The notes under the pieces: generated by a model | The model's database searches: none | Seen by the model: the letters and a program-made list of their open reading frames with translations, nothing else | What the model was told of the DNA's origin: nothing | In this document: piece after piece, positions 1-64,000 of the stretch | How positions within the stretch are numbered: the stretch's first letter is position 1 | Layout of the letters: the number at the start of each line of letters is the position of its first letter | Program-made: the position numbers and the translations under genes | Origin: Sistotremastrum niveocremeum HHB9708 | Lineage: Eukaryota; Basidiomycota; Agaricomycetes; Sistotremastrales; Sistotremastraceae | Assembly: GCA_001630475.1 (NCBI GenBank) | Contig: KV419401.1 | Location: 1 to 64,000, forward strand | Reading direction: 5' to 3' | Length of the DNA stretch: 64,000 bases

Positions 1-416
1 ATGTGACGGTCACTATATCTTGCGGTATAGTATGCCGAACAGAGTCTCAAAGCAACAAACAAAGTCTTGAGGGAGTCGAGAATTGACAGGCCAAAAGGAC
101 AGTTGATTGTCGGGAAGAGAACTAAAGTAGATACATGAGAATGTAGCTACTTTATATACTAGAGGACGAGCGGAGAATAAACTACGATCGACCAACGAAA
201 AGAGTCCATGTGCTAGTCGTAACGGCTATGCTCGGCTACCGGAGGCCATATCCGTTACATCCGATCACGACTCAGTGAAGTAATTCAACTTGCTTTCCGC
301 CCTCGCGTGGTTGCAGTGAAATGATCATCTGGCACAAGCTTTTGTTTAATTCACTCTAAGAAGACAGTCTCTGGTGGCCTTTAATTAGGAACGACAAAAT
401 AACTTTGACGCGTCAA

Positions 417-3400
417 TTGTCAAGTGATGATAGTGACTTCGTCAATGGCGCAGTTTATGTTTGCGAGAAGAAGCCACGAAAGTCCCATCCCTCGAGACAA
501 GAAAAAGAGGGAGGCCGCGGAAAGAGGAGAAGGACTCTGGCTCAGACTACGGAACCTTGCCGAAACCAAGGTGCAAAGTGAAAGGTATGTCTCAGTCTTG
601 CATACTTTGATGCATTGATTTATCTGGGACATTGTCAAAGGCGGCATTCGGAGAAGAGGCAAAGCCAGCGGCTCCCATTATAACAATCCGCTGGCAGAAT
701 ATCTAGGTTTCACTCTTCTATACCTTGAAAAGACACTGGACTGAAATCGTGCCCCTCTCAAGGCTCTGACCTCGATCTACTTTCTACTTCTGAAGGAGAC
801 GAGCCTCCTCAAGATGAAGAAGCCGGAGAATCTGAAGAAGAGGACGCCCCCGAAGAACTGAGTCAGAAGTCCCGCTCTCGAGCCTCTCATGGTACACCCC
901 CTAGAGTGGTGAAAGCGAGCTGTAATATCTTCTCTGGCTCTGGGTCAGGTGCGTTCTAATGCCAAAGCTGTTCTTCGTTCCATATTTGTCGCTGATATCA
1001 AAACATCAGAACTTGAACCTCCGTCAAACGACGATCGAGCAGCACGCCTTCGAGGTCGGTCAAACGGCAGAAAGTGGAGGCCAGCGCCAGTGTGTAGCTC
1101 GAACCTTGTCCACACAATTGCTGACGACACGTCTCCTATCCTCCTCCTGTTATGGATGATGGCTCTCACACAGAATCTGACCCTTAACAAGATACCGTAC
1201 TAGAGCAAGCCAAAGAGAGCGCGACTGAGTCGTCAACGGAAGAAGAAGAGGGAGATGGAACCACTATTCCGCGTGTAGATTAGGTACTTGAGTTTATTGA
1301 TTCGCTCGTCATAAAAAAACTAAGCCACGTATGCCCCAGAATTTCACCCCCCGTCCCAATTTTCCCGTGGCACCGCGTCAGTCCAAGATTGGGTCGTTCG
1401 TTCTCAGTGAAGGCCTAGGCGTACAAGTCACCGAGTTTATCAACCGATACTTGCGAGATTATCAAAGAGAAGGCGTGAAATTTTTGTATGATCGTTACAA
1501 GGAAGGCCGCGGTGGCGTGTTGGGCGACGACATGGATTGGGTATTTTTCTACCTACTTTTCTGAGACTTTGTTCATTGACATGTATAGAGGCAAAAGCAT
1601 TCAGGTTATCTCATTCTTTGCCGCAATCATGAAGAAAACCGGTGACAAACGCGATGACCAACTACGATATGTTCATGTCAAAAAGCTACAGGACCGAAAA
1701 GACTGGAGAGAGAATCTTCCGCCTCCTACTGATATATGGCTGACCTGTTCAATGGCTGCGCCTACCACAGCTGCCCACAATTGGGAGCGAGAGTTTCAGA
1801 CGGTCAGTGCTTTCGTTCGTTGCTGTGACTGGTACGCTGAAATATTTTAGTGGGGTTATTTCGAAGTCGATATATATACAGGCTCAGATCGGGATGAAGT
1901 TTGTTTTAGCCTTCATGACTTCAAATTGGGAAGGCGTGACGTGCGTGAGTGTGAAATCTCTTTGCTGCGCACTCTCCTCCTCATAACCGATTCACGTATA
2001 CAGTTGTGACTTCGTTCGAGATCGCTCGTTCCGACATCTAAATGCTGGACTCTTTACCTTTCTCCTGCATTTTCGTGGACGAGGCACATAGAATCAAAAA
2101 CCCGCGATCACAAACCACACGAGCGTTTAGTCAGTTTGAATGTGTAATCTGCTTTGGTCTCACTGTATGTCGAGTTTGTCAACGTCTTCAATATGACCTC
2201 TCACATTCTCGAATGATACGCAGGGTACTGCCATTCAAAACGATTATGCCGAGCTATGGACCTTACTTGACTGGTGGAATCCTGAACGGCTGGGAACGAT
2301 GGACCAATGGAGAAAATGCGTGACTCGTCCTCTAACTACTGGACAATCGCAGAAAGCTAGCACTGAGCAGCTCGCTGTCGCAAGGGTATGTGTCGGCGCT
2401 CACAGAGTCTTTCTCACTGACAGGGGATCACAGCGACTTGCACTTCGGCTCGTGAAGAATCTGCTACCACACTTCTTCTTGCGGAGGTATTCACGTACTG
2501 CGATGTCTTCATCTTATCATCTAACACTGCGCCTGTTTAGAACAAAGGCGTTGATTGCAGATCAGGTGCTTATCATCATCTTCCTCAATCGTCGCTCTTA
2601 TTCAGATCTGTCCAGCTTCCCGGCAAATCCCATGAGGTCGTGTTCTGTCGTCTGACCAATGCTCAGCTAGAAGCATGCAAGCGCTTCCTCTCGTTACAGT
2701 CCGTACAAAACATGATTCTCGCCCAAGACCTCTGCGAATGCGGTAGCCGTAAAAAGTACGTCATCCTTTAGAACGACAGAGTCTCAGCCTTTCATTGTTG
2801 AATATTTAGACGATCAGCATGTCATCACCCTGTGGAGCAAGGCGAAGCGTTGAAATACATCAGCGTATTCATGAAGGTGCTGGTTCTCCTCGCATTCGTA
2901 GGGTGACAGCAGCTAACTTTCTTCCAATAGATTTCGAATCACCTTGTACTTATCCTCCCTTGTATGCACTCATCATTCTCCAAGAAAGAACCGGGCTATA
3001 ATATAGGACAGCACCTTCTGACAATCAAGGACAAGCTACCCGAAATCGTGAACTAGCGACTATTGCATTTCCTGATGGCGCCCCGTCATACGGGTTGGCG
3101 ATCTTCGATCCAAACTTATGTGGAAAGTGGGCTGTACGCGATCCATTTCCCTTCCCCCGTACCGTCCACGATTGACAACTGTCAGGTCCTTAACACGCTA
3201 CTGCAAACATGGAGAAAAGAACGAGGAAATAAAGTTCTCGTCTTCACTCAATCAGTAAAGTTAATTGAAATGTTGAAGTATCATCTCTCGCGTGAAGGTA
3301 CAAGGATTTTCCAATACTGCCTGTCATCGAGCTAAAGTTAGTATTCAGGGTACCATTACCGAACACTTGACGGGAGCACCAAACAATCCGATAGTAGGCG

Positions 3401-4982
3401 ATCCCATGACGCTAGTACTTAGTCATTGACTCGGTGCTAGGGATGCCCATCATCGACGAATTTAGCAACGACCCTGATGTCTTTCTCTTCGTCATTTCTA
3501 AGTTAGCTGGCGGGACGGGTTTGAATTTAACGGCTGCTAACAAAGTCGTCATATTTGGTATGCGGGCGGCTTTTGCGGTATATGTACCCGGTTAACAGTT
3601 CTTCGTGTCAGATCCAAACTGGAGTAAGTGCTCCGCACCGACTCTTCTTAGTCCGAGCTGAATGGAATTGAAGATCCGGCTCATGACCTCCAAGCGATTG
3701 ATAGGTGACGTTATCGAGTTCACATCTCCATCTAATTGATTGTCTGATGCTCCTGCCGCAGAGCTTTCCGTATCGGTCAACGCCGTGATGTTTCAGTTTA
3801 CCAACTTCTGGCTGCCGGCAGTTTGGAAGAACATATCTATCGGCGTCAAATATACAAGCAACAGCAGATGGCTATTGGATATGAGGCTAGCGCACAAACA
3901 AGGTATGCTATCAATTGTGAAACGTTCCACCCCCCCCCTTATACGTGCATCAGGTATTTCGTGGGCGTCCAAGGCCAAAGGGGCAAGGTGAGATGATAAA
4001 TTGTCTGAGTATTTGTCATCTCTGATCTTTCGTAGGAAGGCGATCTGTTCGGTTTGAAGAATCTATTCACTCTCAACGAAGATAGCTATGCCACAAAAAT
4101 GACTGTCAGTCTTTCTCCCTTCCTAGACACGGGTAGTTCAAGAAGAATCCGCAGATCGAGAAAGCCAACCGCGATCAATTGAATTGGGCACTCGCACACT
4201 TTGATGGTTCGATGCTCTCCGAAATTCCATCCGAGGAGTTGGCCGCAAAGACTGGGAAAGTGGATACGGTAGCTGTAGATGACATTAAAGGGCTGAAGAG
4301 CTTCCTGTTCGCCGAAGGTATGCTCTTGGCTGTCTCCCAATGAGACGCAGCGTTCATCATCTACATACGCAGAAGATCAAGAGGATACCACCGCTATTCT
4401 TGCTTCCCACGGCGCGGGATATATGCACATCAATGACGATGTTCTCAAACCTACAAACGTCGAGGATCAGCTTACCGAAGTTGCGATCAAAGTCCGTTTA
4501 TTGTGTGTCTTCCACTCTTGTGGCTGTTGATTGTAGGTTTCAGGAGCGCAAACGTCGACGTCGCTCCGAGAAAATTAGCAAGAAAAGCCAAGAAGAATCC
4601 CAGAATTCGCAGACCCCTCCTAAGCCCGCGTGGCCTCCAAAGGTTCGCTTTAGTGAAACTGCGAATAGTAACGTGTCTTGATGTCTTTCTTAGAGAAAAC
4701 ACCACAAGACCCAAGCTCCGCTATCGCCACTTTCTAGGTCAGCTTGTGAGCTTCCTGGCACGCAGGCTCTGACATATATTGTTGCAGGCTATACGTTCGC
4801 CAACACGCTCTGATTGCACTGGGCTATATCAAAGAAAAGGAGGATTTGGACAAGTCTGCAGCCGATTTGTGGGTCAATTCATCGTTTGTATGGGTTGAGC
4901 TAACTCCTTCCGCAGTGTCAATCGGACACCACAAGAACAACGAGAGATTCTTTTGAAATTGGATTATCCAGATGAGATCTAG
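417..4982 (+). pseudogene. ERCC6L2-type SNF2 ATPase pseudogene
   Basis: Collinear with the intact gene at 51680-56275 from start to stop, with all introns still recognisable. The position of the start codon reads TTG (417-419) where the intact copy has ATG. One G is missing in the nucleotide-binding motif near 1531-1540, so the GDDMGLG motif is shifted out of frame. Frame changes recur further on, and no frame stays open for more than about 120 codons. Recognisable fragments remain: VDEAHRIKNP (motif II, near 2075), LAGGTGLNL (near 3510) and the family C-terminal tail ending YPDEI just before the stop at 4980-4982. Substitutions fall in exons and introns alike, as expected without selection. 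The gene upstream of the duplicated block is different, so the copy kept only a short piece of its original promoter (about 155 bp). Confidence 0.9.
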
Positions 4983-5179
4983 CTGAGTGTTTTGCTTTCT
5001 TGTTTGCATTATAATACATGTAATATATTATACAATCTTTATTGGAGGTAATGCTACATAATGGCGAAGAGAGGCAGTGCAGAGGTAGTAAATAATGCGA
5101 TTAATGATATTGGCACATCGGGGAATGGCCAGTTGAACCCAGATACGCAGTGTAAATTCATGGTGCATCTCTGACAGTC

Positions 5180-7457
5180 CTATGCATCATCGAGAATCAA
5201 ACGCGGTATCACATTCATGGCCATTAACTGCGACTCATTAGAATGCGCAAATCGAAGCAGAGCGAAGAACACGCCTCTTGGAATAATAGCTTGGCAGCAT
5301 ACGGAATGGACAGCTGCGCTACGTTTTTCAAACTCTTGCAATACGGACACCATCCATTATAACCCATCAGCCCGCATTTTTGACAAGCGTTGACTTCAAA
5401 CTTGTCGGAGGAGATCATGAGACGTTCCAGGAGAAGTTGTGTGGCTCCATAACCAATCAGACAATCGCGTTCCATCTCTCCGAGTCGGAGGCCACCTTCG
5501 CGAGAACGACCCTCGGTAGGCTGGCGAGTCAAGGTAGCACGGGGCCCTCTATGATTCGTGTTATTTCATGCAAATCAGTAGAACGTATGATCTAACCTTG
5601 CTCGAGCATGCATCTTATCCATGACCATGTGCTCTGTGAAATTATTCGATACTGTGCTGATCTGAGGAATATGAAAACTGACTGAGTTTCTGATAATAAA
5701 TTGGACCAAAAGAGAACTATGCTTCGAGTGGTTCGCCGGTAAGTCCGTTGGCCAACATGTCCTTGCCCGGCTTGCCAGAGTAGCTGAAGTCGTTCTCTAT
5801 AATTATAAGGATTCGCGACATGTCTTCAACTTTCGAGCCGGCAAACGCTGTTCCATACTGAAGCTTCCCACTTAGCACACCGGCCTTTGAGACAGTTCAG
5901 ATCAGGCAGCGCGTAAAGCCGAATTGAGAGACGCACTTTGCCCGCTAGAAACTCTATCATTTTCCGTACCATCATACGGGACGGGAAACCGTGAGGGTTC
6001 ATAATGGTATCAGGCCACAGGATAAGAACAGTGCAAGCACTATCAAACCAAGTATTTAACTGCAACAATTCCCCGATCGTTGAAGGGTAGGTCTTCTTGG
6101 TTGACAATGAGACCGCAAACACCCTTCTCCCCGTGTCTGGAAGACAACCTGTCACTCAGCTCTGGCCTACAGGTCCGACGAATGAGAGCTTTGATAAGAA
6201 GCGCGTCCCACGCGCCTGTGATCATCATCTTATCGATGTAGCCAGGTATGGGGAATTTGTAAGTCAGATGTGTAGTCTTGTACGGGGCGGCGCCTTGACC
6301 AGTGAGAGAGTTGTCTGCAGCGTTTTTCGGCGTCTGTTTGTTGATATAGATGTCACCGGGATAAACTTGCTCGACTAGTCCCGCTAAGCCTTCAGCCTGG
6401 ATGATATCGTATTTCTTTTACACATTTCCATGTTCGTCCACTAGGGCGTCTGCTAATCGATCGAACCTAATCCCTCGCGTGAGAATATGAGCAGCGGAAG
6501 ACATCAGGTGCACTTACGTTCCGTTAGGGTACTTTCGTATTATGGTAGAAAACTTTCGTAAAACTTGACATCGGCCATAAGCACGATCCAAGCTCGCCTA
6601 TCGAGAACAGAAGTCAGTCAAGACCTTGCTATATATCTGATATTCTGACTGACTTTGCTCAGGATCAAGGCGTCTTCAATATCATAACCTGATTAACTCA
6701 TAACCGCGACGGTGGCATTTTGCCCCGCCGGGAACTTGTCCCATCCGATCAGCTCGATAGTCTCAGTCTTGACCATGGGCTGTTGCGGATATACAGGGAG
6801 GTAAAACGGAGTATCGATACGATTGAGCTGGTTATATGTGATAGCCCCAATTGCCTGTTTACCCATATATGCATAGCGCATTGATAGGTGTTACGCGGTG
6901 ATTGGTTGTGGTGAGGATAGGGAATAAGACCAGCGACGACACCAAGGATCGTCAAGGGTTCAATCTCAATCTCAAGGTGAGTAGTGCCAGGGACGATATT
7001 GGATTCGTAGAGAGCCATAAGAGCATCGTTCTCTTCATTGGCGTCCAGGTATTCGACCAGGCCCATGCTAAGGAAGTCGTCAAAGACGTACTCTCCTGTC
7101 TTCAACATCTGAATGAAAGGTCAGAAAGTGAAGGATGATGACAGGGCATGCTCACTATTACATGGTCGCTCGTAACCCGGGATTTCTCGTTTTTCACAAT
7201 GCTCATTGGCCCACAAATACGACCGCCGTCGCTCGCTATATGTAGAGCTTGGTAGTGGTGGTTTACATAGACGCTGACGAATTCGCTGAAGCGTCTTGCT
7301 CGACGCAATCGACGAAAATTCGCAAGGAAGCGCGTAGGAAACCAGGTCAATCCGATGATAGAACCGGTAACGTTGACCACGAAAGTGGACGGGGCGTAAA
7401 TCTCTGCGCCGTTCGCAAGACAAATATCAAGACACAGCATGAGCATGATATCTGATA
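5180..7457 (-). pseudogene. RPC2 (Pol III second-largest subunit) 3' pseudogene
   Basis: Corresponds to RPC2 exons from the third intron-bounded block to the stop (intact copy 49228-51478). The first part of the gene, about 550 codons, is absent because the duplication starts inside an intron. Lesions visible against the intact copy: a 7-nt insertion near 6865-6871 breaks the frame; a tyrosine codon has become TAA (complement of 6693-6695); and a splice donor near 6052-6062 is destroyed (GGTAAGT changed to GTTAAAT). The zinc-binding end ([16 protein letters not shown]) is still readable near 5340-5390. It cannot encode a working polymerase subunit. Confidence 0.92.
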
Positions 7458-7469
7458 TCTCTGCGAGTA

Positions 7470-8640
7470 TGGCGAAGATTCGCTGGGTAACAAGTGGTCC
7501 GGGGAAGACGGGTAGAATATACGGAGGATTAAGTCAATCAGTCGCACGATGCTACTAGTAGTGGGGTACACCGTCAGCGCTAATGATGGCTCGATTCGGA
7601 TGGAGATGCATGGAGATCGATCGTGCGGGAAGAAGGAGGATATTGCCACAGAGTGATTTTAAAGCCGAAGCTAGAGTAATAGGGCCGATGTGTTCGTTGA
7701 GCTCATGTTTTCGTGACGCTCGAGTCGGTCCAAGGTCGGTAGTCTCAATAGAGAGAGAAGTGGCGAGCAGAAACCGGAAGCGTGCCTTCAACCGTCAGAA
7801 CGCGACAGCTCAAGAGAAGACGGGTTTTCATTGTCGGAGCGAGATACGAGTTGGATTCTGCTCGCCGACCAATATAAGCTTATGAATGTCGGGCGATGAC
7901 TCCAGCATGTTCAGGAATCCTCATGCTCTTTCTTATTCTATCTTTAGAGTCAACACCTGAAGAGACGCGGATGGACCGGAATCGTAGTGTGTTGTCGAGC
8001 GGAACCGCGCATCACGTAGCTGGGGCCACGTCTCGCAAAAAGAGCGAAAGGAAGACGGATTGTGAAGCTGACAGTCAGTGTGCAGCGACGTGGGAGAGGA
8101 GCCGGACTGTTGAGAGTATGAGGGAGTGCTTGACTGTTGTGTCCGTTTTGGACCACGACGTTCAAGTGTTTGGTGACTTTCACGTTCTCAGGCTGCTTCA
8201 AGAAAGACGCCCATAGATCTGCGTCGATTTTGATATCTTCAGTTCACTTTCCGTGGGTGTTAGGATAGACAGGAAGAGCGGGATTTTGACGTGTCCCCCA
8301 AGAGCGATGGAGGTCAAGAGCGACGATCTCTTGAGGCCACTGCAGATCAATGGTGGACCATATTTCGTGTCAACTGAGGGCGGCAGCACGAATGCAACGA
8401 TTTCTGAAAGGTCATGGACATTTGAGATACACGTCAAGTATTGAGAGCGTACACTGGGCCAAGTCGAATACTGGCGTGTAGTCTGCTTTCTTGAGCCAAG
8501 GAAAGCGTAAGGGTCTCGTGCAAGATCCCCGTTCGAACGAGATGAAAGTCATTATCCCGAAAAGCGTTCCCAAAAGTGTTTCAGTAGAAAGCGCCGGAGC
8601 GGGATTCAAGTTGTGGATCGTTGTTTGAGCGCGCTTTTGC
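7470..8640 (-). pseudogene. F-box/LRR-like protein relic
   Basis: Minus-strand pieces resemble, in order, the intact F-box/LRR protein encoded head-to-head at 8709-10167. A piece near 8620 reads PAPALSTETLLGTLFGI, compared with the F-box start LPEETLHKIMKL. A piece near 8100 reads SPAPLPRRCTLTV, compared with HPAPLLQTCTLII. A piece near 7880 reads SSPDIHKLILVG, compared with ATPAVESLTLVG. The pieces lie in different frames and are separated by stops, so the copy is dead. Similarity is only moderate, pointing to an old paralogue. The exact ends are uncertain. It abuts the edge of the duplicated block at 7457. Confidence 0.6.
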
Positions 8641-8708
8641 AGTTGCTCCCGACCACCAACAGTCACTCTTGTTCAGCGCTGCCCTCGTCCAACTGTTATA
8701 TTATCGAA

Positions 8709-10167
8709 ATGCTCGTGGATGCACTACCAGAAGAAACGTTACACAAGATTATGAAGCTTTCCATCGAAGATAAAATGCCGCTATCTCCAAAACAGAGGTT
8801 GTCGGCCACCCTCCGTCTGGGGCTATTGTATGCTTCCATCCTAGGCTGTCCAGTTTATAGAACTGACGAGACCGTGATGTTTCAGAAATCGCCGTCTTCG
8901 CGCTGTTTCCCTCAACTGTGCCGAAATCTGGTCCACAATCCACTTACAATGGAAGCAGGATATCGTCCTTCTGTATTTGCAACGCGTCCATCAGTCTTGC
9001 GAAAACCCTGCCCTCGTTATCTATCTTGATACAAATGGAAAACTTACCGAGAGTCTCCTCGTTCGCGCGGGCCACTGGGCTTCGTTCTTCAGTCAAAATA
9101 TGGCGTCAATCAAAGCTCTCCATGTTATCATTAACCCAGGACGTATCGGCCCTGCACTCGTGCCAGCGTTCAATCATCCTGCCCCTCTCCTTCAGACTTG
9201 CACCTTGATAATTAACAACAAGATCCAACTTTCTACATCAATCTTCGCGCAACAAGCACCGAATCTTCGCATTGCAAAATTCCGTTCTCCTTCACACTTC
9301 AAAATCGGTCACGCTCCCTCTCTCCGTGTTCTCGACATCAGAATCAATAAACAGAATGTCAAAGGGTTTCTGAATGCGATAGAAGCAACCCCAGCTGTCG
9401 AGTCCCTTACTCTTGTTGGAGTACAGGATGCGCAGCCCTTTCTTCTCGGAAAGCGCGGGCCACTCATTCTTCCTCAGTGCCGCTCGTTGACGATTAAGAA
9501 CATGCCCTGGACATCTGCGCGCCCATTGATGTCACTATTGAGGCTACCGTCCTTAGTTGCGCTCGACTACCACGAGATCCAGGACTTCATGCCTGCTGAG
9601 CCTGGGATCACGATGACATCGGCTTCGAAGTCCATTACCGAATTCAGTTCAAGACTTTCACACCCAACTCTCTCTATCGATCTTCTCCCGTATCGGATTG
9701 TCGTACGCTTGAAAGCGACTCCTTTTCGCTTTTGCTTTGTCAGCGATTGGTCAGGGGTTCCGTATATGCCACTTCCGGACCAAACACTCTCTCGTCGCAT
9801 CTTCGCGGAGCTTGAAGACATGCTCACTTGCCCCGCGAGTTGTCTTATCCAACCTGAGCAGCTCATATTCTCCTATAACCTGATGGACCAGAAGCACCCC
9901 CAGAGAATCCTCTTTTACGCCTTGCAGAATGACTTTCAAACACTTTTGGCCAGGATGTTCCGTGCCTATCCGTCCGTACAATCGCTTCAGCTGCGCCAGG
10001 TTCAGCATCCGGTCCGGGTGCTACTGGATGACCCACAGATTTTACCGCAGCTTTCAAGCGTTGAATTCCGTTCAGTTAATTCATCGATATCTCCAGAGAC
10101 TTGGCAGCTACTGCAAGACATTCAAGAAGCTAGGAGCGTCTCTTTTCACATGAAGATGCCACGATGA
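8709..10167 (+). CDS. F-box/LRR-type protein
   Basis: Two exons (8709-8827 and 8886-10167) joined by a 58-nt intron give 466 residues. The N-terminus LPEETLHKIMKLSIED followed by RLRAVSLNCAEIWSTI has the pattern of basidiomycete F-box proteins: a short F-box helix, then a segment with an invariant W. The rest is a chain of irregular leucine-rich units such as APNLRIAKFRS, APSLRVLDIRI and TPAVESLTLVG, which would form the substrate-binding surface. Family knowledge says such proteins bind Skp1 and bring targets to an SCF ubiquitin ligase; the target cannot be inferred. The start is the first in-frame ATG that precedes the F-box. Such genes multiply and decay quickly in agaricomycetes, which fits the dead relative upstream. 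Confidence 0.82.
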
Positions 10168-11240
10168 GAGAAATGTGCGAGTTTGAAAAAGTGAGCAGCC
10201 ATCTTGAATTCCTCTGACGAGCCGCTCACATCAATGCAGTATTCTATAACTGTTTCACCGTCTCATTCTGTAGTTTCCGTGTGCACCCTGGCTTTGTCGG
10301 TTCTGAATGAAATCATGCGTATTGGTTCCAGCCCGTTGTCACTCGACTTCTTCTGGCCTCTGATGTTGATCCTATGAGCTTCCGACACAACTCCTCAAAA
10401 CTATCAGAGTAGCCCCGTGACAACGTGTTGTGCTGTACACAGAACGCCTCATGAAACAGCGTTGGGAACAGAAATCGAAGCCTGCAATCGCTCTGAGCGC
10501 TTTTTACCATGTCGTAGCGTCGGAGGAAAAGTGAGAGTATATACGCAATGGTGCTTCGACGCGCCAAAATCGAAGGTCGTCCTCAGGAGTGATCGAAGGG
10601 CTTTACACATATCACAACCGTTTGGGTGACTTTTATGGATCACTGCGGCGCTTTGCATGCAAGACGGTTTTCTATAGACCAAAATCATCGTTCAACATCA
10701 TCAGTGCTCGTGAAGTACGTCGCTAAGAAACCCAATCTCCGGTACTCCGGCCTAGACTGCATGCAACTACAGATCATATTCTAATGTCTTTACTGCATTT
10801 TAAAAAAAACTTGTATTCACTGTGCCGTTTCACTTTTTCTCTTCAGTCATACAGATCCCTGAAAACACACAAGAAGAGTAGAAAGAAGAGAATAACAAAG
10901 ACAAAAGAAGAATCACCACAACAGATTGGCGTCATGCACTTTATAGAGCGAAAGAAGTGATGAGAAAACACAAAGGCGACCTGGGTCTGAACAAGACGCG
11001 TAAGTTTCGTGAACAATAGAAAGTCATCAACAGCCAGAAACAAAATGGACGTGCCACCACAAAAGCCCTCACGCAGCTTGCTAGTTATTGCGGAAACGAA
11101 GCAAAGGCGCAAGGCCAGACACAGCACACGCTTTGCCGAGGAATTCATGCTGTATACGCGTCAGCGGGAGCGAACGCGACAGAACGTGGAAGAGCGCATA
11201 CCATCAAAAGCTCTTCTGCAATTGCGCGACTCTTAACGTC
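10168..11240. other. Stretch without recognisable gene
   Basis: Only short open frames occur on both strands, none with a recognisable domain or a convincing exon pattern. A frame at 11009-11236 is rich in lysine and arginine but has no start context or homology I recognise. The stretch lies between the F-box gene and the inverted-repeat element. Confidence 0.5.
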
Positions 11241-11270
11241 CGCTCAAAGACACACGCTCTGAATGCTCTT

Positions 11271-11532
11271 AAGTCGTTGCCAGATTTCTTTTGAGAACAG
11301 CGAACAATAAGAGTGCTGAGCCAGAATATAGCAGTCCATAGTAAATGACTGGAAAAAGCAAGGGGAAGCGCGGTTGCCGAGGTCCGGCTTCGGAGCCGAA
11401 AGCGGCTTGACAACCCGAACGCCGGTTCCGAAGGCCATTCTCTGCTTGTCGCTTCAACCATCCACTGCTCGTTTGCCTTGCTCGACGTTGTCTTATTGTT
11501 CGCTGTTCTCAAAAGAAATCTGGCAACGACTT
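11271..11532. mobile_element. MITE-like element with perfect 42-bp inverted ends
   Basis: Positions 11271-11312 and 11491-11532 are exact reverse complements over 42 nt (outer end aagtcgttgccagatttctt). They enclose 178 nt of non-coding sequence, total 262 bp. This is the form of a small non-autonomous DNA transposon (MITE). No clear target-site duplication is visible: the left flank is gctctt and the right flank is cagtag. The transposon family is unknown and a simple foldback repeat is the alternative. The perfect match of the arms suggests a recent origin or gene conversion between them. Confidence 0.6.
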
Positions 11533-11599
11533 CAGTAGGAGCTCGAAATGAAGACAACAAGCTACATTCACTGGCACAATTTCGAGCTCAGATTTCTCT

Positions 11600-12425
11600 C
11601 TCTACACCCACCTCCACCTTCGACGACGGATGGCGCTCGATGCGTGCTGCAGCTGGCACTAGCTGTTGGCAGCAGCACGCGCGTCGATCCTAGTTGCTCT
11701 ATGTTCACAAGAACAGAATCGACTGTGTTAGGAGACCCCGCCGGGCCCGCCCAAACCTTCCATCCCGTCTGCAGCACTGCAGGCACGATGGTCGTACCAG
11801 TCGAGAGCTCAAGAAGGTGCAGGGCTGGCTATGTGGTCTCGTGCCACCGCCAGGGAGTGGGTCGATGTTGCTTCATGCTCGTCGACCCTTCGTCTCCTTT
11901 GGAGACTCCGAGGTCTCACTTCCCACACCTTCATCGGATGGGACGGTTCATCGATCTTTGCATTGCGTGGAGATCTTTGAGGATCTACAGAGCATATCAA
12001 TGGGCAGGGTGAGTACCTGATCTCTCATTTCACTTCGTTATCTGATATAATATCTCCCTCCTTAACCCTCACCTCCACCTCCACCCTCAGCAAAGTGACG
12101 CTGCCTGCGTGCCTCGCTAGTGCCAGTCATTAGCAGAGGCACGCGCGTTCTTTGTGCTCGCTGCTCGCAAGAGCGAAATCGGCTGTGTCAGGGATTCCCT
12201 TCGCAAACGACCACTGGATCTGCACTCGCTGCAGTTGTAGGGGTCTACCAGTCGAGAGCTTAATGAGGTGCAGGCTTGGCGGCATGGTGTCGCTCCCCAG
12301 CCATGGAGTGGATCGATCTTGCGTTATGCTCGTCGATCCCTTCTCCTTTGGAGACTCCGAGGTCTCTCTCCGTCTCAAACTTTCATCGTATGGGACGGTT
12401 CATTGAGCTTCGCTCTCCATCGACA
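11600..12425. repeat. Diverged tandem duplication, two units of about 455 bp
   Basis: The text from about 11610-11990 recurs at about 12060-12420. Anchors include accagtcgagagct (about 11796 and 12248), cctttggagactccgaggtct (about 11897 and 12346) and gggacggttcat (about 11940 and 12393). Between the anchors the units differ by many substitutions and small indels. Short open frames occur in both units, but none is conserved through the whole unit, so coding potential is doubtful. The repeat begins about 70 bp after the inverted-repeat element. Confidence 0.7.
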
Positions 12426-12708
12426 CTCGACTCGCCTAGACAAACAGTCTTCACGGTATGTCTGTACGTCTTCGTTTGTTCCCGCGCTAATGTATACACT
12501 CAGTCTCTTTATGCATTCACCAACGAACCGCGCGCTCAGTCTGAGTCCGAAGCCCTGCAGGCCTGACGATCCCATATTCAGTTCCTGCCTCTGTAGTACC
12601 TCAGTTCAAGCGCTGAGTAGAGATAGAATATACAACTGTAGATTATAATAGAGATGAATATAATATACAAACAGGGCCATAGATACTCATATCGGAATCA
12701 CCCAGCTT

Positions 12709-13906
12709 TCAGTCGTCCGTCAAATCAATGACTTCGCCCGGTCGAAAAGCCCCGGGAGGAGGAATCAAAGGTTCAACTTTGACAATCTGCGCCTTTTTCT
12801 TCTTCGCTCGCTCCTGCATCAACACAAAAATCAGCTTCTGGAAGGTGAAGTCGTCTTCCTAGGCTAAAGCTCACCATGAGTTGTCTGAAGGCCTCCGCGT
12901 CTTCTTCATCTAAGAAATCGCACTCCGGATAGTCGGTTTGTGAATGAGAACCATCCCCGTCAGGCTCTGGGGATCGGGGAATTATCTCTTTCGCTTTCAA
13001 CCACTCTAAGTGATACGGTTGGGGTCGCCACTTTTTGGCAGGGGCCTTTCAAAATACCTTCCGGTGCGTAAGAGAACGTGAACTCCGTCTTAGGTAGATC
13101 ATCCCGAAACTTCCATTCTGTGCGCCACTTGGATATTGGATTGTGTACTGCACCATTGAATGGTTGAAAGAACTTTATAGCCCGTGACTTGACCACTGAC
13201 CTTCTTGACCTATTTCTGTCCGGTGACCGCCCCCTTTCTTCTTACGTTCATAAACTGGACGAGGGGCGCGAGACAATTGAGCGAAGTTATCCATTGGGCG
13301 CTCTACTTCCTTGATATCGGTGATAAAACGAAACATGACCTGGATCGAGCCCAGTTTAGATAAAAGTTCTCTGTCACTCTCAGAAGTTTGTGCATCGTCT
13401 ATGAGAAAGCCACAAATCAGTCAGAGGCTAGTTCAGAGCTTAACAGACATGCCAGAGAGCTTAATGGCACCGAAGCGGAAAAAGCATTGAGTATCTGCAG
13501 TCAATTGACAGCGATCAACTTTGATTGGATGCGGGTCGTCCTTGGTGACTCTCGTCAGCCGATAGAACATGAAAGACCCTATGGTATAACTTCGAGATGA
13601 GTTAGGGTAGTGACACATGAGCACCGGGTGGCATACCATCCACAAGACATCGTGCGCAGACTCTTGAGCTTCTATCAACCCGGAGATCTTGTATCACAAC
13701 AGAAAAGTTCTGAGAGCCCGGTTCAATCAGCGGTTATATGGCAAATCTAGATGGGTACAAACCTTCCCAGCGACGCTGGGGATGAAACAAGTATTCATGG
13801 TCTTCTTCTCTTTCTCGTTGTTGATCTGATTGACGCGTTCTTCGTATTCTTCCGCGCGTTTTCCATCAACTTCAATCCAAACTTCGAAGTCGTCAGTCCG
13901 TGGCAT
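12709..13906 (-). CDS. DUF7918-like protein with SUMO-type tail motifs
   Basis: Several short introns join exons that start MPRTDDFEVWIEVDGKRAEE and continue with CFIPSVAGK, FMFYRLTRVTKDD and LGSIQVMFRF. This order (a strand with VDGK, then an IPS.AGK strand, then a glycine-bounded strand) is what I know from the basidiomycete DUF7918 family, whose function is unknown. The C-terminal part is charged and ends with IVKVEP, a match to the SUMO attachment consensus (hydrophobic-K-x-E), followed 16 residues later by VIDLTDD, a classical SUMO-interacting motif, at the very C-terminus. That suggests a nuclear, SUMO-linked protein, but this is inference from short motifs. The intron near 13377-13446 was chosen because it keeps the frame. 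Confidence 0.65.
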
Positions 13907-14326
13907 AGTAAATTTAATAGCCAATTGGTGTTGTATGTCAAGACTCGAGCACAGGTCGCCTTTCGGAGTGACAAGTCCGAAGCCAGATATGATAGCCGAC
14001 AAACTGAGGAACAAGACAGAGGAGTGGCGACACTACTTTGGACGACATGACTGCCAAGAACTAGAGCCGACCCAGTGCCTGAAACGATGCGGGAAGTTTG
14101 TCTATAATCAAACCTAGAGGAATATACGCTCCGAATATATTTTACTGCATTTCATTGAAGCCGAAGCCGGATCGGCTTTGACCGAACAACTGATATTCCG
14201 GATTCGGCGTTCGTTCAGTCATCCGCATCTTATCGACAAAACAACTCCTGAACGCGCGTCCAGAACGCGTACTTCATCTTCTGGTCGAATATACTAGCAC
14301 GATTACGACTGCATTCGTCACCCGCC
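13907..14326. promoter_or_regulatory. Shared upstream region of DUF7918-like gene and OTUB1
   Basis: These 420 bp separate two divergent start codons and so must hold both promoters. No TATA box or known fungal operator stands out. A GC-rich, dyad-like stretch (gaagccgaagccggatcggcttt) lies near 14157-14180. Confidence 0.5.
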
Positions 14327-15768
14327 ATGTCTGATATAAGACCATCTTCAAATCCACAAGAAGATCCCCTCGAACCACCTCCCACTGCACGTGAGTCCAC
14401 TCAGACCTCGCAATCAGACCATGTCTCTCCTCCCAGAATTGTTTGATTCTGAGTCTCCATCGTCTATTATGCCAATGTTGATGGCGTTTTCTCCTTTGAT
14501 TGACAACTTCATCCTAAGGGCAGCTCGGTTGAGTTCACTGGCACTTCCATCTAATGAAGCCGCGACGATGGAACAATCTGGAGCGTCTAGCTTGCAGGAT
14601 ATTACCCCTGAGACAGGTGCGTCTACTTGACTCCTGTCATCACTATCTCTAACATGTCTGTAGAATTATCGACGCTCACGACACAACAGCTCCAGGAACT
14701 GACCCAGAAGTTCTTCGACGATACACTTTCAAGTCGTCCTTTGATCAGTGCCCTCGGTTCGATCGGGAGTCTGCGCACAGAATATACTTCTCCCTCCTTC
14801 ATCTCCCAACTTCAGTACCTTGAAAGCAACGGATACGTGGGCATCCGTCGAACGCGTGGCGATGGAGATTGCTTCTACAGATGTAAGTCCTCCAAGCGTC
14901 TTGTTTGTTCGTCGCTAATTTTTCCTTGTCCTTGTGCAGCGCTCGCATTTGCATATATCGAGCGCATCATGCAGGCACCAGATAAGGAGTTAGCTGTTGC
15001 CAAAGCTACTTCACAGCTCTACGAGACTCAGAAATTGCTCGACGCCGCCGGATTCCAGAAAATGGCCTACGAGGATTTCTATGACGTCATTGTCAGCTTG
15101 CTGGAAACGGTCGTGAATGGCTCGAATGGCAGTCAGCCTTTGACACCCGCCTTATTGCTTCAGGCCTTCCAGGACCCCGAAGGTAAGCGTTGTCTCACAG
15201 GTTCATCGAATGTTCATGAGTCTGATGCGACGTTCTGCATAGTGTCGAACTCGGTGGTTGTGTATCTGCGCCTGTTAACATCGGCACAGATCCGGGCAGA
15301 TCCTGATTCATACGCACCTTTCTTGGTACATCCTGAGGCCGACATCCCTCTCGAAGTGCGAGAATTCTGCGAGGGATTCGTCGAAGCTATCGGTCGCGAA
15401 GCAGGTGCGTGTGCAAAGCTGTTATAGAGAACACTTCGATGATGATACTCTATTAGATCATGTCCAAGTGACTGCTCTTTCGCGCGCACTACATGTCAAC
15501 GTTGAAGTGGCTTATCTTGATGGGAGAAATCCGGTGCGTCTTTCGTCATGTCCATCCCGCCTTTGGCTGACGAGTAATTTCCTGTAGGATCACGTAGACT
15601 TTGTCAAATTTGACAATGAAACTGAACATGATACCAAGCCGATTTTATTATTGTATCGGTGAGTTCTTTCGCAGCCGTTGATGATAGCGAGATTCTGATT
15701 TGTCCGCGATGTGTAGACCGGGACATTATGACATCTTGGAGAGGGAGAAGAGTGGCGCATCGGCATGA
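14327..15768 (+). CDS. OTUB1: Otubain-type deubiquitinase
   Basis: Eight exons, checked for phase, give 355 residues. After an acidic, serine-rich N-terminal part of about 90 residues comes the otubain OTU domain. The catalytic Asp and Cys are seen in RGDGDCFYR, and the catalytic His in RPGHYDIL near the C-terminus. YLRLLTSAQIR and DHVQVTALSRALHVNVEV match the otubain core strand by strand. Otubains cleave Lys48-linked ubiquitin chains and, in animals, also block E2 enzymes without catalysis. The alignment is full length with no missing catalytic residue, so the enzyme should be active. Exons: 14327-14390, 14437-14616, 14664-14882, 14940-15182, 15243-15404, 15457-15533, 15588-15658, 15717-15768. 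Confidence 0.95.
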
Positions 15769-15953
15769 TTATAACTCGGATTGCGTTGTATTACGAAGTA
15801 TCAATAAATGTACAAGAAGTAAACATCCACATGCTTCGGCGTGCTCGTGAATTGCATGTTCAAACGAGAATGAGCCATCAATAGACTTTACGCGCTCAAG
15901 ACACGCTTGGCGTCGGCATGACATCAAGTTCGCACTTGACTTGAACTGCGATC

Positions 15954-16487
15954 ATGTTTCTAAGATTCCACAAGACTCTTCCTAATATCTCGATATTGTG
16001 AGTGAAGGCATCTATTCACAGCACGAATCTCACAGCGTCGAGGTAGTCATAATTCAAAATCGCCTGTCTCACAGCGCGCAGTAGAAATCCTGAAGGCAGC
16101 CAAGGCAGGACCCTACAAAGGTCTGCTCGTTCTCGAAATCTTCTTTGTTGGCTCGAGTAATACGAGCTGTTCACAGGGAAACCTCTGGAATTCGATCTTG
16201 AAATAATCACTGATCAGCCACCCACGCCGACCCAATTTCAGACCATCCTTTCCTACACCTCCAAGCCCCTCTCTTCACTGCTTGCGTCGGCGCACCCATC
16301 TGCGTCATCAGAACCCACTCCACTTTCCGAGGAGGCTTTACATGAAGCAGTGACCAAAAACAAAGAGTCCCTGAAATGGCCCGTGGTCGTTGATTGGTAC
16401 AACGGTCGGGCAGTCGTGGGTGAGGCCGAGGGAGTCAAGAGCGTAATCCTCGAGGAACTCCGGAAAGAACGAGATGGGGAAAAGTAA
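15954..16487 (+). CDS. FMP46: Fmp46-like mitochondrial redox protein
   Basis: Three exons (15954-15997, 16047-16120, 16177-16487) give 142 residues in frame. The N-terminus ISIFHNSKSPVSQRAVEIL followed by a strand EFDLEIIT and a late WPVVVDWYNGRAVVGEAEG matches the thioredoxin-like Fmp46 family (DUF1687) of fungal mitochondria. The CxxC motif of true thioredoxins is replaced here by HNSKS, so the usual dithiol chemistry is not evident. The short basic N-terminus (MFLRFHKTL) could start a mitochondrial presequence. The first intron was placed at an acceptor ending gtag (16044-16046) because nearer acceptors give stops. The reaction is unknown in the family. Confidence 0.75.
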
Positions 16488-17385
16488 AGGGAAAAGTATA
16501 AAGGTACTGACCATACGATAAGACCAGATACACCAGTCCTATGGACCCCGTTGCTGTCTCTTGGTTAATTCCAGCGCTTCACTATCCCCACTTGCTCCAA
16601 TCACATCTCTCATCCTCCAAATAAATGACGTTCCGGACGCTCATACGATCCCATACTCTCCTCATGCCCCTTGGTTCTGTGCCTTGGTCAATCCGACCTA
16701 TCTTACGAACAAGAGCGATGATCGAGCGTGTCAATACAATGTATATATGCGTATAATGCAGTGGGAAAAACCGGCTTGAACAGAAGCCCCTAAAAACAGC
16801 TGTAATAAAATCAAAGGAGACAATGCAATATACGAAATGTGATGCGAGGACTGGAAACTGTACATATATAACAACGACGAAGCGGATGAAGACTGTAATG
16901 CACGATGTCGTGAAAGCGAAGAAATCGCTGTTGAGATTAAGTGTAAGGATACTTGAAGTCGATCAATAAATCCAATGAATCGTGACAAATGGCATGTCCG
17001 TTTTTCTTCTTCCCGAGTTCAGCGGCCTTGGCCAATACTAAACTCGTGGATGGCCCGGCGTGGCTTCATGTGCAACTGAGGTCTCCGAGCCCGCGTTCTG
17101 GATAGATGACCCGCAGTTACAGTGAGAATAAAAGACCCGAGAGTCTGAAGCTGACGCGTAAGCGCCGGGTCTCTGGCCATGATGATGGGAAGAATGCGCT
17201 CTAATGGGCTCCATGGGTAACAACGTTCCTGTAAAAGAATCTCAGAAGTCTTGTCGCAATAAATTCTAGATCGAGGAATAAATGGAGACCGTGTCATCAC
17301 GTGAGAAGCGGACACAGTAACCGAATCACAAGCACGCGTTTGCGATTGAAGGAAGTTAATGCAGAAGAGACATACCAAGATCGGT
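16488..17385. other. Convergent intergenic region
   Basis: Lies between the 3' ends of the Fmp46-like gene and the membrane-protein gene. It is likely 3' untranslated sequence of both. Open frames here are short or are extensions of the opposite gene. No gene is supported. Confidence 0.5.
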
Positions 17386-19105
17386 TCATCTCCGGGTATC
17401 TGGGTCATCAGAGGGTGATGAATCCAGTAGAGCACCAGATTCTTCTCGTTCATCCTCACTTTCATCCCGACGCTCATCCGACGCATTCCCTCCCGGCCGT
17501 GTCGGCCGGCTCAATGACGTCCTGGGCACAATGGAAGGCCAGGACGGTGAACTCGGGTCTCTCGTCAAATCTGGCTGCCGAATGATCGAATTTGTGCGTT
17601 GTCGGCTCAGGAGGGGAGTGGTGGATACAACGCTTATCGGAGAAAGGCCAAGCTCTTCCTCGAGAGGTGTCGGTGGCTCTCCCGGTGGAGGACCAAGCGA
17701 TGCAAGTGACATACGTCGTGTGCTCGAGCTTGCCGAAGAAGTCTGAGGAGTGGATTGGATAAGGCTTGCTATTGAAACAGGAGGCATCGAGACGCTCGCC
17801 GGCAACGAGGATGATATAGAAGACATGTTTGTCAATGTCGGTGTCGGTGATATGTCTTCTGCTGGATATGGAGGAGGTTCCACAGCCATCGATCCTGGGA
17901 AGTACCGCGGCACGAAAGGAGCTGGGCCTGACATGAGAGGTCCGTTTGCCAGTCTGGCCTCTTCGAGTTCACGCCGCTGTCTTCGTTGCGAATTTCTTCT
18001 CCTTCTCCAGATGCTGAGGCAGATACCAAGGGCCAAGGCAGCCAGGACGCCCACAGTGCCCCCGATGGCACCTGCGAAAGTCGCCACATTGTGTTTGGCG
18101 TTGGCAATACGAACTCCACTGTTAAAAAGGTCTAGAACGACTCACGAGGTAATAAAGAATGATTAGACACTAACGCAGATGTCGCGGCACTTGACGGCGA
18201 GCCCGTCAACGCCTCAGCCGCCGCGGTGACCGTTGTAGTCACCGGGAAAGTTTCAGGAGGGTCCGATGCGAGAGCAGTATAATTTAGATAGTCGAAAATA
18301 AGGACCGAGCCGGGCTGAACGATTGCCGTCAAAGTATGTGGCCCGTCCGGTAACGAACCAATGTTGAAAATCGATCTTGAACTATATCCGCTGCCCTCTG
18401 TGCCGGGCACATGAAGGAAGGGCACTCCGGCAGGGTTGCCGTCTACGAGAAAGGAGACATTGGAGATTGAGATCATGCCTGGGATTTGGAACGTTGGGAC
18501 CAATGCAAAAAATTGTGCAGCATTGCCTACACAAGGTGTCAATGGGAGGAAGGCAGAAGATGGTGTGACTAACCCGTGAATTTGATCGTCATTGTAACGA
18601 TATTAGGCACGAAATTAGGATCGTCGAGATCTGGCCCGGTCGTTGCGACTGTCTGAGGGGCTGACGACGAGGTGGAAGCAGACGACTGCTGGGGAGGGGG
18701 TGTCGACGTGCTACTCGAAATTGACGACGACGACGACGAAAGGGATGTAGAGGACGCCGAGGCTAGATCGTCCGAGTCGCCGTCGTGATCATCTCCTTCT
18801 GGTTTGCCACCCTTTCCTCGTCTGTCAACAGTTCTTCTTGCAAGTGCAGAAGAGTTTCCCTGGTCGTCAGAGTCCCGCAGGAGTTCAAAGTTGGTGCCAT
18901 TATGCCAGGTGCCGTTCAGAGCGAGGGCGGAACTGAGGGAGGCACATCCTGGACAATAGCTCGAGTTGAACCAGGTAGCAGGCGGCTCGTAGTCGATGTT
19001 GGGGTCGGTGTCTTTGATGATCCTGTTGACGGACTGAGCGGCGGCGTAGGAAGCGAGAAATGTTAGGACGAGTAGCGACGACGACGAGGTAGATCTGTGT
19101 AACAT
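17386..19105 (-). CDS. Secretory single-pass membrane protein, Ser-rich
   Basis: The start MLHRSTSSSSLLVLTFLASY is a signal peptide ending at AAAQ. The luminal part contains four cysteine/asparagine-glycosylation style motifs (WFNSSYCPGC, NGTWHNGT), a long Ser/Thr-rich stretch, then a beta-rich block (IPGMISISNVSFLVDG, SLPDGPHTLTAIV). One membrane helix follows (GAIGGTVGVLAALALGICL) with the stop-transfer RRRR, and then a Ser/Pro-rich cytoplasmic tail of about 190 residues ending DDPDTRR. This layout (galactose-binding-like ectodomain, helix, disordered tail) is common in agaricomycete membrane proteins of unknown role and resembles cell-wall sensors. The longer open frame running upstream to 19579 overlaps the first exon of VPS36 in antisense and lacks a signal peptide at its end, so the ATG at 19105 was preferred. 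Confidence 0.8.
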
Positions 19106-19465
19106 GGTTGAAAGAGAGTGAGCTGTTACCGAAGGGAGACCGAGTAAGATGCGGACCTCATAGAAAGCGTGCGGGGTAGTAGAGAGCAGCGACTGCTGGG
19201 ATTTCTGGCCTTTGGCTGAGACTTTTGGATGAAAAGACAAGTCCCATGCGCTGCTTTGCCCACGGGACCATTGGCCTTCGCTGCGACCGACCAGAACGTC
19301 CCACACTCGGTCCCACGTCCAAGGCCAATCACCGCAGTCCCCAACTACGGGAGCGATCATCTGCATTATCGTCATGATCCCCGCATGAGTCCCAGATAAT
19401 CCAGTGCTCACCGTCGCAGAGCCTCTTCTCGTCGTCGTCGTCGCAAACAACCGCGACGCGTCTTG
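19106..19465. promoter_or_regulatory. Shared promoter of membrane protein and VPS36
   Basis: These 360 bp separate two divergent start codons. No TATA box is evident. It is GC-rich and contains tcgtcgtcgtcgtc-like runs next to the VPS36 start. Confidence 0.5.
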
Positions 19466-21247
19466 ATGAACCGCGCCAACCAGATAAACGGGTCCATCCC
19501 GGTCCCCGCGCTCTTGCTCGACGGCGAAGACCTCGTTGCCTCCCAGGACACGGTAGGCCTCTATGACGGGTCTGCTCATTTCGTCTTTGTCGGTCCGCTC
19601 TCACTCATCCTCTCACAGTGTCCACAAGTCTGCGCACCATCAGAGTGGGTCAATACACGTCACGTCCCACCGCCTACTCTACATCGACTATGCTAGTCCA
19701 GACCGCAACTCTATCGCTCTGCCCCTGCATCTCATCTCCGAATCTGAGCACTATGCTGGCTTCCTTAGATCGTCACCAAAAGTGACTTTGTTTCTCAACA
19801 ACAACACCGATGCCACTCCCGACGGCCCCGGCGACGACCCTCTCGTCGCTACCGATGTCTGGGTTTGTGAGACTTGCGATGAACGGAACACGGGTGGTGT
19901 CGCATGCTCCCTTTGCGGGATGAAGAGAAACTCTGTACGAACTCCCAACCGCAATAACGCACACACTCCCTCGCCCGAGCAGCAGAACGTCTGTCCAGCA
20001 TGCACGTTCATCAACACGCCCTTCGCAAAAAAGTGTGAGATCTGCGAGACGCCCCTCGCGTCTTCAGCCTCCTCCGTCTCCGCATCGACATCCCGCACAG
20101 ACACCCCCGAGCCATCCGTCTTGAATCCTCACACTGCCTTTATTAAGATCAGCTTCCGTCAGGGCGGGGATAAGGCCTTCTATACTCTCCTGAAAAGGTG
20201 CTTGCACGCAAAGGCTTGGGTCGTGCGTATATCATTCCCCAGTCGGGATAGAGTTTGATATTCTCGCCTCGCAGACCCAAGAATCTAGATCGGGTAATCG
20301 TCCGTCGACTTCCTCAGCCTCTGAACCCTATCTCAGATCAGGGATCCGTGAGTTCTCTTCACTTTCCTTATTCATCGCCCTCCTCTCATGTCGATTTGAA
20401 TAGACGGTATCTTGCAGGGCGTGGATTTGGAAGCAAAGACTCAGGAAGACAATGTTTCTTCCGCTCTGTTGGATCTAGAAGCGTTCATGATCAAGGCACG
20501 CGATATGGTAGCCCTAGCCTCGACCTTCAACGCCAAACTAGCTGCTCAAGAAGAAGAAGAAGCTAGACTCCGCGCAACCCGAAATCCTTACCTACAAAAC
20601 CAAACGTCTATGGTTGAGCCCGAAGAGGCCAAGTTTATCCGCGGAAGTCTGGCGTCTCTCGGTCTCGAAGGCACCGTGAAGGCCGTAACTCAAGATATGG
20701 TTAGCCAACGTGAGTGGCCCGAAAGCCTCGCAAAGGAATTGGCCGGTGTACTCCAAGGTGGGAAGAAAGAAGGCTTGATGAAAGAGAGGGGCATTGTCGG
20801 TCTAGATGAGATCTGGGGATCATGGAATAGAGCCCGAGGTGTTGGTAAGTGATCTTTGAATCAGTCTTTGCAGGATGGGCGTTGAGAACGAGAACAGCGC
20901 TTTTGCCACCGTCAACTCTGTTGCTCGCGTTGCCATACCTTCCGCAATATACGATCCCACCTATCCGGTTGCGCGCATTCAAGTCCGGCTTGCGGGTATT
21001 GCACACACCGGAATACACTTCTTCCGCCTTTACATCCCGACTGAATCAGCTCTTCTCGAGCACGCCGGAAAGTGGAGGTCTGACCACCTTATCCATCGCA
21101 CAGAAGGAGAAGATGAGCATAGGATTAGCTCAGGAAATGATATTAGATGTGGAGATGGAGGGTAGCGTTTCTCGCGATGAAATTAGAGAAGGAGAAATAG
21201 TATGGTGGCCTAATGTCTTTACTGGATATGAATGGGATGGTCATTAG
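19466..21247 (+). CDS. VPS36: ESCRT-II subunit Vps36
   Basis: The protein starts with a GLUE (split PH) domain: LLDGEDLVASQDTVGLYDG, then GSIHVTSHRLLYIDYA. Two NZF zinc fingers follow, WVCETCDERNTGGVACSLC and VCPACTFINTPFAKKCEIC, and then an EAP30 winged-helix region (ALLDLEAFMIKARDM to the stop). Only the second finger has the Thr-Phe pair that contacts ubiquitin in other NZF domains. In yeast, finger 1 binds ESCRT-I and finger 2 binds ubiquitin, so the same division is likely here. Two fingers inserted in GLUE is the yeast-type layout, not the animal one. Role: sorting ubiquitylated membrane proteins into multivesicular bodies. The start ATG at 19466 leads directly into GLUE; the first intron (about 19565-19613) joins YDG to VHKSAHHQSG. 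Confidence 0.95.
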
Positions 21248-22273
21248 TCATTCTAGCTACTCCACCGCCTGGGAGACGTAGACGAGCTACGGCATGGTCG
21301 TTCTCGTGCTTCTGAGATGTCGCGAGGTCACATTTAGCGTCTGCTTTACAAGCATACACAGAGCCACACGAGTAGCTTGTCGAATTTCTGAGCGTGGAAG
21401 ACATGCGGTCATAACGGATCTTATTTCCCAAGCTCGAAGACTTCGATCCATCGCTAATAGCCGCTAAAGCAGACTGCCTTGGCGAAGCACATGGCTTGCT
21501 CAATAACCTTCACTTCGGCAAGAAGCTCGCAACAAGAAGAGTTGTGTAAGAAACAAAGAGAGAGCGCCAGCTTGTATGGGAGGTACGGCAGTGGAGTCGT
21601 GTGACGGCAGAGGCATAGTTGGTATGGCGCAATTTGATAGTGAATGCCCGTTGAGGAAGCAAACCCAAGGAGCAAGATCAAAGCGGCTAGCATCATCACC
21701 AATCATAGGGTTTCATAACCTTGAAGATATTGAGGCGAGCTAAACCTAACTCGAACCGGATGTCAGCCTGGCTTTAAACGAGAAATGTCACTTTGAGGAT
21801 GTCGACAGTCACCCGAATTAACGTGTGTACGGGTTTAGTCGCAAGAGCAGATCGATGCAGTAGCCACGATGTCTCGTCCGAGTTGTAAGGTATAGGCCGT
21901 TTAGGTCGTAGTGACAATACGCTAACAGAATCACCATGTTGCGAGAATCTTGCTAGGTATCGTTTTCGTCATTCGAGCGTTTCATATATAATAGCACATG
22001 TTCTCACGATATAATACCAATGTCCTGGTAAACTTCGACGCTCAGTCTCGGAAGAGTGGGACTTTCGACAAACTTGACCCTAAATCAGCCATTTTTAACA
22101 TGAATGGAAGCTAGATTGCATGATATAACATTACCATTGCATCCATCTATTTTCCCATGAGTGACATGGTCGCAATCAATCGACGTCCATCTTGGTGAAG
22201 TATGTTGAAACAAAGGGAGTTCGGCAGACGCCGAGAAATCTGCCCTTCGATGCAGCGGTGACGATCTCATAGG
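21248..22273. other. Intergenic region without recognisable gene
   Basis: About 1 kb between VPS36 and the Cbp6-like gene. Short frames on the minus strand (21219-21503, 21454-21702) show no domain or consistent exon structure. Nothing else is supported. Confidence 0.5.
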
Positions 22274-22640
22274 ATGCCACCGTCCAATCTCTCGCAGCAA
22301 TTGCGACTCCTGGCCAGCCAATGGCCCACAGACCCATTTAGACCCAATCTCCAACTCCAGACCTTTCTTCTGTCGTTGGCAGACCATCCAAAGGTCACGT
22401 CGAAGGCAGTCATTGCGACTAAAGCATTGTTGAAAGATGAACTGAAGAACAAGGTGAGCACTATCTCGACGAGTTGCGTCTGCGGCTATTGACAGTCAAA
22501 TGGATTAGTACCCTCTTCGCCCTTCTACTACACGGCCTGCGTCTGTACCCGAACACTACAAACGGATGTTGGAAGGTTTCGAGAAAGGTGCACAGGGGAT
22601 AGGTCGACCTTGGTGGAAGAGAGTTCTGGGTATCTACTGA
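22274..22640 (+). CDS. CBP6: Cbp6/UQCC2-like cytochrome bc1 assembly factor
   Basis: Two exons (22274-22453 and 22509-22640) give 103 residues in frame. The pattern LLASQWPTDPFRP, then LLKDELKNKYPLRPST followed by PEHYKRMLEG, matches the small mitochondrial factor called Cbp6 in yeast and UQCC2 (MNF1) in animals, including the W-P-x-D motif and the KYP...Y block. The family acts with Cbp3 at mitochondrial ribosomes in making cytochrome b for complex III. The length fits. It is convergent with NOC2, whose stop lies 150 bp away. Assignment rests on a short protein, so a general LYR-like assembly factor remains possible. Confidence 0.72.
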
Positions 22641-22790
22641 GGGTCATTCATGTGCGACCTATACACCTTATGTGCACCACCACCCAGCTCCCTCTATACC
22701 ATCGATTCGCAAAGCTCGTAATTTTGTGCTATTACTCATGTGTATATGATACAGTATAATCTCCCAAACGCTAAGTAGAATGGTAGCACT

Positions 22791-25399
22791 CTAATCAGAT
22801 AATATCTCGTCCTCTCCCTGACGTGCCTGAACAAGAGTGATCGTTAGCAAAGAATCAGAGTGCTCCAAAAGGGAAGCAACCCACCTTTTCAGCCATTTCC
22901 TTCCGTTTCGCCCTCTGTTTTCGCAGTACTTTCAGCCATTTCTCCATTGGACTGGAGGCAATCTTCAGACTTTGCTCCCACTGCTCAACTTCCTCCATCT
23001 GACCAGGTGAGAAAACGACATTCTTTCTGCTTTCCTCGACCCATTTGGCGCCATCTTCGACATGCTCAATGAGAGATTTGACAAGACCAGCTTCTTTCCC
23101 TCCTTTAGAATTCTTGATGCATTTCCGTAAGACAGTGACGAGAGGAACAACGATCTCCGGGAATGCTATCGATCCCTGGACATGTCGTGATCCAAGCCAT
23201 TCGGCCAAGATGAATACAGCTTCATCAGCCAAGGTTTCGGAGTATATCCTGGTTTTGAGATACTGTGCGGGAGCACGGATGTTGACCTCGAGATCCACAG
23301 GCCGAAGGGTAGACGGTTTGGTTTTTGAGGTCGGGGAGAGGACGGATTGGATAATTGGGATGAAGTAAGCGGAAAGAGGGACGAAGGTTCGAGTTCGCTG
23401 GGTAATATGTAGGATTGACCGAAGAATCTGGAAATGGAAGGGGAAGCATCTGGCATTTGAGATTAATCTGAGCGGCGTGGGTTAGAAATTGATGGTTAAT
23501 ATCGCAATAGACCACATACTTGATGGCACCCAGTGATACTTGCACGAGAGGATATATCAAGGGCTTGAGTTCACTCTCTCGCCCTGTCTTTCGCTCCTCT
23601 TCGGTGTCGCAGGCCCTTGCCAGAAGTAATGACCAGAAGTCCACGGAATGAGCATATTGCCAGTTATAGACTTGCTTATAAGCCTCCTAAGATCTTAGCG
23701 TTAGTGCCAGTTCGATGACAATATAGAAGGTGGACGACGAACTTTCGTTTTGACCTTCAAGCTCGTCCTCAGATGCACCGCCAATTGTCGGATATAGCCA
23801 AATGCATGTTGATACGAGGCCGCATGATCCATGCAGAAAAGTTCCGTAGCCAAGTTTTTCATGAGTGTGATGGATGGCAATGTGTGAGGTGAAGTGGCTT
23901 TGCACGATCGAACCAGTGTCATGTAGGTCGACTGCAGCTTGAAGTTGAGTACTATAGTCTGCGAAAAAAAATGGGGGACTTCACCTTCAATGCAAGATCG
24001 AGCAAAGACTCATCTGATGCAGCGGCTACTCTTCTCACAGCCAGGAATGCCGCGATTCGGACTTCGTCAGATGCCGTTGACCAGAGTTCTAGGCATGTCT
24101 AGAGGAGCGATGAGTTTCAAGATTACGGTACCAAACATAAGTGCGGACCTTCAGGTAAGTCTTCACAGCCTTGCGACTTCCAACGATGTACGGTAAGAGT
24201 TTTGCCGTCTCATTCAAAGCGAGGACTTGGATGTCGGCCGCACTCGTTTGACTGAGGAGATGAAGCACATTATAGATGTAACTCAAAATAGCTTTGGATA
24301 TCATTTTTTGTTTCGTGCTCTGGGAGGGAGGTTTGTATTTTCCGTTCGGCAGAGACTTGAAGGGAATGTGATGGTGAAGGACGACAGGGGTGTAACGGAG
24401 TGTGGTGTTTATGACTTTGTTGTACAGAGAGTTGTTGTCAATGGTATAGGTGACTCGTTCAGATTCCTCATTCATGTGGACGGCAGATCTGAATGCAATG
24501 AGGAGTTTTCGAAGAGCTTTTATCGAGCGGGTCTGCAGACTGCAGTTCAGGAAGGTCCCCGAGGATGTGAAGAATTGGACGTACCTCAATTATGGCCTTC
24601 TGCCATTGTTTCAGCTCTTCTTTAGTTAGCACAGGCCTCTGCTTCAATTTCTCAAATTCATCCTCATACTCCATGTCGTCGTCATCGTGTTGACCGGAGG
24701 GGTCGAACTCTAACAATTCCTGGTCGTTATCCTGCAGATACTTGTAGAATTCTGGATCCTTTTCGGCTAGTTTTGACAGTTCAATTTTATGAGCTTCGCC
24801 CTCTGATGAAGATGGTCAATATATTAACGGAAAGAAATTCATGAGAGGTTGCGAACCATCGAGCTCATCCAACGACGCAAAGGATGCGTCGTCGTCTAGA
24901 GAATCATCAGCTCCATCTTCTCCATCCTCTTCGTCTTCATCATCGTCGAGACCATCGATCTGAACAGAACCTCAATATGGTGTGCACAATTTTAGAAAGA
25001 ATCATACCTCTCCGTCTTCTTCGTCGTCGTTTTCGAGGAAACCACCGCCAAGGAAGTCATCCACTGACATACCCGCGAGGCTTGAAGCAGAATTCAGTGT
25101 GCGTTTCTCGAGAACGTCACATAAACATACCCTTTTTTACCCTCTTTCTTGCTCCCAGCTTTTGCCTCCTTTTTGCGAGGAGCTTGCTCTTCCATGTTGT
25201 CGTCGGCATCATCATCATCGCCCTCTTCTGCCTCTCCTTTTCCACTGGCGGAATTACTATGTCCATTCGTCTGGCGAGCCCTCTTCTTTGCTTTGCGTTG
25301 TTGAACAACCTTATTTTTATGCCGCGCCTGGATAGTTTTCTTGAGTTGCCCCGACTGAGCAAATTTCTTTGTAGACTTGTGGCCCGCTTTCTTGCCCAT
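22791..25399 (-). CDS. NOC2: Nucleolar complex protein Noc2
   Basis: The first exon reads [18 protein letters not shown] and is strongly basic (nucleolar targeting), followed by acidic runs ([10 protein letters not shown] and later [15 protein letters not shown]). After [20 protein letters not shown], a Noc2 hallmark, comes the helical-repeat domain with the family signature [19 protein letters not shown] and [17 protein letters not shown]. The C-terminal exon ends [11 protein letters not shown]. All exons needed for a full-length protein can be read without a stop. Noc2 pairs with Noc1 and then Noc3 to escort pre-60S ribosomes from nucleolus to nucleoplasm. The gene has about ten introns of 50-60 nt. 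Confidence 0.95.
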
Positions 25400-28300
25400 C
25401 CTGAACGACGATATTCAAGAAGCGTAGAGGTATTGTCGGAGGGTGAGCCTCCAAGTGTCCCGAACAAAAAAGTTGACCACGAGAACTTTGAAAGTTTCTC
25501 AGAAGAGCCGCTGACTAAGCTGGCGCTAAAGGTAATGGCTTCAATCGGCGTTAGCGGCCTACTCTTCAGGTCACCCGCGAGTCATTAAATTTGTCAGACA
25601 TGAATATCCTTGCACCCCTCTGTTATTGAGGTACGATTCCTGAAAAACTGGTAAAAACTGATCACGTCCACTTTGATTTTCATAGACTTCTTCCGTGAGA
25701 GCGCATAGTTTGGCCCCGTCGGTTCCTGGCAGCTGCGCACCAATGGTAGTGTGCCAGGGTCATGAATGTCACTCAACCTTCACCTCCATGATTCTCAGCA
25801 CATAATCTTCTGAAACCCCACTTTTGTAAGGATTTACCACTGGATCTCAAGGGAATCGTCACTTAGTCTTCAGATCTAACAAATGCGAATCCCGCGTTGG
25901 CTTGCACCTTTGACCACCCAATACCTTAACATTTGAAAGACGCAGTGATGTACGCTCCCTACGTCATTGAGAAGCTGCCTATATCGATATCAATTTTGTC
26001 ATCTTCATCTTCTCGACCCTTAGATCCAGTTGCACAACTGTCATCGCGTACATGTGAGGCTTTGGTTCGGTATAGACAAAGGTTCAGTTCACTCATTCGC
26101 GGGTTACGTCAGGTCTCCGCTAGGACCATCAATCCCGTTATCATAGATCTGGATCGATTGATCCACTTCATTCAGCATTTTCCTGAGACTACAGCGGGAA
26201 TGTGAGTTTCATCATGGCCGATTAGATGCACAACAAGCGCCCGAGAATCAAGCTCAAACAGAGTCGACCTTCCGATGTTTGCCTCATCAGTCTGTCTCTG
26301 AGGCTAGTATACTCGCCCATCTGCCCTAGTCTCCGGAACATACGCATGCTGCAAGGAGAGGTTATAGAAATATGTGTTTGTTTGAGCCGAGATTTCGGCA
26401 GCCTTCGGTCTCCCTTGCATATGCCGTCACTTTGATTGAGCCTCACTCATAGATCTTCATCAGAAGTCACCGCTAATCTTGGCGCTCCGGCTTGTCCTGA
26501 GATCACGGATCTGTGACCCGAGATAACCTGACAGTACACTGAAGCGTTCAATGGAGTGACGGGGATGTAGACTTGATCAGTGACTCAATGGATCCCTGAC
26601 AGTTTCTGGCCTCCGTTCGATTATTAATCTTCTGGCCTCCGGTAATGTATTTCTGGATCATGCGAGCTGACTAAATAAATTGACGTCCCTAGTATTGATA
26701 GGACCGTGCGGCTGTTTCCTAGCATCATGAAAACTGTGTGTGGCCCTTACCTTCGCTCTGCTAGTCCATTAAGCAAAACTAGGACTATGTAGGACTCCGG
26801 CGCCGATCGGATCTGAGTAGCGTTGGGAACTCAAAAACAAATTGACGGGTGCAGAATTAGTTCCGCTGCCCTGCCTTCATCGATCCTGTCAAACTCGTGG
26901 AGCTCTCTTCAGGGCTCCGGAGGCACGAGGAAGCCCATCGGGCGTTCCGAGGAGTAATTTCGCTTATTCCCAAATGTCAAGATTAGTGAGGGCGGACGGC
27001 GCTGTCTCAAGCGAAGTCCTAGGTATGTGAATCCAGCTCTCTGGAATTTTGTGCGGGGGGTATCATCGACCCTGCAGCCATACGCGCTCAATCATGCCGT
27101 CAGTGCGCCAATCTGATAAGAATTACGACCTGTAAGCCGTCAGAATTAAGGTCATCGAACCTCGTTGTCACAGAGCATGCATCTTACCCTGTTTGTGATG
27201 TCTAATATCACTTCATGCCGTGAGCGATTTACCCTTCAAGTAGAACCATTGTTTCGGAATCTCAGGACGAGACCTGATCTGAGAAATCAATTTCTACGAG
27301 ATCGGGTGGACTTTCTGTTCTCCATGTGGATTATTAGAGATTGTACGTTCCGTTACCAAACCCGTACAAGGCTTAACCTCATCATATGCCATTGAATTTC
27401 TCTACCCTTCGATTCCATTCGAATTTGACATGAAACGCGGCCATCTACTGTCGAATTTCGGCAAGCATTGTGGCCTTCCATATGCTCTTCGAGGCCGTCG
27501 CCTAGGATTTCAATCTCAATTCCGGTATCGAGGAAGTTGCAATTCTCAGGTGCATAGTGCTATTACTCACTCGTTACAAAGTTGCTCATCCGTCCGCCGT
27601 GTGGGATTGTTAACCGTCAAGGAATCGGGTCAATGTCCTTGCGGAAAATCTTCCGCAATACCCTTCAAATCGACACTATCACATATGGGATATTCCGACG
27701 GCGACGATCCAAACCGGGTGAATCCATCGGTAGGAGCTCGAAACAACAGGGCTGCAAGTAATGTCCCTTGAATCTGGTCGCTCCATTTACCATGCTCTGG
27801 GCTTTGTTTACGAGAAGACGCAAGATTTATCCCCATCTGAACTTACTTCATGGAGGGCTGCCTTCGAGTTCCTGTTACATCGAGGTCCCCAAATCTAAGC
27901 TTTGGGAACCGAACCGATCAAAAACACATTGTATGCACTTCTGATGTTTCACGTGGATTATTGACGAAGGCACGATGCACGGCCGTTCGTTCTGGGCTTC
28001 CGAGGCTCCTGAGTATGCCCTCTTCTTGACTCGTCGGAATCGGCCACATCTCCGTATCACATTCTTCAGAACTTTGGGGGGAAAATATCGATCACCTTCT
28101 CGTCAGATCCAGCAATTTTCCGTTGAGAGGACGTCCAACATCTTCCAGGGTGCTCCCTGGAGACTCGTTTTTCATGGTGCTATCTTCCTTCTCTTTACCT
28201 TCGATCATATGTTTTCTCTAGAACGTGTGTCAATTTCTTTTTGTGGGAGTAGAGTGCCGGGCGTTAATATTACCTTTTTCTCACTAAATTACAGTTCTTG

Positions 28301-28524
28301 GGTGAACCACTCCCATGCGACCGTTAACCGCGTATCTACACTGCGGGTAATCTAGCCGTATAATACCTCGGCTGCTCATCTCCTCATAAGCGACTTGTGT
28401 CGGGAAGGGATCTCATTATACCGACTTCGAGCAGTCGCTGACTGTGAAGGTTTTATGTTACTCTATATGCATGTATGGATTTGTTGGATAGCTATGAGGT
28501 TTCGGTTACAGTGATATGTGAGAA
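25400..28524. other. 3.1-kb region without recognisable gene
   Basis: No frame longer than 126 codons that belongs to this region, no domain I recognise, and no consistent splice pattern. The longest frame is at 27975-28355 on +. A small direct repeat (ctggcctccg) occurs twice near 26612 and 26633. The 25400-25590 end is the promoter side of NOC2. The rest may be a decayed gene or element too far gone to name, or a non-coding transcript locus. Confidence 0.5.
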
Positions 28525-29829
28525 TTAAGCTGTGTTAATTGATTCTAAGTCTCTCTGATAGCGGAGCAAATCAGCTACTAGATACAAACTTCCCGCTACA
28601 ACAACAAAGTCTTCGCCTCGAAGCCGCTCTAAAGCTGGGATGACACTGGATTCGCGTACCACCCTTCCTTCATCACCGACGAGACTTCTAGCAGCTTCTT
28701 CTAGAACGTCCAATGCGACTGGTTTCACCCAAGGCATTCCTTCGACGGGTGAAAAGGGTACTACAACCACGGTATCTCCTTTACGTAAGAGTGGTTCCAA
28801 TACGGAGAGTGGAGTTTTGGGAGGAGAGTGAGAAAGTGATATGATGAAAGATCTTCGGGACGTCCGGCCGATCGACTCTAAGTAAGTGGATAATAACCTC
28901 GCAGACGATGGATTATGTGCGCCATCGGCGAGGATAGGGATTTTCGTCCCATCGATAGTTAGCGATAAATATTGCAGTCGACCGGGCCATGTGGTTTCTT
29001 TAATCCCTTCCGAGATATTTTCAAGAGTGAGCTGTTTCAGAAATAGGTCCTGTCGGTGGATTTCGTCTATGATTGTGACGGCCACACCAAGATTCTGAAG
29101 CTGATGTGAACCGAACATCGGGATGACTGTGTTCAATGATGCACCGAAATGAGCCATGTTCGCAGAGACAGATTGCGTTATTGGAGCGAAATCCTCTTTG
29201 CGAAGCGTCGCGTCGACTGCGAGAACCAGTCTCCCGCCAACTCGATCGACCACGTCCTTGACGGCCGAAATAATGTCATCTGAGTTCTGGGAGCTCAAAA
29301 CAACAGTCTTCCTTTCTCTTACTATGCCCGCTTTTTCACGAGCAATTTCTGGCAAAGTGTTGCCTAAAAATTGCTGGTGATCAAGATCGATGCTCGTTAT
29401 GCCTGAAATGGCGATGCATTCGTCTGGAATAGCATTGGTGGCATCCAAACGTCCTCCCATGCCAACCTCGACCACTGCCACGTCGACCTGAGCTTTTTGG
29501 AATATATACAGCGCGGTGGCTGTCAGAAGTTCGAAAGTCGACGCGTTGATTTCGTTTTCGCGGTCCGTTTGGGCGACAAATGAGCTGGCTTCCGCGTATT
29601 CTTTTTGAGACACTGATTTGTTATTCAGCGTGATACAGTCCCAGACATCCATGAGATGAGGCGAGTTAAATCGGCCAACTTTCAAGCCACATCGGTGAAG
29701 GGCGTGAGACAGGAAAGAGGTCACGGATCCTTTGCCATTGGTTCCTGCGATATGAATCGTAGGACGAGTGTATTGAGGGAGCTTCACAAGAAGGTTGGAT
29801 ATTCGGTGTAAAGATAGGTCGATTGACAT
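28525..29829 (-). CDS. FOL3: Dihydrofolate synthase
   Basis: A single exon of 434 residues. It has the Mur-ligase/folylpolyglutamate-synthase layout: P-loop TIHIAGTNGKGSVTSFLS, GRFNSPHLMD, VVEVGMGGRLDATN, ITSIDLDHQQFLGNT, and in the C-terminal domain ILADGAHNPSSARLL. The enzyme adds glutamate to dihydropteroate with ATP to make dihydrofolate. The short form without a mitochondrial presequence and the HNP motif favour Fol3 over the polyglutamate synthase Met7. The ATG at 29829 (MSIDLSLHRISNLL) begins exactly at the family N-terminus. The frame stays open further upstream (LAKAPSLVLRP) but without an ATG. Intronless, unlike most neighbours. Confidence 0.93.
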   Translation of the reverse strand: MSIDLSLHRISNLLVKLPQYTRPTIHIAGTNGKGSVTSFLSHALHRCGLKVGRFNSPHLMDVWDCITLNNKSVSQKEYAEASSFVAQTDRENEINASTFELLTATALYIFQKAQVDVAVVEVGMGGRLDATNAIPDECIAISGITSIDLDHQQFLGNTLPEIAREKAGIVRERKTVVLSSQNSDDIISAVKDVVDRVGGRLVLAVDATLRKEDFAPITQSVSANMAHFGASLNTVIPMFGSHQLQNLGVAVTIIDEIHRQDLFLKQLTLENISEGIKETTWPGRLQYLSLTIDGTKIPILADGAHNPSSARLLSTYLESIGRTSRRSFIISLSHSPPKTPLSVLEPLLRKGDTVVVVPFSPVEGMPWVKPVALDVLEEAARSLVGDEGRVVRESSVIPALERLRGEDFVVVAGSLYLVADLLRYQRDLESINTA

Positions 29830-30201
29830 CGATACCAGTCGACCCGGCCTGGGTCGCAAGACTAGCGACGGCGCTTTTGCAAGCACTGAGGAGTAACTTC
29901 AGCTGATAACAAAGAGAGCCATGACGTCGAGGCTCACATCCTAAGGAAAGAATTGGAACTAACAGCCCGAGGTGACTTGTGCGTCGACCGTCACAGTCGA
30001 CTCAGACGCGCTGCTCAACTCCGCTTGCTGTCTTCCAACGACGTCTCACTATTGATCTCGTCATGTCCTCAAACAATATATGCGTTTCAGACGATGTTAT
30101 TGTATAATGCTACATTCAGAAAACTTTGAGAGTTTCCGATTACTTCGTGATCTCTGCTCCTCGACAACATCATGGTGGCCCCGCCGGTGGCTTGGACGAC
30201 A
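29830..30201. other. FOL3 upstream region
   Basis: These 372 bp lie between the FOL3 start and the stop of the next minus-strand gene. They should contain the FOL3 promoter. A palindromic-looking cgtcgaccgtcacagtcgactcag lies near 29982-30005. No open frame is supported. Confidence 0.45.
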
Positions 30202-30660
30202 TTAGGCCTTTCCTTTCCGTTTCAGCTCCTCCTCTTCTTCATTCTTTATCTCTTCGTCGATCTTGGCTCCTCTGGAAGGCTCGTTACCGTGGTTCTTAGC
30301 CTGCTCTGAAGTCAGACAGAGGCTCGAAGTGCTAGCGGCGAGACGAAGATACTAACAGGAAGGGTAGGGTTGATCTGCGAGAGCTCTCCTTCTTTCGTCT
30401 TGGGTCCATCGTCTTCGTGGCCATACATCTCCTCCGCCTTGGCTCGATCAAGAAGGCTCCGTGAATCTTCTGCGTTTTAGTGGCGAGTTCTCAGCATTAT
30501 TTTTCAGCGGAAGGGAGTGTGACTTACTGGAGTCATTGTAGAGATGGGCATTGTCTTGACCCTCATTATATCTGTTGGCTGCTTTCTGCTCGTGCAGCTC
30601 TTGCTTGGTGTAATTTCTCTGCTCATTATCGAGAAGGTCTGTTTTTCCGATGGTCGACAT
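30202..30660 (-). CDS. Small charged conserved-type protein
   Basis: Three exons read MSTIGKTDLLDNEQRNYTKQ, KDSRSLLDRAKAEEMYGHE and, last, EEIKNEEEEELKRKGKA, about 110 residues in total. The protein is hydrophilic, rich in Glu, Lys, Asn and Gln, without signal peptide or membrane segment, and is predicted to be largely helical or disordered. I do not recognise a named family; the composition recalls small fungal stress-type proteins. The reading is supported by two introns of 50-60 nt with proper ends that keep the frame. It is transcribed in the same direction as FOL3 and DUS4 but with separate promoters. Confidence 0.7.
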
Positions 30661-30894
30661 GTCGTTTGATTATATTTGGGGGAAAGAGTGAATTTCCGAG
30701 CGGGTTGATACAGAAGAGATTATGGGTATTGCAGTCGTGTGATGGAGATTCAAAGCAGAAGTGGAACACGGTTTTATCCAGTTTTCTTGGTCATGACGTC
30801 ACCGATCTCCTCCTCTTGCGATGATGCTATATGCGGTTCTCCACTTGAAGTACATGCGTAGTACACGGGTTGTGGTGACAGAATACACGTAGTG

Positions 30895-32473
30895 TTACAA
30901 ATCAAGATCAATACCCTGCTCTGTCAGATAGTCCAATACACTGGCGTACGAAGGAAGTGTATTCCAATATAATCGTTCAAGCTTATTGAACCTAGATTCT
31001 AACATGAAGCCACTACAGAATCAAAAGTGTCAGATGATAGAATTCATTGTGTGGAAATTAGGACTGACATATGTCGATGAAACAAAGGAAACATCAGCCC
31101 GTAATCAGTCGAGAGGCGCACGAATTCCTATAGAACATTTTATTTGATGACCAAAGCGAGCGCCGAGAAACACTAACCTTGATAGCAGACGGAGGAGTTT
31201 CATCATATCCCGAAAACAATGCCTGAATATACGGCATAAGGTACGGATGCAGGTTGATAAGATGAACGCCTACCGGATTCCCAAGTAGTCCTCTGGCGCT
31301 CATTACGCCCTGAGCTCCTGTCGTCTTTCGAATAGTTTCAACTTCGGGGAGACTCCACGCATCACCGTTGGCGACGACTGGCACCCGACCCCGAGCGACC
31401 TCCACAGCAAATGCAATGGATGAAAGAGAGACCGGATGCGACGACTTTTGGTTCTTCGTTCGGCCGTGAACAGTAATATGGGAGACACCTGGAGAAAGCG
31501 TATCAGTTGTAAGACTACAACCACAAGTCTTGAGCGAATATACCAGCGTGCAAAGCTAAGGATCGGCAAATTTGAGTTGAGCCTTAGCATACAACCAAGG
31601 TAATTTACCTGTTTCTACCAGTTGATGCGTCCGTCTGAGAGAAGGTCATTGATCAGATCGTTTGCAAAGAACAGTACATACTGTAGATCGGGATCCACTC
31701 TGATCTTCACCGACACGGGATATGAAAATCCAAGTCGGTCTTTTGCTGCCCGGACCAGATCTCGCACACGCTCAGGATGTCCGAGGAGCCATGATCCAAT
31801 ATGCTCTTGGAAAGCCCAGCTTTGTGGGCATCCTGAAACGAATAGGAAATGTTTGTCAGATCGCGTTCACATTGGAGAAATGGTGAACGGACCACAGTTC
31901 AGATCAACACCGTCAACGTAAGGATAGATCAATTCACAAGCATCGGCGAACGGCTTTGGATCACTGGCCGCGAATTGTGCAATGAGACTTCCTCGTATTC
32001 GTCTTTGCCTCCTTCGAGATCCAGTTGGCCGATCACTTTCGCCCTCGAGCAAATCATTATCGGAGGAGTTCGATGAGGAAGACCGCATGCGTTCATTCAG
32101 AAGAAAAGACCCTCGTTCCGTAAGACTGGTCGAGAAGTCCAACGTTCGAGCAGTAGATGAACGAGAGAACTCCGTCGCTAGGATCATGGGTGTATGGGTC
32201 ACTTGGACATCGTAAAGTGAGACCAGCTCCCTGAACGGAACTGACGACAGGACATAGACGGTCCCTTGAGCATACGGACAAGTTCAGAGAGTCAGGGAAG
32301 GGTTACGTTTGCTGAAGCGGACCATCGGGGCTGTAGGAGGCGATTAGATCCGTTCATGATCAAATTACGAGACGAGGGTCGAGGTAATCACCAGCAACAT
32401 TGATGTTTTCGAACGTGTCCAGAATTTCATGAGGAGGCAGAATCTCCAGTTCGACAGGGTTCGAGTCCTGCAT
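30895..32473 (-). CDS. DUS4: tRNA-dihydrouridine synthase, Dus4 type
   Basis: The exons read ILDTFENINVAAPMVRFSK (FMN-binding start of the barrel), VTHTPMILATEF, DGVDLNCGCPQSWAFQ with the catalytic Cys, SVKIRVDPDLQ, HITVHGRTKNQKSSHPVS, VPVVANGDAWSL and GVMSARGLLGNP. The C-terminal helical domain ends YLTEQGIDLDL. The enzyme reduces uridine in the tRNA D-loop; Dus4 homologues act at position 20a/20b. An unusual serine- and arginine-rich loop (ERMRSSSSNSSDND, GSRRRQRRIR) lies between the second and third barrel elements, about 50 residues longer than I expect from the family. The start at 32473 (MQDSNPVELE) is preferred; an ATG at 32578 is in frame too. Confidence 0.92.
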
Positions 32474-32815
32474 TCTTTTGTACCACCGACTGGAACGACG
32501 ACGGTTCGATGAAAGCAGCGGAGTTGCTGCTCGAATAAAAAAAATTCCAGTACAACATTTCGCTCTACGAACATGCATAATATGGCAAGGCCTTCCAAAA
32601 GATATGTAGCTTGAAGTAGATTGCCAAAGAGGAGGGACAACGTCCCCACCACAACGTTCAACTCCCTAGGTGGTCGACTTCGACGGTCGGTCCCCAACCA
32701 CTCCCTCAACTCGTGCAACTCGAGATCTGCCCTCACGAATACCATCCACTCCCATGCCTGAATATTCGCAACAGGATCACAGGCATTCTCCTGCGAGAAG
32801 CTGGTCCCTATGCGC
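32474..32815. other. DUS4 upstream region
   Basis: These 342 bp between the DUS4 start and the SRP9 stop must hold the DUS4 promoter and SRP9 3' end. No separate gene is supported. Confidence 0.4.
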
Positions 32816-33320
32816 CTATTTCTTCTTGCCTTTCTTTTTCTTTTTGACCCCGCCGGCTGCTACTGAACCTCCAGCGGCAGGCGTAGCACTCGAGGGAGCA
32901 CCTGCCGTACTAGCAACCGGTTGTGATTCTGCAGGAGTACCTGCTCGTGTTTCCGGAGGTGATACTGGTCGTGCGACCCGATTGGACATCTTCTCCATCA
33001 ATGAGAGGTTTAGGGCTTCGAAGCGGTTGAGGAAAATGGATGAATGAGTCTTATATTTTAGGCACTAAAATGTCAGGTAAGCATCGGCTGTTGATCAAAT
33101 AGTTTCGGCGTATAGGAAGACGAACTGTTGTATCATCCGTGATTTTGAGAACGAGCAGTCCTTCTGTTGCTCTCCATTTCACACAATATCGCGTCTACTG
33201 CACCACAAATTGATTAGTGTAAATATTTGAAACATAAAGCATGTAACAGACCCGATCTGGGGCGCTCGTATAAAGAGCTTCAGCTGCCTGCTGGAACTCT
33301 GGCCATGAGTTGATGTACAT
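32816..33320 (-). CDS. SRP9: Signal recognition particle subunit SRP9
   Basis: Three exons read MYINSWPEFQQAAEALYTSA, then TRYCVKWRATEGLLVLKITD, then CLKYKTHSSIFLNRFEALNL, matching the SRP9 fold: W-x-EF-x2-AAE-x-LY, the VKW strand, and C-L-x-YKT before the last helix. The fungal form carries an extra C-terminal tail rich in Ala, Pro and Thr that ends in a lysine run (KKKKKGKKK), which suits RNA contact. With SRP14 the protein binds the Alu part of SRP RNA and slows translation during ER targeting. The introns are placed where the acceptors gcagtag and ttttag keep the frame. It is divergent from the carrier gene. Confidence 0.9.
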
Positions 33321-33615
33321 CGTCTGACGCGTCCGCTGCAAAGGCGCTCACGCGAGCTATACAACTCGGACATATCGGCCAGAACATCCCGAGCTCGAAG
33401 AGAACGCGAGTTTCAATAGGGACATATTGAACGGTTTGAACGATTCAGCTATATAGGTTGACCTCGTATATCTTTGGAATATATTCGATGCACGATTCGT
33501 GCGTCAGAACGAAAACCCGATTAACGCCGTTCCAGAGCGTGATGTCACGCCGGGGAGCGGGAAGCAGAGCTTTTTCTCCGCGTCTAAGCTAATCGCATTT
33601 CTCTCTTGTGTTAGG
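33321..33615. promoter_or_regulatory. Shared promoter of SRP9 and the mitochondrial carrier
   Basis: These 295 bp separate the divergent start codons. The middle contains AT-rich stretches (gaatatattcgatg near 33478). No known motif was identified. Confidence 0.5.
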
Positions 33616-35429
33616 ATGTCGAACCCTCCTGGAAAGAAACGTACGCTAATATTGCCTATGCTACTAATAATCAACTTCAGAGCTCAAATATTGTCTCAAA
33701 GCGCTGCCGTTCATCGCGAATTTCACTGCGGGAGCGATTGCAGGAATCGTATGTAAACCCAATGACTCGTGCCTATTCAGCGATCTTGATTCTCTCTCAG
33801 TCTGAAATACTCACGTTCTACCCTTTGGATGTTGTGCGTTGACTATCTCGAAAAAAATCGCGGTTCTTTACCTGTCGTTCGTTGGCCCAGGTCAAAACTA
33901 GGATGCAGCTTGAAACGGGAAAGTCCTCTGTCGGCCTCGTGGGCAGCTTTCAAAAGATCATTAGAGAAGAAGGGTATACATCATTATTCCTATGCGTGTC
34001 CAATATACTGACTAAAGCTAAAGCGTTGGGCGGCTATACCGAGGTTGTACTCTTACGCGCTTCGTTGGAATACAGGCACGCTCATCTCAAGTCTACCTTA
34101 GGACTGGTCCCTCCCCTGTTGTTAGAAGCACCCAAAAGGGCCACCAAATTGTTTGCCATAACCGTACTGCCTTTTTCGCACGCGTTGTTGAGGGCATCTT
34201 CGTAGCGCCGCCAACGATTTCTGGGGAAAGACCTTCCGTGGGCTTTCGGGGGCTTCTCAAATGACCCAGGGTCTGGCCATCCTGACAGGTTGTTTTGCGG
34301 GTGCCACAGAAAGTGTTGTTGTAAGCCGCGTGTTCCTGAGTGACCGATATATCAACTGAGCCTGTTTTGTGTACAGGTTGTTCCGTTTGAGGTAAGATCT
34401 TGCCGCGTACCTTCGGCCACTCTCATGACGACACGGTGATCAGCTCGTCAAGATCAAGTACGTATCCACCCAAACTCTAATTTGATCGATATAAGCTTAC
34501 CCGACCTCCTTCCAGATTGCAAGATAAGGCTAGCACGTTCACAGGGCCCTTGGACGTCGTGAGACATCTTGTGAAGACCGAAGGCGTAGTTAGGGGGTTG
34601 TACACGGGGATGGAATCGACCTTCTGGCGGTGCGTGCCTCGATCCACTCCTGCCGAGATTCTCATTGACCCACAATAGGCATGTGTGGTGGAATGGCGGC
34701 TACTTCGGGTAAAAGTCTATCTCGATCTTCTTTTATTCACCAGAGGTTTGATCGCCGGACCTGCTTCTGCAGATGCATTCATCAGATGCGCTCGGCTCTC
34801 CCCAAGGCGGAGGTAATGCTGGCTGTTAGAGTCTTTTTTAATTAAGACTGATCATAGCCGGCTTCGGTAGACTCCACAGGCGCAACTGATGAACAACTTT
34901 ATAGCCGGAAGTGTCGGCGGTTTTGTTGGCACTGCATTGAACACTCCGTTGAGTCCATAGCCGACCGGGTGGACCATCGCTGATTTTTTTCGGTCAAAAT
35001 TTGATCAGGTTTGATGTAAATTTGGGCGAGCTTAACCGCAATGACGTCAAGCTCACGATCTGCCCCTTTCTAGGTTGTTAAATCTAGGATTCAAGGTGCA
35101 GCCAAACAACCGGGTGTTGCTCCTAAATACAATTGGACATACCCAGGGTGAGTGCCGATTCGCCATGATTGGTGAGGTATACAGCACTCTGATCTGACTC
35201 CTTATGTGTAGACTGGCCATGATTTATCGGGAGGAAGGACTAAAGGCGTTGTACAAAGGCTTTGTGCCCAAGGTGTTGCGGTTAGCTCCGGGTGGTGGCG
35301 TGCTTCTGCTGGTGGTGGAAGTGACCCTCGGGCTGTTCCGAAAAGGTGTGTCAAAAATTTATTGTGAGTCGTGGATACGAGGTTCTGATCGCCGACTGGC
35401 TATCAGCACTCGGCCCACCCTACATTTAG
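33616..35429 (+). CDS. Mitochondrial 2-oxodicarboxylate carrier
   Basis: About ten small exons splice to a mitochondrial carrier family protein of roughly 300 residues. The three carrier signatures are visible: FYPLDVVKTRMQLETG (repeat 1), VVPFELVKIRLQDKAS (repeat 2) and NTPFDVVKSRIQGAA (repeat 3), each with Px[DE]xx[KR]x[RK]. Supporting blocks are NFTAGAIAGISEILTF and FIAGSVGGFVGTALNTP. Their detail, especially GLVPPLLLEAPKRATKF, points to the ODC group (yeast Odc1/Odc2, human SLC25A21), which exchanges 2-oxoadipate and 2-oxoglutarate across the inner membrane for lysine metabolism. Two microexons occur (about 35026-35034 region, and 34776-34820). The protein ends ALGPPYI. No lesion was seen. 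Confidence 0.88.
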
Positions 35430-35894
35430 AGGAAATTGACCTGCAAAGGAAGGTTTCCACTCTCGCAAGGTTCCGTAGAATATGCTCGGTTCGGGAATCT
35501 GCGGCCGGTTAAATGCAGACCGGGACGGCACTTGTAGGCTATATCTATGTTCCCCCGGAATGCCGATGACGGAGAGGAGAGATGATCGGGAAGACGTATG
35601 CGATTGTTTGGAAAAACTCTGGCGAAATTCCACGTTGCAGAACACCAAATCTAATCGCGAAATTCCACGAAAGAGACCCCCAAGAGCGTGCGAGCAAGGC
35701 AGCTTGTTGACGACCTCCGCCGAAGTTCGAGGTGCTCGAGAAACCCGATCTAATGTTCCATCCAGACATTCGCCGAGAGTCTCGCGCTGATGAGAGCTAG
35801 ATCCCCATCGCTTTCCAAATCTCATGTCTAAAGAATTCAGGGCGCACTTCGAGCTCCTTACGTCGTCCAACTCCGACCGTGAAGCGCTTACGTA
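35430..35894. other. UBC7 upstream region
   Basis: These 465 bp between the carrier stop and the UBC7 start show no supported gene. They should contain the UBC7 promoter; no motif is recognised. Confidence 0.4.
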
Positions 35895-36953
35895 ATGACC
35901 ACCTCCCCGACCCGTTCCATCATGTTGTCGCGAAATACCAATGCCACCGCTCTACGGAGACTCATGACTGAATACAAGCAACTGACTGCGAATGGATCTC
36001 CTGACGACATGTTCACAGCTGGTCAGTCTTCTCGGATTCTTTGTCTCATACGTCGTCTGGAACTGCACCTCCCTGAACTCTGGCTTTGATCTCACGCGCA
36101 GGGCCTATCTCTGAATCCGATTTCTTCACATGGGAAGCCTTGATCTCTGGGCCAAAGGACACACCATTCGTGAGCTCGAGTCCTCCCTCAATGGCTCTCT
36201 TGGGAACGTTTCAGGAGCAGAGCTGACACCCGTGACCCAGGAAGGCGGTGTCTTTGCAGCGAAGCTAACCTTTGTGAGTAGTCCGTTCTTGAAATGGCCT
36301 CCCATGTTCCAAATAGATCTAATCATCTAATCTCTCATCAAACACCGTTCTTTTGGCCCAGCCATCCGATTACCCTCTTTCACCATTCAAGATGAGATTT
36401 GATCCTCCGCTTTTTCACCCAAATGGTATGCCTCGGACGTCTATATCGTCATTATCTCCCTTGCTTCCGATCTGAATCCGTGTTTGGCTCACCGTGCTTC
36501 ATCAAGTCTACGCAGACGGAAATGTTTGTATATCGATCTTGCATGCCCCAGGAGATGATCCGACCATGTATGAATCGGCCTCGGAAAGATGGTCCCCAGT
36601 TCAAAGCGTGGAGAAGGTCCTGCTCAGCGTCATCTCAATGTTAGCAGGTACGTTCTTTTCCTTACTCCGTTTCTCTCCTCCACGATATCCCCTTGCTGCG
36701 CACCGTTCCTGTTTATTTTATTCTTCCACTCATCTCCGCTCTTTCTGCTCTGTTCATGATAGAACCCAATCTGGAGTCGGGTGCGAACATCGACTGTTGC
36801 AAGCTGTATCGTGACAATCGCGAGGTACGTCGTCTCTTTTCGGGGACCCCGTGGCGTGAGAGGCGATGACGGCTTGATTACGTTTCTGTTTGTTCTGCCT
36901 AGGAATACAACAGGATTGTCAAGTCATCGATCCGCGAACAACTTGAATTGTAA
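35895..36953 (+). CDS. UBC7: Ubiquitin-conjugating enzyme E2, Ubc7/UBE2G2 type
   Basis: The spliced product reads [55 protein letters not shown] and, at the active site, [18 protein letters not shown], followed by [20 protein letters not shown]. The acidic loop after the catalytic Cys ([11 protein letters not shown]) is the mark of the Ubc7/UBE2G class. Details such as SVISMLAEPN and SGANIDCC match UBE2G2/Ubc7, which works with membrane ligases in ER-associated degradation. All introns are under about 90 nt. Two ATGs are possible: 35895 adds nine residues to the start at 35922 ([15 protein letters not shown]). Another E2 of the sister G1 class is encoded at 46368-47281. Confidence 0.93.
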
Positions 36954-37568
36954 ACAGAGTTGCACCTTGTCCGGGTCTTCTTTACGTGTAATAGGATGCG
37001 AATCTCTCTACGAATGCGCGGGACCTGTTCCCGTAAGCAGGGCAACGCCAACTCTTGCAGAAGCTTCAACTCAATGCCCCACTACTCGTATGCACACGGG
37101 GTTTTACGGCGAAGCACCCTTCCCCCTGAATTCGACCGAAGAGAGCTAATATTGAGTTCACCATGCTATGTACATGTACATTATATGAGCAATTCATTTT
37201 TGGGGTCTATGCGTAATCAAAATTCGAACGCGGCTCTACAGGGTGGAAACCATCTATGGGGGTGAATTAAAGAGCTTCTAGTCAGTGAAAGTTCGTAAAC
37301 CAAGTCCTGGGATTTTGTGAGATCAAAACAAAGGGGTTATGGCATGAGCGTCCTGTGAGAGATGATGCGGTAAAAATAAAGATAAGATGGAATTGGGTTT
37401 TCCCCTCCGAGGTGTCTCTATCCCGATGAGTTATTTTAGTACTTGTCGATTCTCGATTTCTCTTCTATGAAATTTCATGCGGTGGGCCGGTGGCGGATAC
37501 ATGGGATGGGCATGGGCGTGGGCGACCTTTTGTGGCGGATCGTGGCGCCTTTTTGGCATTGCATCATA
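36954..37568. other. Convergent intergenic region
   Basis: Lies between the 3' ends of UBC7 and ALO1. Several short frames, none supported. It presumably carries both 3' untranslated regions. Confidence 0.45.
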
Positions 37569-39366
37569 TCATGATTGTCGATCTTTGAATGTTCGTTGGG
37601 AAATGTCTTCGCCAAATATGTGTCGCCGTACATATTCATTCCTAAAGGTGCCATTCGGATCAACGGTCCTGAGGAGGTCGACAAAGTCGTGGAATAATGG
37701 ATAGAGTAATTCCAAGCGATCGGGACCTAAACCGTGCGCTTTGGCCCAGTGTGGTCGACCGTGGTGACGGCTCATGATGTTTTCGAATTTTTGAAAGAGG
37801 TCGCGGTAGGCTGTTGGGAATCCGTATGGTCTTGAATGAAGAGAACACGATCGGAGTTAGAGCTTTACATTGGCAAGAAGAAGAGAATTTAAACCTACTT
37901 AAATTGAACGATGCCTATCCAACATGTCTTTCGGCCGTAGCTTGGACTGAGCGGAATATCGTCCGAGTCCGAGAATCTGATCTCGATGGGGAAGTGTGGA
38001 CGCAGACCGCCAGCTTTTCCATGTTCAGCCGCCAGCCAGAATCGAAGCTCCTCTATGCATGGGCGTGCTTGCTCATAAGGAATGGCCCATTCTGTCGTGT
38101 ACTGCAGATACTATATTTGGGGAGTGAGAAAAACAAAGAACTTCGTTATGAAGCTGTGGACCACGTACCTTACAGTCGGCATTGAATATCCGATGGCTAA
38201 CGTCAATGTTGAGACTTCTGTTTCTTCCGAACCATAAAGCCGCCCGGCCCGCCCAAGGGGTAATTGAGGAGACGTAGCGGCCGAGAAAAAGAAGCAGCTG
38301 GACGAGATGGAAGGAAACGAAACCGTGGAAGAGAGATTCCGAAATGGGGTTGGGAGACTAGATGAATTAAAGCGGTCGTGAGTAAATGAAGGCGACGAAA
38401 GAGGAAGGAATGTCTGCAGAGAGAAGTACGAACCTCGTAGGTGCGGTCGAAACTCGAAACGACCATTTTGTTTGTGGATGGGAACCACCAGAATCTGACG
38501 TGTTCTGACGCATGGGCCAAAGCGTCGAGGTTCTCGATGACCTCGGGGATGGTTTTTATTTGTTGTACTTCGCGCAAACAGAAGGCAGGTTCTACTTGGA
38601 GCTGCACCGAGAGGACGAAGCCTGTGGCGCCGAGGCCGCATAAAGTTGCCAGAAAAAGGTCCGGCAAGTCTGTGCGTGAGCATCGAACCTTGGACCCGTT
38701 TGCGAGCAGGAGCGTGAACGAGAGGACATATGAGGGGATGACTTTGAAGTCGATGCCTGTTCCGTGGGTTGCGGTGGTCACGACACCGGCAATGCTCTGC
38801 TCCGAGATGGAGCCCAGGTTGGACATGGCGAGACCGTGAGTGGCGAGGTGTTCATGGAGAGCGGTGAGGGACATGCCGCTCTGTACGACGACATATTGCT
38901 TCTCGACGTTGACCTAGGAGAGAGGGAAATCACGTGAGCACGGAGCATGACGGAGGGGCCAATATTGTGGACTGGGCCAAGTGAGATAAGGCCCCCGATC
39001 CCAGGACGATCGCGCACGGTGTAGTAGAGGGTACGACCCACGTGGATGGAGACTAGTAGTAGCGCTCACCTCGAGAAGTCGGTTCAGATTGTCTGTTCGT
39101 ATCAAGTAGCCGGTCGTGCACGCAAGATCACTGGGACTGTGGCCTGCGCCGGCTGCACGGACAGTGGTGCGGTGTCGTCGGGCAAGCTCAAGCACTAGCT
39201 CGCACTCAAAGTCGGTCGTCGGCACAAAGACTCGCGCAGGCGTGCACCGGTGAGTCTTGCCCCAGTTTTCGAACCTGCGTCGTGGGCTGGATGCGGACAG
39301 CGTGATGGGGGCAAGCAGGGCAGCGAGGCGGGCGTCGTCGAGCTCGTGGGGGCGAGCACTGGCCAT
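37569..39366 (-). CDS. ALO1: D-arabinono-1,4-lactone oxidase
   Basis: The FAD-binding part shows RAAGAGHSPSDLACTTGY, whose His is the site of covalent FAD attachment in this VAO-type family, then GSISEQSIAGVVTTATHGTG. The substrate domain includes VRFWWFPSTNKMVV and LQYTTEWAIPYE, and ends with HGRPHWAKAHGLGP and the conserved VDPNGTFRNEYVRR. The enzyme makes D-erythroascorbate, the fungal vitamin C analogue, in the outer mitochondrial membrane. The middle contains a hydrophobic stretch (FHLVQLLLFLGRYVSSI) that could be the membrane anchor. An in-frame ATG at 39399 would add 11 proline-rich residues; 39366 (MASARPHELDD) seems the better start. The intron after NRLLE is unusually long (about 150 nt). 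Confidence 0.94.
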
Positions 39367-39686
39367 TGCTGGGGGGGCGGGGGTGGGAGGCCATGGCACT
39401 CGAAACGTCGTCTTATATGATTAGGGCCTTGAGCTGCTGGTTCTAGATAAATTTGCTGTTTCCTTTGCATATATGCCGGAGAAATGGACATGAGTTCCCT
39501 GCAGTTGCTATCTGTGAGCGCGGTGCGAAGAGGGGACCTGGAAAAATTTGAGGAGGCGCATCGAGATCTGATCAGATTGATCAGGGTCCATCGGCCGGGC
39601 AGATCACCCACACTTTCCGGTAAAATAATACGTTCTTAAACCCTGATCTATTCCTTTTCAAGCACAATCCTGTTCCAACTCCTAAC
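39367..39686. other. ALO1 upstream region
   Basis: These 320 bp between the ALO1 start and the HSPA12-type stop are AT-richer and hold a gatctgatcagattgatcag-like palindromic stretch near 39567-39587. No gene is supported. Confidence 0.45.
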
Positions 39687-42600
39687 CTAGCTAAGGAAAT
39701 CGAACACAACCCGTCCCCACTCCTGTCCGTCGTGCAGCAGCACTCCCCGGACTTCGGCACCTGTATCGCAGCGTCGTTCAGCGAACCTCCTTCACACACT
39801 CCACGTTGCCACGTACTGTCCAATTCCAGTCCGAGCTCAAAGTCTATCCAAGCACTCGTGGGTAAGCCAACTCTCGTCTTCGAACACACAACTCGGCCTC
39901 ACCGGTATAAAATCCCGAGGGATTGGAAGCGTTGGCATGCTGTTGGAATGTAGGCAAGGTCCCGAGATCAACCGTCCACCTGCACAATTCTTGTGTTTCC
40001 CCTTCGTCCTGAACCAACATAACGGCATAAGAGCACAGCCCGGGTGTGTTGCAGGGTCACCATTCGGATCCGCTGCAAACGATAGGAACAGATACGTACA
40101 GTATATCTCATAAGTCGGTCGCTATCTGACGTATAAAGCACGGCGACAAAGGTTCGGTCCGCTGCTGTCGCGGAGAACTTGCAAAGCTTCGTCTTGACCC
40201 TTTGACCCTTGCGCAGAATGGCTCCTGTCGTGCGAACAAAGAGTCAGTCAGTTCTCCGTCCCGCGACTTGGCTCCGGAACATTGTTAACAAAACACATGC
40301 CTTTGGCTACTAAATATTGAAGCCTGCGAATCAAACGCGATAATGCAAGGTTAGCTATGACGATCCCCAATCGTTCAAGGGCAAATAAGATCAGAAATGT
40401 TCTCGCCTGTTCTCGCATATCGGAACCCCTGCATCATTTTCCCGAATATAGGCCGGCCTCTTTTGCATGTCTTCAGCCTCGGCCGGCAGCTTCACCTACA
40501 CGATTTTCGGCGAAGAAGACGCCAAAGTCAATAAGCATCTAACCGTGGGAATCGGTTATCCTTCGCACGAACCTTCATGATGTACGACCGAGGAGCAATG
40601 ACACTCGAAACGAGTGGCCTTCGTGCGAGTCCATACTGCGCTGCACCACGCAACGTGGCAGTATCTGCATCGGAGGGCCGAGCGATCACTCGGATGCGGG
40701 ATGCGAATCGTTCCTATACGCGACACTCGGCTCAGTCTCTTTTCGACAACCCTCCCCGAGGGAAATTTTGGTGTGTCACCTCCACTTTCTTGAACAGATA
40801 GTCGCTACCAGAGAATCCACCGACGAGCAACAGGGCGTCGATCTGCTGGTTCACTTTCTTCGATTGGTCTTCTATCAGATTCAGGACCTCAAAAACGTAA
40901 TCGCGTATAGCTTAATATTTGTGCCTCGCCACCAAATACGCTCCAAGCTCACCTGATGGACAACTGGATCGAACACCTCTCTTCGCAGCAAATTCCCCGG
41001 TATCGCCAAATCGCCGTTGACGAGGCCCACGCTAGGATCGTCCGGGTCTATCTTGCGGGATGAGAAGGAAGAAGCAAAATTAGGATAAGACACCGGTTGA
41101 CCTTCGGGATTGAAGCAAGTGAAAATAAACATCTGATCGTCATCACTCTCCCCCTTATAGTTGAGCTTGTCCGTCTCACTGAAAGCCTGTCGGAGTTCCC
41201 TTTCAACGGGTTCTGAGCGGCAAACAAGACGCGTCCTACATGCATAAAATTGGCGAGACTGGTAGGGTCTAGATGAGCCGGATGATCGGCCAACAATGTC
41301 CCCACGAGTTCGCGGAATCGCATGTCCCTGGCCAAGAGGGTAAGCGATTAATGGAGCTGCATTTGTTTCCTAGGACGAACAAGAAAATAGATCCGCAATT
41401 TGCGCCACTTCTTGCACAAATTTCCGCGATTTCAAGATTTTGCAGTTGACCAAGAACTTTGTACACGGCAAGATCGACAGTACCACCTCCAGCATCGCAT
41501 ATCATGAAATTCTAGCGACGTCACGCCAAGGAAATATCGTTAGGTCTCATGGTCGTGGAGTCGAGGAAATTGTGGCGTACCTGCGAAGGTTTGAGCTGGT
41601 GCAAGCCAGTCAAATGAGCACAGTGTACTGCCGCAGCCTCGGGTTCACTGAGAAGAAGAAAATTTTCAGATACATTGCTCCGAGACTCGAAAGGATAGAT
41701 GGTACTGACGTAATGATTCGTAATCTGTCCCTCCAATTTCGATCATAAGCTTGGGAAGACTGCACAAGACCGGCGTTAATGGCAGCATCCCGCATCATAC
41801 TGCAACCCGCAGCATCCCAGGCAGCAGGAACAGTCAACCACACGTCGGCGGAATCTGCGAAAGTACGGACATCCAGCTTAGACGAGTATGAGAATTCGCG
41901 ACGTATGGAGACGCACCCAGATCAGCAACAGCGCCTATTTCTCGCGAGATCTGCTCCTTCGCGTACTCCCAAAGATGAGAAAGGAAGTCGATGATCAAAT
42001 CTATGGCTCGTTTGCCGGGCTAAAACAGGGACAGGCCGTCAGGTCGAAGCCCTTTGCAAATTCACCGCTCTTGTATTTTAAAATAGTATTTACCGGTAAG
42101 GGTGGCAGACGAGGGTCGACAGATCCATCCCGAAGAGAATTTGGTTCCAAGTAAAGCTTGAACTGAAGCGCAGCAACGGGGATCGTGTTAGTATGCGACG
42201 CCGCGACGGAATACAAGAACATTGTTCGTACCCATTCACAGCGGATAGTACCCGGTATGGGACCTAAGTTCTTGGCTTCCAGACCCCACGCCAGAACCCT
42301 TCCCTGGTCATCATAAAGTAAACATGTAGGAATTTTTCTGAAGTTTTCCTGTGAACCGGGCCAGTTCAATATCTGCTGCACACGGCCTCCAGCGAAGCGA
42401 GATGAGCCATAAGCAACACCCGACATAGTTGTTCCGAAATCAACGCTTATTGTCATCTTTCCGTCATCAGCCATAGCGATACCCTTAGCGAAGCTAGGGG
42501 CAGAAGTGGTGGTTCTCTGAACGGACAGGATACCCTGTTCTGATGTGGAATTTGCAGTGTGATATACTGGCATAGGGCGAACAACATCCATACCGGCGTT

Positions 42601-43002
42601 ATATGAATGATTGCTCAATGTTGAAGGTGGGGGAGGAGAAGTAGGGCCATTATATCCAAAGGTGTTGCGGGGCGTAGCATATTCAGAAGGCATGGGAGGA
42701 GGCTGTCCGTTTAAAGCACCGTTGAACTGGCCATTTACTGGACTGGTCGATTGTCCCGGAAATCCGGGATGCATATTGGCGGGTGAAGGTGCATGATAAG
42801 GAGAAGCTTGTCGATAGTCATAGGGGTTAGCTTGATGTGCTGGAGGTGGGGGAGATGGCATGGCAGGTGTTCCTAGAGGCTTCTCTTGCCATGAGAGCGG
42901 TGGGTTAGGCGATGGTTGCGTTGTGGTCGTAAAAGGCGTGACTTGGTGAGACTGTCTGTTAGTTGGGCCGCTAGGGTCGCGGGGGGAGCCACAGCAAGAC
43001 AT
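39687..43002 (-). CDS. HSPA12-type Hsp70 ATPase protein
   Basis: A proline-, asparagine- and glutamine-rich N-terminal extension of about 160 residues (starting MSCCGSPRDPSG) precedes an actin-like ATPase fold. Phosphate 1 is MTISVDFGTTMSGVAYG, phosphate 2 is FMICDAGGGTVDLAVY, and the adenosine motif is DALLLVGGFSGSDYL. VWLTVPAAWDAAGCSMMRDA, RPSDADTATLRGAAQYG and the tail FELGLELDS with VVFDFLS match the fungal HSPA12 branch of Hsp70, which lacks the normal substrate-binding domain. Its clients are unknown. The C-terminal half spreads over many short exons between 39687 and 41600. The frame is open upstream of 43002 but the ATG there begins a typical Cys/Gly/Pro-rich start, so it was chosen. 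Confidence 0.88.
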
Positions 43003-43374
43003 GGTGGCAGCTTGAGAGTAACACCAAAATATCCGCCGTGGGCGGCGGCGTCCAGACAGCTTCACCGCCTCCACAGGCCCGCTATCTCGGTAACTTCCGG
43101 CCGTTTGATGACCATCGGATTTAAGGCACATTTTGTGCAGAATGGTCGAATTGTTATGTCTTGGAAGTCGAGGAGAGGAAAATTGTCGTAGGCAAAGGGC
43201 AACGTTCTCGAAATAACAGATGCGCAGACAGGAGGCTGCACCACCACCGATGAAGGCGCTGACAGTTAATTTCACTTCGATGGCATGTTCTGCCGTGACA
43301 AGGCCGGTTTTGAAAGCGATTCAGAGCGACAAAGCACAAAAATACACATACTATGATACAAAAAATAGCTTCAA
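43003..43374. other. Upstream region of the HSPA12-type gene
   Basis: These 372 bp lie between its start and the stop of METTL14 and should contain its promoter and the METTL14 3' end. An open frame running through it in the HSPA12 reading frame is considered non-coding. Confidence 0.4.
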
Positions 43375-45341
43375 TCATCCTTGGCCGTCATTCCAATTCG
43401 GGTCCATCCCAGGGCCACCAGGGCCACGCCATGCTCCTCCGCCCATGCCCATATTGCCCATCATACCCATATTACCCATCGGCGGCATATTCCCTCCCAT
43501 CATCATGTTGGGCATCATGCCTTCCGCCCCCCACATACCATTGTTATTAGGAAAACCCATATTAGGTGACATACCATGAGGCATCCCGAACGCCATGTCC
43601 GCACCTCCCATCCACATGCCGGGCTGTGGCATCGGTCCATTAAAGGTGTTCATCCCGCCTTCAAACTGATATCCCATATTCGGCATTCCCATGTTCATCA
43701 TACCCATATTCATGCCATTCATAGACATCGGCATTGGAACAGGCATTGCCATCGGCATACCCATCATCTGCTGCATTCGAGGAGGTTGGCTGAAGACTGG
43801 CTGCATAACGGGCATGTTTTGATTCATAGGAAGGTTGTTTTGAGGTTGAGCGCTTTGGTGGTTATTCGAGTTGCCTTGGCGAACAGGAGACTTAGGCCGC
43901 AGCGCTTCAATCTCTGTTGAAGCGATGAGAAATCGATGACGAAGCATTCCGGGATCTACAGGACTTGCCTGGTGCCATCGGAACAACGAATTTTCCACCT
44001 TCCTGTTTCACCTCGCTCTCCCACTTCTCCTTGTCCCAAGGAAGGGCACCGGAAGTCTGTGGGCTTTCGAGCGAGGTATCAAAGTCTCCCACGGTCACCC
44101 AACCTCGTCTCAGAGAATGATGACGACCATAGAGTTCGAGCCGTCGTGTACCGAGGCAGAAGTTTTCTATGAGCGTATACATCTCAGGCGGCTTTCTAGT
44201 GGGATCTTGGGAGTTACGGGGGAAAATTAACAATACCGCCGGACCAAGGAAACGGGCCATACCTGCTGGGTCTCCTTCCCAAACAATCACGTCTGTGTCT
44301 GCGAAAAAAGACATAAAGTTAACATGGAGGGTCGCATGTGCTCATTTATCCTACCTATATTGCAATGCGCGAACCAGCTATCTGTTGACCTTCGAACCGT
44401 GCCCCGAATGCCCATCAGGCAGTGTTGTTTCGTGCGAGTCAGCAGGGACGTCGTGGGAGGATCAGACTAGATATGAAGTGGACTTGAGAATGATGATATT
44501 AATTGATCGAGGCTTCGAGGCTCACTCCTGGTCCTCGATTACTGGTCTTGTTGGTCTTCACCCAGACGACATCTTCACATCTTCGATAGCCCCATTTTGC
44601 GAGTGTTTCTCTTCCTTTCTCCAAGCCATCTCCCGCACCGCTGCCAACCCACAAGAAAATGAAACTCGGATCAGCGGCCAACGCCGGAACTGGTACCTCG
44701 AGAAGATTGTCCCAAGTGAATGAGGAGGAAAAGGGGGGATCAATCAGCATGACGTCAAATTTCAACGGATGAAGTGTTGACAGGGATGATAGCGGAAGGA
44801 AATAAGGAGCACAAGCTGCACCCTCCACGGCAGCCTTCTTCAAAGCGAGGAGCCGCTGTTGTTTAGGATACCTGAGTGAAGTTTAGTCGCGAGAGACATT
44901 TGCAAACTTCCAGCCAATTGTGGATGTTAGGGCTGAGATGACTAACTCCTCAAATCGTTGTTCCAGGTCAGCACCAAGAACCCAGTTTTGGGGCCACTCT
45001 CCGCCGTCCACATAACGCTGGGAATAGTCATTTCTGATTGTCTCCTCCTCAGGGACATAGTTACGGTATCTGTGAACACGTGCTCGTTTCGCAGGAGGGA
45101 GATCTGGGCGTGAAATTTCTCGCTTGACGACTGCGACAGGCGAAAGCGGAGGAGAGCGTGTCGGGGACTGAGGAGGCGGAATCAAAGGCAATTTCAGGAG
45201 ATCCTGGGTCAGTTTTGAGCCTAGCTGCTGGAGGAGACGACGGTGCTCTTTCTGAGTGTCCCGCACTCGAGCAGTAAGCTCCTCATGAGCCTGGAGCAAT
45301 GCATTTGCAGACGAGAGTCGGTCCACACATGGAGAAGCCAT
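43375..45341 (-). CDS. METTL14: MT-A70 family m6A writer subunit, METTL14/Kar4 type
   Basis: The N-terminus is a coiled-coil-like helix ([20 protein letters not shown]) and a basic linker ([16 protein letters not shown]), then [20 protein letters not shown]. The methyltransferase fold follows: [75 protein letters not shown] and GWVTVG. Order and spacing match METTL14, the partner that positions RNA for METTL3 in the m6A writer, called Kar4 in yeast. The catalytic DPPW of METTL3 is EPPL in animal METTL14 and DPPF here. The C-terminal 150 residues are a Met/Gly/Asn/Pro tail ([17 protein letters not shown]) in place of the animal RGG tail. About six introns; the frame is intact. Confidence 0.92.
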
Positions 45342-46367
45342 GAGACGCGAGCGTCGGAGTTCGAATTCTTATTTCTTGCCGAGCGGGAACGACTCGCTAA
45401 CGGGCTCACGGCCACGCCACCACGCTCGTCTGCTCCTGGTGTGAACAGTGTCGAGGAGAAGACGGAAACAGGTGACTGCATCCAACATGTGTCTTTCTTC
45501 TCGAATGCTCAGGGCGAGAGAAGAAAGTGCGGCTGAGAACCACCGGACGAGGGCATCAGTCGACCGGTCTTCGCTGCGTTCCTGACGACTGCTTTGGTGT
45601 CGACAATACCTCCGACGACAAACCAGCTCAACCCTCAAAACCTCGTGTAATGTTACTCTAACCTCGACCGCCGAGGCCCTGCATATTCCCACTGGAGTTT
45701 CTTGCTGCAGCTCACCCTCGATCTCGGAACTGCCTCTTATGTTCGCTGCCTTGCGGGTAAGATCGCCACACAAGAAGTGCGCACGTCCTGCCAAGGGGCT
45801 TATTTCCTGCCAATTTGTCCGTGCGGGCGAAAATACTCAGAGTCTAGATTCGCTGTCGACGCGGCTTTCGATACGTTGCAAAAACGATCGGTAAAGATTA
45901 GCATGACTTGACGCAACGATGGCACACTTCTCCCATGACTCTGCCCGGTGAAATGCTTCCTGCAATCTAGCTTTCGGCCCAGCAACCGTTCAGGTACTTA
46001 AAGCCTATTTGGATGCTCTTCCGAGGACAATCCGTAATTTCCACCGTCGTCCAACATTGGGGTCTCTTCCATGGCTCGTTGTGCGTTTGGACATCTACGT
46101 CACTGGTCAAAGAAACTGTCGGCGAGGACCTCCGAACTCATGATTGCGGATATGTACCAAAACGTTATATTCTCGATGAACCGGTGTAAATGAAATGTCC
46201 TAGAAAAGCTATGCTGTGACAAATCACAAAACTACTGAACATAAGGAGCTGAACCTAAAGAATAATCCCAGTAGGATAAATTAGGGACCAAAAGGCGCTA
46301 TAGTGATAACTGTTGATGTACATTATCTGAGAAATGCAATCCACATCGACCCGCCAAGCACCCAGCG
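45342..46367. other. Intergenic region without recognisable gene
   Basis: About 1 kb between METTL14 and the UBE2G1-type gene. Short frames occur on both strands (for example 45369-45794 on -) with no domain or splice logic. It contains the METTL14 promoter. Confidence 0.45.
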
Positions 46368-47281
46368 TTAATCCCAAGCAGCTTCCGCACTCTGCCTCGC
46401 AAGCCGCCGAACCTTCTTTCTGTAGCCTTGGGGCACGTGAGATTGGAGACGATAAAAACTCCGAAGGCAAGAACCTACCAGCGAGATCGTTCCTGACCTG
46501 CACGGCCGCCTCGACATTTGCCGGGCTGCCGGTGTCAGGATTGTCGGAAGAAAGAAGTGAGATTACACTCAGAAGCTGAAACAATCTTTCAGCCACAAAG
46601 CGCAAGATCGGAGCAGATATAAAGAACATACGATGGATTCAACGGTATGTACAGGCAACCAGCGCTCCGATGCCGACTCGTAGCCATATTCGTCATCTTT
46701 GGGCTCATGCTGATAAAGAAGAGTAACAGGTTAGAGGTAATGCTACGACGCATACAGGTAGGTTCGTACGAGGATTGATATGCAAACGCCTCCGTCGGGA
46801 TAGACTGTCATATGGTTGAGTGAGAATTCCAGCTGGCCTCTACCTAAGACTCACTATTAGGATGCCACATTGGCGTAATGAATTTCATCTTTGGTGGCAG
46901 TAATGGAAATTCCGTAGGGAAAGACAACCGGGCTTTGAAGAAACCTCCTTCACTGCGCAAGTGCATGAGATATATTCCGCAGTATAAGGAATGCAGACTA
47001 ACTAGAGAGTGTCGGGCGGCCTAGACGATCAAAGTCAGTGGCCCGATCAGAGTAAGCAAGTATGAAATAGTACCCGATCAGCATGACTTCCCATTCCAGG
47101 ATGTTATCGTCGTCAACCAAGCCTATAGAGACGAGCACGATCAAAATCGGAGAGCGAGCAAAGCCACCACTCGAATGAGCTCACCGGCAGAGATGCCTTC
47201 GACAGGACGTTTCTGTAGCTCCATAAGCTGACGCTTAAGGATGATATTAGACTGAGTGCTCGAACTCTGAGCTTTGGACAT
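46368..47281 (-). CDS. UBE2G1: Ubiquitin-conjugating enzyme E2, UBE2G1/Ubc15 type
   Basis: Spliced exons read [75 protein letters not shown] with the catalytic Cys, [20 protein letters not shown], and end VRRLARQSAEAAWD. LVDDDN, HEP.DD.YGYE and WLP.HTVE mark the UBE2G1 group (Ubc15 in fission yeast) rather than UBE2G2. The family builds Lys48-linked chains, in animals with cullin ligases. Eight small exons; three introns follow within 25 codons of the active site. The intron after AAVQ or NDLA could be read in more than one way, so the last 20 residues are less sure. Divergent from RPC2. Confidence 0.9.
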
Positions 47282-47501
47282 TGTCAAAGATGAAATCGAC
47301 GCGAAGAGTTGGATGTAGATGAGAGTAGAAGGAAAGCCTCAACGGAGGACAGCGGGCGTCTGCGCAACCCTTTCTCCTCGTCGCGGACTTACCGGAGATC
47401 GATTATTTTTGCGTCTTCTCGTTCAGATCTCAGACTTGACTCGGCCTTTCTCGACGTTGTGTGCAGCTTCGACCGTTTTCTCAGCGTGAGCTTTGTCAGG
47501 G
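47282..47501. promoter_or_regulatory. Shared promoter of UBE2G1-type gene and RPC2
   Basis: Only 220 bp separate the divergent start codons. A short pyrimidine/GC-rich core (cttctcgttcagatctcagac near 47413) lies in the middle. No TATA box is seen. Confidence 0.5.
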
Positions 47502-56422
<8,921 letters not shown>

Positions 56423-56841
56423 ACGGGGCCGGCACCTACAGTAGTGACCACCCGCGTCCTTTCACAATCGAATTTCAAGCTCACCCGTGGCACTTTCCGA
56501 CCCCTCTTTCCTAGCGGCATGGGGATGGTGCAACTTGTCAATTACTCTCGCCTTTTACTAGAGTAATCCGTGTTCCGTCCCTGCCCTACTTGCCGCATGC
56601 CAATTTTTCAGCTCTCAGCTTGATCCTGAGTTTGTTTCTTCTTTTGCTTTTTGGCATCTTATTCTTTTGACCCATCCAAACTTGTTCAAGTGTGCTATCG
56701 GCATGTAACAGGTTGTCTGCTAACCCTCTAGTATTTTAAAATCATTATAATTATCGTAGATAGTATAATTTTCCGTGTCGAACATGAGCTGATGTCGTAG
56801 CAGGACTCATGTAGCAATGAACTAACGTTGAGATATTAAGG
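56423..56841. other. Unique upstream flank of ERCC6L2
   Basis: About 420 bp outside the duplication, between it and the prefoldin stop. AT-rich near 56735-56775 (aaatcattataattatcg). No gene is supported; it should hold most of the ERCC6L2 promoter, which the decayed copy lacks. Confidence 0.5.
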
Positions 56842-57693
56842 TCACGACTTTTTACTGAGCTCCTCCATCTCTCTTCTTTCTTTTCGCCTTTTCACATCCC
56901 AGTTGTAGACCCTTGCCGTGTTGACCTCCATTACGGTTACCTGTTCGCGAAGAAACTCAAGATCCTCGATCGCATTTGACAACGCTTGCTGAGCCGATTT
57001 CAGTTTCCCGCTCAAGAGTTCAATAGCACTGTCATGGGTGTACGATAACATAGTATTGGCCTGGAAAAAAGGCTATGATTCGAGGGCGGTCGGCTGAGAG
57101 AGAGAACATACATACCCCTAGCCATAAGTAAACCGTGTCGGTATCCTCAAGTTCAGCATGCGCGTAGAGGGTATCATTCAGTTCAAATGTCGTCGTCAGT
57201 GATTTCTTGGGTGCGTCGCTGTCAAGATCATCTTCCAGATCGTCCTCATCTTCGTCCTCATCGGCTTTTTGCTTGCCGTCCTGGAAGGAAGTCAGGATGA
57301 GATGACGCTACACAACCCAACACGCACTCTTCGTTCCTTCAAGAACTCGACCATTGCCAGCGTCTTCTTGATGTCAGGGATTTTCTCCTCCAAGCCCTTT
57401 CGTCTTTGAGTTAGATTATTCTCCATGTATCGGTACTTTCTGCCAAAAACCGCATTAGCCAAGTCTAGTCAAAGTCTTTAGAACGGGGCACGTACGCTAT
57501 AGCTTCCTGAAATTGCCGTAAGGAGCTCTCCACTTCGACGTCAGGTCCACCAACATGTTCTTCGACGTTTGTCTAAGAGAAGACGATGAATGGTGTCTTG
57601 GGCAAGGCTGAACAAAAATCGTACTATGAACGGAGCGTGAGGTATTCCTCTTGGGTTTATGGGCACATTCGGAGCCTTTCGTTCTGTAGCCAT
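56842..57693 (-). CDS. PFD3: Prefoldin subunit 3
   Basis: Exons read MATERKAPNVPINPRGIPHA, then NVEEHVGGPDVEVESSLRQF, LTQRRKGLEEKIPDIKKTL, LEDTDTVYLWLGANTMLSYT and ALSNAIEDLEFLREQVTVME. This is the alpha-type prefoldin layout: helix, beta hairpin with V-x-LWLGANVM, helix. It matches subunit 3 (human VBP1, yeast Pac10), which with five partners hands nascent actin and tubulin to the CCT chaperonin. An acidic run (DEDEDEDDLEDDLDSD) between the first helix and the hairpin is longer than in yeast. The tail RVYNWDVKRRKERREMEEL is typical. Divergent from MRD1 with very close starts. Confidence 0.93.
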
Positions 57694-57811
57694 TGCAGTA
57701 GATCAAATAGATTGCTGAATTCCTCTAAGGTCGGAGGCGGAAGTATTTCTGCCGCTGAGTTCAGAAAGCGCTTGGAGGCGGACTTTAAATTCTCATCACA
57801 TCCATTTTCCG
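57694..57811. promoter_or_regulatory. Very short shared promoter of PFD3 and MRD1
   Basis: Only 118 bp lie between the PFD3 start codon and the first two bases of the MRD1 start codon. The two promoters and both 5' untranslated regions must overlap here. No TATA box is visible. Confidence 0.55.
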
Positions 57812-60765
57812 ATGTAAGTTTTCTTCCAACCACCACCATCTCCCTTCTCACTTTTCTATCGTTTCACTCCTTTCAGGTCGCGCATTCTAGTCAAGAATCT
57901 TCCTCATTATGTTACCGCGCCTGAATTTCGTACACATTTCTCCACGACGTCTGCCAAAGATCGTCCGTTGACCGTCACCGATGCAAAAATAATGTCAAAG
58001 CGCGATGGAACGTCTAGACTGTTTGGTTTCATTGGCTACAAGACCGACGAAGAAGCACAAAAAGCCAAGGCTTGGTTCGATGGTAGTTACTTCGGTACAT
58101 CGAGGGTCAAAGTCGAGGTCGTCGACGTAAGTTTTTTTTTACCCAACTTTTCCGGCTCCGTTTCTAATTCTCTTCTCATATCTAGGGGACTAAGAATGCA
58201 CCAGCTGCAAGACCCGCTAAGAAGCGTCGCGTCGATGAGTCAACGGCCTCTACGACAAAGAGTTCAAACGATGTCGACAACACCGAGAAACCCACCGAAC
58301 AGACTGACAAGCCTGCTCTTTCTAAATTCATGGACGTCATGAAACCTCGTAATAACCTCCAAACGTGGGCCAACGAAGACCTCGGCTCACATCTCCCCAC
58401 CGCTGCTTCGGATGCTATTCCCATCGTCGCCCAGCCCGAAGAGACACCCGTTGAGGAAAACAATGAAGGCCTCTCTGACTTGGAGTGGATGAAGCGCCGT
58501 ATGCAGCAGGGCATGTCATCTGTTGTCGAAGAGAAGGCTTTTGAGCAGTCTGACGACGAGGAAGACGGTGTTAAGGTATGTACTTCGACTTGCTTCGCAG
58601 CTAGTCTATCTGATAGATGTGTCTAGGCTTCCAATCCTCCGCTGTTCGAGTCCAAGGTCGACGAAGTGGCTCCCGATCAAACGAAGCAGACCATTCTGGA
58701 AACAGGGAGATTATTCATTCGCAATCTTCCCTTCTCCACGACGGCGGACGAGTTGGAGCAGCAATTCTCTTCGTTTGGAGAGATCAGTCAGGTGATTATC
58801 TGTTCTATGTCTTTAAGTCCCCTTCTCGGGCTCCCCTTTCGGATGACCAAAACATTGCACCATCATCAGACCCTTGGGGAATGTTGATTAAACAGCCATA
58901 AATCAGAAACGCTACACTGATCTTTTTCTTTGCCATTCTGTTTTTTATGACATCTATGTGCTAACTCGTGCTTTCCTCCTAGGTAAAGCTCATTCATTCT
59001 CGAAAGTCTCGCTACGGGGAGTCAGCGGCGTGCTATATGATGACAAAATATTTAGGGACAGCTGACACTCAGGTGGATGCTGATCCTCTGGGAAATCCGA
59101 TAGTAGAAATTTAACTGATATAGCGTGCCGCTCTCCCTTTTCTCATCATGCTCTCTATTTCCCTTCTCATCGTTTCGTCTTCCAGGTACACTTTCCACTC
59201 AGTGCCGAGCACACGCCGAAAGGCATCGCCTTTGTCACTTTCAGACAGCCTTCAGCTGCTCTTGCTGCGTACGAATCCCTCGACGGAACGACCTTCCAGG
59301 GACGTTTGTTGCACATCATCGCCGCTATCGATCGACGAGCAAAGGCCGACGACCATTTAGATCCTAAAAAGAGTATCAAGGATCAGAAGTTGGACTCGCG
59401 CAAGAAAGGTGCTCTGAAGGAGTCTGGAGCCCGGTGGGAGTGGGGCATGCTCTTTATGAATGTTCGTCGTTGTCTCAATGCACTTTGCCTCTGCTAAACG
59501 AACTGGTTAGGCGGACGCTGTTGCATCTTCAATTGCAGATCGGTTGTCAATATCGAAGGCCGATATTCTCAATTCCGACAGCGATGCGACCAATCCTGCC
59601 GTGAAGCTAGCTCTCGCCGAAACCCACATCATACAAGAAACCCGTGACTATCTTGCGTCGCAGGGAGTCCACATTGCTTCCTTCAGCGAGAAGGTCAAGA
59701 AGTCCGACACTGCCCTTCTCGTCAAGAACATCCCATACGGAACTGACGCGTCTACACTGCGAGAGATGTTCGGTGCGCAGGGAGAGATCATGCGACTGAT
59801 CATCCCTCCCGCGGGCACCATCGCTGTCATCGAGTACACCCATCCCGCTGAGGCTCAGCAGGCGTTCAAGAAGTTGGCTTATCGACGCCTGGGCAGTTCT
59901 ATCCTCTATCTTGAGCGAGCCCCCGGAAATGTCTTCATCAATCCCACTCCTGTCGATGCCGCTCCCCAGCCCACTCCCAAGGCTCCCGTCATTTCTTCCG
60001 CCGTCGCGCCTATCACCATTCCCGAAGATCAGCAGGCTGCTTCACTCGCCGAAGGCAAAACATTATTCATCAAGAACCTTGCCTTCTCTACTACATCTGA
60101 ACGTCTCACTTCAGTCTTCCGTCACCTTCCGGGCTTCGTCTTTGCGCGTGTTCAAACCAAGCCAGATCCCAAGCGTCCAGATTCGGATGCTCGTCTCAGC
60201 ATGGGATACGGATTTGTTGGCTTTGATACTACGGAGTCGGCGAAGAAAGGGTTGCAGAGTACACAAGGATTCGTCCTCGACGGGCATGCCCTCTCTGTTA
60301 AGTTTGCGGGACGGGGTGCAGAGGAAGAAAAGAAGGGCGTTCCTAAGAGTCAGACGACGAAGATGATTGTGAAGAACGTGCCCTTTGAGGCCTCGAAGAA
60401 GGATATTAGGGAGCTCTTCGGGTATGCTACTTCTTTTATGACTCTGTTCACCTACTGATTCCTCTCGAAGTGCGCATGGTCATCTCAAGTCTGTTCGACT
60501 ACCCAAGAAATTCGACTCGCGGTCGCGCGGATTCGCCTTCTTGGATTTCCTCACCCGACGCGAAGCGGAGAATGCGTACGCTGCACTCAAGCACACGCAT
60601 TTACTTGGTCGGCATTTGGTCCTTGAATGGGCCGAGGAGACTGAGCAAGACATCGACAAGTTGCGCGAGAAAGTCGGTGTCGGCTTTGGTAATGGTAAGG
60701 CATTACCTGGTCGCAAGAGGAAGTTGCAACTCGAGAACGAGGTGGATGGCTTTGATGAAGATTAG
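57812..60765 (+). CDS. MRD1: Pre-rRNA processing factor Mrd1 (RBM19)
   Basis: Five RNA-recognition motifs in order: SRILVKNLPHYVTAPEFR, GRLFIRNLPFSTTADELE, ALLVKNIPYGTDASTLRE, KTLFIKNLAFSTTSERLT and KMIVKNVPFEASKKDIRE, separated by charged linkers (FMDVMKPRNNLQTW, DLEWMKRRMQQGM). Mrd1 binds pre-rRNA and U3 in the 90S particle and is needed for 18S rRNA. The start codon is split: AT ends the first exon (57812-57813) and G begins the second at 57877, giving MSRILVKNLP, the conserved Mrd1 N-terminus. Exons: 57812-57813, 57877-58126, 58186-58575, 58627-58791, 59186-59461, 59511-60421, 60471-60765; the sum, 763 codons with the stop, is in phase. One intron (58792-59185) is 394 nt; the others are about 50-65 nt. 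Confidence 0.94.
58983..59114 (+). other. Possible alternative terminal exon inside MRD1 intron
   Basis: Inside the long MRD1 intron a branch-like ctaac and pyrimidine-rich acceptor (gctttcctcctag, ending 58982) precede 43 open codons and a TAA. The frame continues that of the upstream exon (phase 0 after EISQ). The translation includes HSRKSRYGESAACYMMTKYL and QVDADPLGNPIVEI. If used, it would replace everything after RRM2 by a short tail. It could also be a remnant of another gene; I do not recognise the sequence. Confidence 0.4.
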
Positions 60766-61262
60766 AGTTATAATTTTGTCATTACTAGTGGAGATATCGA
60801 TTAGAATGGCATAACGATCGATAACTAAATTCCCGCCTCTGAGATTAGTGACAAGGCTTGGTCCCCGAAGAAGAGTGCAAGGTAAAACAGGAGACTATCA
60901 TCATAGGATCCGAGGCATTGCAGTCTGATGCACTGATTATTAAATTGATGACGAGAAGAAAAGGAATGAAAGCACAAAGTCCAGTGAGAGTGTGAATGAA
61001 ATGCATGCTTGGAACGACAGTGTAGCATTGCTCTTCTTAGCCCAAATGCGAAAACAATAATCAAAAAGAAAGTGAAATAAGATAGATATGAAAGCAGAAA
61101 TGGTATGCGTTGCTTCTCCACCACGCGTCGGGCTAAGAAGACTCGGAAAAGCAGGTGAAGGATGCTGAAATATGGAGGAGACAATCCAGAAACACCGGAC
61201 CTGAAAACAAATGCAATGCGGTCAAGTTGTGTACTACGCGGAGCGAAAATATGAACATACTA
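60766..61262. other. Convergent intergenic region
   Basis: About 500 bp between the stops of MRD1 and the repeat protein, presumably both 3' untranslated regions. The minus-strand frames here have no start context or domain. Confidence 0.5.
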
Positions 61263-64000
61263 CTATGTTGATTCCTCAGCAGGTGGTTGAGGCCCTTCCT
61301 CTTCGATCGCACCATTGCCATTTGAATGTGCTACCTGGCTCAAGTCTTCTACTATCTGTTCTTTCTCCTTCTCGGGTTCAGACCGTGTTTCTGTCGCCTC
61401 ACTGACGATCTCAGGGTTGGCCTCGGTCTCGGCAGAGGTAGCGCGACTATCATCTTGCAATGGTGTGGGTACAGCAAGTTCATCTACAGCTGCCTCAGGT
61501 TGGGTTGCTGTTTGCGCTGGCTCTGCCGCCGATTCAGTCTCGGCCACGGCGGGGTTCGGTGTAAGCTCATCAGCGGCGGGGCCGCCAGGAGCAACGACGA
61601 CTGCTTCCGTGGGATCTGAGGCAGATGGAACGTCATCGAGAGGGGCCGATACGGCGTCAGGGACAGGTGAGTAATCCTCCTGCACCGGCGCTGCATTCTG
61701 GGATGCTTCGGATACTGGCTCAACGAGTGCTGTGTACGACGCTGCCACTTCATCAGCATTTGGGGAATGAGAGACAGGTGCAACTTCCGATACGGCTAGC
61801 TCAGCCAATTCCTGAGAGACGGCGGGAGTTTCATCCGACACTAGATCGCGCTCTGAAGGAGGTAAGGTAGAAGCTTCTGCAACAGTTGATGCGTCGGGCA
61901 GTTCTGTGCCAGCCGGCACATTTTCAAGAACAGGTGCACTTGCATGACTCTCTGGTCCTTCAGGTGAAGTGGGAACCTCTACCACGGGGAGATCGGAGGC
62001 TGCAGGTACATTTTCAGGTGCTGACTCAGAGTCTTGGTCGACGACTACGTTTTGAGCAGTAGTGCTTTCTACCACTGCCGGTTGAGATGGAAGTTCGACC
62101 CCGGCTGGGACATTTTCGAGCACCGGTGCCGTCTCAGTCTCAACCTTCGACTCAGCAGCGTCCATATGATCGGCGACCTCAGCAATGACGGGTACCTCTG
62201 CCCCTGCGGGAACGTTTTCCAAAACGGGGGCACTGCCAGCGTCGAAGGCAGTTTCTTGAGGCTCCACACTGTCAACGACGGTCGCAACAACAGGAACATC
62301 CGCGCCGGCAGGAACGTTCTCCAGGACGGGTGCAGATTCGGGCTCGGGAGGACTGGACGCAATAACAGGAGCTTCCGGAAGAGTGGGTTCCTCAAGAACG
62401 GCAACTCCTGCGGGAACATTCTCCAACACTGGTGCAGATTCTTTCTCCTCAGCCGAGGGTATTGCGTTGGGCTTAGGTTCGGGGTCTACTATAGAACTAG
62501 AAACTTCCGAGGTAGAGGGAGCGATTTCCGAAGCAGCTGCAGACTCTCGCTCTATCATAGATGACTCGGGGGCAGTGGCCTCCGCCGAGGTCGGGATGTC
62601 AACAACGACGACGTCAGTGGCAGAGTTATCCAGAGCAGGTGCAGACTCCATCTCTTCGACAGGAGCTGCCTCAGCAGTTGTGACCTCGACAGCTGAAATT
62701 GTTTCGGGCACTTCGGCTTCGGTAGGAGCCTCTACTGAGACAGGAGTCGACTCCATCTGAGCATCAGCGATTTCGACTTCAGAGTGAGCGGCCTCCGTTT
62801 CCGTTGACGCTGCGGGGGTGGGTTCTGCAACAATGTCCGTCGTTGTAACCGGCTCGCTTTTGACACCAACATCCGCCACTTCGAGTTCCGAGATGACATT
62901 TTCCGGCGAAACTTCCGGTGCCAATGGCAACACGACCCTAGGTTCCTCAACGGGCTGGACGAGTTGTACTATAGGCGCATCGACCTCTGCGATCTCAGCT
63001 GGCGCGACCACTGTTCGAGAAGCAGCCAATGTTGTGTCTTCAGCAGGTTCGGGCTCATCTTGATGGAGATCTGCATCCTCGGCCTCGGGCACCTCAGGAA
63101 CGTTCACAGCAGCGGGGGTATCGTCCACTGGAACTGGGGGAGAGTCAACTACTAGTGCAGGGGACGCACTTGGCGCAACAGCCTCTTCAGAAGACAGCTT
63201 CGGCGAAGCAACTTCAACATCCTCGATGGGAGGAAGATACTCTGCTGTCGGGGCTTCGTGAATCATTTCAGGCCGAGCATCAGGGACTGTCACTGGGACT
63301 TCCGTAGCCACAACATCCGATTCCGTCGACGATGCCACAGGAGCTGGTACATCAGCCTCGATGGCAGCGGCTGCAGTTTCATCAACCTTTTCGGGAGCGG
63401 ATGGCTCGGCGACTATGTTCTCGACGGGCTCTGGAGCAGGCACGTCCTCAGCTGTAGGAATAGGAGCTTCAGATTTCTGCTCCTTGTCTTCGGAGTGTCC
63501 GTTGACCACAGCGGCAGCTGTAACGCCCAGGCCGATCGCAGCCGTCGCAGTTGCGGTAGCCACAGCCACGGCTGAAGATGAGCTCTCGTGAGTAGTGCCT
63601 GCTACGGCCGGTGGTGACATCTTGCCATCCTCTTCCGACAACATCTCGCCCATCTCTCCAATTCTGGGAGACTTTCCTGCATCCTTCTTGGAAGCGCTCA
63701 TAGTCTTACTGGTCAACGAAGGAGATCCGAAGAAAGGGAATCTTCTCTTGGTAGTGGATGCAACGGAAGGAGATTTTCTAGAGCTGGCGCTGAGTCGACG
63801 ATCCACAGTCTGCGGTGTCGACGGCACGGGAGTCTCTGGCTCCGCCTTTGGAGTGGGAGGACGAATGGATTGAACGGCTTCGATGACCACCCAACCTAGG
63901 GTCTTCTCCTGATAATGAAGAGCGGCCGAAGGCTTCAATTGGCACAGTACGAACTGCGGCCAGTTAGCCGTGATAGGGTCAAGCACTGCGTCAGACCAAA
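61263..64000 (-). CDS. Long acidic repeat protein, partial at the window edge
   Basis: A single open exon of at least 910 codons continues past the right edge of the window, so the N-terminus is missing. The visible part begins SDAVLDPITANWPQFVLCQL, a globular piece I cannot name, and then a basic Ser/Pro/Thr-rich stretch (RRLSASSRKSPSVAS, KRRFPFFGSPS). An alanine-rich segment (AVAVATATATAAIGLGVTAA) is hydrophobic enough to touch a membrane but is probably low complexity. The remaining 700 residues are a Glu/Ala/Pro/Val-rich disordered region with APVLENVPAG repeats, ending QPPAEEST. Function unknown; the composition suggests a spacer or scaffold. Confidence 0.8.
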   Translation of the reverse strand, partial: WSDAVLDPITANWPQFVLCQLKPSAALHYQEKTLGWVVIEAVQSIRPPTPKAEPETPVPSTPQTVDRRLSASSRKSPSVASTTKRRFPFFGSPSLTSKTMSASKKDAGKSPRIGEMGEMLSEEDGKMSPPAVAGTTHESSSSAVAVATATATAAIGLGVTAAAVVNGHSEDKEQKSEAPIPTAEDVPAPEPVENIVAEPSAPEKVDETAAAAIEADVPAPVASSTESDVVATEVPVTVPDARPEMIHEAPTAEYLPPIEDVEVASPKLSSEEAVAPSASPALVVDSPPVPVDDTPAAVNVPEVPEAEDADLHQDEPEPAEDTTLAASRTVVAPAEIAEVDAPIVQLVQPVEEPRVVLPLAPEVSPENVISELEVADVGVKSEPVTTTDIVAEPTPAASTETEAAHSEVEIADAQMESTPVSVEAPTEAEVPETISAVEVTTAEAAPVEEMESAPALDNSATDVVVVDIPTSAEATAPESSMIERESAAASEIAPSTSEVSSSIVDPEPKPNAIPSAEEKESAPVLENVPAGVAVLEEPTLPEAPVIASSPPEPESAPVLENVPAGADVPVVATVVDSVEPQETAFDAGSAPVLENVPAGAEVPVIAEVADHMDAAESKVETETAPVLENVPAGVELPSQPAVVESTTAQNVVVDQDSESAPENVPAASDLPVVEVPTSPEGPESHASAPVLENVPAGTELPDASTVAEASTLPPSERDLVSDETPAVSQELAELAVSEVAPVSHSPNADEVAASYTALVEPVSEASQNAAPVQEDYSPVPDAVSAPLDDVPSASDPTEAVVVAPGGPAADELTPNPAVAETESAAEPAQTATQPEAAVDELAVPTPLQDDSRATSAETEANPEIVSEATETRSEPEKEKEQIVEDLSQVAHSNGNGAIEEEGPQPPAEEST
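61900..62440 (-). repeat. Coding tandem repeats, about 33 residues each
   Basis: The decamer APVLENVPAG recurs about every 100 bp (near 61910, 62104, 62204, 62305 and 62408), with a shortened unit SAPENVPAA near 62000 and decayed versions (APALDNSATD near 62630). The variable part between decamers is acidic and rich in Val, Pro and Glu. The repeats lie within the long open exon. Confidence 0.85.

Follow-up and report, generated by a model that had tools for sequence, protein, structure and literature searches.

The left-hand copy of an inverted duplication in a 64,000-nucleotide stretch of Sistotremastrum niveocremeum HHB9708 DNA (hereafter the window) looks like a mosaic in which two dead ends surround a 3.7-kb core, and it is probably a pseudogene whose middle was overwritten by a functional, diverged form of this locus. 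The right-hand copy, B, belongs to an intact locus for which ab initio gene models predict two convergent genes (Table 1). The first model matches PDB chains named RPC2 (5fj8_B at 1744 bits over residues 19-1141, and 7a6h_B at 1612 bits), and the second matches the domains SNF2-rel_dom, Helicase_C and VIGSSK (Pfam PF00176, PF00271 and PF14773), the last of which we take to mark the helicase as ERCC6L2. The left-hand copy, A, contains the 3' half of RPC2 and the whole of the ERCC6L2-like gene.

When the window was compared with itself by blastn, the A/B pair formed the one large match, with 285-7456 aligned to 56404-49232 on the minus strand at 84.394% identity over 7,260 columns (E = 0). Identity is sustained across exons and introns alike, as well as through the convergent spacer, before it falls to 0.36 in the final bin, past the right edge, and the inverted, non-tandem, DNA-level duplication described in an earlier note, with its copies 42 kb apart, is thereby upheld. 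The same is true of its placement of one block edge within an RPC2 intron, here located at 49214-49260; at the left edge of A, homology can be followed by eye as far as about 260/56420, and there A and B share the sequence TCCGATCACGA. The almost equal lengths on which the note remarked are real and partly coincidental, since 65 bases deleted from A are offset by 64 inserted (summed). Any role of the pair in inverting the interval between the copies, as suggested in the note, would have to work with uninterrupted identity of no more than 53 bp and 84% identity overall, which makes a weak recombination substrate. Near the right edge of A lies a separate degenerate sequence (7711-8417, minus strand) related to the open reading frame at 8709-10164 and placed head to head with it, with 57% identity by blastn (E 2.8e-23) and tblastn segments of 43.8% and 41.9% identity with in-frame stops (E 5.5e-34); it is our impression only that this element reaches up to the edge of A at 7457.

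Table 1. Positions of the two copies, the parts of copy A and the gene models of the intact locus.
Feature	Position	Strand	Description
Left copy A	285-7456	+	Partly decayed inverted copy: RPC2 3' half (minus strand) and the entire ERCC6L2-like gene (plus strand)
A, left dead end	285-2053	+	Upstream stub and ERCC6L2 residues 1-378
A, core	2054-5710	.	ERCC6L2 residue 379 to end, spacer, RPC2 residue 1015 to end
A, right dead end	5711-7456	-	RPC2 residues 538-1014
Right copy B	49232-56404	-	Homologous segment within the intact RPC2/ERCC6L2 locus
RPC2 model, intact	47502-51478	+	12 exons, 1142 aa; copied part starts in intron 49214-49260
ERCC6L2-like SNF2 helicase model, intact	51680-56275	-	28 exons, 1001 aa; convergent with RPC2

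The divergence between A and B bears the mark of coding constraint. Codon positions 1, 2 and 3 differ by 5.5, 5.5 and 22.8% in ERCC6L2 (introns, 24.7%) and by 5.1, 5.3 and 21.3% in RPC2 (introns, 22.0%), and splice dinucleotides are changed at 9/142 positions versus 429/1635 in intron interiors, the splice count predating the revision of introns given below. The dN/dS ratio is 0.130 (0.107-0.156) for the whole block and 0.147 (0.106-0.201) for the truncated RPC2 half, while about 0.5 would be expected of a copy dead from birth. All dS and dN/dS values given here are pairwise between A and B, with silent changes unpolarised between the two; a search of viral and genome contigs for an outgroup returned loci (7 + 1) with 33-38% protein identity, useless for that purpose.

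A lacks its start codon and carries six stops and four frameshifts (4 of the 10 exon indels are out of frame); all 11 of these disabling lesions fall in the outer parts and none in the core, which makes up 51% of the block. The left end has lost its start (417) and carries stops at 1185, 1281 and 2039, frameshift deletions near 485, 1018 and 1533 and one acceptor that is broken as aligned; the right end carries stops at 5719, 6420 and 6695, an 8-base frameshift insertion near 6864 and one intron with both ends broken. The claim of the note that one copy is dead stands only for the outer parts of A. Five of 35 introns of A were broken as first aligned (three RPC2 introns being uncovered), and after revision two of them, lying in the ends, still look broken. 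The core has 23 introns, 20 of them GT-AG, two GC-AG, a form tolerated by splicing, and one that keeps its AG after local realignment, A having a CAG of its own and the apparent break being an alignment slip. At 33 RPC2 sites where the copies differ, the residue common to two outgroup chains is kept by B at 28 and by A at none.

A boundary scan placed two boundaries, at A 2054 and A 5710, with limits fitted to data that include nearby stops; the joint gain of two breaks was 27.6 log units on a coarse grid, compared with at most 14.6 in 300 shuffles. Silent sites alone gave breaks at B 50642 and 54865, and positions 1+2 alone at 50954 and 54629. Across the boundary, changed amino acids fall from 67/477 codons in the end to 1/128 in the core for RPC2 and from 65/374 to 39/612 for ERCC6L2 (gapped codons and B stop codons excluded), and neither gain was reached in 1,000 shuffles; three other alignment settings agreed with one another on a single set of codon counts. 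Within the limits B 50954-54629, the core has a dS of 0.501 and a dN/dS of 0.055. Its RPC2 part has one nonsynonymous versus 26 synonymous codons out of 129, where 0.016 unconstrained substitutions per site would give P = 0.054 for one or fewer changes. The right (RPC2) end has a dS of 0.357 and a dN/dS of 0.187 (0.137-0.252), the left (ERCC6L2) end a dS of 0.302 and a dN/dS of 0.278 (0.196-0.403), so that no part of A reaches the ratio near 0.5 of unconstrained evolution since its origin; at positions 1+2 the two ends differ from B by 6.5 and 8.4%. The silent contrast is less even: synonymous codons rise from 50/374 in the ERCC6L2 end to 151/613 in the core, which is the main source of the higher core dS, while RPC2 is about equal on both sides (76/477 and 26/129 codons; dS 0.357 and 0.382), and intron divergence shows a modest contrast (0.230 in the ends, 0.284 in the core; P = 0.016). 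The shuffle tests thus reveal sharp internal boundaries of the kind seen in gene-conversion mosaics, with a clear silent step absent within RPC2 alone.

These data suggest that the core was still working after the ends had died and that it derives from a different, older version of both genes than B. Silent divergence from B is roughly 0.13-0.22 in the ends (dS minus twice dN) and 0.38-0.53 in the RPC2 and ERCC6L2 portions of the core. Since the core dS is 0.50, present B is excluded as its immediate donor, and the view in the note that B is the direct source of A is not supported. Homogenising conversion by B was rejected as an explanation for the core, which is silently more diverged from B than the ends are, and the reverse order of events, in which the whole of A diverged and died and its ends were later converted by B, was rejected because the lesions sit in the ends.

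The history that we favour would run as follows: (i) a segment starting in an RPC2 intron and ending shortly before the upstream side of ERCC6L2 would have been duplicated, in inverted orientation, to a site 42 kb distant, the template being a functional form of the locus that already carried silent differences from present B; (ii) truncation would have killed RPC2, and ERCC6L2 would have decayed too, as the lesions in both attest; (iii) about 3.7 kb in the middle of the block would later have been replaced, presumably via recombination or gene conversion, by a working form of the locus that had diverged further, with a dS of about 0.5 to B, leaving a nearly lesion-free core within dead ends. 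The donor may have been a divergent haplotype from within the same gene pool, or else a sister species contributing through introgression or hybridisation; alternatively, it may have been a second functional copy elsewhere or since lost. Among the observations that count against overwriting are the length of the 3.7-kb tract, which is long for interlocus conversion, the near-equal RPC2 silent divergence on either side of the boundary and the stops in the ends, whose number death at birth would also give. Read by eye only, for the terminal repeats or target-site duplication that a transposon-borne copy would have at both edges, the junctions show a 7-bp repeat, GATATCA (minus strand), on the right and none on the left.

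A doubtful alternative is that A descends from an old second copy, a paralogue once complete and functional, which has since lost its 5' part and is now in decay, the copies having exchanged sequence in a patchy manner. This would account for constraint in the now-truncated RPC2 half without a foreign donor, but a single time of death is hard to square with the abrupt fall in changed codons within that one gene, which calls for exchange with a still-functional version anyway, and the 64-kb window holds only one other copy. An assembly chimera, in which the functional allele of another haplotype was wrongly joined into the pseudogene locus, is less probable again. The core does resemble a working, diverged allele, as might come from the second nucleus of a dikaryon, yet the versions, for all their wide divergence, would need to be colinear to within a few codons at each of the two joins, and the dead ends are likewise diverged from B. 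Overlap assemblers do not usually join reads from widely differing versions.

We regard it as quite improbable that B was simply copied to A in the same genome and that A died at once and decayed, with no mosaic. The truncated RPC2, lost start, stops, frameshifts and outgroup residues kept by B alone all fit such a history, as does the stop count of the ends (6, compared with 8.7 and a range of 4-14 in dead-at-birth simulations). Against it, positions 1+2 differ by 5.4% where 300 simulated dead-from-birth copies gave 14.6% (minimum, 13.0%) and 21.5 stops (minimum, 11) compared with the 6 observed, the ends alone show 7.2% where 11.8% (10.4-13.3) is expected, and the core combines its low dN/dS with none of the 11 lesions; the reading could be rescued only if silent sites of B had evolved several times faster than those of A. 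Together with what looks like a recently functional core, these values tell against the supposition in the note that A merely died. Neutrality of all 526 coding changes would predict 17.4 stops and 353 altered residues, compared with 6 and 172 seen, while 263 neutral changes in A, half of the total, would give 9.2 stops and 183 residues, which is near the observed values, and about half of the A-B coding changes may thus postdate death. Hardly credible is the proposal that the core is still in use, with C-terminal pieces of the convergent ERCC6L2 and RPC2 expressed and under selection within an otherwise dead duplication: it would suit the near absence of nonsynonymous change in the RPC2 part and the splice sites kept as GT/GC and AG in 23/23 core introns (one only after local realignment), but the core begins mid-helicase, past the Walker A region, and includes no more than the final 128 residues of RPC2, and two unrelated fragments would each require a start and a use.

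If overwriting is the true history, one pseudogene preserves a record of distinct functional forms of a housekeeping locus, which existed side by side and recombined within this fungus, and a hidden second haplotype, introgression or hybridisation becomes directly testable by sequencing relatives. It would also mean that a history of "intact source plus dead copy" read from identity and stop codons alone can mislead.

Among known systems, repeat-induced point mutation (RIP) likewise acts on fungal duplications of >1 kb and leaves a mutated copy. RIP or methylation-driven decay was rejected because A has neither a C-to-T excess nor a CpA preference: C/T differences at CpA are near-equal in both directions (C in B and T in A, 80/931; C in A and T in B, 86/942), and rates lie at 8.6-11.4% in every CpN context. 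The inverted orientation of the copies would fit a duplication left by staggered breaks at an inversion breakpoint, were the segment between them inverted in comparison with relatives. As in interlocus (ectopic) gene conversion mosaics, A has sharp boundaries between stretches of differing history; unlike them, its core is more diverged from the sole visible paralogue, with a donor outside the window. The window has a G+C content of 49%, lower than the roughly 57% of Schizophyllum commune. Gene pools as polymorphic as that of S. commune hold divergence of roughly the size required for the core, to judge from the extracts of PMC9187340, which give neutral diversities of 0.20 and 0.13 within two populations, a dS of about 0.34 between them and stretches carrying two highly divergent haplotypes. 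The 3.7-kb tract is longer than the yeast interlocus conversion means of about 200-500 bp in the excerpted part of PMC3924818. Among the literature matches listed, judged by title and the opening of the abstract, there was no mosaic pseudogene of the RPC2-ERCC6L2 locus, which is weak evidence of absence. A retains the introns that a retrocopy or processed pseudogene would have lost, and it resembles a duplicated (unprocessed) pseudogene or partial segmental duplication in having been copied at the DNA level, introns and spacer included, in its truncation at one end and in its disabling lesions relative to an intact paralogue; it differs in that about half of it shows functional-type divergence with no start, stop or frameshift lesion.

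Self-comparison of the window (64,000 bases, 49.4% G+C) revealed one large repeat, in which the left copy (A), a partly decayed version of the 3' half of RPC2 and of the whole ERCC6L2-like gene, matches the reverse complement of the right copy (B), part of the intact locus, with 84.4% identity over 7,260 columns. Identity per 150-column bin ranges from 0.70 to 0.96 within the block, with 0.67 in the first bin, spanning the left edge, and 0.36 in the last, past the right edge; by these edges, the block limits in the earlier note (262-7457 and 49228-56422) were correct to ~25 bases. A starts inside an RPC2 intron (49214-49260), so that it holds RPC2 residues 538 onward only, and its other edge lies ~130-145 bases upstream of the ERCC6L2 start. 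In B, that edge falls within the short gap between ERCC6L2 and a U5 spliceosomal RNA gene (Rfam RF00020, 63.2 bits), which starts ~100 bases past it.

The convergent gene models of B are ab initio predictions; the window itself served to train the basic finder of spliced genes that made them, and some splice sites were corrected manually. All 38 introns of the two models are GT...AG, as the finder demanded, and many are ~50 bases long, a length that may point to an agaric-type basidiomycete. The RPC2 model matches the PDB chains 5fj8_B (1744 bits) and 7a6h_B (1612 bits), both named RPC2, which we take to be those of yeast and human, and its last 606 residues matched 7 loci in viral and 1 in prokaryotic collections at 33-38% identity. 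The helicase model carries the domains SNF2-rel_dom, Helicase_C and VIGSSK, a set presumably marking ERCC6L2.

Features of the duplicated block and its surroundings
Feature	Coordinates	Strand	Description
A (left copy)	285-7456		inverted relative to B
A, ERCC6L2 end	285-2053
A, core	2054-5710		~3.7 kb, 51% of block
A, RPC2 end	5711-7456
Degenerate relative of ORF	8417-7711	-	head to head with ORF, in-frame stops
ORF adjoining A	8709-10164	+
Inverted repeat	11271-11312 / 11491-11532		42 bp, perfect, arms 178 bases apart
Direct repeat	11790-11958 / 12242-12410		~170 bases, 80% identity
RPC2	47502-51478	+	complete model, 12 exons, 1142 aa
B (right copy)	49232-56404
Convergent-gene spacer	51479-51679
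SNF2 helicase (ERCC6L2-like)	56275-51680	-	model, 28 exons, 1001 aa
U5 RNA gene	56514-56632	+

Beside A, the ORF and its degenerate relative give the impression of an F-box/LRR-type family; no Pfam match was found for ORF part 8878-10164. The surroundings of the direct repeat are poor in gene models.

When the models of B are projected onto A, the ERCC6L2 start codon proves to be lost there (ATG to TTG), each of the two genes contains three stops, and 4 of 10 exon indels break the frame. The RPC2 end also carries four insertions of 6-9 bases (A 5762, 5798, 6864 and 6960), some of which, by eye, resemble small tandem duplications. In an RPC2 comparison reaching to about residue 985, A and B differ at 33 of the 265 sites where both PDB chains, taken as outgroups, agree; since the shared residue is kept by B at 28 of these and by A at none (neither at 5), B is the constrained copy.

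The duplication is real, but the intact source with a simply dead copy proposed in the earlier note gives way to a more complicated history, as the divergence is structured by codon and A is mosaic in appearance. Divergence at codon positions 1, 2 and 3 is 5.5, 5.5 and 22.8% in ERCC6L2 (introns, 24.7%) and 5.1, 5.3 and 21.3% in RPC2 (introns, 22.0%); changes affect 9 of 142 splice-dinucleotide bases versus 429 of 1,635 bases in intron interiors. We infer that, with one copy unconstrained from birth and equal mutation in both, nonsynonymous divergence should be about half of the silent, whereas dN/dS is 0.130 (0.107-0.156). Simple decay of A as a copy of B does not fit: simulated death at birth gave 14.6% divergence at positions 1+2 (minimum of 300, 13.0%) and 21.5 stops (minimum, 11), against 5.4% and 6 observed. 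In a second simulation, with all 526 coding changes neutral, 17.4 stops and 353 changed residues resulted; because half of them being neutral gave 9.2 and 183, near the observed 6 and 172, about half may have occurred in A once it was unconstrained, while the remainder, nearly all silent, may date from when both versions worked, assuming like silent mutation rates at the two sites. In the now-truncated RPC2 half, dN/dS is 0.147 (0.106-0.201); since selection on such a fragment is hard to imagine, the divergence of that earlier phase suggests a gene that was then complete and working. The spacer between the genes differs at 21 of 197 positions, a lower proportion than in the introns, and the 3' untranslated regions may be under constraint.

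The pattern along the block suggests that A is a mosaic. Silent divergence is greater in the middle of the block than near either edge (12 bins, chi-square P = 0.003), with an opposite tendency at positions 1+2. Two-break models fitted to each class alone placed nearly coinciding breaks, at 50642 and 54865 (silent sites) and at 50954 and 54629 (positions 1+2); on a coarser grid the joint gain was 27.6 log units, and none of 300 shuffles within classes gained more than 14.6. Amino-acid changes affect 67 of 477 RPC2 codons and then 1 of 128, switching at residue 1015 (A 5710), and 65 of 374 ERCC6L2 codons and then 39 of 612, switching at residue 379 (A 2054), gapped codons (15 in all) and B stop codons being excluded; neither gain was equalled in 1,000 shuffles, and the counts were the same under three other alignment settings. 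Core and ends differ at fourfold sites (94/308 versus 58/342, P = 6e-5), in introns (279/982 versus 150/653, P = 0.016) and, inversely, at positions 1+2 (50/1471 versus 123/1715, P = 2e-6). In the core (B 50954-54629), dS is 0.501, dN 0.028 and dN/dS 0.055 (0.039-0.076), with dS 0.382 and dN 0.003 in its RPC2 part and 0.528 and 0.033 in its ERCC6L2 part; the RPC2 end has dS 0.357, dN 0.067 and dN/dS 0.187, and the ERCC6L2 end 0.302, 0.084 and 0.278. Of 23 core introns, 20 are GT-AG and two are GC-AG; in the remaining one, the AG stands a few bases off the aligned place. Both exon indels of the core, 18 and 9 bases long, preserve the frame. None of the 11 lesions (start, 6 stops, 4 frameshifts) lies in the core, which has a chance of 4e-4, or 1.6e-3 without the two nearest the limits.

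Several points count against a mosaic: (i) RPC2 silent divergence shows no clear rise across the boundary (synonymous codons, 76/477 versus 26/129); (ii) the limits were fitted on data including stops nearby; (iii) the 6 stops in the ends agree with death at birth there (8.7, range 4-14); and (iv) uneven silent constraint might contribute to the silent contrast. Positions 1+2 of the ends, however, do not agree with death at birth, differing by 7.2% versus the 11.8% (10.4-13.3) expected. These points leave unexplained why amino-acid changes cease at one point within RPC2, since the whole fragment should be free to change.

Taking A as a mosaic, the unconstrained share of the branch, by twice dN/dS, is at most ~37% (RPC2 end) and ~56% (ERCC6L2 end), and the ends too therefore probably derive from a version that differed from present B at the outset. 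Constraint on the core lasted until recently, because one change or fewer in its RPC2 part has a probability of 0.054 under 0.016 unconstrained substitutions per site, and present B is not its immediate source, because the core diverges from B more than the ends do. The longest unbroken identity between the arms is 53 bp; the presence of two inverted arms makes recombination that would invert the interval between them no more than conceivable. The duplication is an event of an ordinary kind; the record it left is unusual and testable.

To account for the core, either working versions that had strongly diverged within a gene pool or a second functional copy would be needed. Gene pools of the former kind have a precedent in Schizophyllum commune, for which PMC9187340 gives within-population diversities of 0.20 and 0.13 and a dS of ~0.34 between populations. 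Gene conversion, according to PMC3924818, acts mainly at >80% identity, and yeast tracts average a few hundred bases; the 3.7-kb core is long by comparison, so that transfer by crossover or repeated exchange is possible.
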